A stretch of 64,000 nt of DNA from Haloarcula mannanilytica (GTDB lineage Archaea; Halobacteriota; Halobacteria; Halobacteriales; Haloarculaceae). The position numbers were made by a program, and so were the translations under genes. Within the stretch, counting starts at the first letter, position 1, and each line of letters opens with the position of its first letter. A model generated the notes under the pieces. The model worked only from the letters and a program-made list of their open reading frames with translations, was not told the DNA's origin and ran no database searches. The stretch is taken from NCBI RefSeq assembly GCF_005406125.1, contig NZ_BIXZ01000001.1, positions 1,302,001 through 1,366,000 on the forward strand. The letters are read 5' to 3'. Shown in pieces: positions 1 through 64,000 of the stretch.

Positions 1-377
1 TCGCCCTCGAAGTACTCGCGGGACTTCTCGGTGTAGCCCGAGGCCTCCGTCACGGAGACGTAGGAGAACTCCCGCTCGGTGAAGGCGGCGAACTCCGTCT
101 GCTCGAAGTGCCGTTCCGCCGCATCGAGGTCACCCATCGTCGGCCGCAAGTGGAGGATCATGATGTCGGCCTTGTGACCCATGACGGTGTACACCGCCGT
201 CTGCCCCTCCTCGGCGTCTTCGACAGCCTCGTACGCGTCGAGGAAGTCGATACCCTCCGACAGCGCACGGTCGCGGACTCGCTGGGGTGCCTCACGCCAG
301 GCGTCCCAGTCAATGCTCCGGCAGTCGTGCAGGGCGTACCAGCCCTCTTCCGTGGCTGGGGGTTTGCGTTGGTCCAT
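1..377 (-). CDS. hemQ: HemQ / chlorite dismutase-family heme protein (3' end outside window)
   Basis: Reads leftward from an ATG at 377; only about 125 N-terminal residues are inside the window. The visible part opens with GWYALHDCRSIDWDAW and continues through TAVYTVMGHKADIMILHLRP, the alternating strand pattern of the N-terminal ferredoxin-like half of the chlorite dismutase/HemQ family. HemQ proteins decarboxylate coproheme to heme in the cytoplasm, and haloarchaeal relatives often carry a fused monooxygenase-like domain. The heme-ligating histidine would lie in the missing part, so catalytic competence cannot be judged. The hemC-cobA-hemD operon 6 kb away fits a tetrapyrrole role but is not an operon partner. 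Confidence 0.75.
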   Translation of the reverse strand, partial: MDQRKPPATEEGWYALHDCRSIDWDAWREAPQRVRDRALSEGIDFLDAYEAVEDAEEGQTAVYTVMGHKADIMILHLRPTMGDLDAAERHFEQTEFAAFTEREFSYVSVTEASGYTEKSREYFEG

Positions 378-500
378 ATGGGGCGGTTACAGGTCGATAC
401 TAAGGAAACTTCCCATGTCGTTCCGGTCGGGCGACTTCTGGCCCTGCAGTTCAGGCTATGTTTTTATTAGGTCGTCGTGTCAGCGAGCCGATGTGGTCCC

Positions 501-1427
501 ATGAACAATCCAATCGACAGACGGGTCGCGACTGCCCTCCAGTCGTATACGGTACTGGCGGTGATCGCCATCCTCGTCGGCGCCGCCGTGGTACCGTATG
601 CGGCGTCCGTTACGGCGGAGGACGAACAGTACGTCGCTGTGGTCAACATCGACGAAACGATCACCGGCACCAGCACACAGGACACGATACAACAGCTCCG
701 TGAACTCCGTACCAACGAGTCGGTGAAGGCGGTCGTCCTGCGGGTGTCCAGTCCCGGCGGGAGCGCATCCTCCAGCGAGTCGATGTATCTGGCCGTCAAG
801 CGGCTCTCAGCGGAGAAGCCAGTGTACACGAGCGTCGACCAGTACGCCGCCTCCGGTGCGTACTACACCGCGGTCCCGAGCGACCGCATCTACGTGACGC
901 CGGCCAGTATCGTCGGGCACGTCGGCGTCATCGGAACCGCACCCAGCGACGGGCTGAGTTCGTCGGCCACGTCCGGACCGGACAAAGCCCATCAGGGCAT
1001 GACGCGGGACGAATACTACGCGAGCCTCGAATCGATGAAGCGCTCGTTCGTCGGTGCGGTCATGACCGAGCGCGGTGACAGGCTCAACGTGTCTCGGGAG
1101 ACCGTCGCCGAGGCGTCGGTCTACAACGGCGGCCGCGCGGTCCAGACCGGCTATGCCGACGAGGTCGGCGGGCTCGAAGCCGCAATCGCCGGTGCCGCCG
1201 AGGCCGCCGATCTCTCGGAGTATCAGGTCGTGTACCACAATCCCGCGGGCTCGCAGGGACTGCTCGTCCTCACCGGGGGCAGTGGTGCCAGCGGGAACGC
1301 CACTGTCACCGCCGAGGGCGCGCCCTACACCTTCCGCGGCGTCGATTCTGTCCACTTCCTCATGATATACGGCACGCCGGAGAACCAAGAGGTCGTCTAC
1401 AACAGCACCACACAGGGAGGTGCCTGA
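501..1427 (+). CDS. sppA: SppA-like signal peptide peptidase (S49 serine protease)
   Basis: 308 residues, a single-domain archaeal/Gram-positive-sized SppA. An N-terminal membrane segment spans about residues 16-36. The protease fold follows, with the PGGS turn (85-88), candidate nucleophile Ser119 in YAASGAYY, the GHVGVIGT strand (139-146), and a candidate general base Lys162 in SGPDKA, where the family has an SG-x-x-K signature. A conserved-type YNGGRAVQTGYADEVGG segment ends the core. The family degrades cleaved signal peptides and membrane-protein fragments, with its active site outside the membrane. ATG 501 is chosen because upstream in-frame codons would put polar residues before the membrane anchor. 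The next gene starts one base after its stop, so they are probably cotranscribed. Confidence 0.85.
   Translation: MNNPIDRRVATALQSYTVLAVIAILVGAAVVPYAASVTAEDEQYVAVVNIDETITGTSTQDTIQQLRELRTNESVKAVVLRVSSPGGSASSSESMYLAVKRLSAEKPVYTSVDQYAASGAYYTAVPSDRIYVTPASIVGHVGVIGTAPSDGLSSSATSGPDKAHQGMTRDEYYASLESMKRSFVGAVMTERGDRLNVSRETVAEASVYNGGRAVQTGYADEVGGLEAAIAGAAEAADLSEYQVVYHNPAGSQGLLVLTGGSGASGNATVTAEGAPYTFRGVDSVHFLMIYGTPENQEVVYNSTTQGGA
1416..1422 (+). promoter_or_regulatory. Shine-Dalgarno site for the DUF4350-like gene
   Basis: GGAGGTG lies six bases before the ATG at 1429 and inside the last codons of the sppA-like gene. It sets that start, rather than the non-ATG codons further upstream, and supports translation from a shared mRNA. 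Confidence 0.7.
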
Positions 1428-1428
1428 G

Positions 1429-2520
1429 ATGAGTGCGACGAGTGCCATCGCCCGTGCAGGCTTTTTCGCCGCCGTGGTCGTCCTCGCGGCGGTCGTCGGA
1501 ACCGCGGCGATTGGCGGGGGGAGCCACACAGCCCCCGAGGTATCCCAACTGAACGCCGCGTCGTTCAACAGCGACGAGGCCGTCGCGACACCGCCCGAGG
1601 AGAGCGGTGAACTCTCGATGTCGGCCGACGCATCCGGGAAGGTTGTCGTTATCGACGTGGCCCACGCCGGGAGTATCGACCGCGAGGCCCTCACGCCGCT
1701 CGTATCGACACTGACGGAAAACGGTGCGACGGTGCGGTACCACGTCGGTGAGCGACAGAACGGTCGCCCGCTCAACGCGTCGCTTCGCTCGGCTGATGCC
1801 TTCGTCGTCCTCGGTGCGGAGCAACGCTACACCGAGAGCGAACTGAACGGCCTGACCGCGTTCACCGACGCCGGCGGTCGGGTCCTTCTGCTGAACGAAC
1901 CCGCACAGGCGAGTGCCGTCGGAGTGGGACTGCTCAGTCCGACTACCTCGGAGAGCGTGACCAAGCCGATGGCCCCGCTACTGAGTCAGTACGGGCTCTC
2001 GTACGGGAACGGCTACCTCTACAACATGCACGAGTACGACACCAACTACCGGAGCGTCTACGCGACACCGACGGGTGACTCGGCGCTCACGGACGGTGTC
2101 GACCGGACGGTCTTCTACGCCGCCATCCCCGTACAGGGCGGTGACACTGCTGTCTCGGCGACAGAACGGACCACGCTCTCACAGACCCGGCGACAAGGGA
2201 CGTACGGCATCGTCACCCGCTCGGGGAACGTCGTCGCTGTCGGGGACACGAACGTCCTCACCCAGGAGTTCCTCTACCGGGCCGACAACGAGCAACTGGT
2301 CGGGAACCTGCTCGATTTCCTCGTCACGGGGGAGAAATCGCCCGCTGGCGCGCCACAGCCAGCAGAATCCGGAGCGTCCGGACCTAGTGGCGCACTCCCA
2401 GGTACCGGTGGCGGTGGCAGCGTTCCGCCAGCCGCACCGGAACCGACCCCAGAACCGGAGTCGCCCCCCACACCGAAACCGAACGGCACTGCAACGCCGA
2501 CCCCGACGCCCGGCGAATAA
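1429..2520 (+). CDS. DUF4350-like anchored exported protein
   Basis: 363 residues: an N-terminal membrane/signal segment (about 7-25), then a domain with VVVIDVAHAGSID, ADAFVVLGAEQRYTESE and GGRVLLLNEP. This is the alternating hydrophobic pattern of the DUF4350/class I glutamine-amidotransferase-like sensor domain found in gliding-motility and ABC-associated proteins. The last ~60 residues are a proline/glutamate/threonine tail with PEPTPEPE-type repeats and no second membrane segment, typical of a haloarchaeal cell-wall spacer. It follows the SppA-like gene by one base and probably works with it outside the membrane. No catalytic residues are evident; the function is unknown. Confidence 0.7.
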   Translation: MSATSAIARAGFFAAVVVLAAVVGTAAIGGGSHTAPEVSQLNAASFNSDEAVATPPEESGELSMSADASGKVVVIDVAHAGSIDREALTPLVSTLTENGATVRYHVGERQNGRPLNASLRSADAFVVLGAEQRYTESELNGLTAFTDAGGRVLLLNEPAQASAVGVGLLSPTTSESVTKPMAPLLSQYGLSYGNGYLYNMHEYDTNYRSVYATPTGDSALTDGVDRTVFYAAIPVQGGDTAVSATERTTLSQTRRQGTYGIVTRSGNVVAVGDTNVLTQEFLYRADNEQLVGNLLDFLVTGEKSPAGAPQPAESGASGPSGALPGTGGGGSVPPAAPEPTPEPESPPTPKPNGTATPTPTPGE

Positions 2521-2598
2521 GGCGTCACCGCGCGGGTAGCCAATCAGAACGAAACGGAGAAGTGTAGCTGCCGAACCACGGGAAAGGCAACCCCGAAC

Positions 2599-2916
2599 TC
2601 AGTCGTCGATATCGAACACGCGGCGGAGTTCGCGCTCGATCTCGTCAACGTATTCGGAGAGGACGGCGTCGAGTTTCTCGTCGTCGACGATAATCGCCGA
2701 CAGCCGCTCAGTCGGGTTCTCGGGCAGTTCGACAGTGAACTCGCCGTCCTCGTAGAACGGTTCTGACTCGTTGAGGATCTGCTGGTCGATGGCGTGGACC
2801 AGTTCGGAGTCGTACGTGTCGTTCATCCGCTCGAAGGCGTTCTTGTAGGCCTTCTGGAGCTCCGTGAAGTAGTTCGCGTACTTGTCCTCGAACTTCTCGG
2901 GGTCGAACTCGGTCAT
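2599..2916 (-). CDS. conserved haloarchaeal protein, DUF5783-like
   Basis: 105 residues starting at ATG 2916, very acidic, predicted soluble and mostly helical (FDPEKFEDKYANYFTELQKA, then a long helix ending in DEIERELRRVF). It looks like the widely conserved haloarchaeal DUF5783 family; that name is from memory and was not searched. No catalytic motif, metal ligand or DNA-binding helix is visible. It is convergent with the preceding DUF4350-like gene and in line with the small membrane gene at 2959-3192. Function unknown. Confidence 0.7.
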   Translation of the reverse strand: MTEFDPEKFEDKYANYFTELQKAYKNAFERMNDTYDSELVHAIDQQILNESEPFYEDGEFTVELPENPTERLSAIIVDDEKLDAVLSEYVDEIERELRRVFDIDD

Positions 2917-2958
2917 TGCCAGAAGGGTACGGGGCTGGGGATAAAGATGGCCCGATAT

Positions 2959-3192
2959 TCAGCGTTGGATCGTACGCGCGTTCTTCTGGGGGAGATACAC
3001 CGTGAGATACGCGACAAAGCAGATACCGAAGATACCGCCCAGCACGAGAAACACGCGGATATCCAGTGCGGCAATTGCCGTGATAATCTCTTCAAGTGTC
3101 GTCCGCGGGTTTGCGAATCCAAACGTCTCAGTGTAAGCTAACAGGCCAGCAACGACGACGAGTGCGATATCGAACAGGCCCCGAGAGTCCAT
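2959..3192 (-). CDS. small two-helix membrane protein
   Basis: 77 residues with two hydrophobic helices (about 5-24 and 44-67) joined by a polar loop and ending in a basic QKNARTIQR tail, so both termini are probably cytoplasmic. A TATA-like GCTATACG lies roughly 25 bases before ATG 3192. It is separated from the DUF5783-like gene by 42 bases on the same strand. No family was recognised. Confidence 0.6.
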   Translation of the reverse strand: MDSRGLFDIALVVVAGLLAYTETFGFANPRTTLEEIITAIAALDIRVFLVLGGIFGICFVAYLTVYLPQKNARTIQR

Positions 3193-3288
3193 CGTCGGGT
3201 GTTCGGAGAAGCGGACGTATAGCTTTTATTGCCGATACTGGTACGAAGTGTCATAAACCGCACTCCCGCTCTGTTTGCGTCGGTTCGG

Positions 3289-4749
3289 CTACGAGAGTTG
3301 CTCACTGATAATCTCGTCAGCCGCCTCAATGAACGCCGACTCCTCGCCGGCGGGGATGGTCGCACCCGCTGCGATGTCGTGGCCGCCGCCGTCGCCGCCG
3401 ACCGATTGGGCGGCCTCACGCATCACGACCGAGAGGTCGACGCCCCGGCCGACCAGCGGGCCGGTTGCCCGCGATGAGACCTTCGTCTCGTCGTCGGTAC
3501 TGGCAAAGGCGATGATGGGTTTGTCCGAATCGACGCCGTCAGTCCCCAGCGCCATCCCGGCAACGATGCCGACGATGGTCTCGCGGATGGCGTCACCGGC
3601 ATCGAACCACTGAACGGAACCGGCCTGTGTGACGCCGCGCTCCTGAACGAGCGAGAGTCCCTCGGAGAGATTTCGGCGGTGGTTCGACAGCAGCGTCCGC
3701 GCGCGTTCGAGCGGGGCGTCCCGCTCGCCGAGACACACCGCCAGCCCCACGTCCGCCCGCTCGTAGCGGGCGGTGGCGTTCAACAGCGTCGAGAACTCGC
3801 TGGCATCCCGGAGTTCCGTCCCGCGCGGTTCCGCCGTCAGCGTGTAGGTCGTCCCGACGAGCGTCTCGATCTTGTCCGCCGGCACGCCGCGCTCGACGGC
3901 TCGTTGGACCAGCCCGCTGGCGACGGTCTGGCGCTCGTCATCAGAGAGGTCCGCCCACGTCCGCCAGTCGCCGTCGGCTTTCAGGTCCAGTCCGAGATCT
4001 TCCAGAAACCGAGTCGCGCCGGCCTGGTCGTTCGAGATGCCCGGTATCGGGACTTCCGTGGCGTACTCAAGCAGCTTCGGCAGCGGCCGGGTCTGCTTGC
4101 CGTACAGCGAGAGGTCGGTCCCTTCCTCAAGCACATCGGCGTCGATGCCCTCCTCGACGAGACCGGCGTTGGCCCCGACGAGTTCGCCGCCGACGGCCTG
4201 CATATCGCCCACTGCGCCGACGACCGCCAGCGCGGCGAGGTCGCGGTTGTCGGTGTCGCCGTCGGCGAGCGCGCGGGCGAGGACGTACGCCGCACCAGCA
4301 CCCGAGAGCTCCGATGCACCGTTGAGGCCCTCAAGCAGGGGATTCAGGTGGGCGTCGAAGTCGGCGTAGCCGTCGGTGTCGACAACCGCGTCGGGGTGGC
4401 AGTCGTCGGGCGAGGCGGGCTGGTGATGGTCGGCGATGACCGCCTCGAAGTCCCCCGCGGCGATGTGCTCGGAAATGACATCAAGCTGGCCCGAGCCGAA
4501 GTCGGTGAACAAGACAGTGTCGTACTCACGGGCCGCGATGCTCTCTATTTCGGCGGCGTCGAGTTGCTTTTTGAATACGGTCTCGACGGGGATACCGGCC
4601 CGCGACAGCGCCGCGGTGGCGATGGCGGCGCTGGTCAGCCCGTCGGCGTCGATGTGGGAGGCCAGCAACACGCGGTCGGCCGCCCGGAGGCGGTCAGCAC
4701 AGGCGGCCGCGCGGTCGGCGAGCGCTGGCACGGGGCCGGTCGTAGTCAT
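3289..4749 (-). CDS. RecJ-like DHH-family phosphoesterase / single-strand exonuclease
   Basis: 486 residues, the size of archaeal RecJ/GAN-type proteins. DHH motifs are in order: HIDADG (32-37), TDFGSG (82-87) and DHH (107-109). A DHHA1 domain follows with the C-terminal glycine-rich GGDGGGHDIAAG. The aspartates and histidines would bind two Mn/Mg ions to hydrolyse phosphodiesters. In archaea these nucleases trim single-stranded DNA or RNA and associate with the CMG replisome. Haloarchaea carry several RecJ paralogues; which one this is cannot be told by eye. It appears monocistronic. Confidence 0.85.
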   Translation of the reverse strand: MTTTGPVPALADRAAACADRLRAADRVLLASHIDADGLTSAAIATAALSRAGIPVETVFKKQLDAAEIESIAAREYDTVLFTDFGSGQLDVISEHIAAGDFEAVIADHHQPASPDDCHPDAVVDTDGYADFDAHLNPLLEGLNGASELSGAGAAYVLARALADGDTDNRDLAALAVVGAVGDMQAVGGELVGANAGLVEEGIDADVLEEGTDLSLYGKQTRPLPKLLEYATEVPIPGISNDQAGATRFLEDLGLDLKADGDWRTWADLSDDERQTVASGLVQRAVERGVPADKIETLVGTTYTLTAEPRGTELRDASEFSTLLNATARYERADVGLAVCLGERDAPLERARTLLSNHRRNLSEGLSLVQERGVTQAGSVQWFDAGDAIRETIVGIVAGMALGTDGVDSDKPIIAFASTDDETKVSSRATGPLVGRGVDLSVVMREAAQSVGGDGGGHDIAAGATIPAGEESAFIEAADEIISEQLS

Positions 4750-4827
4750 CGTACCGGGGATAGGTGCGCTCCGGGATAAAAACGTTCAGACGTGCGGCCA
4801 CTCCCAGCGGCTGTCCGGTGTGACCCG

Positions 4828-5376
4828 TCAGGCCACTTTCCGCTGCTCGCTGAGCGTGACAGTCCGGTCGGCCGTCTCGACGGTCGTCTGGACGGTTATC
4901 CAGCCATCAGCCCGTTCAATAGTGTAGGCGTCACCGAACGACAGGTCGACGCGGCGGGTCGTGGTGTAAGAGTCATCTGCTTCGAGTGTCCCGACATCCT
5001 CGGACCCCTCCCAGACCGCGTCGCCGTCGGTGGTGTTCCCGGCATAAATCCGCGTGTAGACGGTGATGCGCTCGGCCGTGCTGTTTTGCTGGTTCGTCAG
5101 CGTCGAGGTCACGTCACGGCAGGTGCGGCCACACTCCTCGATGGCACCGACGGTGAAATCGAACGGTGGCGAACTGGCGGCTCCGCCGGCTGACGGGTCA
5201 CTGTCGCCGCCTGCGGCGTCAGTCTCGGCGACTTCGGTCGTCTCCGTCGGGAACTCCGAGATGCCGTCGCCGCTGCTCTCCGCCTGAAACGGGCCGATAC
5301 CGGTGACGTACGCAGCGCCACCCCCCGAAAGCAGGAGCAGGAAGACGCCGAGGAGGGCAAATGACTTCTCGTACAT
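4828..5376 (-). CDS. exported/anchored haloarchaeal protein of unknown function
   Basis: 182 residues from ATG 5376, chosen over an upstream in-frame codon because the hydrophobic segment (about 5-27) then sits at the extreme N-terminus. A Ser/Gly/Glu-rich linker leads to a beta-rich domain (about 75-182) with DFTVGAIEECGRTCRDVTST, resembling FxLYD/COG1361-type extracellular beta-sandwiches. Two cysteines four residues apart may form a disulphide. It starts four bases after the stop of a 49-residue gene, so the two are probably translated from one message. Function unknown. Confidence 0.65.
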   Translation of the reverse strand: MYEKSFALLGVFLLLLSGGGAAYVTGIGPFQAESSGDGISEFPTETTEVAETDAAGGDSDPSAGGAASSPPFDFTVGAIEECGRTCRDVTSTLTNQQNSTAERITVYTRIYAGNTTDGDAVWEGSEDVGTLEADDSYTTTRRVDLSFGDAYTIERADGWITVQTTVETADRTVTLSEQRKVA

Positions 5377-5380
5377 GGGC

Positions 5381-5530
5381 CTACCGACCGGCTCCCGGCA
5401 CCATCTCATTCACATCCCTCCCCGGACCGGTGTCACCGTCATCCGCTACGGGCACGGCCGCGGCCACCACCGTCAGGAGTGCCGGTGCGAGTGCCAGCGT
5501 GCCGACCGTCAACAGGAGGGGTCGTGTCAT
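5381..5530 (-). CDS. 49-residue small membrane protein upstream of exported protein
   Basis: Starts at ATG 5530 (MTRPLLLTVG). One hydrophobic helix fills residues 3-26, followed by an acidic VADDGDTGPGRD stretch. The stop lies only four bases before the start of the 182-residue exported protein, and the third-position G/C bias matches real genes here. An in-frame upstream extension to 5641 lacks that bias. It may be a tiny membrane partner or a leader for the downstream gene; no homologue was recognised. Confidence 0.5.
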   Translation of the reverse strand: MTRPLLLTVGTLALAPALLTVVAAAVPVADDGDTGPGRDVNEMVPGAGR

Positions 5531-5745
5531 CGTTATCCGTTCATTGATCCGCCCACCCATCAAGTAGCCAGACGGTAAGGTCGATAAGCCACGGATTTCC
5601 GTCGTTGTCGCCGAGTAAGTCCGTATTAAACTGGATGACACCCTGTTATTATAGTGGTATCAGCCATACGAGAGTATATGTTCGCTGTCACGACCGCGCC
5701 GCAGTCAGTATCGCTTCGAGCCACCTGCCGACCGGAGCGAGCGCG

Positions 5746-6471
5746 ATGAGCCTTCTCCGACGGTTCGCGTTCGCAGTTCGCGCCAAACTCAACGCCCTGC
5801 TCAATCGAACTTCGGACCCGGCGGCAGAACTAGACTACTCCTACGAACAGATGCGGGACGAACTCCAGGACGTGACCCGCGGTATCGCCGACGTGACGAC
5901 ACAGAAGAAACGCCTGGAGATACACCGCCAGCGGTTGCGCTCGAACGTCGAGAAACACGACACGCAGGCCCGAGCCGCCCTCCAAGAGGGACGCGACGAC
6001 CTCGCACGTCGAGCGCTGGAGAAAAAGCAGATCAACGTCAGCCAGATAACGGAGCTAACAGGCCAGATAGACGACTTACAGGAGACCCAGGACCGGCTGG
6101 TCGGCAAGCGGGCCGAACTCAGCAGCCAGATAGAGCAGTTCCGCACGAAAAAGGAGACGATGAAGGCCCGCTATCAGGCCGCCGAGGCGTCGGCCCGGGT
6201 CTCAGAGGCCTTTACCGGCGCTGGCGATACGATGGCCGACGTGCATCGCTCCATCGAGCGCGCGACGGAGCGCACCGAGCAGATGGAAGCGCGGGCGGCC
6301 GCGCTGGAGGAACTCGAAGAGAGCGGCCAGATCGAATCCGTCCTCGACGGGAGCGACTCCATCGACCAGGAACTCGACCGCCTCTCCAGCGAACGGGCCG
6401 TCGAGAACGAACTGGCGACGCTACGTGCCGAGATGGACGAGCGCGAAGCCGTCGAAGAAGCCGCGGAGTAA
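5746..6471 (+). CDS. pspA: PspA/IM30-family membrane-stress protein
   Basis: 241 residues, nearly all long amphipathic coiled coil, with the family signature: an N-terminal amphipathic helix (MSLLRRFAFAVRAKLNALLNR), then DPAAELDYSYEQMRDEL and repeated heptads. PspA/Vipp1/IM30 proteins assemble into ESCRT-III-like rods on the cytoplasmic face of stressed membranes. ATG 5746 is chosen because it gives the conserved N-terminus. A TATA-like TTATTATAG about 90 bases upstream suggests a short untranslated leader. It diverges from the 5381-5530 gene. No PspF-like regulator is nearby. Confidence 0.85.
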   Translation: MSLLRRFAFAVRAKLNALLNRTSDPAAELDYSYEQMRDELQDVTRGIADVTTQKKRLEIHRQRLRSNVEKHDTQARAALQEGRDDLARRALEKKQINVSQITELTGQIDDLQETQDRLVGKRAELSSQIEQFRTKKETMKARYQAAEASARVSEAFTGAGDTMADVHRSIERATERTEQMEARAAALEELEESGQIESVLDGSDSIDQELDRLSSERAVENELATLRAEMDEREAVEEAAE

Positions 6472-6504
6472 CCCCGGAGAGCCGACGAAACCGCGCCGGA
6501 GTCG

Positions 6505-7308
6505 CTACTCGTGGTGTGTCGGAGCCGCCGCTTCGACGGTCTCGCAGGCCAGCGCTTCGAAGTCGGCTTGGTCGGGAACGACATCAACCGAGATGCCGGC
6601 ATCCTCGGCCGTTTCTCGCGTCGGCGCACCGATAGCGCCGACGGTCGCCTCGTTCAGCCCGTCGATGGCGTCGTCGCGGACCCCGCGGTCCGTGGCCGCA
6701 TCGAGGAAGTGTTCGACCGTGAGTGAGGAGGTGAACAGCGCCGCGTCGAGATTGCCGTCGGCCGCTAGTGTCGCTGATTCGCCCGCCCCTTCCGGCCTGA
6801 CCAGCCGATACAGTATGGTTTCGTGGACGTACGCACCGGCGGCCTCCAGCCCGTCGGTCAGCACCGCGGAGCCGTGGTCCGACCGGGCGACTTCGACCTT
6901 CGTACCGTCCACCGCGTCGGCCAGCGCCTCAACAAGTCCCGACGAAGAGTACTCGGCGGGGATGACATCGACGCCGTAGCCGGCCTCGTGGAGCGCTTCT
7001 GCCGTCGACTGGCCGATGGCGCACACCGTCGCCTCACCGGGGTCCCAGTCGGCCGCGGCGGCGAGTTCGACGCCGGTCTTGCTCGTCAGGATAACGAAGT
7101 CAGCGTCGGTTCGCGGCGTGACCGGGGTTTCATCGCCGTCCTCGTCCTCGGTGGCATCACTGCCCTCAGCCACCGTCGCCGGGTCGACCGCAAGCATCGG
7201 GTCCGGAACCGGGTCGGCACCGAGCGATTCCAGCAGCTCGACCGCGTCGTCGAGTCGGTCGTCGTCGGGGCGGAAGGCGGCCACGCGGAGGCGCGGTTCC
7301 TCGCGCAT
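6505..7308 (-). CDS. hemD: uroporphyrinogen-III synthase
   Basis: 267 residues. It cyclises hydroxymethylbilane with inversion of ring D to give uroporphyrinogen III. The family is poorly conserved; supporting features are the VAAFRPDDDRLDDAVELLESLGADPV start, the DFVILTSKTGVEL strand-turn, ATVCAIGQSTAEAL, ALFTSSLTVEHFL and ATVGAIGAPTRETAED in the usual order of the two-domain fold. An acidic linker (about 48-65) between strands is a halophilic feature. Its ATG overlaps the stop of cobA (TGATG), and it is the last gene of hemC-cobA-hemD. Confidence 0.85.
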   Translation of the reverse strand: MREEPRLRVAAFRPDDDRLDDAVELLESLGADPVPDPMLAVDPATVAEGSDATEDEDGDETPVTPRTDADFVILTSKTGVELAAAADWDPGEATVCAIGQSTAEALHEAGYGVDVIPAEYSSSGLVEALADAVDGTKVEVARSDHGSAVLTDGLEAAGAYVHETILYRLVRPEGAGESATLAADGNLDAALFTSSLTVEHFLDAATDRGVRDDAIDGLNEATVGAIGAPTRETAEDAGISVDVVPDQADFEALACETVEAAAPTHHE

Positions 7309-8069
7309 CAGTATCCCTCCAGGAACTCCACCACCCGCTCGCGTTCGCCCGCCACCTCGCCGATGACGGTGATAGCGGGGGGCTCGATGCCGGCTTCGTC
7401 GCGGACCGAGACGATAGTGTCGAGCGTTCCGGTGGCGACCTGCTGGTCGGGCCAAGTCGCGCGTTCGATGAGCGCGACCGGCGTGTCGGGGTCCATCCCC
7501 GCGTCGCGCAGGGCCTCGGTGTACTGTGGCAGTTTGCCGACGCCCATCAGGACGACGAGCGTGCCGCCGGTCGCCGCGAGCGCGTCCCAGTCGACGGCCG
7601 ACTCGTCCTTCGTGGGGTCCTCGTGGCCCGTGACGAACGAGACCGAGGAAGTGTAATCGCGATGGGTGACCGGAATCCCGGCGGCTTCCGCGCCGGCGAT
7701 GGCGCTCGTGATGCCGGGGACGATCTCGACTGGAATCCCGTTCTCCGCGAGGTGGGCCAGTTCCTCGCCGCCGCGGCCAAAGACCGTCGGGTCGCCGCCT
7801 TTCAGCCGGACGACGGTGTTGCCGTCCTCGGCGAGTTCGACCAGCCGGGCGTTCGTGTACTCCTGGGGCGTCCACTCGCCGCCGGCGCGTTTGCCCACGT
7901 CCTCGCGCTTCTCCTCGGGAATCATCCCGATGATTTCGGGGCCGGGGAGCTTGTCATGTAACACGACATCGGCCTCCTCCAGCAGGCGCTTTGCCTTGAC
8001 CGTCAACAGGTCCGGGTCGCCGGGGCCGGAACCGACCAGGTACACCTTCCCGGGCGCGGTGTCCGCCAT
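7308..8069 (-). CDS. cobA: uroporphyrinogen-III C-methyltransferase (SUMT)
   Basis: 253 residues, single-domain SUMT. It uses two SAM to convert uroporphyrinogen III to precorrin-2, the branch point to siroheme, cobalamin and archaeal heme. Diagnostic motifs: KVYLVGSGPGDPDLLTVKA at the N-terminus, VVRLKGGDPTVFGRGGEE in the middle, VEIVPGITSAIAGAEAAGIP, and a C-terminal ITVIGEVAG. Its ATG shares a base with the hemC stop (TAATG) and its stop overlaps the hemD start, so the three are translationally coupled. Confidence 0.93.
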   Translation of the reverse strand: MADTAPGKVYLVGSGPGDPDLLTVKAKRLLEEADVVLHDKLPGPEIIGMIPEEKREDVGKRAGGEWTPQEYTNARLVELAEDGNTVVRLKGGDPTVFGRGGEELAHLAENGIPVEIVPGITSAIAGAEAAGIPVTHRDYTSSVSFVTGHEDPTKDESAVDWDALAATGGTLVVLMGVGKLPQYTEALRDAGMDPDTPVALIERATWPDQQVATGTLDTIVSVRDEAGIEPPAITVIGEVAGERERVVEFLEGY

Positions 8070-9220
8070 TATTCGTCTTCCTCCCGCGCCGTCGATGCGT
8101 CGTCGTCGGCCCCCGTCGAGTCCCGCTTTGCCTCGGCGATGAGGTCGTCAGCGCCCTGTTCGGCGAGTTCGGCCGCGAGGTCCTGTGCCGCGTCGATGTG
8201 GTACTCGGCCGGGAGGTCCCGCGCGACGGACACCTCCTCGGTCCCGTCCTGTGAGAGGACGCGGACCCGCGTGTGGACGACTGCACCTTCGAGATGGGCG
8301 TGGACACCGATGGGGGCGACACAGCCGCCGCCGAGTTCTTCCAGAATCGTCCGCTCGACAGTCGTCTCGACGCGGGTCTGGGGGTCATCGAGCCGGTCCT
8401 TGATGTCCAGCGCGAGGTCGCCGTCGACGGCGGTCACCGCCAGCGCGCCCTGGCCCGGGGCCGGCACGAACCGGTCGGGGTCAAGGTCAGACATCCCGAC
8501 GTAGCGCGTGAGGCCGGCCCGGTGGAGGCCCGCCTTCGCCAGCACGATGGCATCGTACTCGGTGTCCGGGTCCCGCTCCATCGCCCGCCGCTCGAACTCG
8601 GTGAGGTCGTCGAACCACTCCTCGACGGTGCGGTCGTAGGGGTGTTCCTCATCCTCGTCAGTGTCGGGGTCACCGGCGTCGCCCTTCCGCTCCTGTTCGG
8701 CCTCGTGGCGCTCCTGGTGTTCCTGCTGGAGCGACGGGGCCAGCAGTTTCGCGATGCGCGTGTCGACGTTGCCCCGCAGCGGTTCCACGGTGAGGTCGTC
8801 ACGTTCGGCGAGCAACTGCGCCTTGCGCCGCAGGCTCGACGTGCCGACGGTCGCGCCCTCCGGGAGTTCATCGAGCGAGCGGCCATCCGGCGTCACCAGC
8901 ACGTCCTCGGCGGCGGCCCGCTCGGGGACCCCCGCGACGACGAGGCGGTCGGGCCGCTCGGTCGGCATGTCCTTCATCGAGTGGACCGCCGCGTCGAGGT
9001 CACCGTCGAGCACCTTCTCGTCGAGGCTGCGGACGAACGCGCCGGTCTTGCCGAGCCGATGAATCAGTTCGTCCCGGATCTGGTCGCCCGTCGTCTCCAC
9101 CTCGACGAGTTCGACCGAGAGCCGGCGACTGCTCAGCGCGTCCCGGACCGTCTCCGCTTGGCGTAACGCGAGGTCCGACCCCCGCGTCGCCAGTTGCAGT
9201 GTCTCCCCGCGTGTTGTCAT
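8069..9220 (-). CDS. hemC: porphobilinogen deaminase (hydroxymethylbilane synthase)
   Basis: 383 residues. It condenses four porphobilinogens. Visible motifs: LATRGSDLALRQAE, the active-site HSMKDMP, GTSSLRRKAQLL, RGNVDTR and the dipyrromethane-binding Cys300 in ELGGGC. ATG 9220 is preceded by GAGGAG at eight bases; a GTG nine bases upstream is too close to it. The protein exceeds the usual ~310 residues because of an insertion at about 161-220, rich in Glu, Asp and Gln, between the RGNVDTR region and EYDAIVLAKAGL. First gene of hemC-cobA-hemD. Confidence 0.93.
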   Translation of the reverse strand: MTTRGETLQLATRGSDLALRQAETVRDALSSRRLSVELVEVETTGDQIRDELIHRLGKTGAFVRSLDEKVLDGDLDAAVHSMKDMPTERPDRLVVAGVPERAAAEDVLVTPDGRSLDELPEGATVGTSSLRRKAQLLAERDDLTVEPLRGNVDTRIAKLLAPSLQQEHQERHEAEQERKGDAGDPDTDEDEEHPYDRTVEEWFDDLTEFERRAMERDPDTEYDAIVLAKAGLHRAGLTRYVGMSDLDPDRFVPAPGQGALAVTAVDGDLALDIKDRLDDPQTRVETTVERTILEELGGGCVAPIGVHAHLEGAVVHTRVRVLSQDGTEEVSVARDLPAEYHIDAAQDLAAELAEQGADDLIAEAKRDSTGADDDASTAREEDE

Positions 9221-9276
9221 ACCCGTCACTCCTCGGTCAGCGCGTAAAAACGCACTTCTTCGTCGGTTCGCTGGAG

Positions 9277-9549
9277 TTACGAGGACGACTCGGCGAGGAC
9301 AGCCTCGAACAGGACCTGCGACGCGAACCCCGCGACGAACGTCGTCAAACCGCCGGCGACGAGGGCGAAGTCGATGAGTCGGTTGAGCGTATGGACGGGA
9401 CCGACGCTTATTGTTATCACTACGAACGCGTGCAGGAGCACGTACATGACCGGCAGAAATATCGCCGCACAGACCACGCCGGTGACCGTCGCGCGTTTAA
9501 CGACTGGAGGGCCGCGCGTGACGGTCGGGAAGGGATTTGTCAGGGCCAT
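9277..9549 (-). CDS. small two-helix membrane protein
   Basis: 90 residues from ATG 9549, with two long hydrophobic helices (about 18-43 and 55-80) and a charged ESSS end. Codon usage matches neighbouring genes. It sits between hemC and carS on the same strand, with gaps of 56 and 52 bases. No family was recognised; it could be a conserved haloarchaeal membrane protein. Confidence 0.6.
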   Translation of the reverse strand: MALTNPFPTVTRGPPVVKRATVTGVVCAAIFLPVMYVLLHAFVVITISVGPVHTLNRLIDFALVAGGLTTFVAGFASQVLFEAVLAESSS

Positions 9550-9601
9550 CAAGAGCGGTTTCGGCCGCTAGATATGTAGCTTCTGGGGAGACGACGGTAC
9601 G

Positions 9602-10147
9602 TTACCACGGCTCGTTTTTCAGGCCGAACACGTAGGCGATGCCGTTGGTTACGATATGTAATACCGGTGTCGCCACGACGACGACGACCAGTACCGGGAG
9701 CGTGAATGTCTCAGTGAACCACGACGGCGCGGCCACGAACGCACAGAGCAACGCCCCGACGACGAAATCTAGCTGGTCCAGCCCAGGGAATGCGGCCCCG
9801 CGCTCCCGTCCCGTCCGGCGTTTGAGGAAGGAGGCCCCGATGTCCCCGAGCATCGCGCCGAAGGCGAGTCCGAGTCCCGCACGGAGGGAAAACGTCGGGA
9901 GGTCGGCCCCCAGCGCGGCGCTCGCGCTGGGCGCAATCTGAGTCAGCCCGAGCGCGAGCAGCGTGCCGGCAAGCGTGCCGATGAGCGTCCCGCGCCAGGT
10001 CTTGCCGTCGCCGAGCACCCGCCGCCCGCCCCACGTTCGGCCGCCGTCTATCGGTCTGCCGCCGCCGGCCAGTACCGCGGCGTTGTTCGGAATGTACGCC
10101 GGCAACATCGCCCACAGCGCCCAGACAACTGTATCGACCGTCTCCAT
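9602..10147 (-). CDS. carS: CDP-archaeol synthase
   Basis: 181 residues, multi-spanning membrane enzyme that transfers CMP from CTP to unsaturated archaetidic acid in archaeal phospholipid synthesis. Family (DUF46/CarS) signatures: [16 protein letters not shown] near the N-terminus, [12 protein letters not shown] (the CTP-site type motif, about 43-54), [33 protein letters not shown], and two C-terminal helices. Length and helix arrangement fit the family. No cotranscribed lipid gene is adjacent. Confidence 0.92.
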
Positions 10148-10267
10148 ATCCCCGCCGTCTGTCCCCGTCGTCTTAATCTGTGTGGCTCGCTGGTGCAGTA
10201 CCGACGACCGCGCAGACGCTTCCGCACCTGCGGCTACCCACTTTCAAAAAACGGATGAGAACTGGCC

Positions 10268-10642
10268 TCAGAACGGCGCTTCGGGGCCTTCGTCTTCGTC
10301 GCCGCCGACATCGCCGCCGCGGGACTCGCCGGGGAAAGAGGGGCTCATGCCGCCGCTGCCGCCGGCCATGCCTTCCTGCTGGTCCATCCCAGTGCGCGCG
10401 GTGACCTCGTTGATCTCCGGGATCTCCTTGGTCATGCGCGTCTTGATGGCCTGGATGGTCATCGGTGAGATGCCACAGCCGGAACAGGCCCCACCGAGGC
10501 GGATCGTGACGCTGCCTTCCTCGCGGTCGATTTCCTCGATGGCCGCGCTCCCGCCGTGCATCTGGATCTGGGGGAAGTTGCGGCGCAGGAAGTTCGTGAT
10601 TCGCTCGCGCAGGTCGTTGGCGTCCTCGGTTTCAGTGCTCAT
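10268..10642 (-). CDS. NifU-type Fe-S scaffold domain protein
   Basis: 124 residues. The N-terminal ~75 form a NifU C-terminal domain with IQMHGGSAAIEEI and the iron-binding C-x-x-C in GGACSGCGISPMTI; these domains hold and transfer Fe-S clusters. The last 40 residues are a Gly/Met/Glu-rich flexible tail, unusual for the family and probably disordered. ATG 10642 gives the normal NifU-domain N-terminus (MSTETEDANDLRERITNFL). It stands alone, divergent from the regulator at 10787. Confidence 0.85.
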   Translation of the reverse strand: MSTETEDANDLRERITNFLRRNFPQIQMHGGSAAIEEIDREEGSVTIRLGGACSGCGISPMTIQAIKTRMTKEIPEINEVTARTGMDQQEGMAGGSGGMSPSFPGESRGGDVGGDEDEGPEAPF

Positions 10643-10786
10643 AGTGACTTGTATTCGGTCCCGGGAGGGCTTAGACCTTTGGACTAACATCTATATCACA
10701 GGGCGAAAAACGCGGCCCACGAGCGGGCATGTCAGTTACCCCCAACATACCTGAAGCTTCTATCGGCGGGGTGAGTACGTCATTTT

Positions 10787-11311
10787 ATGACAATATCCGC
10801 TGATGAACTACGACTGTTCGAGTGTGCGGCCTGCGGTGGCGTCGGTATCGGGCGAAACCGCCCGACCTGCTGTGGCGGGCCGATGGCCGCGGCCGAGACA
10901 GCGGAGACAGCGGTCAGCGAGCCGTCCCTCGAAACCCTGCTACGGACCGTCTTCGATATGTCCGGCACGGAACTGGATGTCTGTCTCTGCGTGATGGAGG
11001 GCGGTGAACTGACTGTCGCGGCTCTGGCAGAGCAGATCGGCTACGACCGGAGCGTCGTTGCCCGGCATCTCAACCACCTCGCCGACCTCGGCGTCGTCGA
11101 GAAGCGTCGGCGCATCAGGCCGGAAGGCGGCCACGTGTACGTCTACACGCCACAGCCGCCCGAAACAGTCCGGGAGCGACTCCGTGGGGAGTTCCTGTCG
11201 TGGGTGCTGCTGGCGACAGCGCAGTTGGGCGACCTGCAGCGCGAGAAGGTCGAAGCAATCGCCGACGCCGAGACCGACGAGCGCCAGTGGACCGTGTTTC
11301 AGGAGCAGTAG
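10787..11311 (+). CDS. zinc-ribbon plus winged-helix transcription regulator
   Basis: 174 residues. The N-terminal segment has FECAACGGVGIGRNRPTCCGGPM, a compact cysteine cluster likely to bind zinc (about 11-32). A MarR/TrmB-like winged helix follows (about 50-125) with ELTVAALAEQIGYDRSVVARHLNHLADLGVVEKRRR as helix-turn-helix, then a wing with GGHVYVYTP and a C-terminal helix that may dimerise. It is probably a DNA-binding regulator of an unknown regulon. The ATG directly follows a TTTTA stretch. No ligand domain is visible, so the cysteines may do the sensing. Confidence 0.75.
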   Translation: MTISADELRLFECAACGGVGIGRNRPTCCGGPMAAAETAETAVSEPSLETLLRTVFDMSGTELDVCLCVMEGGELTVAALAEQIGYDRSVVARHLNHLADLGVVEKRRRIRPEGGHVYVYTPQPPETVRERLRGEFLSWVLLATAQLGDLQREKVEAIADAETDERQWTVFQEQ

Positions 11312-11327
11312 CGGCAGGTGTGACGGT

Positions 11328-11801
11328 TCAGAGCCGGTCCGCAGTGACGGCGTACACGCCGCCGAGAACAACGCCGTAGACGACGTGCCACAGCAGCGAC
11401 GGCGGCGCGAAGTTCGGGAACGGCGGCGAGGCCGGCGAGCCGACGACGCCGAGCCAGACCGGCATCACCAGCGCCGCGAAGACGGCCCACGTAACGACAC
11501 CCCAGCCGACGCCGAGTCCGAGCAGTTTTTCGGACGACTCCGCGTTCAGCAGACTCGCCAGCCCCGCAAATATCACGCCCATCACCGCGCCGTGCGAGAG
11601 GTGGACGACGAGACCGGCCCCCGGACTCGGCGGCGGCGCAAGCCCGTACAGCGAGGGAATCGCAACGGCAAGTGTCGGGGGGTTCATCACCAGTATCAGC
11701 GCCCCCATGACGGCGCTCCCGATGATGCCGCCGAGCACGCCCGCTTTCCAGTTGCCAGTGCCGAAATCGTAGGTTTGTGTCGTTTCTGTCGTCGTTGACA
11801 T
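11328..11801 (-). CDS. four-helix haloarchaeal membrane protein (DUF6789-like)
   Basis: 157 residues with four hydrophobic segments (about 20-42, 60-84, 92-118, 132-152) rich in Gly/Ala, and short polar loops including a PPPSPGAGL turn. Members of this type are often mislabelled as histidine kinases in haloarchaeal genomes, but no kinase motif is present. Convergent with the regulator at 10787-11311 (16-base gap). Function unknown. Confidence 0.65.
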   Translation of the reverse strand: MSTTTETTQTYDFGTGNWKAGVLGGIIGSAVMGALILVMNPPTLAVAIPSLYGLAPPPSPGAGLVVHLSHGAVMGVIFAGLASLLNAESSEKLLGLGVGWGVVTWAVFAALVMPVWLGVVGSPASPPFPNFAPPSLLWHVVYGVVLGGVYAVTADRL

Positions 11802-11898
11802 GCGTTCGACTGGTCACGTCGGGTGTCAAAAGCGACGGCGGGGCTGTTCGACTTCCTACCACGTCCCCCCAAAAGCTATACACCATCTCTTTCCGGCC

Positions 11899-12522
11899 AT
11901 GACCGGGCAGGCGGCGAACTTTCAAGCCGAGGGCGGTCCGACGTACGATATGGTAGACTCCGACACGATAATGAGTCGGTTCGACGCGCCGGACATCGAT
12001 TCCCTCCCCGAGGACATACAGGAGCGCATCGAAGAGGAGACCGACCGCGCCGGCTTCACCCCGAACATCTTCCAGGCAATGGCGTACCGTCCCTCGCACT
12101 TCCGGGCGTTTTTTGCCTACCACGACGCGCTGGTCGAAGAGACAGCACTGGAGCGCGAGGAGATAGAGATGATTATCGTCGCGGTCAGCGGCGTCAACGA
12201 CTGCCTCTACTGTATCGTTGCCCACGGCGCGTTGCTTCGCATCTACGCCGACGCGCCCAAACTCGCCGAGCAGGTCGCCGCGAACCACCGGACGGCCGAC
12301 ATCAACGAGACCCACAGGGCGATGCTCGATTTCGCGGTGAAGCTAACAGAGTCGCCAGCCCGCATTGAGGACGAGGACCTCGAACGGCTGGAGGAGTACG
12401 GCTACAGCCGCCGTGCGATCTGGGACATCGGCAGTGTCGCCGCCTTCTTCAACCTCTCGAACCGCCTGGCACAGCTCGCCGACATCCGCCCGAACGAGGA
12501 GTTCTACGACCTCGGCCGTTAG
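11899..12522 (+). CDS. carboxymuconolactone decarboxylase / AhpD-like peroxidase-related protein
   Basis: 207 residues from ATG 11899; a second in-frame ATG at 11950 (MVDSDTIMSRF) is also plausible and would place the TATA-like GCTATACAC further from the start. The core is helical with SGVNDCLYCIVAHGALLRI, giving the C-x-x-C-x-x-x-H catalytic signature of AhpD-type alkylhydroperoxidases (uncharacterised peroxidase-related subgroup). These use a cysteine pair to reduce peroxides. The downstream zinc ribbon is convergent. The physiological substrate is unknown. Confidence 0.82.
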   Translation: MTGQAANFQAEGGPTYDMVDSDTIMSRFDAPDIDSLPEDIQERIEEETDRAGFTPNIFQAMAYRPSHFRAFFAYHDALVEETALEREEIEMIIVAVSGVNDCLYCIVAHGALLRIYADAPKLAEQVAANHRTADINETHRAMLDFAVKLTESPARIEDEDLERLEEYGYSRRAIWDIGSVAAFFNLSNRLAQLADIRPNEEFYDLGR

Positions 12523-12545
12523 GTGCGTGTCGCCCGCGACCCGTC

Positions 12546-12713
12546 TTACGCCGCCTCGGCCGGTCGCACCGCCCCAGCGCCACATTCAGGACAGGTCAGG
12601 TCCTCGTCCGTCGCCGCGCGCTGTGCGAACTCGGTCCCGCAGTCGTCACAGCGGAACCGGTAGTGTCGTTCTCCGGAGCCGAACAGCTCGGAGACTGTGT
12701 CAATTACTCCCAT
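12546..12713 (-). CDS. small zinc-ribbon protein
   Basis: 55 residues from ATG 12713. After a short amphipathic helix (MGVIDTVSELFG) comes FRCDDCGTEF and LTCPECGAG, two C-x-x-C knuckles forming a four-cysteine zinc ribbon of the FmdB/RPB9-like type. Such miniature zinc proteins are abundant and conserved in haloarchaea; Haloferax examples affect motility or biofilm, but no role can be assigned here. Confidence 0.7.
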   Translation of the reverse strand: MGVIDTVSELFGSGERHYRFRCDDCGTEFAQRAATDEDLTCPECGAGAVRPAEAA

Positions 12714-12856
12714 ACTAATGTACTCATCGTCGACCCCCCAAAATCTTCCGGCTGAGATACATCTCCGCCGGGGTTTGATACATATAGCATACATCACAGC
12801 GCGCATCTATACACCTAGTAGTTCTGGTCTTGCCTATCAGGGGCATCCACAGGTGT

Positions 12857-12994
12857 ATGCACAAAACACTCTACCTGATGCAGAAGGACAGCGAAACCCG
12901 AATCGAAGTCGACGACGATGGCTACGACCGAATCATGGAGAACGGCAACGTCGTCGGCCACCACATGAGCAACCCCATCGTCAAGCTGACGTAA
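12857..12994 (+). CDS. 45-residue conserved-looking small protein
   Basis: A short ORF starting MHKTLYLMQKDSE, with acidic EVDDDGYDRIMENG and ending HHMSNPIVKLT. The composition and third-position bias resemble a real haloarchaeal gene. A TATA-like TCTATACACC lies about 45 bases upstream, and the start of taw1 is 69 bases downstream. No cysteine cluster or membrane helix. It may be an independent small protein or a leader in front of taw1. Confidence 0.45.
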   Translation: MHKTLYLMQKDSETRIEVDDDGYDRIMENGNVVGHHMSNPIVKLT

Positions 12995-13063
12995 GTTCTA
13001 CACCGAACCGGTTGACGCACAACATCCGGGAGTTTTTGCCGCTGGCTGTTGAACCCGACAGCA

Positions 13064-14044
13064 ATGAGTGACGCCGACGGCGGTCCGAAGCAGGTCTCGG
13101 ACCCGGCCTACCACAGCGAGAACCACACGGCCGCCCAGACCTGCGGCTGGACCAAAAACGCCCTGCGCGGGGAGGGGAAGTGTTACAAGTACATCTTCTA
13201 TGGTATCGAGTCCCACCGTTGCATCCAGATGACGCCAGTCGTCAAATGCAACGAGCGCTGTGTCTTCTGCTGGCGCGACCACGCCGGCCACGCGTACGAA
13301 CTCGGCGACGTGGAGTGGGACGACCCCGCGGCGGTCGCCGACGCCTCCGTGGAACTCCAGCGGAAACTCCTCTCCGGCTTCGGCGGGAACGACGAAGTCC
13401 CGCGCGAGGTGTTCGACCAGGCGATGGAACCGCGCCACGTCGCCATCTCGCTGGACGGCGAACCCACGCTGTACCCGCACCTGCCGGAACTCATCGAGGA
13501 GTTCCACGACCGCGACATCACCACGTTCCTCGTCTCCAACGGGACCAACACGGAGATGCTGGAGCGGTGTGACCCGACCCAACTCTACGTCTCCGTCGAC
13601 GCCGCCGACCGCCAGACGTTCGATTCGACGGTGCAGGCGATGGAGGACGACGCCTGGGACTCGCTCATCGACACGCTGGACGTACTGGCCGCGAAGGACG
13701 ACACCCGAACCGTCATCCGGACCACGCTGGTCAAGGGCCACAACATGCACCACCCCGAGTGGTACGCGGCGATGTGCGACCGGGCCGACGCGGACTTCGT
13801 CGAGATGAAGGCGTACATGCACGTCGGCCATTCGCGGGGCCGTCTCGACCGGGATTCGATGCCCGACCACAGCGAAGTCCGAGAGTTCACGCAGGAGATG
13901 GGCGAGTACCTCCCCGACCACGATGTCCTGAAGGAGGTCGAAGACTCCCGCGTGGCGATGCTCGCCGAGGACGAGAACACGTGGGTCCCGAAACTGGAGA
14001 AATCGAGCGAGTTCTGGGAGCAGGACGAGTTCGTGGAGTACTGA
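13064..14044 (+). CDS. taw1: tRNA 4-demethylwyosine synthase (radical SAM, Taw1/TYW1)
   Basis: 326 residues. It builds the tricyclic wyosine core on G37 of tRNA-Phe from N1-methylguanosine and pyruvate. The radical-SAM cluster motif is KCNERCVFC (Cys62, Cys66, Cys69); three further cysteines at 27, 40 and 53 match the spacing of the second cluster in archaeal TYW1. SLDGEPTLYPHLPEL and FLVSNGTNTEML are typical SAM-barrel strands. The archaeal enzyme lacks the flavodoxin domain of yeast TYW1, as here. Followed by a palindrome-rich intergenic region. Confidence 0.93.
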   Translation: MSDADGGPKQVSDPAYHSENHTAAQTCGWTKNALRGEGKCYKYIFYGIESHRCIQMTPVVKCNERCVFCWRDHAGHAYELGDVEWDDPAAVADASVELQRKLLSGFGGNDEVPREVFDQAMEPRHVAISLDGEPTLYPHLPELIEEFHDRDITTFLVSNGTNTEMLERCDPTQLYVSVDAADRQTFDSTVQAMEDDAWDSLIDTLDVLAAKDDTRTVIRTTLVKGHNMHHPEWYAAMCDRADADFVEMKAYMHVGHSRGRLDRDSMPDHSEVREFTQEMGEYLPDHDVLKEVEDSRVAMLAEDENTWVPKLEKSSEFWEQDEFVEY

Positions 14045-14082
14045 GGCGTGACGGCGAGCAAAGCGAGCCGCTTTTTCGCCAC

Positions 14083-14171
14083 CGAAAGACACGCTGCGCT
14101 CGTCTTTCGAGCCTTGCTTCGCTTCGCTCAGCAAGACCACGTTTTTGCGCGAGTGGTGCGCTCCGCGCACC
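14083..14171. repeat. cluster of three hairpin-forming inverted repeats
   Basis: Downstream of taw1. CGAAAGAC (14083-14090) pairs with GTCTTTCG (14102-14109), CTTGCT (14113-14118) with AGCAAG (14130-14135), and GGTGCG (14155-14160) with CGCACC (14166-14171). The region is dense in GCGAGC/GCTTCGCT-type motifs and has no coding bias. It could be a dispersed haloarchaeal palindromic element or a structured 3' region. The gene-free stretch runs from 14045 to 14415. Confidence 0.5.
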
Positions 14172-14359
14172 GAAGCGGAACAAGGTGGTCTCGGGAACAA
14201 GACGCGCTCGTTGAGTACTAATTACGACGGCGACGAGACGGCATCATCACAGCAGCGCGATGGGGGAACGTGTTAGGCAGTGGTTTGAATTGTATCGGGT
14301 GAAAACAACATGGTACGCTTCTGCTACCAACCCTATACTAGTTTTTCGTCGTTCCAAAA

Positions 14360-14375
14360 GTGGAATGCATTCCAC
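14360..14375. promoter_or_regulatory. candidate RbkR operator palindrome
   Basis: GTGGAATGCATTCCAC is a perfect 16-base palindrome ending seven bases before the presumed TATA box of rbkR. The gene encodes a riboflavin kinase with its own HTH domain, and archaeal RbkR proteins are known to bind palindromes upstream of riboflavin genes. An autoregulatory operator is inferred. Confidence 0.6.
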
Positions 14376-14381
14376 CTTCGG

Positions 14382-14390
14382 TATGCTTAT
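14382..14390 (+). promoter_or_regulatory. TATA-like box of rbkR-ribB
   Basis: TATGCTTAT lies 26-34 bases before the ATG at 14416, the spacing expected for a nearly leaderless haloarchaeal transcript. The operator palindrome abuts it on the upstream side. Confidence 0.5.
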
Positions 14391-14415
14391 CCGGCGGGAA
14401 TCCCTACGTCGGTGC

Positions 14416-15114
14416 ATGGCTGAATCAACGGGACAGGGCGTCGGCCGGGACGAGTTGGCGACGCTGAAACTGCTCGCCCTCGACGGCGCGCTCGATGAGT
14501 CGACGAAAGTGTCCTGTGCCGACCTTGCTGAACGACTGGACGCCTCGAACCAGACCGCCTCGCGGCGGCTCCAGCGGCTCGAAGACGCCGGACTGCTGAC
14601 CCGGAACATCGTCAGCGACGGGCAGGAGATCGAACTGACCGGTGACGGCGAGCGCCGGCTCCAGTCCGAATACGCCGACTACCGGCGGATCTTCGAGTCC
14701 GACGCCAGCGTCGACCTGACCGGCGTCGTCACCTCCGGGATGGGCGAGGGGCGACACTACATCACGCTGCCGGGCTACATGGAGCAGTTCATCGAGCGGC
14801 TGGGGTACGAGCCGTTCGCGGGCACGCTCAATCTCGAACTCACGGCCGAGAGCGTCCGCAAGCGGGCGCGGATGAGCGCCATCGAGCCAGTCACCATCGA
14901 GGGCTGGGAAGACGACGAACGGACCTACGGCCCCGCGTACTGCTACCCCGCCTCGATAGAGGGCAGCGACGGCGAGTACGAGCCGGCCCACGTCATCGCG
15001 CCCGAGCGGACCCACCACGGCGAGGAGCAACTGGAAGTCATCGCACCGGAGAAGCTCCGCGAAGTTCTGGAACTGGCCGACGGCGACGAGGTGGTCGTGC
15101 ATGTCTCGGAGTGA
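14416..15114 (+). CDS. rbkR: bifunctional CTP-dependent riboflavin kinase / HTH regulator RbkR
   Basis: 232 residues. The N-terminal ~90 form a winged HTH ([32 protein letters not shown]). The C-terminal ~135 form the archaeal RibK fold with [31 protein letters not shown] and [10 protein letters not shown]. RibK makes FMN from riboflavin using CTP rather than ATP. The fusion matches archaeal RbkR, a repressor/activator of riboflavin genes that senses the pathway product. ATG 14416 removes an upstream extension lacking coding bias. It overlaps ribB by 14 bases. Confidence 0.92.
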
Positions 15115-15775
15115 GGACGCCGCCATCGACGCCGACAGCGTGGCCGATGCCGTCGCGGCGTTCGCCCGCGGCGAGCCGGTACTGGTCCACGACGCCGCCG
15201 ACCGCGAGGGCGAGACGGACCTCGTCTATCCGGCCGGTGCCGTCACGCCCGAGGCCGTCGCACGGATGCGAAACGACGCCGGCGGCCTCGTCTGTGTCGC
15301 CCTCTCGGACCGCGTCGCCGAGGCGCTGGAATTACCGTTCATGCAGGACGTGCTGGACCACCCAACGGCGGCCGACCACGACCTCGCCTACGACGAGCGC
15401 TCCTCGTTCTCGCTGACGGTGAACCACCGCGACACCTTCACCGGCATCACCGACGACGACCGCTCGCTGACGATCCGGGAACTGGCCGCCGTCGCGACGG
15501 ACCCTGACCCCGAGGCCTTCAGCGAGGCGTTCCGGTCGCCGGGGCACGTCCACCTCCTCCGTGCGGCCCCGGACGGCCTGGCCGACCGCGAGGGCCACAC
15601 CGAACTCGCGCTCGCGCTTGCGGCCGCGGCCGACCTGCCCGAAGCTGCCGTCGTCTGTGAGATGTTAGACGACGAGACCGGCGCGGCGCTGCCCCCGGCG
15701 GCGGCGCGGGCCTACGCCGAGCGCGAAGGGCTGGTGTACGTCGAAGGGGCCAGTCTGCTGGAGCGGTTCGACTGA
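15101..15775 (+). CDS. ribB: 3,4-dihydroxy-2-butanone 4-phosphate synthase
   Basis: 224 residues. It converts ribulose 5-phosphate to the four-carbon riboflavin precursor plus formate. Family motifs: [13 protein letters not shown] (acidic Mg/substrate loop), [35 protein letters not shown] and the C-terminal half with [13 protein letters not shown] and [10 protein letters not shown]. No GTP cyclohydrolase domain is fused, as expected in archaea. Start and stop overlap with rbkR implies cotranscription and shared control. Confidence 0.93.
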
Positions 15776-15788
15776 CCGCGAGGTCGGT

Positions 15789-16025
15789 TTAGAAGGGAGT
15801 GTCGGCCGCCTCGTACACCTGTCGCGCGACGCTCGCGAGGAGATACAGACCCGCACCGACGACGACAACAGTCCCGACTGCCCGCGAAACGCCGGGGAGC
15901 GGCGATTCGACGACGCCGGACAGGTTTCGCGTGACGACCTCAATCTGGATAAGGAGCAGTCCCAGCGGGACCAGCAGCATCGCGACGCCCCGATGGAGAG
16001 ACCGTTGCAGAGCGGACTCTGACAT
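15789..16025 (-). CDS. small two-helix membrane protein
   Basis: 78 residues with two hydrophobic helices (about 12-32 and 46-66) separated by a short loop with prolines, and a polar QVYEAADTPF tail. Convergent with ribB (13-base gap). No family was recognised. It resembles the other small two-helix proteins of this window (2959-3192, 9277-9549) in size and topology but not obviously in sequence. Confidence 0.6.
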   Translation of the reverse strand: MSESALQRSLHRGVAMLLVPLGLLLIQIEVVTRNLSGVVESPLPGVSRAVGTVVVVGAGLYLLASVARQVYEAADTPF

Positions 16026-16130
16026 ACCGGAGCCACACGATTGTGGTCGGTATAGTGTTTACTCACTCGCGGGCATCCGACGCTGTCCGCACCTCGGGAG
16101 CACAGGCCCGCGAGCCGACCGTCAACACTC

Positions 16131-16136
16131 TTAAAC
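16131..16136 (+). promoter_or_regulatory. TATA-like box for the ilvE leader ORF
   Basis: TTAAAC sits about 25 bases before the ATG at 16158, so a leaderless mRNA would begin at the small leader ORF rather than at ilvE, which starts 74 bases further on in another frame. Confidence 0.45.
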
Positions 16137-16157
16137 ACGGACATCAATGGAGTAGAT

Positions 16158-16235
16158 ATGACACACGACGAGACAGCAGGGGGAATCACCCGCGGGCACC
16201 GTGACTGTCGACACACCGGGGGGGTCGCGCGATGA
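16158..16235 (+). CDS. 25-residue leader ORF overlapping the ilvE start
   Basis: Starts with MTHDETAGGITRGH and ends with a TGA that overlaps the ilvE ATG (ATGA). The upstream TATA-like box places the expected transcription start almost exactly on this ATG. The peptide has no run of branched-chain codons, so it does not look like a classical attenuator peptide; translational coupling into ilvE is more likely. Detected by eye only; it could be fortuitous. Confidence 0.4.
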   Translation: MTHDETAGGITRGHRDCRHTGGVAR

Positions 16236-17164
16236 GCGACCGTCCGGAGATGTTCGAGGGGGCCGACCGCATCTGGATGGACGGCGAGTTCGTCGACTTC
16301 GAGGACGCACAGACCCACGTCCTAACCCACGCGCTGCACTACGGCACCGGCGTCTTCGAGGGCGTCCGCTGTTACGACACCGAGCAGGGGCCGGCCATCT
16401 TCCGCTGGGAGGAGCACCTGGACCGCCTGTACAAGTCCGCAAAGCCCTACGACCTCGACATCGGGTTCAGCAAGGAGGAACTCACCGAGGCGACAACGGA
16501 ACTCATCGAGACGGAAGGGTTCGAATCCTGTTACATCCGCCCCATCGTCTACTACGGCTTCGACTCGCTGGGCGTGAGTCCGAAGAGCTGCCCGACGAAG
16601 ACCACCATCGCGGCGTGGCCGTGGGGTGCGTATCTCGGCGAGGAAGCCCTGGAGGAGGGCGTCGACGTGATGGTGTCGTCCTGGCGCAAGCACGCCTCCA
16701 GCCAGATTCCGACCAACATCAAGACGACCGGCCTGTACGTCAACAGCATGCTCGCCGGCGAAGAAGCCCGCCGGAACGGCTACACCGAGGCTATCGTCCT
16801 GAACAAGGAGGGCAACGTCGCCGAAGGCCCCGGCGAGAACATCTTCATGGTTCGGGACGGCGAAATCTACACCCCCGGACTGGCCGAGAGCATCCTCGAA
16901 GGTATCACCCGCAACACCGCGATCACGCTTGCCGAAGAGATGGGCTACACCGTCCACGAGGAAGCGACCATCTCCCGCGGTGAGCTGTACACCGCTGACG
17001 AGCTGTTCTTCACCGGGACTGCAGCGGAAGTCACGCCAATCCGGAGCGTCGACGACAACGAGATCGGCGAAGGGACAAAGGGGCCGGTCACCGACGACAT
17101 CCAGTCGGCCTTCTTCGATGTGATAGAGAGCGGCGAGCGCGAAGAGTGGTTCCGCTACATCTGA
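16232..17164 (+). CDS. ilvE: branched-chain amino acid aminotransferase
   Basis: 310 residues, class IV PLP aminotransferase. It transfers the last amino group in leucine, isoleucine and valine synthesis. Motifs: RIWMDGEFVDFEDAQTHVLTHALHYGTGVFEGVRCY, the PLP-binding Lys164 in TNIKTTGLYVNSM, EAIVLNKEGNVAEGPGENIFMV and the C-terminal ELFFTGTAAEVTPI. Length is typical. Preceded by a short coupled leader ORF. Convergent with the DUF502 gene (17-base gap). Confidence 0.93.
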   Translation: MSDRPEMFEGADRIWMDGEFVDFEDAQTHVLTHALHYGTGVFEGVRCYDTEQGPAIFRWEEHLDRLYKSAKPYDLDIGFSKEELTEATTELIETEGFESCYIRPIVYYGFDSLGVSPKSCPTKTTIAAWPWGAYLGEEALEEGVDVMVSSWRKHASSQIPTNIKTTGLYVNSMLAGEEARRNGYTEAIVLNKEGNVAEGPGENIFMVRDGEIYTPGLAESILEGITRNTAITLAEEMGYTVHEEATISRGELYTADELFFTGTAAEVTPIRSVDDNEIGEGTKGPVTDDIQSAFFDVIESGEREEWFRYI

Positions 17165-17181
17165 TGGCGCACTGAGCGGCG

Positions 17182-17841
17182 TCAGTCGTCCGCGAGTTCT
17201 TCCTCGTCGGCAACCGGAATCGGCGTGGCGGTGCTGCGGTCCGTATCACCGAAGCCAGCGCTGAGAATGCGTGTCAGTGCTTCCTCGACGCGCTCGTCGA
17301 CTTCCTCGTAGCGGTGGGGTTCGACCTCGACGACGTAGCCCGTCGTGATGTTCGGCGCGGTCGGCAGGAAGAGCACGTCACGCCCGTCATCGGTCGTCTG
17401 TCCCGTTTTGAACGCCGTCATCCGCATCCCGTCCCACACTTCGAGCTTCACCGGCGCCTGGAGATCTTCAGTTCCTGAGACGGCCGTTTCGACCGCCATC
17501 TTCGAGGCGTTGTACACCACCCGAAGCCCGGGCACGTGGTTCATCACGTCGTCGATGGCCCGCTCGACGAGATCGCCGAACGCCGTTCGCATCAGGTAGC
17601 CGATGGAGAAGACGATCAGGATGAAGATGATCAGCGTCGTGAACACCCGTGCGAACGTCTCGAACCCGGCGCTCGACGGAAGTCCGAGCGCCGACAGGAG
17701 TTCGGCGTCGATCGCCGGGATGACCGCTGCGGACGCGAGAATGGAGTAGAGATAGAAGATAACGTAAATCGTCACCAGCAGGGGCAACAGGACGATGAGG
17801 CCGCTCGCGAAATCGCGCTTCCACGACGTTGACGAGGCCAT
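17182..17841 (-). CDS. DUF502-family membrane protein
   Basis: 219 residues from ATG 17841. Two hydrophobic segments (about 11-35 and 61-85) flank a short loop, followed by a soluble domain with HVPGLRVVYNASKMAVETA, LEVWDGMRMTAFKTGQ and VLFLPTAPNITTGYVVEVEPHRYEEVD. This strand pattern is the DUF502 signature seen across bacteria, archaea and plants (LIKE-COV). Role unknown; plant members act in membrane trafficking. Probably monocistronic. Confidence 0.82.
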   Translation of the reverse strand: MASSTSWKRDFASGLIVLLPLLVTIYVIFYLYSILASAAVIPAIDAELLSALGLPSSAGFETFARVFTTLIIFILIVFSIGYLMRTAFGDLVERAIDDVMNHVPGLRVVYNASKMAVETAVSGTEDLQAPVKLEVWDGMRMTAFKTGQTTDDGRDVLFLPTAPNITTGYVVEVEPHRYEEVDERVEEALTRILSAGFGDTDRSTATPIPVADEEELADD

Positions 17842-17963
17842 ACAGGTACGTGTCGGGCGCGGGATATGAGCCCTTTCCTTTGTCTGTGACACCGGTCTCA
17901 CGGTCTATAGCAACGAGATGAAGACGGTGGATAGCCGGTCGTTAATGCGGAGGAGCAGCCGGG

Positions 17964-19139
17964 CTACCACTCGGCGACACTGCCGTCGTCGTGTCGCCAG
18001 ACGGGGTTGTGCCAGTCGACCTCCTGCTGGGACTGCTCCCGGAGGAAGTCCTCGTTGATATCGATACCCAGGCCGGGGTCAGTGGGCACGGTAACGAAGC
18101 CGTCCTCGTAGTCGAACACCGATGGGTCGGCCAGGTAGTCAAGCACATCCGAAGTCTCGTTGTAGTGAATGTTGATGCTCTGCTCCTGGATGAGGGCGTT
18201 TGGCGAGCAGGCGTCGACCTGCACACACGACGCCAGCGCGACCGGGCCGAGCGGGCAGTGGGGGGCCATCGCCACGTCGTAGGCCTCGGCCATCGACGCG
18301 ATCTTGTACACCTCGGTGATGCCGCCGGCGTGGGAGAGGTCCGGTTGGATGAGGTCGACGGCACCGTTCTCGAACACCTCCTTGTAGTCCCAGCGCGAGT
18401 ACATCCGCTCGCCGGTCGCGATGGGAATCTCGGTGTGGGCGGCGATGGCCGGCAGGGCGTCGTTGTGCTCCGGGAGGACCGGCTCCTCGATGAACATCGG
18501 GTCGTACGGTTCCATCGCCGAGGCCAGCCGCTTGACCATCGGCTTCGTGACCCGACCGTGGAAGTCAACGCCGATGTCGACCTCTGGACCGACGGCCTCG
18601 CGGACCTCACGCAGGCGCGTCGCGGCCGCCTCGACCGTCGCAGGGTCGTCGATGCGCTCGATTTCCGGCGTCGCGTTCATCTTCAGCGCTGTGAACCCGG
18701 CGTCGACCTGCTCGCGTGCGGCATCGGCCACGTCTGAGGGTTCGTCGCCGCCGATCCACTGGTACACCCGAATCCGGTCTCGGGCTTGGCCGCCCAGCAA
18801 CTGGTGGACCGGCGCGCCGAGTTGCTTGCCCTTGATGTCCCACAGCGCCTGGTCGATGCCGGCGATGGCCGACATCAGGACCGGGCCGCCGCGGTAGAAG
18901 CCGCCGCGGTACATCGCCTGCCAGTGGTCCTGGATGTTCTCGGGATTCTGTCCGACGAGATAGCTGTCCAGCAGTTCCTCGACGGCGGCACGCACAGTGT
19001 GGGCGCGGCCCTCGACGACGGGTTCGCCCCAGCCGACGGTGCCGTCGGCCGTCTCCAAGCGGAGGAAGAGCCAGCGCGGCGGCACTTCAAACAGTTCGTA
19101 GTCGACGATACGGTTCCCATCCGCGTCGTCCGCTGTCAT
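17964..19139 (-). CDS. gnaD: D-gluconate/D-galactonate dehydratase (enolase superfamily)
   Basis: 391 residues, mandelate racemase/muconate-lactonising superfamily. Resemblance to E. coli DgoD is end to end: EVPPRWLFLRLETADGTVGWGEP, MSAIAGIDQALWDIKGKQLGAP, VDFHGRVTKPMVKRL, FIEEPVLPEHNDALP, GERMYSRWDYKEVFE, QPDLSHAGGITE, MAPHCPLGP and a C-terminal DWHNPVWRHDDGSVAEW. The acidic ligands and catalytic histidines are present. In haloarchaea such enzymes act as gluconate dehydratase of the semiphosphorylative Entner-Doudoroff pathway, giving 2-keto-3-deoxygluconate. Whether it prefers gluconate or galactonate cannot be told. ATG 19139 leaves a leader of up to ~90 bases. Confidence 0.85.
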   Translation of the reverse strand: MTADDADGNRIVDYELFEVPPRWLFLRLETADGTVGWGEPVVEGRAHTVRAAVEELLDSYLVGQNPENIQDHWQAMYRGGFYRGGPVLMSAIAGIDQALWDIKGKQLGAPVHQLLGGQARDRIRVYQWIGGDEPSDVADAAREQVDAGFTALKMNATPEIERIDDPATVEAAATRLREVREAVGPEVDIGVDFHGRVTKPMVKRLASAMEPYDPMFIEEPVLPEHNDALPAIAAHTEIPIATGERMYSRWDYKEVFENGAVDLIQPDLSHAGGITEVYKIASMAEAYDVAMAPHCPLGPVALASCVQVDACSPNALIQEQSINIHYNETSDVLDYLADPSVFDYEDGFVTVPTDPGLGIDINEDFLREQSQQEVDWHNPVWRHDDGSVAEW

Positions 19140-19352
19140 GCTACTGTCCCCCCGTCGTGTCGCGCAGAGCAGTCCCGGCCACACTATGTGGCGTTCTGAG
19201 ACGCTGTACCGTGGTTTGTCCGAGCATATGCGAGACCATAGGTGACACTTATTTAGTCGTTGTGTCATTCCGAGGCGGCAGTCGTCGATTTTCCCGACGT
19301 GTAGAACTAGAGCAGCTAGCACCAACACCTCCGTCGCGCCGATATGACGGCC

Positions 19353-20237
19353 CTACCCCTCGCGGTGTCGCTCCCACGTGCGAACGAGACGAGTAAGCGT
19401 CTCGTTGACGGGGACCGGCTCCGTCGCGGTACCGACGACGTAGCCGTTGATGGCGTCGATCTCCGTCTGTTGGCCGGCCGAAACGTCCTGTAACATCGAC
19501 GAGTGATTGGCAGCAGTCTCTCGGACGACACGCTCGACGAGCGAGACCGCGCGCTCGTCCGAGAGGGCAATCCCTTGCTTGCGGGCGACAGCGGCCGTCT
19601 CTCGGGCGGCGTCCGCGGCGATAGTGTCGGCCAGCGAATCGACCAGCGCGCCGTTTTCCACGCGGGCGAGCGCCGTCACCGCGTTGATGCCGGCATTGAC
19701 CGCGAGTTTCTCCCAGAGGCGGGTCGGCATGTCCGTGGCGACGGTCGTCTCAATGCCGGCCGCGCGGAACGCTGCCCCAACGTCGTCGGCGACTGCGGAC
19801 CGGCCGCCGTTGCGGTCCCCCAGCACGATTTCGCCGCGGCCCGTGAACGCGACGGTACCCGGTTCCCGGAGATTCGCGCCGTAGGAACAGGTCCCCGCGA
19901 GCACCGGACAGTCGAGTGTGGCCGCCAGTTGCGCCTCGTTGCCCATCCCGTTCTGCAGCGAGAGGCAGGCGTCGAGCGTACAGTCCGCGAGGTCGGTCGC
20001 TACGGCGGCGGTGTCGTAGGCCTTGACCGTCACCACCGCGAGGTCGGCGCTGACCGGGACCGTCGTCTGCGCGTTCGGATGGACCCGAAACTGTTCGGTT
20101 CCGACGACCGAGAGGCCTGACTCGGCGACGGTACCGACGTGTGGCTCGCGGCCGACGAGCGTCACGTCGTGTTCGCGGGCGAGCAGACCACCGACGAGGC
20201 TTCCGAGGCTCCCGGCTCCGACGACGACGATATCCAT
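19353..20237 (-). CDS. panE: 2-dehydropantoate 2-reductase
   Basis: 294 residues. N-terminal Rossmann fold with MDIVVVGAGSLGSLVGGLLA (NADPH-binding G-x-G-x-x-G), central SLQNGMGNEAQLA and GTCSYGANLREPGTVAFTGRGE, then the helical ketopantoate-reductase domain with LWEKLAVNAGINAVTAL and the conserved HSSMLQDVSAGQQTEIDAINGYVV. The enzyme makes pantoate for coenzyme A. ATG 20237 starts exactly at the Rossmann strand; a longer upstream reading would add nine residues. It lies 213 bases upstream of gnaD on the same strand but with no obvious coupling. Confidence 0.92.
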   Translation of the reverse strand: MDIVVVGAGSLGSLVGGLLAREHDVTLVGREPHVGTVAESGLSVVGTEQFRVHPNAQTTVPVSADLAVVTVKAYDTAAVATDLADCTLDACLSLQNGMGNEAQLAATLDCPVLAGTCSYGANLREPGTVAFTGRGEIVLGDRNGGRSAVADDVGAAFRAAGIETTVATDMPTRLWEKLAVNAGINAVTALARVENGALVDSLADTIAADAARETAAVARKQGIALSDERAVSLVERVVRETAANHSSMLQDVSAGQQTEIDAINGYVVGTATEPVPVNETLTRLVRTWERHREG

Positions 20238-20323
20238 ACCGACGAGCAGGACGGGCCCGGACAAAAACCCATCACCGGCGGCGAATCAGCACGCACTTGG
20301 CCGCGAGCGACGAACGAGACAGT

Positions 20324-20881
20324 ATGGGCGACTCCGACGACGCCGAGGCGGTAGTTCGGGCCATCGACGAAATCGGCATCGACCGGCTGACCGAGACAAT
20401 CGTCACGGCGTGGGAAGGCATCGGTGACGGCGTCGAACCGGGACCCACCTGGCCGGAAGACGAGACCACACGGCGAGTTGAACTGTCCGAACCCGACGAA
20501 GCGGTCGGATTGGACCTGCTCGCGGCAGTGCTGGACGCGTCCCCCCGAACCCCCACAGAGGCGTTCGTCCACCTCGGAGTGGGGCGGCGAGACAACCCCG
20601 GCGGCGAACGGTTCGCCGTCGAGAGGCTCGCGGGCCACACCGACGTTTCAGCGACCGACACCCACACCACCGGGACGGTCCCGATGACGGCGGAGACGTT
20701 CGACGCGCTGGCGCGAGTCTACGGGAAACCGCTGGTGTACGTGGTCGTCAGTGACGGCGACGGGCGGGCGATTCTCGAACGGGACTGGACGACGCTGACG
20801 GTCTCACTTCCCGAACCGGCGTTTGAAACCGTCCGTGAGGCGGTCGGGCCGGCCGTCGCCGAGCGGTTCGAGCGGGCGTAG
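20324..20881 (+). CDS. uncharacterised acidic haloarchaeal protein
   Basis: 185 residues, acidic, predicted soluble. It opens MGDSDDAEAVVRAIDEIGIDRL and has a middle region (AVLDASPRTPTEAFVHLGVGRRDNPGGERFAVERL) and a C-terminal part with RVYGKPLVYVVVSDGDGRAILERDW. No signal peptide, membrane segment or metal site was seen. It diverges from panE with an 86-base gap and is convergent with the rubredoxin-like gene. I do not recognise the family. Confidence 0.6.
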   Translation: MGDSDDAEAVVRAIDEIGIDRLTETIVTAWEGIGDGVEPGPTWPEDETTRRVELSEPDEAVGLDLLAAVLDASPRTPTEAFVHLGVGRRDNPGGERFAVERLAGHTDVSATDTHTTGTVPMTAETFDALARVYGKPLVYVVVSDGDGRAILERDWTTLTVSLPEPAFETVREAVGPAVAERFERA

Positions 20882-20903
20882 CCCCGGCCCCTCGGGGGCC
20901 GTC

Positions 20904-21206
20904 TCAGTCCTCCTGCCAGTAGTAGATATCCTCTTTCTGTGCGCCACAGGACGGACATTCCTCGGGGATGTCCTCGATCTGTCCCATCTCGCCACATTCC
21001 CAGCAGCGCCACATCAGTTCGGCCTCGCCCGCGGCCCCGGCGCTGAGGTGCTCGCTCGACAGCGCCTCGATGCCGTCCTCGACAGTGACGTAGAACCCGT
21101 GTTCGTCGAAGCCGCGGATGGTTCCGAGTTCGTTGCCGTCCTCGTCGTACACCGTCTGTCCGAACGAATACTCCTCGCTTTCGATGTTCGTGGTCATGTC
21201 GGCCAT
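20904..21206 (-). CDS. rubredoxin-like zinc-ribbon protein (DUF7130-like)
   Basis: 100 residues. The N-terminal half carries a PRC-barrel-like strand set (YSFGQTVYDEDGNELGTIRGFDEHGFYVTVEDG). The C-terminal half has WRCWECGEMGQIEDIPEECPSCGAQKEDIYYW, two C-x-x-C knuckles in a rubredoxin-like arrangement that could bind iron or zinc. A second in-frame ATG at 21197 is also possible. Electron-transfer or protein-binding roles are both plausible; the DUF number is from memory. Confidence 0.72.
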   Translation of the reverse strand: MADMTTNIESEEYSFGQTVYDEDGNELGTIRGFDEHGFYVTVEDGIEALSSEHLSAGAAGEAELMWRCWECGEMGQIEDIPEECPSCGAQKEDIYYWQED

Positions 21207-21325
21207 ACATAGAGATAGTCGAGTCGGTATGTGTTAAATGCTACCGTGTATCAGGATATGCATGATTGACAGGACGAATCAGGAGCCATCAGACCCGCAC
21301 ACCGACGGACGGTACTCTCGAATCC

Positions 21326-22534
21326 TTACCGCGAGAACAGGCTGTTGTGGACCGGCGCGAAGTCGCTCTCTTGGGAGTCCTCAACCACCGAGTCGGTGAC
21401 AGCCTTGCCGTCGACGCCCGCGTCGAGGAAGTCAGACAGCGGCGGCCCCACGTTGTCCGGTTCGACGAGGAACGCGTCGTGGCCGTGGTCGGAATCGATG
21501 ACGTGATGGGCGACGTTCGCGTCGGCCTCCCGAAGCGAGTCGGCCAGCGCCTCGGCCTGCTGGGTGGTGAAGTGCCAGTCGGCGGTAAAGGACATCACCA
21601 GCGCGTCGCCGTCAAAAGCCGCCAGCGCGTCGGCGTCGGACTCGAACCCCGCGGCGAGGTCATAGTTGTCCATCGCCCGCGTCAGGTAGAGGTAGCTGTT
21701 GGCGTCGAACCGCTCGGTGAACTTCTCAGCGTTGTAATCGAGGTACGACTCCACGTCGCGGTACGGGAAGAACGCGCCCGCGGCGTCGGTGGGGAACGTG
21801 CGGACGGCGTCCCGGCCGGCGGCGCGGCGGCCGAACCGTCGCTCCATCGACGCTTTCGAGAGGTACATCACGTGGCCCAGTTGGCGGGCCAGCGCCAGGC
21901 CGTCGCTCGGCGGGTCGTCGTCCTCGCCGTAGTAGTGGCCCTGGTTCCAGTTCGGGTCGGTCGTGATGGCCCGCCGGGCGATGGCATCCAGCGCGAGACA
22001 CTGCGTGTCCAGTCGCGCGGCGGCGGCGATGGGGACGATGCGGTCGACGTGATCCGGATGGCGCTTGGCCCACTCCAGGACGTTCATGCCGCCGACGCTG
22101 CCGCCGACGACGGCGTGGAGGTGGGGAATCCCGAGTTCGTCCAGCAGGGCGCGCTGGGCCTCGGTCCAGTCGCCGACGGTGACCGGCGGGAAGTCGGTGC
22201 CGTAGGGATCGCCCGTCTCCGGATTCTCGCTTTTCGGTCCTGTCGAGCCGTAACAGGAGCCCGGCACGTTCGCACAGACGACGTAGTACTCCGTGGTATC
22301 GATGGCCTTGCCCGGCCCGACGATGTCGTCCCACCAGGCGCGGGCCTGGTCGGCGCTGTCGACACGGTCGCGGCCGGCGACGTGGGCGCTGCCGGTCAGC
22401 GCGTGACAGACCAGCACCGCGTTGTGGCCGTCGAACTCCCCGTAAGCCTCGTAGGTGATTTCGAGGTCCGGAATCGACTCCCCGGAGTCGAACTCGAACT
22501 CGCCCAGCGAGAGGGTGTCGTGGTCGACGTTCAT
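21326..22534 (-). CDS. metX: homoserine O-acetyltransferase
   Basis: 402 residues, alpha/beta-hydrolase fold. Motifs: [17 protein letters not shown], a nucleophile elbow GGSVGGMN (Ser146), PNWNQGHYY, and the C-terminal [14 protein letters not shown] supplying the catalytic Asp and His. The elbow usually reads GGSMGGMQ; substitution by Val and Asn keeps the serine. It transfers acetyl from acetyl-CoA to homoserine for methionine/homocysteine synthesis. Its ATG overlaps the metY stop by four bases, so it is translated from the metY-metX message. Confidence 0.92.
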
Positions 22535-23817
22535 GTCACACGGTCGATTGTAGCGTCGATATCTGCGATGATGTCCTCGGGGTCCTCGATGCCGACGCTG
22601 AACCGGAGGAGGTCCGGCGTGACGCCGCTGGCGCGCTGTTCCTCCTCGCTGAGTTGGGCGTGGGTTGTCGAGGCCGGATGGATGACCAGCGTCTTGGCGT
22701 CGCCGATGTTGGCGAGGAACTGCGCGAGGTCCGTCTCCTCGCAGAACTGCCGCCCGGCGTCGTAGCCGGCTTCCAGCCCGAAAGTGACGATGCCGCCGAA
22801 CCCGCCGGAGAGGTACTGCTGTGCCAGATCGTGGGTCTCGTGGCTCTCCAGCCCGGGATAGGTGACCCAGGCGACCTCGGGGTGGTCTTCGAGGTGCTGT
22901 GCGACAGTCATCGCATTCTCGCAGTGGCGGTCCATCCGCAGTGAGAGCGTCTCTGTCCCCTGGAGGGTCGCCCAGGCGTCGAACGGTTTCTGGCCGTCGC
23001 CGAGCGAGCGGAGCGCGCGCTGACGGGCGGCGACGGAGAACGCCCGGTCGCCGAAGGCATCGGTGAAGTTCTTGCCGAAGGCCTCATTCTCGCCGCCCAG
23101 TTCCGGGAACTTCTCGGGGTACTCGTCCCAGGGGAACGAGCCGCCGTCGACGAGGACGCCGCCGACGGTCGTCCCGGAGCCGTGAATCCACTTCGTCGTC
23201 GACTCCCAGAGAACGTCGACGCCGTGGTCGAGCGGGTTACAGAGCGCCGGCGTCCCGAACGTGTTGTCGACGAAGACGGGCACGCCGTGATCGTGGGCCA
23301 CCTCGGCGATCTCCTCCATCGGCGGGGTCACGAGGGAGGGGTTGCCGATGGTCTCGAAGTGGACGTAGGCCGTATCCTCGTCGATGGCCGCGGCGTAGGC
23401 GTCCGGGTCGAGCGTGTCGACAAAGCGCGTCTCGATACCCCGCCGGCTGGCGGTCTTCGAGAAATAGGAGTGTGTGCCGCCGTAGATGGAGGCGGCCGTC
23501 ACGATGTTGTCGCCGTTGGACGCGAGGACGAACGTCCCGGCGTCGAGCGCGGCCATCCCCGACCCGGTCGCAACGGCGTCGACGGCGTTTTCCAGCGACG
23601 CGATGCGGTTTTCGAGCATCCGCACCGTCGGGTTGTCGAACCGCGAGTACACGTTGCCGTCGTCCTCCAGCGCGTACCGGTCGGCCGCGGTGTCGGCGTC
23701 CTCGAAGACGTACGACGAGGTCTGGTAGATGGGCGGTGCGCGCGCCCCTGTCGCCGGGTCCGGCTCCTCCTGGCCGGCGTGAACACAGCGCGTCCCGAAT
23801 CCGTAGTCGGTAGTCAT
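22531..23817 (-). CDS. metY: O-acetylhomoserine sulfhydrylase (Cys/Met-metabolism PLP enzyme)
   Basis: 428 residues. Signatures: [33 protein letters not shown] at the N-terminus, [22 protein letters not shown], the PLP-binding Lys209 in [10 protein letters not shown], and the C-terminal [18 protein letters not shown] typical of O-acetylhomoserine sulfhydrylases. It condenses acetylhomoserine with sulfide to homocysteine. It is the first gene of the metY-metX operon; a TATA-like box 26-34 bases upstream fits a leaderless start. Confidence 0.92.
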
Positions 23818-23842
23818 GTGCAGTATGCATATCTCTCTAGCT

Positions 23843-23851
23843 ATCTATAAC
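23843..23851 (-). promoter_or_regulatory. TATA-like box of metY-metX
   Basis: On the minus strand GTTATAGAT lies 26-34 bases before the metY ATG at 23817, the expected spacing for a leaderless start. Two further A/T-rich stretches occur up to 23880 before the divergent moxR gene. Confidence 0.5.
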
Positions 23852-23960
23852 TCAGAGTTACGGCAATACTCTCTGATTGTGACTGTTTGTCACTCCACCG
23901 GTCCGCCGGCCGGCGAAACCGAGGGAGAGGGTATTTGTCGGTGGCTGTCTACACGCCGGT

Positions 23961-24914
23961 ATGGACCACGACACTGCCGGACGAACCAGCCGACAGATCC
24001 TCGACGCCGTCGGCAGTGCCGTCATCGCCGACGACCACTTCCTCGAAACCGTCATGACCGGGATTCTCGCCCGGGGTCACGTCCTGCTGGAAGACGTGCC
24101 GGGCACGGGGAAGACGCTGACCGCCCAGTCGTTCGCCACGGCACTCGACCTGTCGTTCAAGCGGGTGCAGTTCACGCCGGACCTGCTGCCGGCCGACATC
24201 ACCGGCTCGAACGTGTACAACGAGGCCACCGGCGAGTTCGACTTCCAGCCCGGTCCCGTCTTCGCCAACGTCGTGCTGGCCGACGAAATCAACCGCGCGC
24301 CGCCAAAGACCCAGGCCGCCCTGCTGGAGGCGATGGGCGAGAAGCAGGTGACCGTCGACGGCGTGACTCACGAACTACCCGACCCGTTCTTCGTCATCGC
24401 CACGCAGAACCCCGTCGAGCAGGAGGGGACCTTCGGCCTGCCCGAGGCCCAGCGGGACCGCTTCATCCTCAAGACGGCGATGGGCTACCCCGACTTCGGC
24501 GGTGAACGCGAACTCATCGACCGGCGGGCCGACCGGACGGCCCAGGCCCCGAGCGTCACGAGCGTCATCGACGGCGACCGACTCCCAGCGCTCCAGCGGA
24601 CCGTCGAATCAGTCACCGTCGACGGCACGCTCCGAGACTACGTGGTCGAACTCGGTCGAGCCACCCGCGAGGACGACCGCGTCGATGTCGGTGTCTCACC
24701 CCGTGGTATCCAGCGGCTATTCGAGGCCACCCGCGCGGCTGCAGTCCTCGACGGCCGCGACTACGCCGTCCCCGACGACGTGAAAAAGGTCGTCGAGGAG
24801 GCGTTTGCCCACCGACTCGTCCTGACCGCCGACGCGGGGGTCCGCGGCGTCGACCCGGCGACCGTCGTCGACGACGTGCTGGACCGCGTCGAGGTGCCGG
24901 CGGTCAGTCCCTGA
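23961..24914 (+). CDS. moxR: MoxR-family AAA+ ATPase
   Basis: 317 residues, a full MoxR protein: Walker A GTGKT (48-52), RVQFTPDLLPADITG, Walker B VVLADEINRAPPKTQAALLEAM (DE about 108-109), sensor-1 FFVIATQNPVEQEGTF, arginine finger in EAQRDRFIL, and a C-terminal lid with SPRGIQRLFEATRAAA. MoxR ATPases act as chaperones that mature or insert metals into partner proteins. Usually moxR sits in the same operon and strand as DUF58 and transglutaminase genes; here it faces them, ending three bases before the SHOCT gene. Confidence 0.92.
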   Translation: MDHDTAGRTSRQILDAVGSAVIADDHFLETVMTGILARGHVLLEDVPGTGKTLTAQSFATALDLSFKRVQFTPDLLPADITGSNVYNEATGEFDFQPGPVFANVVLADEINRAPPKTQAALLEAMGEKQVTVDGVTHELPDPFFVIATQNPVEQEGTFGLPEAQRDRFILKTAMGYPDFGGERELIDRRADRTAQAPSVTSVIDGDRLPALQRTVESVTVDGTLRDYVVELGRATREDDRVDVGVSPRGIQRLFEATRAAAVLDGRDYAVPDDVKKVVEEAFAHRLVLTADAGVRGVDPATVVDDVLDRVEVPAVSP

Positions 24915-24917
24915 CTC

Positions 24918-25337
24918 TTAGGTCCGCTCGGTCTCGTGCTGTGGGTCCCACTCTTGGTCTCGAAGCGCCGCGCTGTCTTCGATATCCTCCAGCGTCTCCG
25001 TTTCGAGCAGTCGTTCCAGTTTCCGCTCGAACTGTTCGTCAGTCAGTTCCCCGTCTGCGTAGCGGCGGCGCAGGCGCTCCAGCGGCGTCTCGTCGGTCTC
25101 AGTCGATGACGGCTGTGTCGCCGCTGTCGCGTCGACGCTCGATTCCGCCGCCTCCTCGTCCGCATCGCCGTACAGCAGTTCGACCAAGGGGACGACCACG
25201 ACGTAGCCGACGAGCAGTGCCGCGAGCCACCACTCCTGGCCGGTGACGAGGGCTACGAGCCAGAACCCGGTGACAGCCAGCGAAGCGAGTTCCGTCGCGT
25301 TGGCTCTGGCCCGTTCGCGTGGGGACCGGTCAGTCAT
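24918..25337 (-). CDS. two-helix membrane protein with SHOCT domain
   Basis: 139 residues from ATG 25337. Two hydrophobic segments (about 17-35 and 38-56) are followed by an acidic linker and a C-terminal SHOCT-like helix pair: LERLRRRYADGELTDEQFERKLERLLE, where the Y-x-x-G-E-[IL]-[ST]-x-E-[EQ]-[FY] pattern is clear. SHOCT domains are short oligomerisation modules. A second acidic TETLEDIEDSAALRDQEW tail follows. It ends three bases from the moxR stop and is the last gene of the minus-strand envelope cluster, 44 bases after the polytopic protein. Confidence 0.8.
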   Translation of the reverse strand: MTDRSPRERARANATELASLAVTGFWLVALVTGQEWWLAALLVGYVVVVPLVELLYGDADEEAAESSVDATAATQPSSTETDETPLERLRRRYADGELTDEQFERKLERLLETETLEDIEDSAALRDQEWDPQHETERT

Positions 25338-25381
25338 ACTGTTGGCTTGACAGCACTGCACAAAGGCTTGTTCGGTGCGTG

Positions 25382-26995
25382 CTATCGGATCGCGGCCACT
25401 AACGCAAGGACGGCAACGAGACAGACCACGAGCCCCGCAACGGCGACCGACGGTTCCACGACGATAGAACCCTGTGCGATACCGGACAGCCCCAACGTCG
25501 CCGCCGCGCCGACACCGCCGACCGCGACGGTCCCGCCGGTGTGGACGAGTTCCGTGCGACGCGTCGCGGCCCCAGTGCCGACCTCGCGTCCGAGCGTCGT
25601 CCCGAACGAGCCGGCGTCCCAGACGACGACGGCACCCACAAGGCCCGCGAGCACCAGCCAGGTCGGGGTGTCAAGCGTCGCGGCAAAGGCGCTCGCCCCG
25701 AACAGCCCGGCGGCGGCGAGCGTGACGCCGGCCGTCCGCTCGCGGAGATAGCTCGTCACCAATGCGATCCACAGCTGTCCCGTGGCGCTGATGACCGCAA
25801 ACAGCGCCAGGACGATTAGCACCAGCGTAACGGTCTCGGCCCCGTACACGTCCAGTATTGGAACGAGGAACTGCTCGACGGCCGCCGCGGCCGGCGTCGC
25901 TCGGAGCGCCGTCTCGATGGCTCCGACTGCCGGGCCCGCGACCGCCACCGCGGCGAGCGTGATGACGCCGCCGCCGACATACGGCGCGAGAACGGTCCCG
26001 ACGCGGTCGGCCGAACTCTGGACTGTCCGCCGGAGGAACCAGACGGCCAGCGAGACAGCCGTCGCGCCGAGGAACAGCCACCAGAGGAGGCCACGGAGAC
26101 CCGGTGCAGCCGTGACTGCGACGATGAGGTCATACAGGACACGCGGGAGCAGTTCGGCCACGGATTCCTGGCCGAGGCCCAGTTCGAACAGCCCGGCGAC
26201 CGGCGCGACCAGCAGGGCGAGTCGGCCCGTCCACCGGAGCGTTCGCTCGGCGGCGGCAAGAGGCCCCTTGATATCGGGCGCTTCGCTCGTCTCCGGGACG
26301 AGTTCGGCAAGCGGCAGGGAATCGATGCCCCGGGCCAGCGCCGCGGCGGCGAGGGCGAGCAACAGACTGAAGATGGCGATGTGCGTCCGCCCGGGAACCG
26401 GGTCGAACACCGGCCCCAGCACCTGTGTGAGGGCCTCACCCAGCAATTGCTGGACGCCAGGGGTCCCGGCGTTGGACTGCAAATAGTCGACGGCTCCGCG
26501 CGCGAACAGCGCCAGGGCGACGGCGAACGGAACGACGGTCGTCCGTACGACGACGCCGCCATAGGTCCCAACGCGGTCGGTGTCGACGACGCCATGGGTG
26601 GCCGCGCTCGCGCCGAAAACGGCAGTGAGACAGCCGAGAACGACGAACACCTGCGACAGCAGCGTGACGACCGCCGGGCGGATGCCGGTCTGTGAGGAGA
26701 CCGGGAACAGTTCGGCACCGAGCGAGACGACCGCGCCGGCGCTGGCGACCGAGAGTCCGACAGCGACCGGCAGCGAGAGGATGCTGGCGAGGACGGTGCC
26801 GACCGCCCGCCATCGGTCCCAGCCGCTCAGCCACAGCGACAGCGCCAGCAGGACGCCGGTCGCCGCACCGACGAGGGCGGCCCGGTCAGCGGAGACGGTT
26901 CCCAGCAGTGCCGCGACCAGCAGCGCCGTCACGCCGACGACGGTGGCGAGGCTGGTCCAGGGCATCCGGGTCGAGAGTGTGGTGTTGTCGTCCAT
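25382..26995 (-). CDS. large polytopic membrane protein of the MoxR/transglutaminase cluster
   Basis: 537 residues with around twelve hydrophobic segments rich in Ala/Val/Leu and few charged loops. The N-terminus (MDDNTTLSTRMPW) is cytoplasmic-like, and acidic residues cluster in the middle loop SLPLAELVPETSEAPDIKG. No transporter signature was recognised; it probably corresponds to a haloarchaeal DUF (7519 from memory, unverified). Its start lies two bases after the DUF58 stop, so the two are translated from the same mRNA. It probably supports the neighbouring envelope proteins. Confidence 0.72.
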   Translation of the reverse strand: MDDNTTLSTRMPWTSLATVVGVTALLVAALLGTVSADRAALVGAATGVLLALSLWLSGWDRWRAVGTVLASILSLPVAVGLSVASAGAVVSLGAELFPVSSQTGIRPAVVTLLSQVFVVLGCLTAVFGASAATHGVVDTDRVGTYGGVVVRTTVVPFAVALALFARGAVDYLQSNAGTPGVQQLLGEALTQVLGPVFDPVPGRTHIAIFSLLLALAAAALARGIDSLPLAELVPETSEAPDIKGPLAAAERTLRWTGRLALLVAPVAGLFELGLGQESVAELLPRVLYDLIVAVTAAPGLRGLLWWLFLGATAVSLAVWFLRRTVQSSADRVGTVLAPYVGGGVITLAAVAVAGPAVGAIETALRATPAAAAVEQFLVPILDVYGAETVTLVLIVLALFAVISATGQLWIALVTSYLRERTAGVTLAAAGLFGASAFAATLDTPTWLVLAGLVGAVVVWDAGSFGTTLGREVGTGAATRRTELVHTGGTVAVGGVGAAATLGLSGIAQGSIVVEPSVAVAGLVVCLVAVLALVAAIR

Positions 26996-26997
26996 GG

Positions 26998-28383
26998 TTA
27001 CACGCTGAACAGGTCCGCGAGCGAGGCCCGCAGCGCCACGTCGATGGGGCTGTCGAGGTCCCAGTCGATGACGGTCGCGCCGGACAGTTCGGCCCGCTGG
27101 AGCCGAGCGGTGCGTTCGACGCCGGCGACGGCCGCCCCGAGTGAGTCGCCGCGAGCCAGCGACGGACTGACCAGCGTCGTCGGGTAGTCACGGACCGCGA
27201 GCGACGACACCAGCGAGACGGGCCAGTCGTCGGCGGCCGGCGAAAACACGACGACCTGCGCGGTCGGCGGCAGGCGGGCGAGCACCGCCAGCAGGTCCGG
27301 GTCATCGACTGTGCCCCCGTCGGCCGTCGTCACCTGTGTGTCGTCCCCAGGGGGCTGGCGGGACTTGGTTCCAGACACGTCAGCGTCACCGGCCGCGTCA
27401 GCCTCCGACTGCCGGGCCGCCGCGCGGCCCACGCTGTCGAACACCTGTCTCGCGTGGGCGGCCGCGTGGCCGCCCGAGGCGTCGACCCACGCCAGCCCGT
27501 CAGGACCGAGCCCGCCGGGGACATCCGATTCAGCCAATCCGACGGCACAGACGCTCGCGACGACGCTAGTCCGGGAGAGGGCGTCAAACAGGCGCTCGGC
27601 AGCGTAGGCCGACAGTTCGGCACCGGTCGGGAACCCCGGCTCCGGCGTCACGCGGGCCGGCGGCCGCGCGTCCACGACCAGCACGGTCCTGACGGCCTGT
27701 TCCTCGCGGTAGTCGATTGTGGTCAGTTCGTCGGTCTTGGCGTAGCGCCGCCAGTCGATGCGGTTGACCGGGTCACCGGGCTGGTAGCTCCGCGTCGAGT
27801 GGAACTCCAGCCCGCTCCCGCCGGTGTCGGTGGGGAGCGTCCCCGCCCGCGGGAGCGTCGCGTCGGCCATCGGCACCTCAGAGACGGTGTTCGAGCAGGT
27901 CAGCGTCCCGTCGCCGGCGACGGGGAGGTCGACGGTCACCTCGTCGCTGGCCGACAGCGTCCGCACCCGCACCGCGGCGGCGTCGAAGGTGTAACTCCCG
28001 CGCTTTGCCATCACGGCGTAGGACAGCGTCGCGCTCTCGTTGGGCCGCAGCGAGGTACAGAGACGTGGCGACCCGTCGACGACGGCCAGTTCCTCGGGCA
28101 CGCCGTCGATGACCCGCACGTCGGTCAGCGAACCGCTGCCGGTGTTCGTAAGCGTGAGTTCGATTTCGACCGGTTCGCCCGGTGTCGGCTGAGCGTCGGA
28201 GACGGAACGGGCCGCCTGCAAGTCGGTCCCCGCCGGCACCCGCGACAGTGCGCCGTAGGCGACGTAGATGAGCGGTATCGCGGTCGCCGCGAGCAACAGC
28301 GGCTCCGCGGTCAGCAGCGAGACGCTAACGAGAAACAGCGCGGCTGCGAGGCCACCGCTCCAGCGGCGAACACGACGGTGCAT
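26998..28383 (-). CDS. DUF58-domain membrane-anchored protein
   Basis: 461 residues. Two N-terminal membrane helices (about 9-46) lead to a COG1361-like beta region (about 60-160: GEPVEIELTLTNTGSGSLTDVRVIDGVP). The DUF58 signature follows: GLEFHSTRSYQPGDPVNRIDWRRYAKTDELTTIDYREE, then VRTVLVVDAR as the first strand of a von Willebrand-A-like fold. DUF58 proteins are the usual partner of MoxR ATPases. It sits two bases after the DUF7269-like gene and two before the polytopic gene in a tight operon. Confidence 0.9.
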   Translation of the reverse strand: MHRRVRRWSGGLAAALFLVSVSLLTAEPLLLAATAIPLIYVAYGALSRVPAGTDLQAARSVSDAQPTPGEPVEIELTLTNTGSGSLTDVRVIDGVPEELAVVDGSPRLCTSLRPNESATLSYAVMAKRGSYTFDAAAVRVRTLSASDEVTVDLPVAGDGTLTCSNTVSEVPMADATLPRAGTLPTDTGGSGLEFHSTRSYQPGDPVNRIDWRRYAKTDELTTIDYREEQAVRTVLVVDARPPARVTPEPGFPTGAELSAYAAERLFDALSRTSVVASVCAVGLAESDVPGGLGPDGLAWVDASGGHAAAHARQVFDSVGRAAARQSEADAAGDADVSGTKSRQPPGDDTQVTTADGGTVDDPDLLAVLARLPPTAQVVVFSPAADDWPVSLVSSLAVRDYPTTLVSPSLARGDSLGAAVAGVERTARLQRAELSGATVIDWDLDSPIDVALRASLADLFSV

Positions 28384-28385
28384 CG

Positions 28386-28985
28386 TCAGCGTTCACCCCC
28401 CGACACCCGCTCGATAGCGTCGACCGTCCGGCGGATGCGGCGACGGCGCTCGCTCTCGGGGTCGAGCCACAGGCGGAGCCGGGCCAGCAGCGACTGGGGG
28501 TCCGTCGGCGAGAGCAGCGCCGCCGCGACAGCATCGTCGGTCCAGGTCCCCGCCCGCACGGCTTGGCGGGCCTCCGCCTGCGAAACGCCGACACCGATAG
28601 CGTAGGCCGTCGTCGCCGCCGTTGCGAGCCGCTCGGTGACGGTGTCCATCGCCGAATCGTCGCCCGCAACCGCGTCGTCGATAGCCGCGTCGATGTCGGC
28701 GGCGAACAGCCGCCCCTCCGTCGCTGTGACGGCCTCGGGCGGGCTGTCGACGGCCACATCGAAGGCGGTCGCCGAGCCACCGCCGAGGAGTCCACCGAGC
28801 CAGCCGGCGAGAACCGCACAGAGCCCGACGACCAGGCTCCCGGCGAGGAGGGCGGTCGTCGGGGTAACAGCGGCGAGCAGCGCGACCAGCGATTCGCCGG
28901 CGACCATCGGCGCGAAAACGAGGGCGGCCGCGACAGCGGTCGCCAGCAGCCCCACAGTCCCGAAGACGACCGTTCGTAGGTGCAT
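28386..28985 (-). CDS. membrane protein with C-terminal helical domain (DUF7269-like)
   Basis: 199 residues from ATG 28985, which overlaps the stop of the transglutaminase gene (TGATG). Two hydrophobic segments (about 5-30 and 38-68) are followed by a soluble helical domain with ADIDAAIDDAVAGDDSAMDTVTERLATAATTAYAIGVG and a basic ESERRRRIRRTVDAIERV end. It may be an accessory or inner-leaflet partner of the transglutaminase and DUF58 proteins. The family number is remembered, not checked. Confidence 0.72.
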   Translation of the reverse strand: MHLRTVVFGTVGLLATAVAAALVFAPMVAGESLVALLAAVTPTTALLAGSLVVGLCAVLAGWLGGLLGGGSATAFDVAVDSPPEAVTATEGRLFAADIDAAIDDAVAGDDSAMDTVTERLATAATTAYAIGVGVSQAEARQAVRAGTWTDDAVAAALLSPTDPQSLLARLRLWLDPESERRRRIRRTVDAIERVSGGER

Positions 28986-31765
28986 CAGGCCCGTCCCTCC
29001 GTTGGGTCGTCGGTGTCGTCGGTCGCGCCGGACTGCTGCCTGGCGGCCGCTTCGATGGTCCGAATCGCGTCCTCGACGGCCGCCACGTGCTCCTGTGGGT
29101 CCCGCTGGCCGTACTCGACCGCCCGGAAGGCGTCCCGGACCGTCCGAACCGCGGCCGGCGGGAGGCCGTCCCGTTCGATGGCGTGGGTCGCAATCTCGCC
29201 GGGCGTCCGCGTCCAGTACCGTCGGAGCGAGACGTGGGTCAGGAACCGCGTCCACGCCTCGCGGATGGTGACGCGGGCCGCGGGCGTCCCGTCGTCGCCG
29301 TTTGGTTCGGTCGCGGAGACGGCCGTCACCGCGCCGCTGGCCGCGTCTCCGGCCGCCGAAAGGCGGGTATCAACCCACGCCCGCAGTGCGTCCAGCAGCG
29401 CCGCCGGCGACCGGCGGCCGGCGAGCAAATCCCGCAGCGCCGTGAGAGTGAATGCGAGTCGCGTGCGAAAGCGGCCCAGCAGGTCGTCGAGCACCACAGC
29501 GACACCGACCAGCGCCCCGACAGCGAGTTCGCGTGCGGACCGAAGCCACTCCCACAGCGTCTCCGCCGTGACGTTCCGCCGACGAGCGCCGACGACGGTT
29601 CCGGCGATGAGCGCACCGAGAGCGGCCGCGACGGCCGCGGCGTTGACGAACAGGCCGCCGACAGTCGTCGTGGCCGTCTGGCCGTACTTCGAGACCGCAA
29701 TCGTGGTACTGGACGCGAGCGGCAGGCCGACCGTCGCCCGGCCGGTCGCACCGGTCCGAGTCATCGGCTCCCCGCCGACCGCGACCGTGGCGTTCGTGAC
29801 CGGCTCGCCGCCCATCGTCGCGTTCACCGTCTGGCCGCTGACGGGCAGCGCCAGGGGCAGCGTCGGCGTCGTCGCCACGGAGAGCCGTTCGAGCGCGACG
29901 GTCGTGTTGCCACTGACGGCCTCCCGCTCGACGGCAATCGAGACGTTACCGGGTTCGGTCGGAAGCGTGACCGCTGCACGCCCCTGCCGGTCCGTCGTCG
30001 CTACCTGCTCGCCGTCGAGCAACACGTCGCCGTCACGCACCGGGACGCCGTCGACGGTTGCGGTGACGGTCACCTCGCCACCGGTGACCTGCTCGCCGGT
30101 GACACTCACCGACACGGTGGTGTTCAGTTCGTAGCTCGCGTTCGTCGACTGCTGGGCCTGCGGACCAGCGACAGCAAAGGAGCGTCCGCTATCCCGCGGT
30201 ACCGACGGAACGGCGAGCGATGCCTCGTCATCGGGTGCATCGACGGTTATCGTCAGTTCGTCATCGTAGGGGACCGTCCCGGAGACGGTGCCGTCCGGTC
30301 CCGTCGTCCCGACCGGCTCGCCGTTGAAGGACACGTCGGCACCTTCGACCGGCGCGCCGTCACGGGTCACCGTCGCTGCCACCGCCGCACCCGGTGTCGC
30401 CGTCCGGTTGAGTTCGACGACGAACTCGCCGGACTCGGAAACGGTCTGTCCCTCGCCCGAGTCGCTGGCTCCATCGCCATCACCGGTCTCGTCTGCACTC
30501 GTCTCAGTGCCCGTCGATTCCTCGCTCTGTGACTCCTGGCCGTCCACACCGGTCGTTGTCTCGTCTGTCGGCGTCTCGTCCGTCGGCGTGCCGACGGCGA
30601 ACTCCTCGCCGGGACTTCCGGACTCAGAGGCGCTGTATTCCTGGCTGCTGTTTTGCATCGCCTGCTGTTCGGATTCCAGGCGTTCCCGGCCCGGCGTCGG
30701 ATCGAACTGCACCCAGCCGACGCCCTCGAAGTACACCTCGACCCACGCGTGGGCGTTCATCCCGCGGACGGTGTACTCGTTCTGGCCGGTCCGCTCGCCG
30801 GTCGAGTAGCCGACGACGTATCGGGCCGGGATGTCCTGGCTCCGCAGCATCACCGCCATCGAGGTGGCGAAGTACTCGCAGTACCCCTCGTCCATCTGGA
30901 AGATGAACTCAGTGGCCACGTCGTCCTCGGGCGGCTGGCTGACGTTCAGCGAGTAGTTCTTGTTCGCCTCCAGCCACTGCTCGATGGTCACCGCCGTCTC
31001 GTAGGGCGAGTCGCTGTCTTCGGTCAGCCGGTCGGTGAACGGTCCCACCTGGGCCGAGGTCGACGCCGGCACGCCCGTGTAGCGCGATTCGATTTCGTCG
31101 GGGTAGTCACGGCCACTCGTCTGTAGCACCTCGGGGTCGTCGGGCGGCGTCACGCTGGTCGCACTGTAGGTCGTTCCGGCTGGCAGCGGTCGTTCGGACG
31201 TGACTGCGCCGTACTCGGTGACCAGCACGTTCTCACGCGAGACGGATTTCGGCCGCCAGACGGTCGGCAACGACGTGGCGGACTTGGCCAGTCGCACCTC
31301 GTAATCGACCGTCGAGTCGGTCATTCCATCGACCGCCATCGCCCCCTCGTAGGCCTGCGGGTCCGCACGGCCGTCCCATCCCGTGCCGGTGTAGGTTTCG
31401 TACGCGCCCGTCCGCCAATAGGCCGGTTCGGAGCTCGTGACGGTGAAATGTGGCTCCGTGTTCTGAGACTGGTACGGACTGTCGCCGCTGTCGAGTGAGC
31501 CACCGACGCTAGTCTGGCTTCCTGGGTTCAGTGCGCCGAGTTGGCCCCCGCTGCCCCCGGTCGAGGTCCCCCCGGCCTCCCCGAACGGGTTCTCCTGTGG
31601 GAGGGGGATAAGGGACTCCATCGGGCTCTGTGTCCCACCGGGGGACAGAACCGGGAGCATCGCCGTCGCCAGCACCACGGCGACGACACACACGGCGGTG
31701 AGCAGGACCCGGAGGTAGTCCCTGTCTGCCGATACATCTTCGAAGGGCGAGTCGTCGGAGACCAC
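28985..31765 (-). CDS. large transglutaminase-like exported protein (TgpA-type)
   Basis: 926 residues. One N-terminal membrane segment (about 18-40), a Gly/Ser/Pro-rich spacer, then a beta domain and the transglutaminase core with candidate triad Cys296 (GYCEYFA), His339 (GMNAHAWVEV) and Asp355 (WVQFDPTPG). A Thr/Glu/Ser-rich linker (about 385-440) and repeated Ig-like segments (SFNGEPVGTTGPDGTVSGTVPY) follow. A second membrane helix (LFVNAAAVAAALGALIAG) and a cytoplasmic DUF4129-like helical domain end it. TgpA relatives cross-link or cleave wall proteins. GTG 31765 is the start; no upstream ATG fits. First gene of the operon. Confidence 0.85.
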   Translation of the reverse strand: MVSDDSPFEDVSADRDYLRVLLTAVCVVAVVLATAMLPVLSPGGTQSPMESLIPLPQENPFGEAGGTSTGGSGGQLGALNPGSQTSVGGSLDSGDSPYQSQNTEPHFTVTSSEPAYWRTGAYETYTGTGWDGRADPQAYEGAMAVDGMTDSTVDYEVRLAKSATSLPTVWRPKSVSRENVLVTEYGAVTSERPLPAGTTYSATSVTPPDDPEVLQTSGRDYPDEIESRYTGVPASTSAQVGPFTDRLTEDSDSPYETAVTIEQWLEANKNYSLNVSQPPEDDVATEFIFQMDEGYCEYFATSMAVMLRSQDIPARYVVGYSTGERTGQNEYTVRGMNAHAWVEVYFEGVGWVQFDPTPGRERLESEQQAMQNSSQEYSASESGSPGEEFAVGTPTDETPTDETTTGVDGQESQSEESTGTETSADETGDGDGASDSGEGQTVSESGEFVVELNRTATPGAAVAATVTRDGAPVEGADVSFNGEPVGTTGPDGTVSGTVPYDDELTITVDAPDDEASLAVPSVPRDSGRSFAVAGPQAQQSTNASYELNTTVSVSVTGEQVTGGEVTVTATVDGVPVRDGDVLLDGEQVATTDRQGRAAVTLPTEPGNVSIAVEREAVSGNTTVALERLSVATTPTLPLALPVSGQTVNATMGGEPVTNATVAVGGEPMTRTGATGRATVGLPLASSTTIAVSKYGQTATTTVGGLFVNAAAVAAALGALIAGTVVGARRRNVTAETLWEWLRSARELAVGALVGVAVVLDDLLGRFRTRLAFTLTALRDLLAGRRSPAALLDALRAWVDTRLSAAGDAASGAVTAVSATEPNGDDGTPAARVTIREAWTRFLTHVSLRRYWTRTPGEIATHAIERDGLPPAAVRTVRDAFRAVEYGQRDPQEHVAAVEDAIRTIEAAARQQSGATDDTDDPTEGRA

Positions 31766-31938
31766 GTCGGATTACCGTATCGTCCCGGCGCTGTCGGCAT
31801 AAATCTGCTGTCAGTGGCGGGGACGGCGTACCGCTCGTCGCGTTCTGGAGACGGGCGTCCCGTGTCGGCCGGCATCGAACGAGCCACACGCCGGCGGACT
31901 GACCCACTGTGTCGGACCGGACAGTTCAGGTATTAAGG

Positions 31939-31948
31939 GGTACGTACC
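31939..31948. promoter_or_regulatory. palindrome in the divergent transglutaminase / beta-helix promoter
   Basis: GGTACGTACC is a perfect ten-base palindrome between two divergent promoters. A TATA-like TATTATAAG follows 12 bases later toward the beta-helix gene. It could be an operator shared by both genes; it is short enough to be chance. Confidence 0.3.
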
Positions 31949-32002
31949 GGTCAGACGAGTATTATAAGCGGTTATTGCGGGCGGCCGGGCAGCCGAACGT
32001 GC

Positions 32003-33370
32003 ATGCAGACTGACACCAACGGAGCTGGTACTGCGTCGCGACAATCGGACTGGCAGGCGTCGCGCCGGTCCGTGCTATCGAGTATCGGTGCCGCGGCGGG
32101 CATCGGACTGTTCAGCGGCAGCGAGCAGGCACAGGCGGGCGCTGGACTACCGGGCGCAGGGGCGCTGTTCTTCGTCACGACCGGAGCCGGACAGTCGAAC
32201 GGGGGAGGGAACGGAAATGCCAACGGCAACGGAAACGGGAACGGCAACGGCACGGAGTATCTGGTACTCGACAGCGGCCGCGGCAAGGTCGCGTTCACGA
32301 CCGGCGGCACCGCTGACGAGGCGTTTCAGTACGCCTTCGACAACGTCCCGGACAGCGGCGGAGCCGTCATCGCCAGCGCCGACACCTTCCACTTCGGTGG
32401 GCCGGCGACGATGGGCGACAACACCGCGCTGACCGGTCAGCAGGGGACTCGCTTCGTCGCCACACAGACCGGAACGGACGAGGACCCCGCGCCGTCGGAG
32501 TCCCAGTCGAACCCGCTGGCGACCGGGCACGACCTCATTCGCGTGCGCGGTAACAACACTGCTGTCACCGACATCGAGTTCGACGCCAACGGCACGCAAC
32601 TGAGCAATCAGGCCATCCAGGCCGACCAGTGTGACAGCGTCTACATCGCCCGCAACCGCACGGTGAACGGCTTCCAGATGGCGCTGTCGTTCACGCGCTG
32701 TACGGGCGTAACCGTCGCGCACAACGAAGTCCTCAATCCGAACTGGTACGGCATCACCAGCCGTGCCGCACCGACCGGCAGCGACCGGGACCTCCGGCAA
32801 TCCAGCGACGTTGTCATCGCCGGCAACCGCGTCGTCGGCGTGAAGTTCAACAACATCGCCCCGTACAACGTCTCGAACTTCGCCGTCATCGGGAACGTCG
32901 CCGTCGACGGCGGCCACAGCCTCATCGCCTGCTCGCCGGCCCAGCGCGGAACCATCGTCGGGAACGTCTGTCGGGACCTGACCGAGTTCGCGCCCGACCC
33001 CGGCGGCGAGGCCGGCATCGAAATCGAGTACAAGGAAACGCACCTCCGAGACGAGGTGGCCGGAACCCCCGAAGCCCGGTCGTCAGACATCACGATCTCG
33101 GGCAATCAGGTCGACAGCTGTCCGGTCGGCATCCTCGCGCGGACGGTCCCGGCGGACGCGGACAACACCGAGGCACGGACCGAGAAGCGACCGTACAGTT
33201 TCACAATCACGGGTAACACGGTCACCGACGCGTCGGCGGCCGGCATCCGACTCCGCTCGGGCGACGCTGGCGTGGTGGCGACGAACACGGTCCGCAACGC
33301 CGGGACTGCTATCGACATCGACACGGAGTACACTGCAGGCATCGAGCAGGGACTGAACGTCACCCGTTGA
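32003..33370 (+). CDS. secreted right-handed beta-helix protein (Tat substrate)
   Basis: 455 residues. A Tat signal (ASRRSVLSSIGAAAGIGLFSG) gives export in folded form. Near residues 70-83 is a run of Asn-Gly repeats, followed by a parallel beta-helix with many N-x-V and GNxV rungs (VVIAGNRVVG, FAVIGNVAVDGG, GTIVGNVCRDL, ITISGNQVDSC, FTITGNTVTDA). This is the NosD/pectate-lyase superfold, used by polysaccharide lyases, hydrolases or surface adhesins. No catalytic aspartate set is certain. Divergent from the transglutaminase operon, with a TATA-like box 30-45 bases before ATG 32003. Confidence 0.8.
   Translation: MQTDTNGAGTASRQSDWQASRRSVLSSIGAAAGIGLFSGSEQAQAGAGLPGAGALFFVTTGAGQSNGGGNGNANGNGNGNGNGTEYLVLDSGRGKVAFTTGGTADEAFQYAFDNVPDSGGAVIASADTFHFGGPATMGDNTALTGQQGTRFVATQTGTDEDPAPSESQSNPLATGHDLIRVRGNNTAVTDIEFDANGTQLSNQAIQADQCDSVYIARNRTVNGFQMALSFTRCTGVTVAHNEVLNPNWYGITSRAAPTGSDRDLRQSSDVVIAGNRVVGVKFNNIAPYNVSNFAVIGNVAVDGGHSLIACSPAQRGTIVGNVCRDLTEFAPDPGGEAGIEIEYKETHLRDEVAGTPEARSSDITISGNQVDSCPVGILARTVPADADNTEARTEKRPYSFTITGNTVTDASAAGIRLRSGDAGVVATNTVRNAGTAIDIDTEYTAGIEQGLNVTR
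32210..32251 (+). repeat. AACGGN hexamer run coding Asn-Gly repeats
   Basis: Seven near-identical hexamers, five of them AACGG plus one variable base, encode alternating Asn and Gly between the Tat signal and the beta-helix. Low-complexity DNA of this kind can change length by slippage. Confidence 0.75.
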
Positions 33371-33426
33371 GGCGGTTCGGGAGGGGGTTGTAAGATATAA
33401 ACCGCCGGCCCGCAAACGACACGGCA

Positions 33427-33702
33427 ATGACCGACGACGAGGAGACGGTCCAGTGCTGGCTGGTCGAACGCTCTAGTTTCGGCGACGAGCGCATGGTGAC
33501 GCTCATCTACGCGCCGCCCGAGGGCGACCGCCACCTGACCAAACAGCTCTCGCCGAACCTGCTCAGGCGCAAACGGATTACGGCGGCCATCGATGTCGAA
33601 CCCGAACGGTTGGAACCGATAAATGACGAGGAGACCCGGGAGCGCTATGCCACGGAGGCCCAGCGGATGGCCGAGCGCCACGACCCCGAGGCCGAAGTGT
33701 AA
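33427..33702 (+). CDS. uncharacterised small acidic haloarchaeal protein
   Basis: 91 residues, acidic and soluble: ETVQCWLVERSSFGDERMVTLIYAPPEGDRHLTKQLS, then the basic patch LLRRKRITAAIDV and an acidic tail. It looks like a single small beta-barrel followed by a helix. No metal ligands or membrane helix. Followed by a hairpin and T-run terminator. I do not recognise a family. Confidence 0.6.
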   Translation: MTDDEETVQCWLVERSSFGDERMVTLIYAPPEGDRHLTKQLSPNLLRRKRITAAIDVEPERLEPINDEETRERYATEAQRMAERHDPEAEV

Positions 33703-33714
33703 GCGGCCCCGAGA

Positions 33715-33742
33715 CGGGCTGAGCCCGCGTTCTGACTTTTTT
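33715..33742 (+). terminator. hairpin plus T-run terminator
   Basis: CGGGC-TGA-GCCCG (33715-33727) is followed ten bases later by six T residues (33737-33742), after the small acidic gene and before the ABC promoter. Confidence 0.5.
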
Positions 33743-33766
33743 GCGTGATAACTGGAACACGAAAGA

Positions 33767-33774
33767 CTATACAC
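33767..33774 (+). promoter_or_regulatory. TATA-like box of the ABC-transporter operon
   Basis: CTATACAC lies 23-30 bases before the ATG at 33797, consistent with a leaderless transcript for the ATPase-permease pair. Confidence 0.5.
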
Positions 33775-33796
33775 GCGGCCGTCACAAACCGGCCGT

Positions 33797-34725
33797 ATGG
33801 CAGCGATAGAACTGGATGGCGTCACCAAGCAGTTCGGGAGTCTCACCGCGCTGCAAGGGGTCGACCTCACCGTCGAGGAGGGCGAAATCTTCGGCTTCCT
33901 CGGCCCGAACGGGGCCGGGAAGTCGACGACGATCAACATCCTCCTAGATTTCGTCCGCGCGACCGACGGGTCGGCGACGGTGCTCGGCCACGACATCCAC
34001 GAAGAACCGAAGCAGATCCGTGCCCGCACTGGTGTCCTCCCCGAAGGCTACGACGTGTACGACCGGCTCACCGGTCGCCAGCATCTCTCCTTTGTCATCG
34101 AATCGAAAGGCGCAGACAACGACCCCGACACGTTAGCCGAGCGGGTCGGCATCGCCGATGCAATCGACCGCAAGGCCGGGGGCTACTCCAAAGGGATGCA
34201 ACAGCGCCTCGTGTTGGCGATGGCGCTCGTCGGCGAACCGGATCTCCTCATTCTGGACGAGCCGACGACCGGGCTCGACCCCAACGGCGCACGGCTGATG
34301 CGGGAACTCATCCGTGAGGAGAACGAGCGCGGCGCGACCGTCTTCTTCTCCAGTCACATCCTCGGGCAGGTCGAGGCCGTCTGTGACACGGTCGGCATCC
34401 TGCAGGACGGTCGCCTCATCGCGAAAGACAGCGTCGCTGGCCTGCGGGAGGCTGCCGCGGGGGACACCGTCCTCCGCGTGACGCTTGCCGACGGCGACGG
34501 CACCGACGACGTGATTACAGCTATCAAGGGCATCGACGCGGTGTCGGGGGTGACCGTGGACGGAAACACGCTCTCGGTCACCTGCGACGGCGACGCGAAG
34601 ATGGCCGTCCTCAACGCCGTCGAGGAGAACGGCCGCGAAGTCGCCAACTTCGACACCGAAGAGGCCTCGCTCGATGAAGTGTTCGCGGCCTACACCGAGT
34701 CACAAGAACAACAGGAGGTCGACGC

Positions 34726-34729
<4 letters not shown>
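33797..34729 (+). CDS. ABC transporter ATP-binding protein
   Basis: 310 residues. Walker A GPNGAGKST (37-45), Q-loop region, signature GYSKGMQQRL (a relaxed LSGGQ), Walker B LLILDEPTTGLDP and H-loop FFSSHIL are all present. The C-terminal ~90 residues form the regulatory domain typical of ABC-2 exporter ATPases (natural-product, sodium or copper efflux subfamily). It ends with ATGA overlapping the permease start. Substrate unknown. Confidence 0.92.
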
Positions 34730-37812
<3,083 letters not shown>

Positions 37813-37852
37813 CTACTACGTTGGGGCATGCGAAGCAGTTGTGACCTATCCC

Positions 37853-38569
37853 TCAGTCGGCACTCTGCCCGGCGAACGTCTCCGAGACCACTTCGGTCAG
37901 ATCGATCTTGTCAACGGTAATCGCGTCGACGTTGGCGAACAGGAAGCCGGCGAAGCCGACACGGATCAGCAGGCCGATGTACTCGGAGAGGACCGTTATC
38001 ACGAACGGGTCGAACACGTTCCCGATGGCGATGATCGCATAGGCGATGAGCATGCCGGTGAGGAACAACAGGAGGTTCCGGGACTTCCAGTGGAGCAGGC
38101 GCTGGTCGTCCGGGAGGGCGTCCGCGCGCCGCCAGATAGGGCCGGCAAACAGATACGCCAGCACTCCGTGGCCGACGACAGCCACCAGGATCCCAGCGAG
38201 GGCGATGGGACCGCCAGCGATAGCGGCCACGTTGAACGCGAGCACCTGAACCAGCGGAATCCCGGCGACGATGGCGAGCGTTCGGTGGGATTCGTTGGCG
38301 AGCAGGACCGTAACGACGTACAGCGTCGAGTAGGTGACGAAGTCATCGAGTATCTTCGGCAGATCCGTCTCACTGCCCGCGATATCGACGAATCCGATAC
38401 CCAGCGCCGAGAGAGCGGTCATCACCGTGGCGAATCCGACGACGCCAACGACCGGGTAGCAGTAACGTCGCTTGGCGGCCGGAAGCCGACGGAGCCAGGC
38501 CAGGAGGACGACCAGCGACGCGGTGTAGACGAGCGCCGAAACCGTCAGCACCATCTCGGTACTACTCAT
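37853..38569 (-). CDS. opsin-related seven-helix protein lacking the retinal lysine
   Basis: 238 residues with seven hydrophobic helices (about 5-26, 37-61, 74-91, 97-118, 121-143, 164-184, 188-214). [20 protein letters not shown] and the [16 protein letters not shown] and [10 protein letters not shown] stretches align with N. pharaonis sensory rhodopsin II. The Schiff-base Lys205 becomes Arg203 (codon at 37961-37963); helix-F retinal contacts Trp171/Tyr174/Trp178 are Thr171/Leu174/Ala178, Trp76 is Asp76 and Asp201 is Gly199. Asp75 and the transducer-contact Tyr199 (here Tyr197) remain. No lysine lies in helix G. It overlaps the upstream transducer by eight bases, the htrII-sopII order. Retinal binding in the usual way is therefore ruled out; the ligand is unknown. 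Confidence 0.85.
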
Positions 38570-40163
38570 CGGCTCCCCCCGAAGCTGGCCGCACGCTCGT
38601 CTGGTTCGGAGTTCCTCCAGCGTCCGTGGCGCTCGCCCGCGTCTCGAACGTCGAGAGCCGGTCGATGAGTTCCCGGGTCCGCGCAGAGAGGTCGTCGGCC
38701 CGCTGCCGGACGGCGCTCATCGTTTCGGCGGTTTCCTGGGCCGTATCGGCCAGGTCGTGGGACTGCCTGGCGACATCACTGGCGGCCTCGCCGACGGTGT
38801 CGATAGTTGCGGCCAGTTCTTCGGTTGCACTGGCACCGTCGTCGGTCGCCCGCGAGATTTCGGCCATCGCGTCGTCGACATCGTCGACAGTGTCAGTCAG
38901 TCGCTCGACGGCATCGCCGACCTGGTTGACGGTGGTCACGCCCGCACTGATGCGCTCGCTGGTGTGGTCCATCTCGTCGGCGACCTCGTCGACTTCCCCG
39001 CGAGCGCCCTCGACGATTCCCTCGATCTCGTCGATGGCTGCCTGGGTTTCCTCCGCGAGGGTCTTGACTTCCTCTGCGACGACAGCGAACCCGTCACCGC
39101 CGTCGCCGGCGTGTGAGGCCTCGATGTTCGCGTTCAGTGCGAGCATGTTCGTCTGTTCGGCGATGTCGTCGATCAGTTCAGTCGTGGCTGCCACGTCGTC
39201 CATACGGTCGTCCAGGTCAGTCACGAGCGCGTCGAGGTGGGTCACGGCGGTTTCGATCCCTTCGATGGCCTCGATGGCCGCCTCGGTCCGGTCCGCCCCG
39301 GTCGCGCCAACGTCGGCGGCTTCGCCGGCCTGTCGAGCGACCTCGTCTGTCGTTGAGGCGACTTCCTCGACGGTCGCGGACAGGTCGTTCGTTTCCTCGA
39401 TGGCCGTTTCGAGTTGGGTCGCCTGCGCCTCGATATCGCCGGCCAGTTCTCGAATATCATCGGCAAGGGACTGGTTGAGTTCCTCGATCTCCGTCGCGTC
39501 TGTGGCGACGGCTGTACTGGCTTTCTCAACGTCAGTCGCGAACTGCCGGATATCGTCGACAGTCTCGGAGAGACCGTCGGCCATCTCCTCGTAGGCCACC
39601 GAGATCCGTTCGACGGCATCGACATCAGTGTCAGCGTCGAGGCGTTGAGTGAAATCGCCGTCGGCCGCGGCCGTCATCGCGTCACCGATGTCGGTGGCGT
39701 GCTCGAGGAGGGTTTCGTTAAACTCCTCTGCGTCCTGTCGGGCCGCCTGTGCGTCTTGCTTGGCCTGTTCAGCCTCCTCGCGGGCGGTCTCTGACTCGTC
39801 GAACGCGTCGCTAAGGGAGTGGCGCATGCTGTCGAACGCGGATGCGAGACGCCCGAACTCGTCAGCACGGTCGACATCCGGACTGGTGTCGAGGTTCCCG
39901 TCCTCGATTGCCGTCGCAGCGTCGGTCAGTCGCCGGAGTTCGACCGCTGCGTTCCCGGCCAGCACGATAGCGAGCAATCCAAGATTGAGCGTTACGACGA
40001 ACAACGTCCCCGAAAGAGCCGCGAGCCCAGCCCCCTGATTTGCCGCGTGTGCGGCAAACACAGCCCCGAACCCGAGCGTGACCAGGAGCGTCACACCGAT
40101 TGCGAGCCCGATCCGCCGGCTGTAGTGGGCCACAACCCTCGTTCGGACGGTCGTCTCAGTCAT
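38562..40163 (-). CDS. HtrII-like methyl-accepting transducer
   Basis: 533 residues. Two N-terminal membrane helices (about 19-40 and 49-70) joined by a very short loop, as in NpHtrII rather than HtrI or a periplasmic-sensor MCP. A HAMP and a second HAMP-like region (about 70-205) precede the cytoplasmic coiled coil with the signalling hairpin [20 protein letters not shown]. Helix 2 keeps the Asn60-Leu-Gly-Leu that matches HtrII Asn74, the residue that contacts the receptor tyrosine. It would relay to CheA/CheW. Expressed with the opsin-related protein; TATA-like box 25-33 bases upstream. Confidence 0.9.
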
Positions 40164-40186
40164 ACGTTCGACTCTCCGACCACCCG

Positions 40187-40195
40187 ACTTATTCC
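40187..40195 (-). promoter_or_regulatory. TATA-like box of the transducer-opsin operon
   Basis: Minus-strand GGAATAAGT lies 25-33 bases before the transducer ATG at 40163, giving a leaderless or nearly leaderless message for both genes. Confidence 0.45.
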
Positions 40196-40348
40196 TATCT
40201 TTCCGAGTTCAGATACTGATAACTAGCTCAATAGAGTCTAAAACAGTCTTTCATGGACATTCGTATTTGGCAGTCGAATCAGCACTCCCACCACCGTCGT
40301 TATGCAGCCAAAAGTGAAATACCTCGCAAAAACGCCCCAGTTCGACAG

Positions 40349-40666
40349 TTATCGGCCGATCTTGGCACCGGGTGCCTTGATGACGAGTTCCCCATCGCTT
40401 CGAACAGTGACGGAGTGACCGGCGTATTCAAAGGAGATACTGACGGGTGTCGAGCGGTCCGACGAGTCAACGAGCGAGTCCAGTGCTTCGGGGTCGATAG
40501 TCTCGTACAGCGGGGCGAAATCAGTCTGTTCCCGGCCAGTCATGGCGGAGATGTATTCCGTCACCGCTGCGCTCGGTTGGGTCTCGGTCCAGTCAAACTG
40601 CTTGCGTGTCACGTTCATCGGTATCGAAGAATTCTCGTCCCCGCTTCGTCCGTTACTTTTACTCAT
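40349..40666 (-). CDS. HalOD1 output-domain protein
   Basis: 105 residues. The C-terminal ~70 match haloarchaeal output domain 1: YETIDPEALDSLV followed by STPVSISFEYAGHSVTVRSDGELVI. HalOD1 occurs alone or fused to response-regulator receivers and is thought to act as an effector in haloarchaeal signalling. A polar 30-residue extension precedes it; there is no receiver domain. It lies 185 bases upstream of the transducer on the same strand, with its own A/T-rich promoter. Confidence 0.85.
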   Translation of the reverse strand: MSKSNGRSGDENSSIPMNVTRKQFDWTETQPSAAVTEYISAMTGREQTDFAPLYETIDPEALDSLVDSSDRSTPVSISFEYAGHSVTVRSDGELVIKAPGAKIGR

Positions 40667-40816
40667 GGTGGTTTGTCTATCTGCATCAAAGTAGTACGCA
40701 GTAATATAGTCTTCCCAGCATTATCAGACTGTGAAAAGACGGGGCACCGCGATCAGGGCGGGCGAAATCAAGCAGTATCGTCGATTTTCGTCGGTTTTCG
40801 TCGGTTCTCGCCCGGG

Positions 40817-41920
40817 TTACAGGTCGGCTGCGTCTTCGATTGCGTCGGTTAGCTTCTTGATACTCTCGACGGTATGTTCGCCCATGTGTCCGATTCGGAA
40901 ACTCTCCTCGCTGATGTCGCCGTAGCCACTGGAGAACACCATGTCGTACTCCTCGGAGACGGCCTCGACCGTCTCGGCGACGTTGATCCCCTGCGTGTTC
41001 TCGATACAGGTCACCGTCTGGGACTCGTAGCCCTCCTCGGGGTAGAGGTCGAAGTGCTCGCGGGCCCACTCGCGCGTGTACTCGGCCATCTCCTGGTGGC
41101 GCTGGTCGCGGGCGTCGTGGGTCTCATCGAGCATGTGTTTCATCTGCTTGCGGTAGGCGAGCATCAGCGGAATCGCCGGCGTGGAGTGGGTCTGGCCCTT
41201 CCGGTCGTAGTAGTCGAGCGTGCGCTGGAAGCCGCCGTACCACGACGCCGAGTCCTTCTCCAGTTCCCGCTCGTAGGCGGCGTCGCTGACGGCACAGACC
41301 GCGAGGCCGGGCGGCATGGCGAAGGCCTTCTGCGTGGACGTGAAGATGGCGTCGATGCCGTGGGCCTCGATGTCGATCTGGTCGCCGCCGAGACAGGAGA
41401 TGGCGTCGACGACGAAGTAGGTGTCCGGGTACTCCGCGACCACGTCGCCGATTTCCTCGATCGGGTTCCGGACGCCGGTCGAGGTCTCGTTCATCACGGC
41501 CCCGACGGCGTCGTAGTCGCCGGATTCGAGCGCGTCGCGGATGTCGTCTGGTTTGACTGCTCTGCCCCAGTCGTACTCGATGCGGTCGACATCTTTGCCG
41601 AGTCGCTGTGCGACGTTGGCCTGGCGCTCGCTGAACGCGCCGGAGGTCGGCACGAGCATGCTGTCCTCGACGAGGTTGAGCGTCGTCGCTTCCCAGAACT
41701 CCGTGCCCGACGCCGTGAGCACGATGACATCGTTGTCAGTGCCGAGGAACTCCTTCGTGTCCTCGACGATGGTGGTGTAGAGGTCCGTCATCCGGTCCAT
41801 CCGGTGGCCGAACATCGGTTCGGCCATCGCCTCGATAACGTCCTCGCGCACCTCTGTCGGCCCCGGGAGATACAGCGTTTTGTCCTGGTAGTCGTCTTTG
41901 TATTCGCGTTTTTCGGTCAC
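40817..41920 (-). CDS. class V PLP aminotransferase (alanine-glyoxylate / serine type)
   Basis: 367 residues from GTG 41920 (TEKREYKDDYQDKTLYLPGPTEV), chosen because homologues start there and an AGGTGG sequence precedes it. An ATG at 41962 would add 14 poorly conserved residues. Motifs: LYLPGPTEVREDVIEAMAEPMFGHR, LTASGTEFWEATTLNLV, FVVDAISCLGGDQID and the PLP-lysine region FTSTQKAFAMPPGLAVC, with a C-terminal FRIGHMGEHT. It moves an amino group between alanine or serine and glyoxylate or pyruvate; the exact substrate is uncertain. Confidence 0.88.
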   Translation of the reverse strand: MTEKREYKDDYQDKTLYLPGPTEVREDVIEAMAEPMFGHRMDRMTDLYTTIVEDTKEFLGTDNDVIVLTASGTEFWEATTLNLVEDSMLVPTSGAFSERQANVAQRLGKDVDRIEYDWGRAVKPDDIRDALESGDYDAVGAVMNETSTGVRNPIEEIGDVVAEYPDTYFVVDAISCLGGDQIDIEAHGIDAIFTSTQKAFAMPPGLAVCAVSDAAYERELEKDSASWYGGFQRTLDYYDRKGQTHSTPAIPLMLAYRKQMKHMLDETHDARDQRHQEMAEYTREWAREHFDLYPEEGYESQTVTCIENTQGINVAETVEAVSEEYDMVFSSGYGDISEESFRIGHMGEHTVESIKKLTDAIEDAADL

Positions 41921-42139
41921 AGAACCACCTGTAGTAGGTGAGTGCTCGAATCCAGGGGGCATGGTAGTTTTGATACCGGGCGAGGGCCACCGTCTCACCC
42001 CCAGCAGCGACCGGGGCCAGCGGGACGGTGTCGCCGTCCCCGCAGAGCGTCCGCGCCGACGGGGATAACTCAGACAGCGACTGTACTCTACAGGAAGTAT
42101 TTGTCAATGGGGATGGTAAACACACACACGTCCTCACAT

Positions 42140-42298
42140 ATGGGTCGCCACGCCCCGCTCACGGACGATCAGCGAACGGCCGTCGCCCACCGGGCAGTCG
42201 AGCAGGTCGCTGCCACGCTCGCCGAGATGCACGATGACTCGCGACCGGTCCAACGTACGCCGGTCAGCGGCGACGGTACAGACGGACGCCGTACATGA
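42140..42298 (+). CDS. possible 52-residue small protein
   Basis: Starts MGRHAPLTDDQRTAVAHRAV and runs as one amphipathic helix with a basic, polar end. Third-position G/C bias is gene-like over the helix. It overlaps the 3' end of the convergent zinc-ribbon gene by 35 bases. No family was recognised and an upstream ATG (42110) is possible. Weak evidence. Confidence 0.3.
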   Translation: MGRHAPLTDDQRTAVAHRAVEQVAATLAEMHDDSRPVQRTPVSGDGTDGRRT

Positions 42299-42806
42299 CA
42301 AATCCGGCGTAGATCGCCGGCCCGAGCAGGACCGTCGGCATTGTCGCTATCACGCCGTTGTACAGGTATCCGAGGAGAACGTCGATAAAGACTAACAGGA
42401 AGGGCGCGAGCGCGAGCGCCTTCCCGCCGGTTCTGACCGCGTCGTCGACTGTCGACCGGGAGGCACCGATCGCTGCAACGCCGGCGACAACGAGGATATA
42501 CGACAGCGTGACACCCGGCGGTGAGACGATCGGGAGCGTAAACAGCGCAATCGTCCCGAGGGCGAAGCCGACGACCCGTGGTCCGTTGTCGCTCCCAGCG
42601 AGCGCGTGCTGGATCCCGTCGAGGTCGCCGGCGTTCAGCGCCGCTTCGAGGTCCGACGTGGTTTGACTGCCGCCGCCAGCGTCGAGGACCGTTGTCCCGG
42701 TCCCGGCGTCGACCGGGCTGTCGAAGTCCCGGCCGCAGTGCATACACCACGTCGCGGTCGCACTGACTTTCTCCGAGCAGTGGGGGCAGCGGGGATCGGC
42801 GGTCAT
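42264..42806 (-). CDS. zinc-ribbon membrane protein
   Basis: 180 residues. An N-terminal zinc ribbon (CPHCSEKVSATATWCMHCGRDF, two C-x-x-C pairs) is followed by a linker and four hydrophobic segments (about 78-95, 98-115, 125-145, 150-172). The ribbon sits in the cytoplasm by the positive-inside rule. Similar haloarchaeal proteins are annotated only as zinc-ribbon domain proteins. Divergent from the 42881 gene. Confidence 0.72.
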   Translation of the reverse strand: MTADPRCPHCSEKVSATATWCMHCGRDFDSPVDAGTGTTVLDAGGGSQTTSDLEAALNAGDLDGIQHALAGSDNGPRVVGFALGTIALFTLPIVSPPGVTLSYILVVAGVAAIGASRSTVDDAVRTGGKALALAPFLLVFIDVLLGYLYNGVIATMPTVLLGPAIYAGFVMYGVRLYRRR

Positions 42807-42880
42807 ACTGTCATGTTCGAGGGCGCACAGTTAGCGGTTACGGGGGGAGAATATACACGTGTCCACGGGAAAGGGGGTGT

Positions 42881-43510
42881 ATGGATTGGGTCGCACGGGC
42901 CGAGAGCCTCCTGTACGACGGCGAGGTGATCGAAGCGGACGTTCGCCTGGACCGCGGCGGGGTCGTCGTGACAAGCCATCGCGTCCTCGTGTTCACGCCG
43001 GACCGCGAGGGGTCGAACTACAGGCAGGTCGACCGCCCCAACGTCGAAGGCGTTGATGTCACCACGAGCGGTGACTGGTCGTTCCTCGAACTCGGCGTGA
43101 AGGCGCTGGTCGTCGGTGTCGTGCTGGTAGCCGCCGGGATGACGGTGAGCCTCGATAGCCTCGTCAGCAACGTCTCGCTTGACAGCGGCGGTGCCACCAG
43201 TGCCGTCGGTATCGGCGGGATGCTGGGGATGCTCCAGACGATGCTGACGCTGATGGCACAACTGGACGACCTGCTGCGCCTGTTTGGCGGCCTCGCGCTG
43301 GCCTTTGCCGCCGTCGTCCTCGGGGTGTATCTCTGGAGCCGCGACCGGCTACTCGTCGTGCGCGTCGCCGGCGACGACGACATCGAACTGACCGCACCGG
43401 ACGACGAGAGCGTCGTCGACCGAATCGAGGCCGCCATCGTTCCGGGCGCGGCACCCGCCGACGCCGCAAATCCGGACCAGCAGCCACAGTCCGAGGACCC
43501 GCTCCCGTGA
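42881..43510 (+). CDS. membrane protein with N-terminal PH-like domain
   Basis: 209 residues. The first ~70 residues show strands reminiscent of bacterial PH domains (ESLLYDGEVIEADVRLDRGGVVVTSHRVLVFTPD), followed by two hydrophobic segments (about 72-95 and 128-150) around a Ser/Gly-rich loop and a second strand set (DRLLVVRVAGDDDIELTAP). The Pro/Gln-rich tail is flexible. Cytoplasmic and membrane-anchored; function unknown. 33 bases upstream of uvrC. Confidence 0.7.
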   Translation: MDWVARAESLLYDGEVIEADVRLDRGGVVVTSHRVLVFTPDREGSNYRQVDRPNVEGVDVTTSGDWSFLELGVKALVVGVVLVAAGMTVSLDSLVSNVSLDSGGATSAVGIGGMLGMLQTMLTLMAQLDDLLRLFGGLALAFAAVVLGVYLWSRDRLLVVRVAGDDDIELTAPDDESVVDRIEAAIVPGAAPADAANPDQQPQSEDPLP

Positions 43511-43543
43511 CGTTCAACCCCACCGAGCGCCAAGCCTGAGCTA

Positions 43544-45289
43544 ATGGACGCCGAGGAGGTTCGAGAGCGCGCGGGGTCGTTGCCATCGGAGCCCGGCGTG
43601 TACCTGTTCGAACAGGAGCGCGACGGCCAGCGCCGCGTTCTCTACGTCGGGAAAGCCGTCGACCTGCGGGACCGCGTGCGCTCCTACGCCGATCCGCGCA
43701 GCGAGCGCATCGCCAAGATGGTCGAACGAGCCGAAACCATCGACTTCGCGGTCACCGACACCGAGACGCAAGCGCTGTTGCTCGAAGCGAACCTGATCAA
43801 GCGCCACCGGCCGCCCTACAACGTCCGACTGAAAGACGACAAGTCCTACCCGCTGGTCCAGCTGACCGACCATGCCGTCCCTCGAATCAAGGTGACCCGC
43901 GACCCCGAGGACGGCGCGACCGTCTACGGGCCGTTCACCGACAAGGGTCGGGTCGAAACGGTGGTGAAGGCCCTGCGGGAGACCTACGGCCTGCGGGGCT
44001 GTTCCGACCACAAGTACAGCAACCGGGACCGCCCCTGTCTGGACTACGAGATGGGTATCTGCACCGCGCCCTGCACCGGCGAAATCAGCGAAAGCGACTA
44101 CGCCGAAGATGTCGAGGCCGTTACGCGGTACTTCGAGGGCGAGACCGGCGTGCTCGCGGACCCGCTGCGCCGCGAGATGGAAGCCGCCGCCCAGTCCCAA
44201 GAGTTCGAGCGCGCCGCGAACCTCCGGGACAAGCTCGGGGCCGTCGAGGCGCTCCACGGCGAAGGCGACACCGCCGTCAGCGACTCCGGTGGGTACCAGA
44301 CGACGGACGTGCTCGGGGCCGCCATCGAGGGCGAGCGCGCCATCGTCGCCCGACTCCACGCCGAGGGCGGCAAGCTCATCGAACGGGACCGGCACACGCT
44401 GGAGGCCCCGGACGGCGAGGGGACCGCCGGCGTGTACCGGGCGTTCATTCCGCAGTACTACGCCGAACGGGAGTTGCCCGACCGGATTCTCTGTGCCGAA
44501 GCCCCCGCCGACCCGGATATCGAGACGTGGCTGAAGAGCGAGGGCGTCACTCTCGGCGTGCCCGGGGCTGGACGGGAGGCGACGCTGGTCGACCTTGCGC
44601 TGAAAAACGCCCGCCAACGTGGCGGGACTGACGACGAGACCGGCGGACTGGCCGACGCGCTGGGAATCGACCGCCCGAGCCGCATCGAGGGGTTCGACGT
44701 GAGCCACGCTCAGGGCCGGTCAGCCGTCGGCTCGAACGTCACCTTCGTCGACGAGACGCCTGAAAAAAGCGACTACCGCCGGAAGAAGCTCACCGAGCAA
44801 AACGACGACTACGCGAACATGCGCGAACTCGTCCGCTGGCGGGCCACACGCGCCGTCGAGGACCGTGACGACCGGCCGGACCCGGACCTGCTGCTCATCG
44901 ACGGCGGCGACGGCCAGCTTGGGGCGGCCCGCGACGCCCTCGCCGAGACCGGCTGGGACGTGCCCGCCATCGCGCTGGCGAAAGACGAGGAGCTAGTCAT
45001 CACGCCCGACCGCGTGTACGACTGGGACGACGACGCACCACACCTGCATCTCCTCCAGCGGATTCGCGACGAGGCCCACCGCTTTGCCGTCCAGTACCAT
45101 CAGACGCTACGGGACGAAGTGTCGACGACGCTCGACGACGTGCCCGGTATCGGCCCCGAAACGCGGAAGCGACTGCTCCGGCGCTTCGGCAGCGTCGACA
45201 ACGTCAGGACGGCCTCCGACGAAGAACTGACAGCTATCGACGGCATCGGCGAGCAGACCGCGGAGACGATTCGGTCGCAGCTCCAGTGA
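43544..45289 (+). CDS. uvrC: excinuclease ABC subunit C
   Basis: 581 residues. N-terminal GIY-YIG nuclease ([32 protein letters not shown]), a cysteine-bearing segment ([28 protein letters not shown]), UVR motif ([18 protein letters not shown]), RNase-H-like endonuclease with [13 protein letters not shown], and C-terminal HhH pairs ([34 protein letters not shown]). It makes both incisions in nucleotide excision repair with UvrA and UvrB. Bacterial-type Uvr proteins are normal in haloarchaea. Confidence 0.95.
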
Positions 45290-45397
45290 TTTCGTATAGC
45301 AGATAGTAGTTTATTCCTGGCGAGCGATCAGAGACACTATTCTGTCGAAACGAGCCGAAGAAAGCCGCTAAGCTACGATTCCAGAGGACAGACGCCG

Positions 45398-46114
45398 TTA
45401 CGGCTCGACGACCGTGTTCCGGAGCGTCCCGACACCGTCGTAGGTGATCTCGATCGTGTCACCGGGTGCGACCGTCCCCGGATTGGCGGGGCTCCCGAAC
45501 GCGACGACATCGCCGGGCCGGAAGGTGAACCGTTCCGAGAGGTACGCGACCACCTCGTGTGGCCCAAACAGCATCTCGCTGGTGTTGGCGGACTGGCGGC
45601 GCTCGTCACCGATGTCGGTGTGCATGTCGATACCCGTGGGGTCCACGTCCGTCTCGATCCAGGGACCGAGGGGCGCGGAGCCGTCGAAGGCTTTCCGTGC
45701 GGTTCGGCCCTGCTGGTCCAGCGCGTCGACATCATTCAGTATCGTGTACCCTCGGACAGCGTCCGGGACCGCAGCGGGGTCGAGGTCGTGGCACCGTTTG
45801 CCGATGACCGCAGCTAACTCCCCGGCGTAGGTGAGTTCGTCGCTGAACGGCGGGTACGGAATGTCTTGTTCGTGGGCGAGCAGTGCCGTCGGGGGCTTGA
45901 TGAAGAAATCCGGTTCCTCGGGCCGGTCGTAGTCCATCTGGTCGTTGGTAGCGGCGTAGTTCCGGCCGACGCAGTACAGCGCGGTCGGTTCACATGGCGG
46001 TAGCAATCGTCCATCGCGCCCGACTGCGTACTGGCCGTCGTCGGTATGGACGACACCGTCAACGTATTCACCCGAGACCGGTCCGTCATCCGTCAGGAGT
46101 CGCGCGATTCGCAT
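45398..46114 (-). CDS. fumarylacetoacetate hydrolase-family enzyme
   Basis: 238 residues, the compact FAH fold: YCVGRNYAATNDQM, FFIKPPTALLAHEQDI, ELTYAGELAAVIGKRC, GYTILNDVDALDQQ and FGSPANPGTVAPGDTIEI. Members are hydrolases, decarboxylases, isomerases or dehydratases, including 2-keto-3-deoxy-sugar-acid dehydratases and acylpyruvases. The metal-binding Glu/Asp set appears present. The nearby pentose cluster makes a sugar-acid dehydratase role possible, but 3 kb of other genes intervene. Substrate unknown. Confidence 0.82.
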   Translation of the reverse strand: MRIARLLTDDGPVSGEYVDGVVHTDDGQYAVGRDGRLLPPCEPTALYCVGRNYAATNDQMDYDRPEEPDFFIKPPTALLAHEQDIPYPPFSDELTYAGELAAVIGKRCHDLDPAAVPDAVRGYTILNDVDALDQQGRTARKAFDGSAPLGPWIETDVDPTGIDMHTDIGDERRQSANTSEMLFGPHEVVAYLSERFTFRPGDVVAFGSPANPGTVAPGDTIEITYDGVGTLRNTVVEP

Positions 46115-46370
46115 ACTGAGTGGTCTGTGTGGCGGTGAAAAAGGCGTGTCGGCTACAATGTGGGTAGCGCGACCCCGATCCTCCAGAATACAACCAGAAT
46201 AAGTGTTCTACCGCCGTTTTGCTGGCATAACGATCTTGCAGCTGTGACTTCAGTAAATCAAATACCGCGATATCAAATATCGTAATAGATGTGAACTCGG
46301 CGTCGAAGCAGTCCAAGCACCGGACGGCAGTTGCACCACCGAAGCGGTTTTTTCGCGCAACGGCGTACCG

Positions 46371-47321
46371 ATGAACATGGCTGTGACCCGACGGCTCCTG
46401 ATGGCCGTCGTCGGACTGTCATCGCTGTTGATCTATCTCGGGGCAGCGTATGTGGGGTACGTGCTTCTGTTGCCGGTGTGGGACAGTCGCCCGTCACCGG
46501 CGATGGCCGGGGTAGTCGTCATCGGGACGGCAATCGTTTTCGGCGTTGTGAGCTACTGGGGCGCGACAGCACAACTCAAGCGATCACTCGATGCGGTCGA
46601 ACTCCGGCGGGCGCGTGCGCCCGACGTATATCAACAGCTCGACGCGCTCGTCGAGCAGATGGATATCCAGACGCCGAGGTTGCTACTGGCAGAGCTACCG
46701 GTCCCAAATGCGTTCGCTATCGGCGGGGGCGCTGGCGCGATTGTCGTAGACCGGCGGCTGTTCCGACTGCTCTCGGCCCCTGAGTTCGAGGCGCTGCTGG
46801 CACACGAACTCGCACATCTGGAAACCCACGATGCGCTCGTCCAGACTGTCGCGTACAGCCTCGTCCAAACGCTTGTCGGGCTCGTCGGCCTCGTTCTGTT
46901 TCCTGTAGTGGTGTTGAGCGGTGGTATCGCCCGATCGCTTGCGTTACTCCGTGGCGACCCGTCGTCGTGGTCACGATCGTGGTTCGGTCGGACCCAGCGG
47001 TACGCCCTACAGATCGTTGCTGTCCTTGGAGTGGCCGTGACACTCCTGATACTCGGCTACTCCAGACGCCGTGAAGTGGCGGCCGATGACCGCGCAGTCG
47101 AAGTGACGGGGAACCCCATCGCGCTTGCCCGAGCGCTTAAAACGATCGAGCGGGCTTCGAAACCGCATTTCGACCCTCTGAGACAACTGTACGTTCATGG
47201 TGAGACGGACACCGAACTGTCGCGCCTCTTGTCGACGCATCCACCGATGGACGAACGAATCCAGCGGTTAAAGGAGCGAGCACGACATACCAAGACAATT
47301 CCACGGCGAGAAACAAGCTGA
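46371..47321 (+). CDS. HtpX-like M48 membrane metalloprotease
   Basis: 316 residues. Two N-terminal membrane helices (about 11-33 and 45-68), then an M48 protease domain with the zinc motif HELAH (145-149) and a third ligand glutamate in SRRREVAADDRAVEV; two more hydrophobic segments precede it. HtpX-type enzymes degrade misfolded membrane proteins, with the catalytic site in the cytoplasm. ATG 46371 is three codons before a second Met. Divergent from the FAH gene. Confidence 0.87.
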   Translation: MNMAVTRRLLMAVVGLSSLLIYLGAAYVGYVLLLPVWDSRPSPAMAGVVVIGTAIVFGVVSYWGATAQLKRSLDAVELRRARAPDVYQQLDALVEQMDIQTPRLLLAELPVPNAFAIGGGAGAIVVDRRLFRLLSAPEFEALLAHELAHLETHDALVQTVAYSLVQTLVGLVGLVLFPVVVLSGGIARSLALLRGDPSSWSRSWFGRTQRYALQIVAVLGVAVTLLILGYSRRREVAADDRAVEVTGNPIALARALKTIERASKPHFDPLRQLYVHGETDTELSRLLSTHPPMDERIQRLKERARHTKTIPRRETS

Positions 47322-47436
47322 TAGGAACTGGAAAACAGTGGTATTCCGGGATAGAACACCAATAGAAGGGGTGGCCAGGTTCACACATAGAGTTCTCGAA
47401 TATGGATCTATATTCTCCTAATATGTGGTCAAAATT

Positions 47437-47465
47437 CATAGTATCCATATCTAACGGATACTATG
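47437..47465. promoter_or_regulatory. ten-base inverted repeat upstream of the ArsR-type gene
   Basis: CATAGTATCC (47437-47446) and GGATACTATG (47456-47465) are perfect complements around a nine-base spacer. It lies about 55 bases upstream of the ArsR TATA box and 115 bases after the M48 stop, so it could be an operator or the terminator of the M48 transcript. Confidence 0.45.
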
Positions 47466-47518
47466 GGTAGCAAGTCGGGAGACGGCCGCGACTGACAACA
47501 GCATCTGTGGCACGGAGG

Positions 47519-47529
47519 ATAATTATATG
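47519..47529 (+). promoter_or_regulatory. TATA-like box of the ArsR-type gene
   Basis: ATAATTATATG ends 21 bases before the ATG at 47550, a close fit to a leaderless haloarchaeal promoter. Confidence 0.55.
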
Positions 47530-47549
47530 AACAGGGCCAACTGCAGGGT

Positions 47550-47939
47550 ATGACCCAACAGACGGATCGGCTCGAACGACTCATCGCTGACGAGATCGGT
47601 GACTGCTGTGCCGCCGACGTCGAAACGCGACTCGAAACGCTGGAAGAGTACGATGCGGCAACACCCTCCCCGACAGAGATGGACCTCGATGCGGTACAGA
47701 CGCTCGGGAACGAGACGAGATACAACATTGTTCAGCTGCTGGTGACCGCTGACGACCCGCTCTGTGTCTGTGAACTCACTCATCTCATCGAGGTGAGTGA
47801 CAGCGCGATCAGCCACGCACTGTCGGACCTCCACGACGCTGGCCTCGTCAATCGCGAGAAGGACGGTCAGTGGCGGTACTACGAGCCGACGGACCGGGCG
47901 ACGGAGCTTATCGCGGCGCTGGATCGAACACGAAATTAA
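47550..47939 (+). CDS. ArsR-family metal-type transcription regulator
   Basis: 129 residues. A 45-residue N-terminal extension containing CCAADVETRLE precedes the winged helix: MDLDAVQTLGNETRYNIVQLL, then PLCVCELTHLIEVSDSAISHALSDLHDAGLVNREKDGQWRYYEP. The CVC in the alpha-3 region matches the As(III)/Sb(III)-binding C-V-C of classical ArsR, and a CC pair in the extension could add a ligand. It likely represses until metalloid binds. No arsenic efflux gene is adjacent, so its target is unclear. Confidence 0.88.
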   Translation: MTQQTDRLERLIADEIGDCCAADVETRLETLEEYDAATPSPTEMDLDAVQTLGNETRYNIVQLLVTADDPLCVCELTHLIEVSDSAISHALSDLHDAGLVNREKDGQWRYYEPTDRATELIAALDRTRN

Positions 47940-48006
47940 GTGCCAGAGCAGTAGTGACTGTCTCTATATCCCCATAGAGAGCGACATAGTGATCCTAGAA
48001 ACCGCT

Positions 48007-48210
48007 ATGTTCTGTGGCGATATACAACCGCGTATGCAAGCCAGCATCCCACGGCGAGCAACTGAGGCAGCAGCCGGCCACACATACGGGTGCCCGCTGT
48101 GTAACTGCGGTGCGGACAGTAAGGACGATATTTACTGTCATCTGCTGGTCTCACACCGAAAGAGCGCACTTGCTGATGCTCTCCTCGAACGGACTGACTG
48201 CGACCAGTAA
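48007..48210 (+). CDS. small C2H2-type zinc-finger protein
   Basis: 67 residues from ATG 48007; a second ATG at 48034 is possible. The C-terminal part has YGCPLCNCGADSKDDIYCHLLVSHRKSALADALL, where cysteines and a His-x-x-x-x-His spacing suggest a C2H2 or treble-clef zinc site. Short zinc fingers of this sort are common in haloarchaea. It lies 67 bases after the ArsR-type gene on the same strand and may be cotranscribed with it. Confidence 0.55.
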   Translation: MFCGDIQPRMQASIPRRATEAAAGHTYGCPLCNCGADSKDDIYCHLLVSHRKSALADALLERTDCDQ

Positions 48211-49004
48211 TCCGGTTGTCTGGCAGGAGCACGCCCTGTTGTTCACCGCCGTAATTGTTTGGCGCCAAGAGATTACGCGACGTATTTTCATAACAGCACA
48301 GGTATAGACGTATATTCGGATTATAGATATATAAGCTGCAGATCTGTCGCTCTTTTGTGCTGAGATTGCATTACATGAACCAATCATCGTCACTCTGTAT
48401 TGGTGACTCCTATTGTCGACAGTACGGAGATGACTTGTAGTCCGAATTGACGCCCCAGAGCCCGAGATCGCTCACGCGTGTCTGAGCCGCAGACACTGGA
48501 AAGCTGGCGAATATCTGGATCTATTTCCCGAATTTCAGGGGTTTCAGCTCGCTTCTCGGTTTCGTAGCCATAGTGAAATACCCTGAAGGTCTATTAAAAT
48601 AAATTAGATAGCGCTATATCAAATTGAGGAGGGCAACAAAGTAATCCCGGTCGAACCGTGATGACACTAATAACAGCCATACACGTGTTAGAGAGAGGGA
48701 CAGGATTTTATATTATGAGCGTCGTCCGACAGACCAGGCCAGTCACGGCGAGACGGTCACACGGAACACCGCGAACAGGAGACTGGAGCGGTGAGTTGTT
48801 TCCAAATCAGGGAACACTGCTCTGGTGCAGCAACTGTAAATTTCACAGAGCCACGGGTAACGGAAAGGTCTCTTATCCAGCAAGAGACTTCATGTCGGAA
48901 TAGATGGAGACAGTCGTTCACGAAGCTGGAACACAATGGGACCCCAGGCGGAACACCAATTACCGACCGAAGATCGTAGCGTCCCGGACGACTCCCGTTG
49001 CAGG
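48211..49004. other. AT-rich gene-poor stretch
   Basis: About 790 bases with lower GC than the flanks, many in-frame stops and no sustained third-position G/C bias. A minus-strand reading of the 48410-48600 zone gives an uninterrupted but startless peptide, and a plus-strand ORF (48658-48903) has no family resemblance or codon bias. It may hold decayed genes or a scar of lost DNA. Confidence 0.55.
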
Positions 49005-49769
49005 CTAGGAGTAGGTGACGTTGAGTTCGATGACGTTAGCGACTTCGAGAACCTTCTGTGGAAGTTCATCAGTAAACCGCTCGTCGCGGAACCGATTGGT
49101 CGGACCGGAGACGCTAATTGCACCGAGAACGGTACCGTTGTTGTTCAGGACAGGTGCTGCGACACACCGGAGTCCGTCCAGGCGTTCCTCATCATCGAAC
49201 GCGACGCCAGTCTCCCGAACAGTTTCCAGATCCGCTTCCAGTTCTTCCAGCGTACTGGCTGCCTCGTCGGTTTCGGAGCCGAGTCCGTGTCGCTCGCTGA
49301 TTGTTTCGACGCGCTCCGAGGGCAGATGAGCGAGGATGGCTTTTCCCAGGGCTGTCGAGTGGAGCGGCACGCGAGTGCCGACGTGGGCTTTCACCTGGAC
49401 GGCCTGTTCGCCGCGGGCGCGGTACAGATAGGTACCGCGACCGTGCTCCTCGACGAGGACGTTCGCCAGCTCGCCCGTCTCCGAGGCGAGGCGGTCGACT
49501 TCGGGTTTGGCAATGCGAAACAGTTTCTGTTGGTGCCTGGAATACGCACCCAGTTCCAGAAACCGGAGCCCGACCCTGTACTGGCCACCGTCGTTGACGA
49601 TGTACTCCTCCTGTTCGAGTGTGCTGAGGTAGTTGTGGATCGTGCTCTTCGGAAGGTCGAGGTGTCTGGAGAGTTCGGTGACGCCAGCACCGCCGAGCTC
49701 TTTGAGGCCGTTGAGTATCTGGAACGTCGTCTCGACAGATTTGACCGGATTTTGTGCCGTTCGTGCCAT
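49005..49769 (-). CDS. xacR: IclR-family regulator, probable XacR of the pentose cluster
   Basis: 254 residues from ATG 49769. N-terminal winged HTH (KSVETTFQILNGLKELGGAGVTELSRHLDLPKSTIHNYLSTLEQEEYI) and the IclR effector domain with HVGTRVPLHSTALGKAILAHL, LDGLRCVAAPVLNNNGTVLGAISVSGP. In Haloferax, XacR is an IclR-type regulator that activates pentose-catabolism genes. Here the gene is divergent from the xacF-type dehydrogenase with 251 bases between, and three downstream enzymes match the same pathway, so the assignment rests mainly on position. Confidence 0.78.
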   Translation of the reverse strand: MARTAQNPVKSVETTFQILNGLKELGGAGVTELSRHLDLPKSTIHNYLSTLEQEEYIVNDGGQYRVGLRFLELGAYSRHQQKLFRIAKPEVDRLASETGELANVLVEEHGRGTYLYRARGEQAVQVKAHVGTRVPLHSTALGKAILAHLPSERVETISERHGLGSETDEAASTLEELEADLETVRETGVAFDDEERLDGLRCVAAPVLNNNGTVLGAISVSGPTNRFRDERFTDELPQKVLEVANVIELNVTYS

Positions 49770-49987
49770 GTTTGAGTTATCAGCGTCGAAGCGAGACTGC
49801 GCCGCTCGGGGGACGGCCCGGGCGTCTACATCCGCGGTTCGGGGCGCAGCCAATACTGCATGTTCGTTATACAGGGATTGTCGACACTCTCTCATTTAAA
49901 CCCATCGCTCACACGCAACGAGAGCCCACGAGCGGGACTGGCGCGGCAACCTCCGGTTCCGATAGAAACAAAACGGGGATGGGAAAC

Positions 49988-49997
49988 GTGTAAGTAT
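49988..49997 (+). promoter_or_regulatory. TATA-like box of xacF
   Basis: GTGTAAGTAT lies 24-33 bases before the ATG at 50021, consistent with a leaderless start. Control by the divergent IclR-type gene is likely but no shared operator motif was found by eye. Confidence 0.45.
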
Positions 49998-50020
49998 CGG
50001 GGACGCGATGCATCGAACGT

Positions 50021-51472
50021 ATGACGCAGACGTACGAGAACTATATCGGTGGCGAGTGGACCGGAAGCGAATCCGGGGAGACACAGGACGTGACGAACCC
50101 GGCAGACGAGAGCGATATCGTCAGCACGGTTCCGGTGTCCTCGACAGCGGAAACCGACGAGGCGGTCGCCGCTGCGGTAGACGCGACGGACGAGTGGGCC
50201 GGAATGCCCGGGCCGGAACGCGGTGCGATCCTCCGCGAGACCGGGGAGATTCTGAAATCGCAGAAAGACGAACTGGCGGAAACGCTGACTCGTGAAGAGG
50301 GGAAGCCCCTCGGCGAAGCCGAAGGCGAGGTACAGCGGGCGATTGACATCTTCTACTACTACGCCGAAAAGGCTCGCGACTTCGGCGGCACCGTCAAACA
50401 GCCCAGTGGTGGCCGCGCCGGCCTGCAGACGAAGAAAGAGCCGATGGGTGTCGCAGCGCTCATCACGCCGTGGAACTACCCAATCGCGATTCCGGCCTGG
50501 AAGATCGCGCCGGCGCTTGCGGTCGGTAACACCGTCGTCATCAAGCCTGCGATGCAAGCGCCGACCGTCGGTGCGAAGATCATCGAGGCACTGGACGAGG
50601 CCGGCATTCCGGACGGCGCTATCAACCTGGTCTGTGGTCCCGGTAGCGAGGTCGGCGAACGGTTGACCACCCACGACGATGTCGACGTAGTGTCGTTCAC
50701 CGGCAGCGCCTCGGTCGGCGAGCACGTCTACGATCAGGCAACGAACAACGGCAAGCGAGCGCAGGCGGAGATGGGCGGGAAGAACCCGACCGTCGTCATG
50801 CCAAGCGCAGACGTAGACAAGGCAGCCGACATCGTCGGTGCCGGGGCCTTCGGCGGCACGGGCCAGGCCTGTACCGCGACCTCTCGGGCCATCGTCCACG
50901 AGGACGTGTACGACGAGTTCCTCGACGCCGTCGTCGACTACGCCGAGTCCCTAGAGATAGGGAACGGCCTCGAACGTGCAGGCATGGGGCCACACGTCAG
51001 CGAAGACGAACTCGCGGGGAGCCTGGAGTACATCGACATCGCACAGGACGAGGGTGCGACCCTCGAAACCGGCGGCGAGGAGCTCACCGGTGGCGAATAC
51101 GACGCCGGGAACTTCATCTCGCCGGCCGTCTTCTCCGATGTCGAGCCCGACATGCGCATCGCACAGGAAGAGGTGTTCGGCCCGGTGCTCGCCGTGATCC
51201 CCGTCTCCGACTTCGACGAGGGCGTCGAGGTCGCCAACGACATCGACTACGGACTCTCGGCCAGCGTCGTGACCGAGAAGATCGAGGAAGAAAACGAGTT
51301 CATCGAACGCTCCGAGTCCGGCGTGGTCAAGGTCAACGAGAAGACCACCGGGCTGGAGCTGCACGTGCCATTCGGCGGCCTCAAACGCTCCTCGACGAAC
51401 ACCTACCGCGAGCAGGGCGACGCCGGCCTGGAGTTCTTCAGCTACATCAAGACGGTGTACCGCAACAGCTAA
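50021..51472 (+). CDS. xacF: alpha-ketoglutarate semialdehyde dehydrogenase
   Basis: 483 residues, aldehyde dehydrogenase superfamily: ITPWNYPIAIPAWKIAPALAVGNTVVIKPA, cofactor loop FTGSASVGE, catalytic Glu250 (AEMGGKNP) and Cys284 (GGTGQACTATSR), and EEVFGPVLAVIPV. It would oxidise 2,5-dioxopentanoate (alpha-ketoglutarate semialdehyde) to 2-oxoglutarate, the last step of the oxidative pentose pathway. The name rests on neighbours xacA and xacD and on close resemblance to the haloarchaeal enzyme; other aldehyde substrates are possible. Confidence 0.85.
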   Translation: MTQTYENYIGGEWTGSESGETQDVTNPADESDIVSTVPVSSTAETDEAVAAAVDATDEWAGMPGPERGAILRETGEILKSQKDELAETLTREEGKPLGEAEGEVQRAIDIFYYYAEKARDFGGTVKQPSGGRAGLQTKKEPMGVAALITPWNYPIAIPAWKIAPALAVGNTVVIKPAMQAPTVGAKIIEALDEAGIPDGAINLVCGPGSEVGERLTTHDDVDVVSFTGSASVGEHVYDQATNNGKRAQAEMGGKNPTVVMPSADVDKAADIVGAGAFGGTGQACTATSRAIVHEDVYDEFLDAVVDYAESLEIGNGLERAGMGPHVSEDELAGSLEYIDIAQDEGATLETGGEELTGGEYDAGNFISPAVFSDVEPDMRIAQEEVFGPVLAVIPVSDFDEGVEVANDIDYGLSASVVTEKIEEENEFIERSESGVVKVNEKTTGLELHVPFGGLKRSSTNTYREQGDAGLEFFSYIKTVYRNS

Positions 51473-52197
51473 TCCAGGCGGCCACCGTCTCTGACGGCGA
51501 CATGATAGTTTCATAACAAAATATTTATATACTATTAATCACTACGTGCTATTGCTCTTGTCCACCGCAAGAGCGAGCGTGCAAAGTCATGGTCGTAGCC
51601 CAACCGACCGACGATGGTGGAACGGTCCCAGCATCGGCACTGTCTGTCCCGTACAGACGTTCCACTCTCGTTATTGCCCCAGCGTCTGCGCGTTTCGCTG
51701 CCAGTAAATACCACAGTCAGACCAGTCGCAGTGCAGCGAGAAACGGTGACTGACCGGTTGGGCACAGCACCGTTTCGTCATCGGCAGTCAGTGCACACGT
51801 CCCGTCCCACCGTATCGAACACAGCGGTGTGGCATTTCGAAGTGGGCACTCGCAGATAAGGGGTGGTTCGCAGTTCAGTACGTCTGTTCAGTATCGTGGA
51901 ACGGTTTCCGTAACGGGTGTACTGCCGTTATTCTCAATACCGGAATCTCGAAATGCAGGCGTATATCGCCGAGAGACGACCGGCAAAACGGCATTTTTCG
52001 CACAAAGGTATCGATCCGTCGTTGTAGTAATTCAGCAACGGTGGCTATTCGTCTGTCCCACTATAACAAACAATTATGTCACCTGTCGGGATTTGTTTGC
52101 TTAATGCATGAACTATCATTCGCCAGTTCGGAACAGTACGGACCAGCCCGGGTGTGCCAACGCAAGACATAATATCCAGCCAACCGATGCCAGCGTC
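51473..52197. other. long intergenic region inside the pentose cluster
   Basis: 725 bases without a convincing gene. A strong TATA-like TTTATATA (51524-51531) precedes a hairpin-like inverted repeat GCTCTTG / CAAGAGC (51554-51574) at the expected start of a transcript. Two short reading frames lack codon bias. A small RNA, the 3' end of xacF or a decayed gene are all possible. Confidence 0.5.
52168..52175 (+). promoter_or_regulatory. TATA-like box of xacA
   Basis: CATAATAT lies 23-30 bases before the ATG at 52198, fixing that ATG rather than the in-frame ATG at 52108 as the likely leaderless start. Confidence 0.55.
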
Positions 52198-53280
52198 ATG
52201 AACGTCGACGCGCTCACGGCCGGGTTCGACCGTCGAGACTGGCAGGAACGGACCGAAACCGACAGTCCGGTTCGGTTTGCGATGATCGGCGTTGGCTGGT
52301 GGACTACCGAGCAAGCGATGCCCGCAGTCGAGGCGGGAGACCTCTGTGAGACGACCGTCCTGGTCAGCGGCGACCGCGAGAAAGCAGCCGACGTTGCGGC
52401 GGATTCGGAGACGGTCGAGCACGCCATTACCTACGAGGAGTTCCACGACGGAGCCGCGAGCGACGCCTACGACGCCGTCTACATCGTCACCCCGAACGCC
52501 CGCCACCTCCCATTCGTCGAGACGGCGGCGGAACTGGATAAGGCGATACTCTGCGAGAAGCCGATGGAGGCCACCATCGAGCGCGCCGAACGGATGGTCG
52601 AAGTGTGTGACGACCACGACGCGACGCTGATGATCGCCTACCGGATGCACACCGAGCCGGCCGTCCGGCGAGCGAAAGACCTCATCGACGAGGGGTACAT
52701 CGGCGAGCCGCTGTTCATCCACGGCAACATGACCGAGCCAATCCTCGACCTCGTGCCCGACCCCGACCAGTGGCGGCTGGACTGGGAGCTTTCGGGCGGG
52801 TGTGCCGTCATGGACATCGGCCTCTATCCCCTGAACACGAGCCGGTTTCTGCTGGATGCCGACCCCGTCGCCGTCCGGGGGACGGTCGCCTCGGTGCAAG
52901 AGGAGTTTGCCGACGTGCCCGACGAACACGGCGCGTTCCAGCTTGATTTCCCCGGACACGTGTACGCGGTGTGTACTGCCAGCCAGAACGCCCATCTCGA
53001 CAGCCACATCTCCGTGCTGGGCACCGAAGGGAAGGTCCGCGTCGAACCGGCCTTCTACCCCTGGGACGACCGTGCGCTCCAGCTTTCCCACGAGGGAACG
53101 ACGGTCGATATCGACTTCGAGCAGATCGACCAGATGGAAGAGGAATTCGAGTACTTCGCCCACTGTCTGCTGACCAACACAGAACCCTACCCCGACGGCG
53201 AGCACGGCCTCGTGGACATCAAGACCATCAAGGCCGTCTACGAGGCCGCCGAGACAGAGTCGACGGTCACACTCGATTGA
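52198..53280 (+). CDS. xacA: D-xylose 1-dehydrogenase (NADP+), Gfo/Idh/MocA family
   Basis: 360 residues from ATG 52198. Rossmann fold (FAMIGVGWWTTEQAMPAVE), AYDAVYIVTPNARHLPFVETA, ILCEKPMEAT with the Lys-Pro of the family, and the substrate domain CAVMDIGLYPLNTSRFLLDADPV. Resemblance to the characterised xylose dehydrogenase of Haloarcula marismortui is near-identical from memory. It oxidises D-xylose to xylonolactone with NADP+. Downstream lie a metallo-hydrolase (45 bases) and xylonate dehydratase. Confidence 0.93.
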   Translation: MNVDALTAGFDRRDWQERTETDSPVRFAMIGVGWWTTEQAMPAVEAGDLCETTVLVSGDREKAADVAADSETVEHAITYEEFHDGAASDAYDAVYIVTPNARHLPFVETAAELDKAILCEKPMEATIERAERMVEVCDDHDATLMIAYRMHTEPAVRRAKDLIDEGYIGEPLFIHGNMTEPILDLVPDPDQWRLDWELSGGCAVMDIGLYPLNTSRFLLDADPVAVRGTVASVQEEFADVPDEHGAFQLDFPGHVYAVCTASQNAHLDSHISVLGTEGKVRVEPAFYPWDDRALQLSHEGTTVDIDFEQIDQMEEEFEYFAHCLLTNTEPYPDGEHGLVDIKTIKAVYEAAETESTVTLD

Positions 53281-53325
53281 GCGTCGCCACGGGACTTTTT
53301 GCCCCCGCCAGTCGTAGTTCGGAGC

Positions 53326-54192
53326 ATGGTTCAGTCAACGTGGGACGATTGGTTTGTCCGCGAGGAAATCGAAGCAACGGACCCCGGCGACGGCGTCACG
53401 GTCTGGTATCTCGGCTGTAACGGCTTCGTACTCCGCTCACAGTCGACGACGCTGTACATCGACCCCTACTTTGGGACCGGCGACCCGCCCAACCTCATCC
53501 GCATGATTCCGGTCCCAATAGACCCCGCCGACGCCACGCAGTGTGACGCGACGCTGGTCACACACGAACACATCGACCACATGCACCCGCCGTCGTACGG
53601 CCCGCTGGTTGAGGACTGCGAGGCAGACCTGTACGCTCCGTCGGGGTCGTACGAATCGCCGGAGTACGACGGCGATTTGCGGGCTCCAGACGCCCAACGC
53701 CACGAGATTGCCGTCGGCGACGAGTTCGCTGTGGGCGATTTCACCGTCCACGTCACCGGCGCAAACGACCCCGACTCAATCGAACCGGTGAGCTACGTCA
53801 TCGAACACGACGCCGGGACGTTCTTCCACGCCGGGGACAGCCGCCCCGCAGAGGCGTTTGCCGACGTGGGCAATCGGTTCGACATCGACGCGGGCGCGCT
53901 GGCTTTCGGGACTGTCGGCTCCATCTACGAGCCCGAGCCGGACTGTGGCGTCCGAACGAAGTGGTACATGGACGAAAACGAAATCATCGAGGCCGCGAAC
54001 CAACTTCAACTCACCCGCTTGCTCCCCGCCCATCACGACATGTGGCAGGGCGAGGCCGGCGACCCGAAGGTGCTACACGAACACGCGGCGTCCTTCGAGT
54101 ATCCGCGAGTCATCGAACCGCTGTACATCGGCTGTTCGGTGCGGCTAGACGAGCCCGGGATTCAGCGTGTCGGCGCGCTGGATGGGAACTGA
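53326..54192 (+). CDS. UlaG-like metallo-beta-lactamase fold hydrolase (candidate xylonolactonase)
   Basis: 288 residues from ATG 53326. Core motifs WYLGCNGFVLRSQSTTLYIDPYFG and THEHIDHMH (H80, H82, D84, H85) with later metal ligands near HAGDSRPAEAF and AHHDMW. The start strand and layout recall UlaG, the ascorbate-6-phosphate lactonase. Placed between the xylose dehydrogenase and xylonate dehydratase genes, it is a reasonable candidate for opening xylonolactone, a step served in Haloferax by an unrelated enzyme. Function inferred from position only. Confidence 0.75.
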   Translation: MVQSTWDDWFVREEIEATDPGDGVTVWYLGCNGFVLRSQSTTLYIDPYFGTGDPPNLIRMIPVPIDPADATQCDATLVTHEHIDHMHPPSYGPLVEDCEADLYAPSGSYESPEYDGDLRAPDAQRHEIAVGDEFAVGDFTVHVTGANDPDSIEPVSYVIEHDAGTFFHAGDSRPAEAFADVGNRFDIDAGALAFGTVGSIYEPEPDCGVRTKWYMDENEIIEAANQLQLTRLLPAHHDMWQGEAGDPKVLHEHAASFEYPRVIEPLYIGCSVRLDEPGIQRVGALDGN

Positions 54193-54237
54193 AGGGAGCG
54201 ACGGGGCCCCGTGTCGACAATCCGCGTGGCGGGGTAG

Positions 54238-54246
54238 CTTTAATAG
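54238..54246 (+). promoter_or_regulatory. TATA-like box of xacD
   Basis: CTTTAATAG lies 24-32 bases before the ATG at 54270, so xacD can be transcribed separately despite the 77-base gap from the hydrolase gene. Confidence 0.5.
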
Positions 54247-54269
54247 CCCAACCCCAGAAGGTTCTACAA

Positions 54270-55445
54270 ATGTCACCAACGATAACAAAGATCGAAAGCC
54301 GGGAATTCGAGTACCCCCTCGAAGACGTGGGGACCGACAAGCACGGCTTCAATCTGGTGTACGCGCCGGGGGAGACGACGACCCGGAAACTGTTCGGCGT
54401 TCGGATTCACACCGACGAAGGAATTACGGGCGAGTACGTCGGCGGCAACTCCCCGGCGGCCGCCCAGTACAACATCGTCGCACAGTACCTCATCGGCAAA
54501 GACCCACTGAAACGAGAGAAACACTGGTCGGAGTGCAAGCGCGCGCTCCGGAAGTACGACCGGATGGGCATCGGCCCTATCGACATCGCGCTGTGGGACT
54601 TTGCCGGCAAGTACTACGACGCCCCGATCCACGAGCTGCTGGGGACCTACCGCGAGCGCATTCCCGCCTACGCGTCGACGTACCACGGCGATGACGCCGG
54701 CGGGCTGGACTCGCCCGAGGCCTTCGCCGACTTCGCCGAGGAGTGCCGCGACGAGGGCTTTGGCGGCTTCAAGATCCACGGCTGGGGCGGCGGGGACGAC
54801 GCCCGGAGTCTCGACCGCGAGATCGAGGCCGTCCACGCCGTCGGCGAGGCCGTCGGCGACGAGATGGACCTCATGCACGACCCGGCCTGCGAACTGGAGA
54901 CCTTTGCCGACGCGCTGGAACTGGGCCGGGCACTCGACGAGCAGGGCTTCTTCTGGTACGAGGACCCCTTCCGCGACGGCGGCATCTCACAGCACGCCCA
55001 CAAGAAACTGGCACAGAAGCTCGATACGCCGATTCTCCAGACGGAACACATCCGCGGACTGGAGATCAAGTCCGATTTCGCCGCCAACGAGGCGACCGAC
55101 TTCCTTCGGGCCGACCCCGAGTACGACGCGGGCATCACCGGCGCGATCAAGGTGGCCCGCATGGCCGAGGCGTTCGGCCTCGACGTGGAGTTCCACGCGC
55201 CCGGCCCCGCCCAACGGCACTGCATCGCCGCCTGTCGGAACTCGAACTACTACGAGATGGCACTGGTCCACCCGGACTGCCAGAACACCCAGCCGCCGGT
55301 GTACGAGGGCGGCTACTCCGACCTGATGGACGCCGTCGACTCCGACGGGACAGTTAGCGTCCCCGACGGCCCCGGTCTAGGGGTGGAGTACGACTGGGGC
55401 TACATCGAGGACAACACCACCGGAAGCGTCCACACCTACGAATAG
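54270..55445 (+). CDS. xacD: D-xylonate dehydratase (enolase superfamily)
   Basis: 391 residues. Barrel motifs: IGPIDIALWDFAGKYYDAPIHELLG, FGGFKIHGWGGGDDARSLDREIE, the metal ligands in DLMHDPACELE and FWYEDPFRDGG, QTEHIRGLE, and a C-terminal YEGGYSDLMDA. It dehydrates xylonate to 2-keto-3-deoxyxylonate. Compared with gnaD at 17964 it is a distant member of the superfamily, with the HGWG region in place of KMN. The next pathway enzyme, a 2-keto-3-deoxyxylonate dehydratase, is not in the immediate cluster. Confidence 0.88.
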   Translation: MSPTITKIESREFEYPLEDVGTDKHGFNLVYAPGETTTRKLFGVRIHTDEGITGEYVGGNSPAAAQYNIVAQYLIGKDPLKREKHWSECKRALRKYDRMGIGPIDIALWDFAGKYYDAPIHELLGTYRERIPAYASTYHGDDAGGLDSPEAFADFAEECRDEGFGGFKIHGWGGGDDARSLDREIEAVHAVGEAVGDEMDLMHDPACELETFADALELGRALDEQGFFWYEDPFRDGGISQHAHKKLAQKLDTPILQTEHIRGLEIKSDFAANEATDFLRADPEYDAGITGAIKVARMAEAFGLDVEFHAPGPAQRHCIAACRNSNYYEMALVHPDCQNTQPPVYEGGYSDLMDAVDSDGTVSVPDGPGLGVEYDWGYIEDNTTGSVHTYE

Positions 55446-55486
55446 CGCCGCTGGCTTTCAGAGGGGCGTTTCCGCCCGGGCTAGAG

Positions 55487-56413
55487 CTACTCCGCCGCGT
55501 ACGCCCGGATACCGGTTTCGAGAATCTCGCGGTAACGGGCTACGTCGATGTCGACAGCGACGCGGTTGTTGGGGTCGTTGTCGGTCGTCCCGTGTTCGTC
55601 ACAGATGACCGCCCCGTGGCAGGGGCCGCCAGTCGTGTCTACCTCTAGATAGTACTCCTCGAAGTCGAGCACCGATTCGTCGATGATATCCGCGACGACG
55701 GCAGCGTCGTGGATGGCCGGCGCGTCAGCCAGCGGGTAGGTCCCGGAGTCGGGGCGGTAGTCGAGCCACTGGGCGATGGTCCCGCGGACGCCGCCGGCCT
55801 CGCGGTACTCCTCAATAAACTCGGGAGAGACGGTGGCGCGGTTGGTCACGTCGAGCCCGACCATCCGCGTGTCGGCGTCCTGCAGGACGCGACTGGCCGC
55901 CGCGGGGTCGTTGTGGAAGTTCGCCTCGGCCATCGGCGTCACGTTCCCGGTCGTCATGGCCGCCCCGCCCATGAGATAGATGTCGCCGACGAGGTCGGGC
56001 AAGCGGGGTTCCTTTGCCAGGGCAATCGCCAGATTCGGGAGCGGGCCGACGGCTGCAATCGTCAGTTCGTCCCCGTACTCGTGGGCGGCTTCGACGATTG
56101 CGTCGGCCCCGTGGATATCCCGCGTCTCGCCGTCGACATCGGGTATATCGCCGTGGAGGCCGTTCTCGCCGTGGATCCACTCGGCGGTGTCGAGGTCGTC
56201 CACGAGCGGACGGCCACAGCCCCGAGCCACCGGCACGTCGTACCCGCCGAGGGCCAGTATCGCGTGGGTGTTTTGCGTCGTGTTCTCGATAGTCGTGTTC
56301 CCGCAGACGGTCGAGAGGCCGACGACATCAACCGCGTCATGGCCGAGCGCCATCGCCAACATGACCGCGTCGTCACAGCCGGGGTCCGTATCGAAGAACA
56401 CTTTGCGTGACAT
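55487..56413 (-). CDS. inosine/uridine-preferring nucleoside hydrolase
   Basis: 308 residues from ATG 56413. The calcium/active-site DTDPGCDD (8-15), NTTIENTTQNTHAIL, GPLPNLAIALAKEP, MGGAAMTTGNVTPMAEANFHNDPAAA and the C-terminal HDAAVVADIID are diagnostic of IU-nucleoside hydrolases. It splits ribonucleosides to base plus ribose. Convergent with xacD (41 bases), so not in the pentose operon, though freed ribose is a pentose. Substrate range unknown. Confidence 0.92.
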   Translation of the reverse strand: MSRKVFFDTDPGCDDAVMLAMALGHDAVDVVGLSTVCGNTTIENTTQNTHAILALGGYDVPVARGCGRPLVDDLDTAEWIHGENGLHGDIPDVDGETRDIHGADAIVEAAHEYGDELTIAAVGPLPNLAIALAKEPRLPDLVGDIYLMGGAAMTTGNVTPMAEANFHNDPAAASRVLQDADTRMVGLDVTNRATVSPEFIEEYREAGGVRGTIAQWLDYRPDSGTYPLADAPAIHDAAVVADIIDESVLDFEEYYLEVDTTGGPCHGAVICDEHGTTDNDPNNRVAVDIDVARYREILETGIRAYAAE

Positions 56414-56782
56414 ACCCCTTACCTTCCGCCCAGCGTGTATTAAAAGCTGGTCCGGGCTGTCTGTGCCACGGCTGTGGGCAGGTAGACAGAGCAGCGTGCT
56501 CTGTGGGCCATCTGTCGGACCGCTATCGCCACCACATAGCGATGTGTCGGGATGTGTGACCGCCAAATGCCCGTGTGCCAGCCGAAACCGTCTTGTACTG
56601 CTCAGATGGTGTGCTACCAAGGAACAGGATAGAACGTGACTGCTTCTGGATACACGTGTCCGGACCCGTATAGTTATGGACTGCGTAGGGCGGGGTAACG
56701 AATTTCAAAATACGGTCATAATACGGAAACAGTCCGTCAGCACAAACTTTAACTATACAGTCTCAATACCGTACGGAAAGTG
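56414..56782. other. AT-rich divergent promoter region
   Basis: 369 bases between two divergent genes. It contains a perfect eight-base inverted repeat ACAGAGCA / TGCTCTGT (56486-56504), several ATACGG copies at 56710-56730, and a TATA-like TTTAACTA (56748-56755) about 30 bases before the PHP-protein ATG. No coding bias was seen. Confidence 0.5.
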
Positions 56783-59700
56783 ATGGACAGGAATCACATA
56801 CGTTCAGTAGCACTCAGCATACTGCTCGTTTTCTCGGTTATCAGCACTGGCTTCCTCGGAAGCGCCGCCGCTGTGACGAGCGAGCAACGCGAAGTATCGA
56901 CAGCGAGCAACGGACAGCTGGCACAAACAGCTTCGGGAGAAAGCGTCACCTGTCACTTGAACAGTAGCTGTCCAGTCCCTGATGATTCAGTCGATCTCAA
57001 CAACAGCGGTGCCGGCGTCGACGTGCTGATCGACGGGAGCCATCAGGGGTCGACGTTCACGGCGTTCGCGAACCGACTCAGCGAGCGCGGGTACGACGTG
57101 GACACGAAGCGGTCGACATCCGGCGGCTTGACTTCCTGGAACAGTTCGTCCGCAGACGGGCTGTCGGACTACGACGTGGTCATCATCCCCGTTCCGCAGA
57201 CGGCCTACAGCGAGGCCGAACAGGCGGCTATCGACGAATACGTCAGAAACGGCGGGAGCCTGTTCGTCGTCGGTGACTGGACCTCGCCGCTGCAGGGCCA
57301 TGCCGGCAAACTCAACGACATTACCGACCCGTACGGGCTCCACTTCAACGGCGAGAGCGACCGGTGGCTCCGGAACATCCAGGACCCGACCAACAAGACC
57401 GTCGAGGAGTACGAGTGGCGGGTCATCCTCCACAACACGGGCCAGCACCCGATCACGAACGCCGTCGATACCGTGGAGTACGACGGGGTCAGCCTCAACG
57501 TGACCGACACGGAAAACGGAACTCAGGCCCCGCTGCTGTACGGTGATAACGACACCTACGAGTACACCTACTCCACCACCGAAGAGGAGTTCCCCCGCGG
57601 CGAGCGCATCGTTGGCGCGGCCGCGACGTGGGACATCGGTGACAACGGCCGCGTGGTCGCCTTCGGCAGCCAGAAATCGCTCACGACGTATCTCACCGAC
57701 GAGTGGCAGGCCGACCACCAGCAGACCGACACGCGGCCGTTCCTGTTCCGAACGGTGAAGTGGCTCGCGGCGTCGGGCCACGTCGAGCGGCCTGATAGAC
57801 CAGTCGCCGTCACCGGCGAGCGGATCAAGGGCGGCGAGACACCGGCAAACGAGACGATAGTGCTCAAAAACAGCGAGATCGCCGCCGCCATCGGCACCGA
57901 GACCAACGGCCCCTTCGGTGCGCTGCCGGGCGGTATCTACGACGCCAACGCCTACGGGCTCACGACGGACGAGATCGCCGTCGCCGAGTTCGCCTTCGAC
58001 GACTTCGGCACGTGGCCGGTGTACGAATCCTTCGAACACCGAAACGCCTCCGGACCGAACGGCTCCGCAGTGGTCGTCGCGGAAGGTCACTTGCAGGACC
58101 GGGAGGACGTGGAAATCACGACGACGTACACGCTACCGGCCGACTCGAAGCACATCTGGATCAACACGACGATGGCGAACGGGGGTGACGAACAGTTACC
58201 GGTCAACGAGTCCGAACAGCTCCAGAGCGGGGCGGCGCTGAGCTCCGAGAGCCTGTCGACGTGGCTCCCGGGCGAAGGACCGCTCGAAGCGGACCGGTAC
58301 ACGCCGACGAGTGCCGACACACTCGACCAGCCCTGGGCCGCACTCACCGGCGACCGCGTGAGCTACGGCGTCTGGGGCGGCAACGGCTCCTTTACCGCGT
58401 ACACGGGCGCTGCGACCTGGGTCGACCCGTGGCTGGAACACCGCCTCGACCCCGGTGAAACGCAGTCGGCGGAGTTCGCCTTCTTCGTCGGCGAAGACGG
58501 GGCGAGCAGCGCGACCAGCGAGTACTACAACGAACAGCGAGGGACCGCGACAGGAACTGTAACCGGTACCGTCGAGAGCACGGACAACGCGTCCGTCTCA
58601 CAGGCCACGGTCACCGCCGCGAGGAGCAACCGCACGTACACCTACACCGTCGGGTCGGAAACGGGAACGTACGAACTCGAACTGCCCGCCGGCGAGTACA
58701 CGCTGACGGCCGACGCCAGCGGCTTCGCGGCGTCAGAGCCCAAGTCCGTCACCGTCAGCGAGGGCGACACGTCTACCGTCAACTTCGATTCGCTTGAGGG
58801 GCCGGCCCCAGTCAACGTCACCGCGACGATAGACGACGAGGGCGAGGTCAGCCCCGCCGATGCCCGGATTACGGTGCTCGACGACGGCACCGCGGTCCAG
58901 ACCGTCTACACGCAGACGACGCCGGCCGGCACGGCCTCGTTCCAGTTGCCGCCCGGCAACTACACGCTGGTGTTCAACCACGGGACCGACTACATCGCCG
59001 AACCGGTCGAGAAGAACGTCTCGGTGACACCCGGCGAGTCGGTCAGCGTCAACGCGACGTTCACCGAGGAACTCGACCCCAGCGAGCGCAACTGGGTCGG
59101 CATCGACCCCCACGCCCACAGCAGCGTCAGTTTCGATGGCAAGACGCCCATCGACAACTTCGTCGCTATCCAGAAATCGGCGGGTGTCGACGCGGTGTTC
59201 ATCTCCGACCACAACGCCATCGGCGGCTGGGGGTCGATGGAGTCACAGGCCGAGGAGCGCGACATCATGTTCATCCGGAGCGAGGAGATCACGACCGGCG
59301 ACCTCGGGCACTTCAACCCCTATCCGATGCACGGCGAGGAGATGGTCGACTCCGAGGGGACCATCGTAGAGTTCATCGAGGAGTCCCGCAGCCGACACAA
59401 CGCGACGGTGTTCCAGATCAACCATCCGGGTGACCGCTTTGTCGACCTCGACAGTGCGCCCGGCCAGCACGAGGAGTACCTCCCGATGGTCGACGCCATC
59501 GAGGCCTACAACGGCCCGTACGGCGAGTCCGACGCCGCCAGCGTCCGGGGTCTGTTCACCCTCTGGAACGAGGGGTACGAAATCACTGCAACGGGCGTCA
59601 GCGACGACCACTGTTCGCAGTGCTTCCCGGCGAAGTACGGCAGCGCCCGCACCCGGGCATACGTCGAAGGGACCGTCACGCCCGAGAAGTGGGCACAGTC

Positions 59701-60241
59701 CGTGAAAGACGGGCACACGTACGCGACGTACGGCCCGGCCGTCGAGTTCACCGTCGACGACCGGATGCCCGGCGAGACCGTGAACGCCTCAGCCGGGTCG
59801 AGCGTCACCGCCGAGGCGACGGTCCGCAACCTCGATGAACTCGCCTACGCCGAGGTCATCCGGAACGGCACGACCGTCTCGAACGTCACGCTTGCGGGCA
59901 CGAACGACACCGTGAGCACCGACGTAGACGTGGACGGGAACGCCTGGGTCGCCCTCCGCGTCGTCGACGAGGACGGCGACCGAGCGCTGACCAGTCCGGT
60001 CTGGGTTTCGGCCAGCCAGCAGGCCGAATCCGGAACCGATGGCGGCGGCGAGTCCGGCGGTGCCACGACGACCGCGACGCCGGAGACCGAGAGCGGGTCG
60101 ACGGCGACGCCGGTGGACGACACCGCGACCGCGCCGCCGGAGACGACAGCCATGTCCGGCCCCGGATTCACCGCCGTCGTCGCGCTGCTCGCACTCGTCG
60201 GCGCAGCACTGCTCGCGGCGCGACGGGGACGGAAGCCATGA
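56783..60241 (+). CDS. secreted multidomain PHP/CehA-type metallohydrolase with PGF-CTERM anchor
   Basis: 1152 residues from ATG 56783 (a GTG one codon earlier is possible). Signal peptide to about residue 35; a DUF4350/amidotransferase-like domain (VLIDGSHQGSTFTAFANRL) near 70-200; a long beta region; carboxypeptidase-regulatory-like repeats (GTYELELPAGEYTLTADASGF) near 590-760; a PHP domain from about 770 with GIDPHAHSSVSFDG and FISDHNAIGG, matching CehA/McbA-type phosphoesterases; a Thr/Glu-rich linker; and a C-terminal GPGFTAVVALLALVGAALLAARR PGF-CTERM signal for archaeosortase. Catalytic histidines seem intact. Coupled to the next gene by ATGA. Confidence 0.82.
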   Translation: MDRNHIRSVALSILLVFSVISTGFLGSAAAVTSEQREVSTASNGQLAQTASGESVTCHLNSSCPVPDDSVDLNNSGAGVDVLIDGSHQGSTFTAFANRLSERGYDVDTKRSTSGGLTSWNSSSADGLSDYDVVIIPVPQTAYSEAEQAAIDEYVRNGGSLFVVGDWTSPLQGHAGKLNDITDPYGLHFNGESDRWLRNIQDPTNKTVEEYEWRVILHNTGQHPITNAVDTVEYDGVSLNVTDTENGTQAPLLYGDNDTYEYTYSTTEEEFPRGERIVGAAATWDIGDNGRVVAFGSQKSLTTYLTDEWQADHQQTDTRPFLFRTVKWLAASGHVERPDRPVAVTGERIKGGETPANETIVLKNSEIAAAIGTETNGPFGALPGGIYDANAYGLTTDEIAVAEFAFDDFGTWPVYESFEHRNASGPNGSAVVVAEGHLQDREDVEITTTYTLPADSKHIWINTTMANGGDEQLPVNESEQLQSGAALSSESLSTWLPGEGPLEADRYTPTSADTLDQPWAALTGDRVSYGVWGGNGSFTAYTGAATWVDPWLEHRLDPGETQSAEFAFFVGEDGASSATSEYYNEQRGTATGTVTGTVESTDNASVSQATVTAARSNRTYTYTVGSETGTYELELPAGEYTLTADASGFAASEPKSVTVSEGDTSTVNFDSLEGPAPVNVTATIDDEGEVSPADARITVLDDGTAVQTVYTQTTPAGTASFQLPPGNYTLVFNHGTDYIAEPVEKNVSVTPGESVSVNATFTEELDPSERNWVGIDPHAHSSVSFDGKTPIDNFVAIQKSAGVDAVFISDHNAIGGWGSMESQAEERDIMFIRSEEITTGDLGHFNPYPMHGEEMVDSEGTIVEFIEESRSRHNATVFQINHPGDRFVDLDSAPGQHEEYLPMVDAIEAYNGPYGESDAASVRGLFTLWNEGYEITATGVSDDHCSQCFPAKYGSARTRAYVEGTVTPEKWAQSVKDGHTYATYGPAVEFTVDDRMPGETVNASAGSSVTAEATVRNLDELAYAEVIRNGTTVSNVTLAGTNDTVSTDVDVDGNAWVALRVVDEDGDRALTSPVWVSASQQAESGTDGGGESGGATTTATPETESGSTATPVDDTATAPPETTAMSGPGFTAVVALLALVGAALLAARRGRKP

Positions 60242-60969
60242 CAGACACCGGCCAGCGACGGACCCGGCGTGGGTTCCTTGGAACCCTCGGGCTGGCGGCG
60301 GTGACCAGCGCTGGCTGTAGCAGTCTCGGCGGGACAGGCGATAGCCAGTCGGTTCGCGTTGAGGCCAGCGGGTCGACGGCGACGCCCGACACGAGTGCGA
60401 CGCCCACGCAGACAGACGAGACGAAGCACCACGACGACGCGCACGACCACGCCGACGACGAACACGAACACGGCGAGGACCATACCCACCACGGCGGGCA
60501 TGCGGACAGCCACGACGAAACCGAGGCCGCGGCCGGGACCGAACTGGCGGCGTTCGAGTCAAACCTCCGGAAGTGGTTCGTTGACATCGACTCGCTCGCC
60601 GTCGAAGACGGCCGTGTCAGGCTGACCTACGTCACGAAGAGCACGCGCGGCCACGAACTCGCCGCCGGTATCGAGACGGTCGTCGTCTCGTTCATCCAGG
60701 CGTACGCAGAGGACTGGGGGGTCGAAGGCCTCGACGCAACAGTCATCGAACCCTCCGGCGACGTGATGGGCTACTGGCGAACCGAGTCACGATGGGTCGA
60801 ACCGGTCGTCGAGGGCCACGAGACCCGGACCGCGCTCCTGGAACGGACGCTCGACACGTACCACGGGCGGCTCACCCGGGACCACGACCACGGGGAGAGC
60901 GGAACCGACCATAACGGGACCGAGAGCGGTCACCAGCACCACAACGGAACCGAGCAGACGGCCCACTGA
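60238..60969 (+). CDS. histidine-rich Tat lipoprotein
   Basis: 243 residues. RRTRRGFLGTLGLAAVTSAGC gives a Tat signal with lipobox Cys27. A spacer leads to a histidine/aspartate-rich run (about 64-92, with HHDDAHDH and HEHGEDHTHH) and a second His cluster at the C-terminus (about 215-243). Between them lies a domain with LRKWFVDIDSLAVEDGRVRLTYVTKS. Histidine runs of this kind occur in zinc- or nickel-binding surface proteins. Translationally coupled to the PHP protein, which needs metal, so metal buffering is a reasonable guess. Confidence 0.8.
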   Translation: MTDTGQRRTRRGFLGTLGLAAVTSAGCSSLGGTGDSQSVRVEASGSTATPDTSATPTQTDETKHHDDAHDHADDEHEHGEDHTHHGGHADSHDETEAAAGTELAAFESNLRKWFVDIDSLAVEDGRVRLTYVTKSTRGHELAAGIETVVVSFIQAYAEDWGVEGLDATVIEPSGDVMGYWRTESRWVEPVVEGHETRTALLERTLDTYHGRLTRDHDHGESGTDHNGTESGHQHHNGTEQTAH

Positions 60970-61039
60970 CGGGACTGCCGGTTTCAGCATTCGGACAGGA
61001 AGAACGGGACGGTTCGATTCGCTCAGCAAAAGGGACAGT

Positions 61040-61234
61040 TCAGACGTTCAACAGCGACAGCAGACTGACGCCGACATCGAAGTACTCGATGAGGCGATAG
61101 CCGACGAGAATCCCGAGGATACCCATGACGCCGGCGAGGTTCGGGGGTGCCGGAATGGGGACATCCAGCAGTCCGAACACGATGCCGGTGGCGACGCCGG
61201 TCATCGTTGCGAGGATAACGAGCGAGAGATTCAT
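61040..61234 (-). CDS. XapX-domain small membrane protein
   Basis: 64 residues with two hydrophobic helices; VATGIVFGLLDVPIPAPPNLAGVMGILGILVGY is the XapX signature (a short membrane protein family first seen in a xanthosine-related operon). ATG 61234 overlaps the stop of a 32-residue upstream ORF. Function unknown. Convergent with the His-rich lipoprotein gene (70 bases). Confidence 0.85.
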   Translation of the reverse strand: MNLSLVILATMTGVATGIVFGLLDVPIPAPPNLAGVMGILGILVGYRLIEYFDVGVSLLSLLNV

Positions 61235-61329
61235 CGGTAGCTCACCACGGCCCCAGGGCGAGGACCCGTGCCGTCGCGTGTCGGAACGCCCCGAGCGCGG
61301 CCGGCGAGTGTGTTTGCAGTGTGTGTCAT
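61231..61329 (-). CDS. 32-residue leader ORF overlapping the XapX start
   Basis: Begins MTHTANTLAGRARG and ends with a TGA that overlaps the XapX ATG. A TATA-like GCATACTTAC (61357-61366) lies about 28-37 bases before its ATG, so a leaderless message would start with this ORF. Its arrangement mirrors the leader ORF of ilvE; no sequence family was recognised. Confidence 0.35.
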   Translation of the reverse strand: MTHTANTLAGRARGVPTRDGTGPRPGAVVSYR

Positions 61330-61710
61330 TGGTGGAGTATAGAAGGGGTTCGAGCGGTAAGTATGCTCCTCCTCGGGCCGGCAGTGGTGTGGCGTAGCAT
61401 ACGACGGCCACTGGTAGAGGTATATAGCAATAGGTGCGGTCATCTATACGTATTTCTCCGAATCTGCTTTCATATTTTCCGATTATGTTTCCATACTGTG
61501 GGCGAGTTGGTATTGAAGCTGAAATACGAACTCTTGTATCCAGTTGTCCACTATATAGCCGAGAGGATGGAGACATATATCCCGTAGATACGATTGGTGG
61601 AGCGATAGCGTGTCCGAATCGAGCGAGTGGGCAGATGGCTGGTCCCCGCCGCGGGACGGAGAGTCTCCGGGAGGCTTGCGTTTATAAGACTGTCACGATA
61701 AATGAGGACG
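61330..61710. other. AT-rich divergent intergenic region
   Basis: About 380 bases between the XapX leader and the dehydrogenase. Several A/T-rich runs around 61450-61500 and 61540-61580 and no coding bias. It holds promoters in both directions; nothing else was recognised. Confidence 0.5.
61681..61688 (+). promoter_or_regulatory. TATA-like box of the MDR dehydrogenase
   Basis: TTTATAAG lies 23-30 bases before ATG 61711, so that ATG rather than the one at 61702 is the likely leaderless start. Confidence 0.6.
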
Positions 61711-62751
61711 ATGCAAGCCGTTCAGTTCGACAGTCACGGCGACCGTGACGTACTCGAGTATGGCGAGTTTCCCGACCCCGAACCGGGCCGCGACGAGGTG
61801 GTCATCGACGTGAAGGCGGCCGCGCTGAACCACCTCGACATCTGGACCCGGCGCGGCCTCCCCGGGGTCGATCTCGATATGCCACACATCCCCGGGAGCG
61901 ACGCTGCCGGCGTCGTCGACGAGGTCGGCGACGGCGTCTCGCGGTTCGAACCGGGCGACCGTGTCGCCGTCCTCGCCGGCAAGAGCGGCGGTGGCGACGA
62001 GTTCACGCGGAAAGGCGACCCAACACTGGCGCCTGACTTCCACATCATCGGCGAACACGTCCGGGGCGTCCACAGCGAGTACGCCGCCGTGCCGGCCGAG
62101 AACCTCACGCCAGTTCCCGAGGGCGTCGACTGGGAGACGGCCGCCGCATCCCCGCTGGTGTTCCAGACCGCCTGGCGGATGCTGCGGGACCGCGGCGACC
62201 TGAAAGCCGGCGAGTCGGTGCTGGTGCTTGGCGCGTCCGGCGGCGTGGGCCACGCGGCGGTCCAGATCGCCGACTACGCCGGCGCTGAGGTGTTCGCCAC
62301 CGCCAGCAGCAAAGAGAAGCTGGAGTACGCCGAGGAACTGGGGGCCGACCACACCATCAACTACGAGGAGACGGACTTCGCGAGCGAGATTCGGGACCTG
62401 ACCGACGGCCGCGGCGTCGACATGGTCGTCGACCACATCGGTGCACAGACCTGGCAGGACTCGCTCAAGAGCCTCGTCAAGGGCGGCCGGGTCGTCACCT
62501 GCGGCGCGACGACGGGCGGCAATCCCGAGACGGACATCAACCGCATCTTCTGGAACCAACTGCAGGTCATCGGCTCGACGATGGCCACACCCGGCCAGGC
62601 CGACGAAGTGCTTGATCTTGTCTGGGAGGGCGAAATGGAGCCGCGCATCCGCGAGACACTGCCGATGAGCGAGATCACCCGCGCCCACGAGATCATCGAG
62701 GACCGCGAAGGGTTCGGGAAGGTCGTCGTCGTGCCCGACAGCGAACTGTAG
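61711..62751 (+). CDS. zinc-type MDR alcohol dehydrogenase / quinone oxidoreductase family
   Basis: 346 residues from ATG 61711. GroES-like half with AALNHLDIWTRRGLP and HIPGSDAAGVVDEVGDGVSRFEPGDRV; Rossmann half with SVLVLGASGGVGHAAVQIADYAGAEVFATASS. The central segment shows VVDHIGAQTWQDSLKSLVKGGRVVTCGATTG. Structural-zinc cysteines of classical alcohol dehydrogenases are not visible, so it may be quinone-oxidoreductase-like. Substrate unknown; the gene stands alone. Confidence 0.85.
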   Translation: MQAVQFDSHGDRDVLEYGEFPDPEPGRDEVVIDVKAAALNHLDIWTRRGLPGVDLDMPHIPGSDAAGVVDEVGDGVSRFEPGDRVAVLAGKSGGGDEFTRKGDPTLAPDFHIIGEHVRGVHSEYAAVPAENLTPVPEGVDWETAAASPLVFQTAWRMLRDRGDLKAGESVLVLGASGGVGHAAVQIADYAGAEVFATASSKEKLEYAEELGADHTINYEETDFASEIRDLTDGRGVDMVVDHIGAQTWQDSLKSLVKGGRVVTCGATTGGNPETDINRIFWNQLQVIGSTMATPGQADEVLDLVWEGEMEPRIRETLPMSEITRAHEIIEDREGFGKVVVVPDSEL

Positions 62752-62767
62752 CGGCGGTCGGTGGGGG

Positions 62768-63982
62768 TTAGGCGCTGTCCCCGAACCGTTCGACCGCAAA
62801 CCGTTCGAACGGTGCGGAGTACTGCATCAGCACCGTTCCGAGAATACTCATCACGAGCACGTACGCGACGGTGAAGGCGTAAATCGTGTTTGCCATCTCG
62901 GCCGACAGCGACGTGCCGGCTCCGGTCACTGCCACCGCCGCGATGATGAGCGAGAACTCGCCGCGGGTCACCATCCCGAGGCCGACGCGGATAGAGCGCC
63001 GGGGGTTAAGGTCGTACGCACGGCCGCCGAGGTAGCCAGAGATGAGTTTCGTCGGGGTCGTCACGACGGCAGCCACAGCGACGAGTCCGGCGACGCCGGC
63101 GAACAGCCGCGGGTCCGTTTCGAGACCGATCCAGAAGAAGAAGACAGCCGCGAACGTGTCCCGGACGGGTTCCAGGAGGTTCTCCAGGTCGTGTGTGTGT
63201 GATGTCGGCGCGAACGCCATTCCGACGAAGAACGCGGCGACGGCTTCGCTGACGCCGATGGCGAGAGCGACACCGGAGATGAGGACTGTGATTCCGATTG
63301 CCCGCAACACCGTGTACTCGTTCGATGTTGTCTGGAGGGCGCGCTCGAACCACGGCGTGCCGTAGTGGGCGAGCGCGAGGAGGCCAACGATGAACGCGAG
63401 CGCAATGCCGACCGACGTTACGGCGGCGGTGACATCTGAGCCGCCGGTGACCAGCGCAGCCGCGACCGTGAGGTAGACGGCGATGAACAGGTCCTCGAAG
63501 ACGAGCGTCCCGAGCATCGGGTCGGCCTCGTCGTTGGCGATCCAGCCGAGGTCGATGAGCGACTTCGTGATGATGGCCGACGAGGAGATGTAGACGATAC
63601 CGGCGACCAGAAAGGCCGCGAGCGGGTCCCGGAACAGCGCGAATCCGAGCAGGAGGCCGGCACCGAAGTTAATGACTAGATCGATAGCACCGACCGCACC
63701 GATGCGCTCCTTGCTCGCCAAGAGTCGGTCGAGATTGAACTCCAGGCCGAGGAAAAACAGCAGAAAGACGATCCCCAGCTCGGCCCCGATATCGATGAAC
63801 TCGGACGATTCGATGACCGGCAGTCCGTAGCCTCCAACGGTGAACTCGCCGGCCACGGACGGTGACAGCACCATCCCTACGACGATGTAAAACGGGATGA
63901 CCGACTTGTTCGAGGCGGTGGCCGCGACGCCGGCGAGCGCGACAGCGGCAAACAGGATGCCGACAGCGAGTAGGTCAGCCAC
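62768..63982 (-). CDS. CPA2-family cation/proton antiporter
   Basis: 404 residues with about 12 hydrophobic segments. CPA2 features: FYIVVGMVLSPSVAGEF, GIVFLLFFLGLEFNLDRLLA, AGIVYISSSAIITKSL, LVFEDLFIAVYLT, VSEAVAAFFVGMAFA and FFFWIGLETDPRLF. GTG 63982 is preceded by GGAGG at nine bases (63992-63996) and just follows a TAG stop of an upstream gene cut by the window edge, suggesting an operon, perhaps with a TrkA-C regulator. It is close to Kef or NhaS types; the ion is unknown. Confidence 0.88.
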   Translation of the reverse strand: MADLLAVGILFAAVALAGVAATASNKSVIPFYIVVGMVLSPSVAGEFTVGGYGLPVIESSEFIDIGAELGIVFLLFFLGLEFNLDRLLASKERIGAVGAIDLVINFGAGLLLGFALFRDPLAAFLVAGIVYISSSAIITKSLIDLGWIANDEADPMLGTLVFEDLFIAVYLTVAAALVTGGSDVTAAVTSVGIALAFIVGLLALAHYGTPWFERALQTTSNEYTVLRAIGITVLISGVALAIGVSEAVAAFFVGMAFAPTSHTHDLENLLEPVRDTFAAVFFFWIGLETDPRLFAGVAGLVAVAAVVTTPTKLISGYLGGRAYDLNPRRSIRVGLGMVTRGEFSLIIAAVAVTGAGTSLSAEMANTIYAFTVAYVLVMSILGTVLMQYSAPFERFAVERFGDSA

Positions 63983-64000
63983 GGCTATCGGCCTCCAGTG

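Follow-up and report, generated by a model that had tools for sequence, protein, structure and literature searches.

The receptor-transducer locus

The stretch of DNA analyzed here (the window) comprises 64,000 nucleotides of the Haloarcula mannanilytica genome (contig NZ_BIXZ01000001.1, positions 1,302,001 to 1,366,000). Its reverse strand encodes a seven-helix receptor and, directly upstream, an HtrII-like transducer (Table 1). A preliminary description of this DNA had reported that the two genes overlap by 8 bases, and we confirmed both open reading frames and the bases common to them. The transducer gene lies directly upstream in 46 of 48 related receptor genes with enough contig and overlaps the receptor gene by 8 or 4 bases in 43, a spacing of -8 (or -4) thus being found again in most relatives.

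Table 1. Features of the receptor-transducer pair, in window positions
Feature	Position	Strand	Basis
Seven-helix receptor of 238 aa, an opsin-related protein (ORP) of group-A type	37853..38569	-	ORF, homology; seven helices in low-confidence model
Arg203 codon CGT at the retinal-lysine position (NpSRII K205)	37961..37963	-	
Helix-C Asp75 (counterion position) and Asp76 (W76 in NpSRII)	38342..38347	-	
Tyr80, clade-invariant (Thr in SRII)	38330..38332	-	
Tyr197 (NpSRII Y199), transducer-bonding residue in SRII; invariant	37979..37981	-	
Receptor helices A-E (residues 1-152), fast-diverging half	38114..38569	-	
Receptor helices F-G (residues 153-214), conserved output half	37928..38113	-	
Overlap of transducer stop and receptor start, 8 bases, ATGAGTAG	38562..38569	-	
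HtrII-like transducer of 533 aa: two TM helices, HAMP and MCP signalling domain; periplasmic domain absent	38562..40163	-	
HAMP domain, transducer residues 70-118	39810..39956	-	
MCP signalling domain, transducer residues 295-457	38793..39281	-	
Transducer Asn60 in TM2 (NpHtrII N74), motif NLGLL	39984..39986	-	

Aligned with NpSRII, whose numbering is used for the positions that follow, the receptor shows the changes K205R, D201G, W76D, W171T, Y174L and W178A, along with Lys for R72 and Thr for Y51, and it retains D75, Y199 and D189. The earlier residue calls (Arg203, Gly201, Asp76, Thr171, Leu174 and Ala178) agree with this alignment. The helix-G Schiff-base lysine that marks a sensory rhodopsin II photoreceptor is replaced by Arg203. 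The only lysines in the protein are K33, K72, K162 and K221, and helix G has none, as had been described. None of the four is a candidate substitute for the retinal lysine: K72 occurs in the window protein alone, and the sole invariant lysine, K162, is located where helix F begins on the cytoplasmic side, which leaves no conserved lysine inside the membrane.

Two trivial explanations of the arginine were discarded. A base error in its codon, raised in the preliminary description as a possible refutation, is excluded: the lysine codons AAA and AAG are three base changes away from CGT, so that a single error would be insufficient, and every one of the 49 intact members of the clade described below carries arginine here, which rules out both a sequencing error and a mutation peculiar to this gene. 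Nor is the gene a decaying pseudogene, as its frame is open, its dN/dS is below 0.5 and its core is invariant.

The transmembrane (TM) region of the transducer matches NpHtrII at E=2e-17, and the extracellular loop is very short. Every feature of an HtrII-type transducer was found: two TM helices, a short loop, a HAMP domain, an MCP domain and the Asn74 equivalent in TM2. Because the loop is minimal, the transducer itself lacks a ligand-binding domain, and its input should therefore arrive via the receptor. In the SRII-HtrII pair, Asn74 of NpHtrII is the partner of Tyr199. The Asn74 position is occupied by Asn or His in the ORP transducers, and the surrounding NLGL motif occurs in 2 of the 15 MCPs of the window genome, namely, the SRII and ORP transducers only. 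The predicted Tyr199-Asn74 contact pair is thus kept on both sides of the receptor-transducer interface, an observation that is new here.

Kinship with sensory rhodopsin II and the haloarchaeal ORPs

A phmmer search with the window receptor alone matched NpSRII at E=4.8e-9. A profile of 18 orthologues matched NpSRII over the whole fold (E=7.1e-20), and hhalign aligned the ORP profile with a canonical opsin profile at 98.7% probability. Membership in the bacteriorhodopsin-like family, as suggested in the preliminary description, was therefore borne out by the group profile and missed by the single window sequence, which scored 10.6 bits against a Pfam PF01036 (Bac_rhodopsin) cut-off of 24.6 bits; an NCBIfam search of the receptor likewise assigned no receptor family. 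An AlphaFold model built from two sequences has seven helices but is weak (pLDDT 57), with the pocket and the Arg-Asp contact beyond its resolution; its best PDB matches are SRII entries, but we give the model little weight. Judged by sequence, the window protein is a true homologue of sensory rhodopsin II, with a likeness beyond chance. The resemblance to NpSRII/HtrII covers the fold, gene order, tight gene coupling, transducer TM region, Tyr199-Asn74 pair and D75, whereas the retinal lysine and the aromatic retinal pocket are gone, R72 is changed and D201 has become Gly.

The preliminary description knew of no archaeal transducer-coupled opsin relative lacking the lysine. Such proteins were in fact published by Becker et al. 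in 2016 (PMC4915679), who described 48 lysine-less haloarchaeal opsin homologues, named them ORPs, demonstrated transcription and proposed a role in non-light taxis. Their group A carries Arg at the lysine position, W76D, Y174L and W178A and keeps Tyr199, which bonds the transducer, and a HAMP/MCP gene is adjacent in 15 of 16 cases (PMC4915679). The window gene fits this description, and the claim of novelty consequently fails: on these features, the window pair counts as a further member of a family already described, the group-A haloarchaeal ORPs. It shares with group A the four substitutions, the retained Y199 and D189, the loss of R72 and Y51, the adjacent HAMP/MCP gene and sensory opsins as closest relatives. 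It differs in having Gln108, where the paper gives Met, and Ile127, where the paper gives mostly Thr/Ser; both are presented there as conservation patterns of group A, not as membership criteria (PMC4915679). Since positions 108 and 127 vary inside the clade (at 108, 26 of the 49 intact members have Gln and 20 have Met), neither residue bars the window protein from group A.

Other lysine-less opsin relatives are less similar. Group B of Becker et al. (2016) also consists of kin of the sensory opsins, but it has Leu/Phe at 205, Gly75, Tyr76 and mostly Trp80, keeps R72 and Y51, and forms a separate clade. Fungal opsin-related proteins are type-1 opsin homologues, some of them lysine-less, but theirs is an independent loss outside the haloarchaeal clade (PMC4915679). 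Group-A ORPs on three large haloarchaeal replicons (NZ_CP096660.1, NZ_CP081960.1 and NZ_CP119990.1) are annotated "bacteriorhodopsin," a misleading name.

Our orthologue search covered 146 genomes of the family and 392 of the order and returned about 50 group-A genes. In a tree built without the sequences of Becker et al. (2016), the Arg-bearing group A is one clade (SH-aLRT 100), apart from group-B-like and Lys-bearing rows; the tree separates it from a Leu/Phe group, a His group, a small second Arg type and the Lys-bearing sensory rhodopsins. Homology and phylogeny together show that the ORP descends from the sensory rhodopsin line, probably through loss of retinal. Purifying selection acts on the ORP (dN/dS 0.25-0.47), and the 49 intact group-A members share invariant Arg205, Tyr80, Tyr199, Lys162, Arg164 and Asn165. 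Among the aromatic residues that contact retinal, W76 is present in none of the clade, Y174 is mostly Leu and W178 mostly Ala.

Several lysine-less genes outside the intact group-A set were also seen. The second Arg205 type (L117:3962-4720 and L120:4024-4785) has SR-like Asp75, Tyr73, Tyr174 and Arg72, falls outside group A and likewise sits close behind an MCP-like ORF. A subclade with His at the lysine position includes L028 and L029, and probably L154 and L155. One ORP (L114:6960-7706) has Ser at that position, no acid at 75/76 and a 4-base overlap with an MCP gene. Finally, a group-A ORP in two frames behind an intact transducer (L115) is frameshifted and is probably a natural knockout.

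An acid occupies position 75 or 76 in 48 of the 49 intact members, L092 being without both. Of the 73 aligned rows, 56 combine a base at 205 with an acid at 75/76, 15 have neither and 2 are mixed; on the tree this co-occurrence is not significant, as only two or three independent changes lie beneath it. The pattern is for that reason a lead and not a result, and it suggests that the former Schiff base/counterion pair may persist as a fixed salt bridge.

Divergence of the two receptor halves

The locus, in the order ligA, ORP, MCP and aminotransferase, is syntenic across closely related genomes. Between the window and genome G013, the transducers are 93% identical over their first 470 residues and 89% overall, and identities of 88% for ligA, 88% for SRII, 98% for BR and 96% for HR compare with 58.5% for the ORP. 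The loss falls unevenly on the receptor: helices A-E are 50% identical (dN 0.43, dS 0.91), while helices F-G are 84% identical (dN 0.10, dS 0.44), with dS estimated by NG86 and rough at these distances. Identity begins to fall over the final ~100 bases of the transducer gene and is lowest over helices A-E. The end of the transducer gene (window positions 38562-38670) has diverged along with the start of the receptor gene; the divergent block therefore extends across the junction of the two genes.

This contrast between A-E and F-G, which sets the ORP apart from SRII, was absent in the SRII and BR genes of the same genomes, and we did not find it described in PMC4915679. Among 78 close pairs (transducers at least 85% identical; pairs not independent of one another), helices A-E fell behind the transducer in conservation in 76 cases and behind helices F-G in 77, and the largest differences lay in about five separate lineages. 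In the window case, the doubled dS suggests that the input half was exchanged for another allele. The genome sample contained no donor for the divergent helices A-E, and rapid evolution of these helices may be the cause instead; relaxed constraint or recombination can also produce fast divergence. A variable input half joined to a constant output half is as expected of a chemoreceptor tracking changing ligands. We tentatively suggest that the group-A ORPs may form a diversifying family of archaeal chemoreceptors derived from rhodopsins, in which helices A-E would undergo repeated replacement or rapid diversification at a fixed locus and helices F-G together with the transducer would serve as the constant output.

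Retinal supply in the hosts and the nature of the stimulus

CheA and archaellin are each encoded in 46 of the 47 host genomes, and 40 of the 47 are able to make retinal. Six near-complete genomes, each listed as 99% complete, keep ORPs without a canonical opsin or a retinal-forming oxygenase (Brp/Blh): neither PF01036 nor Brp/Blh (PF15461) was matched in G064, G266, G238 or G363, and in G122 and G080 the PF01036 matches were ORP-type only, with no Brp/Blh match. The G080 match lies close to the His-type ORPs. These hosts repeat, in other genomes, the report of eight such species by Becker et al. (PMC4915679). Near-complete G122 carries two group-A ORPs (L078 and L108), one of them with a transducer, and no CheA, CheW or archaellin was found in it.

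The proposal of the preliminary description, a transducer-coupled sensor independent of retinal, gains support from the loss of the lysine in every orthologue, the retained HtrII-like transducer and contact residue, the presence of CheA, and the several hosts without retinal synthesis. This functional idea coincides with the non-light-taxis hypothesis of 2016 (PMC4915679); our search of the open-access literature found no later functional work on archaeal ORPs. We consider it probable that the window pair is a non-photic, transducer-coupled seven-helix receptor resembling a chemoreceptor.

Three other readings were weighed. A sensor of membrane or bulk physical state (voltage, pH, salt or the membrane itself) acting through the charged Arg-Asp core and requiring no specific ligand would account for the nearly universal acid at 75 or 76 and for invariant Arg205 and Tyr80, but it would not be expected to diversify its helices A-E faster than all their surroundings, and we regard it as rather unlikely. 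We give little credit to continued light sensing, with retinal held noncovalently or another chromophore in a remodelled pocket. In its favour, the protein preserves the fold, D75 and the transducer interface, most hosts can make retinal, and Becker et al. left an alternate chromophore open (PMC4915679); however, the pocket aromatics W76, Y174 and W178 are lost, six hosts have neither canonical opsins nor Brp/Blh, the rapid change of A-E runs counter to the stability of A-E in SRII and BR, and a Halorubrum ORP related to group A showed no absorption band at 480-580 nm when supplied with retinal (PMC4915679). Still less credible is a mainly structural protein that keeps the transducer folded and senses little itself, for although the conserved parts are helices F-G and the transducer contact while A-E drift, core Arg205, Tyr80 and the acids are retained away from the interface and dN/dS is well below 1.

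For the chemoreceptor-like reading, the residues suggest that the buried Schiff base and its counterion would have been replaced by a permanent charge pair between Arg205 and Asp75/76. A putative stimulus, for which small polar or ionic molecules are the likeliest candidates, would reach a pocket formed largely by helices A-E and, by analogy with SRII, would shift helices F and G, with the Arg-Asp pair perhaps acting as the switch. The shift could then be relayed through the Tyr199-Asn74 contact to transducer TM2, HAMP and CheA, a route whose parts are present and along which the signal would presumably flow.

The interest of the window pair lies in its stimulus and in the division between input and output. 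What ORPs respond to has been a question since 2016, and it becomes testable through the sharp separation of a variable input half from a constant output half. If type-1 opsins have yielded chemical receptors, their history would resemble that of the animal GPCRs, where light sensors make up one of many branches.
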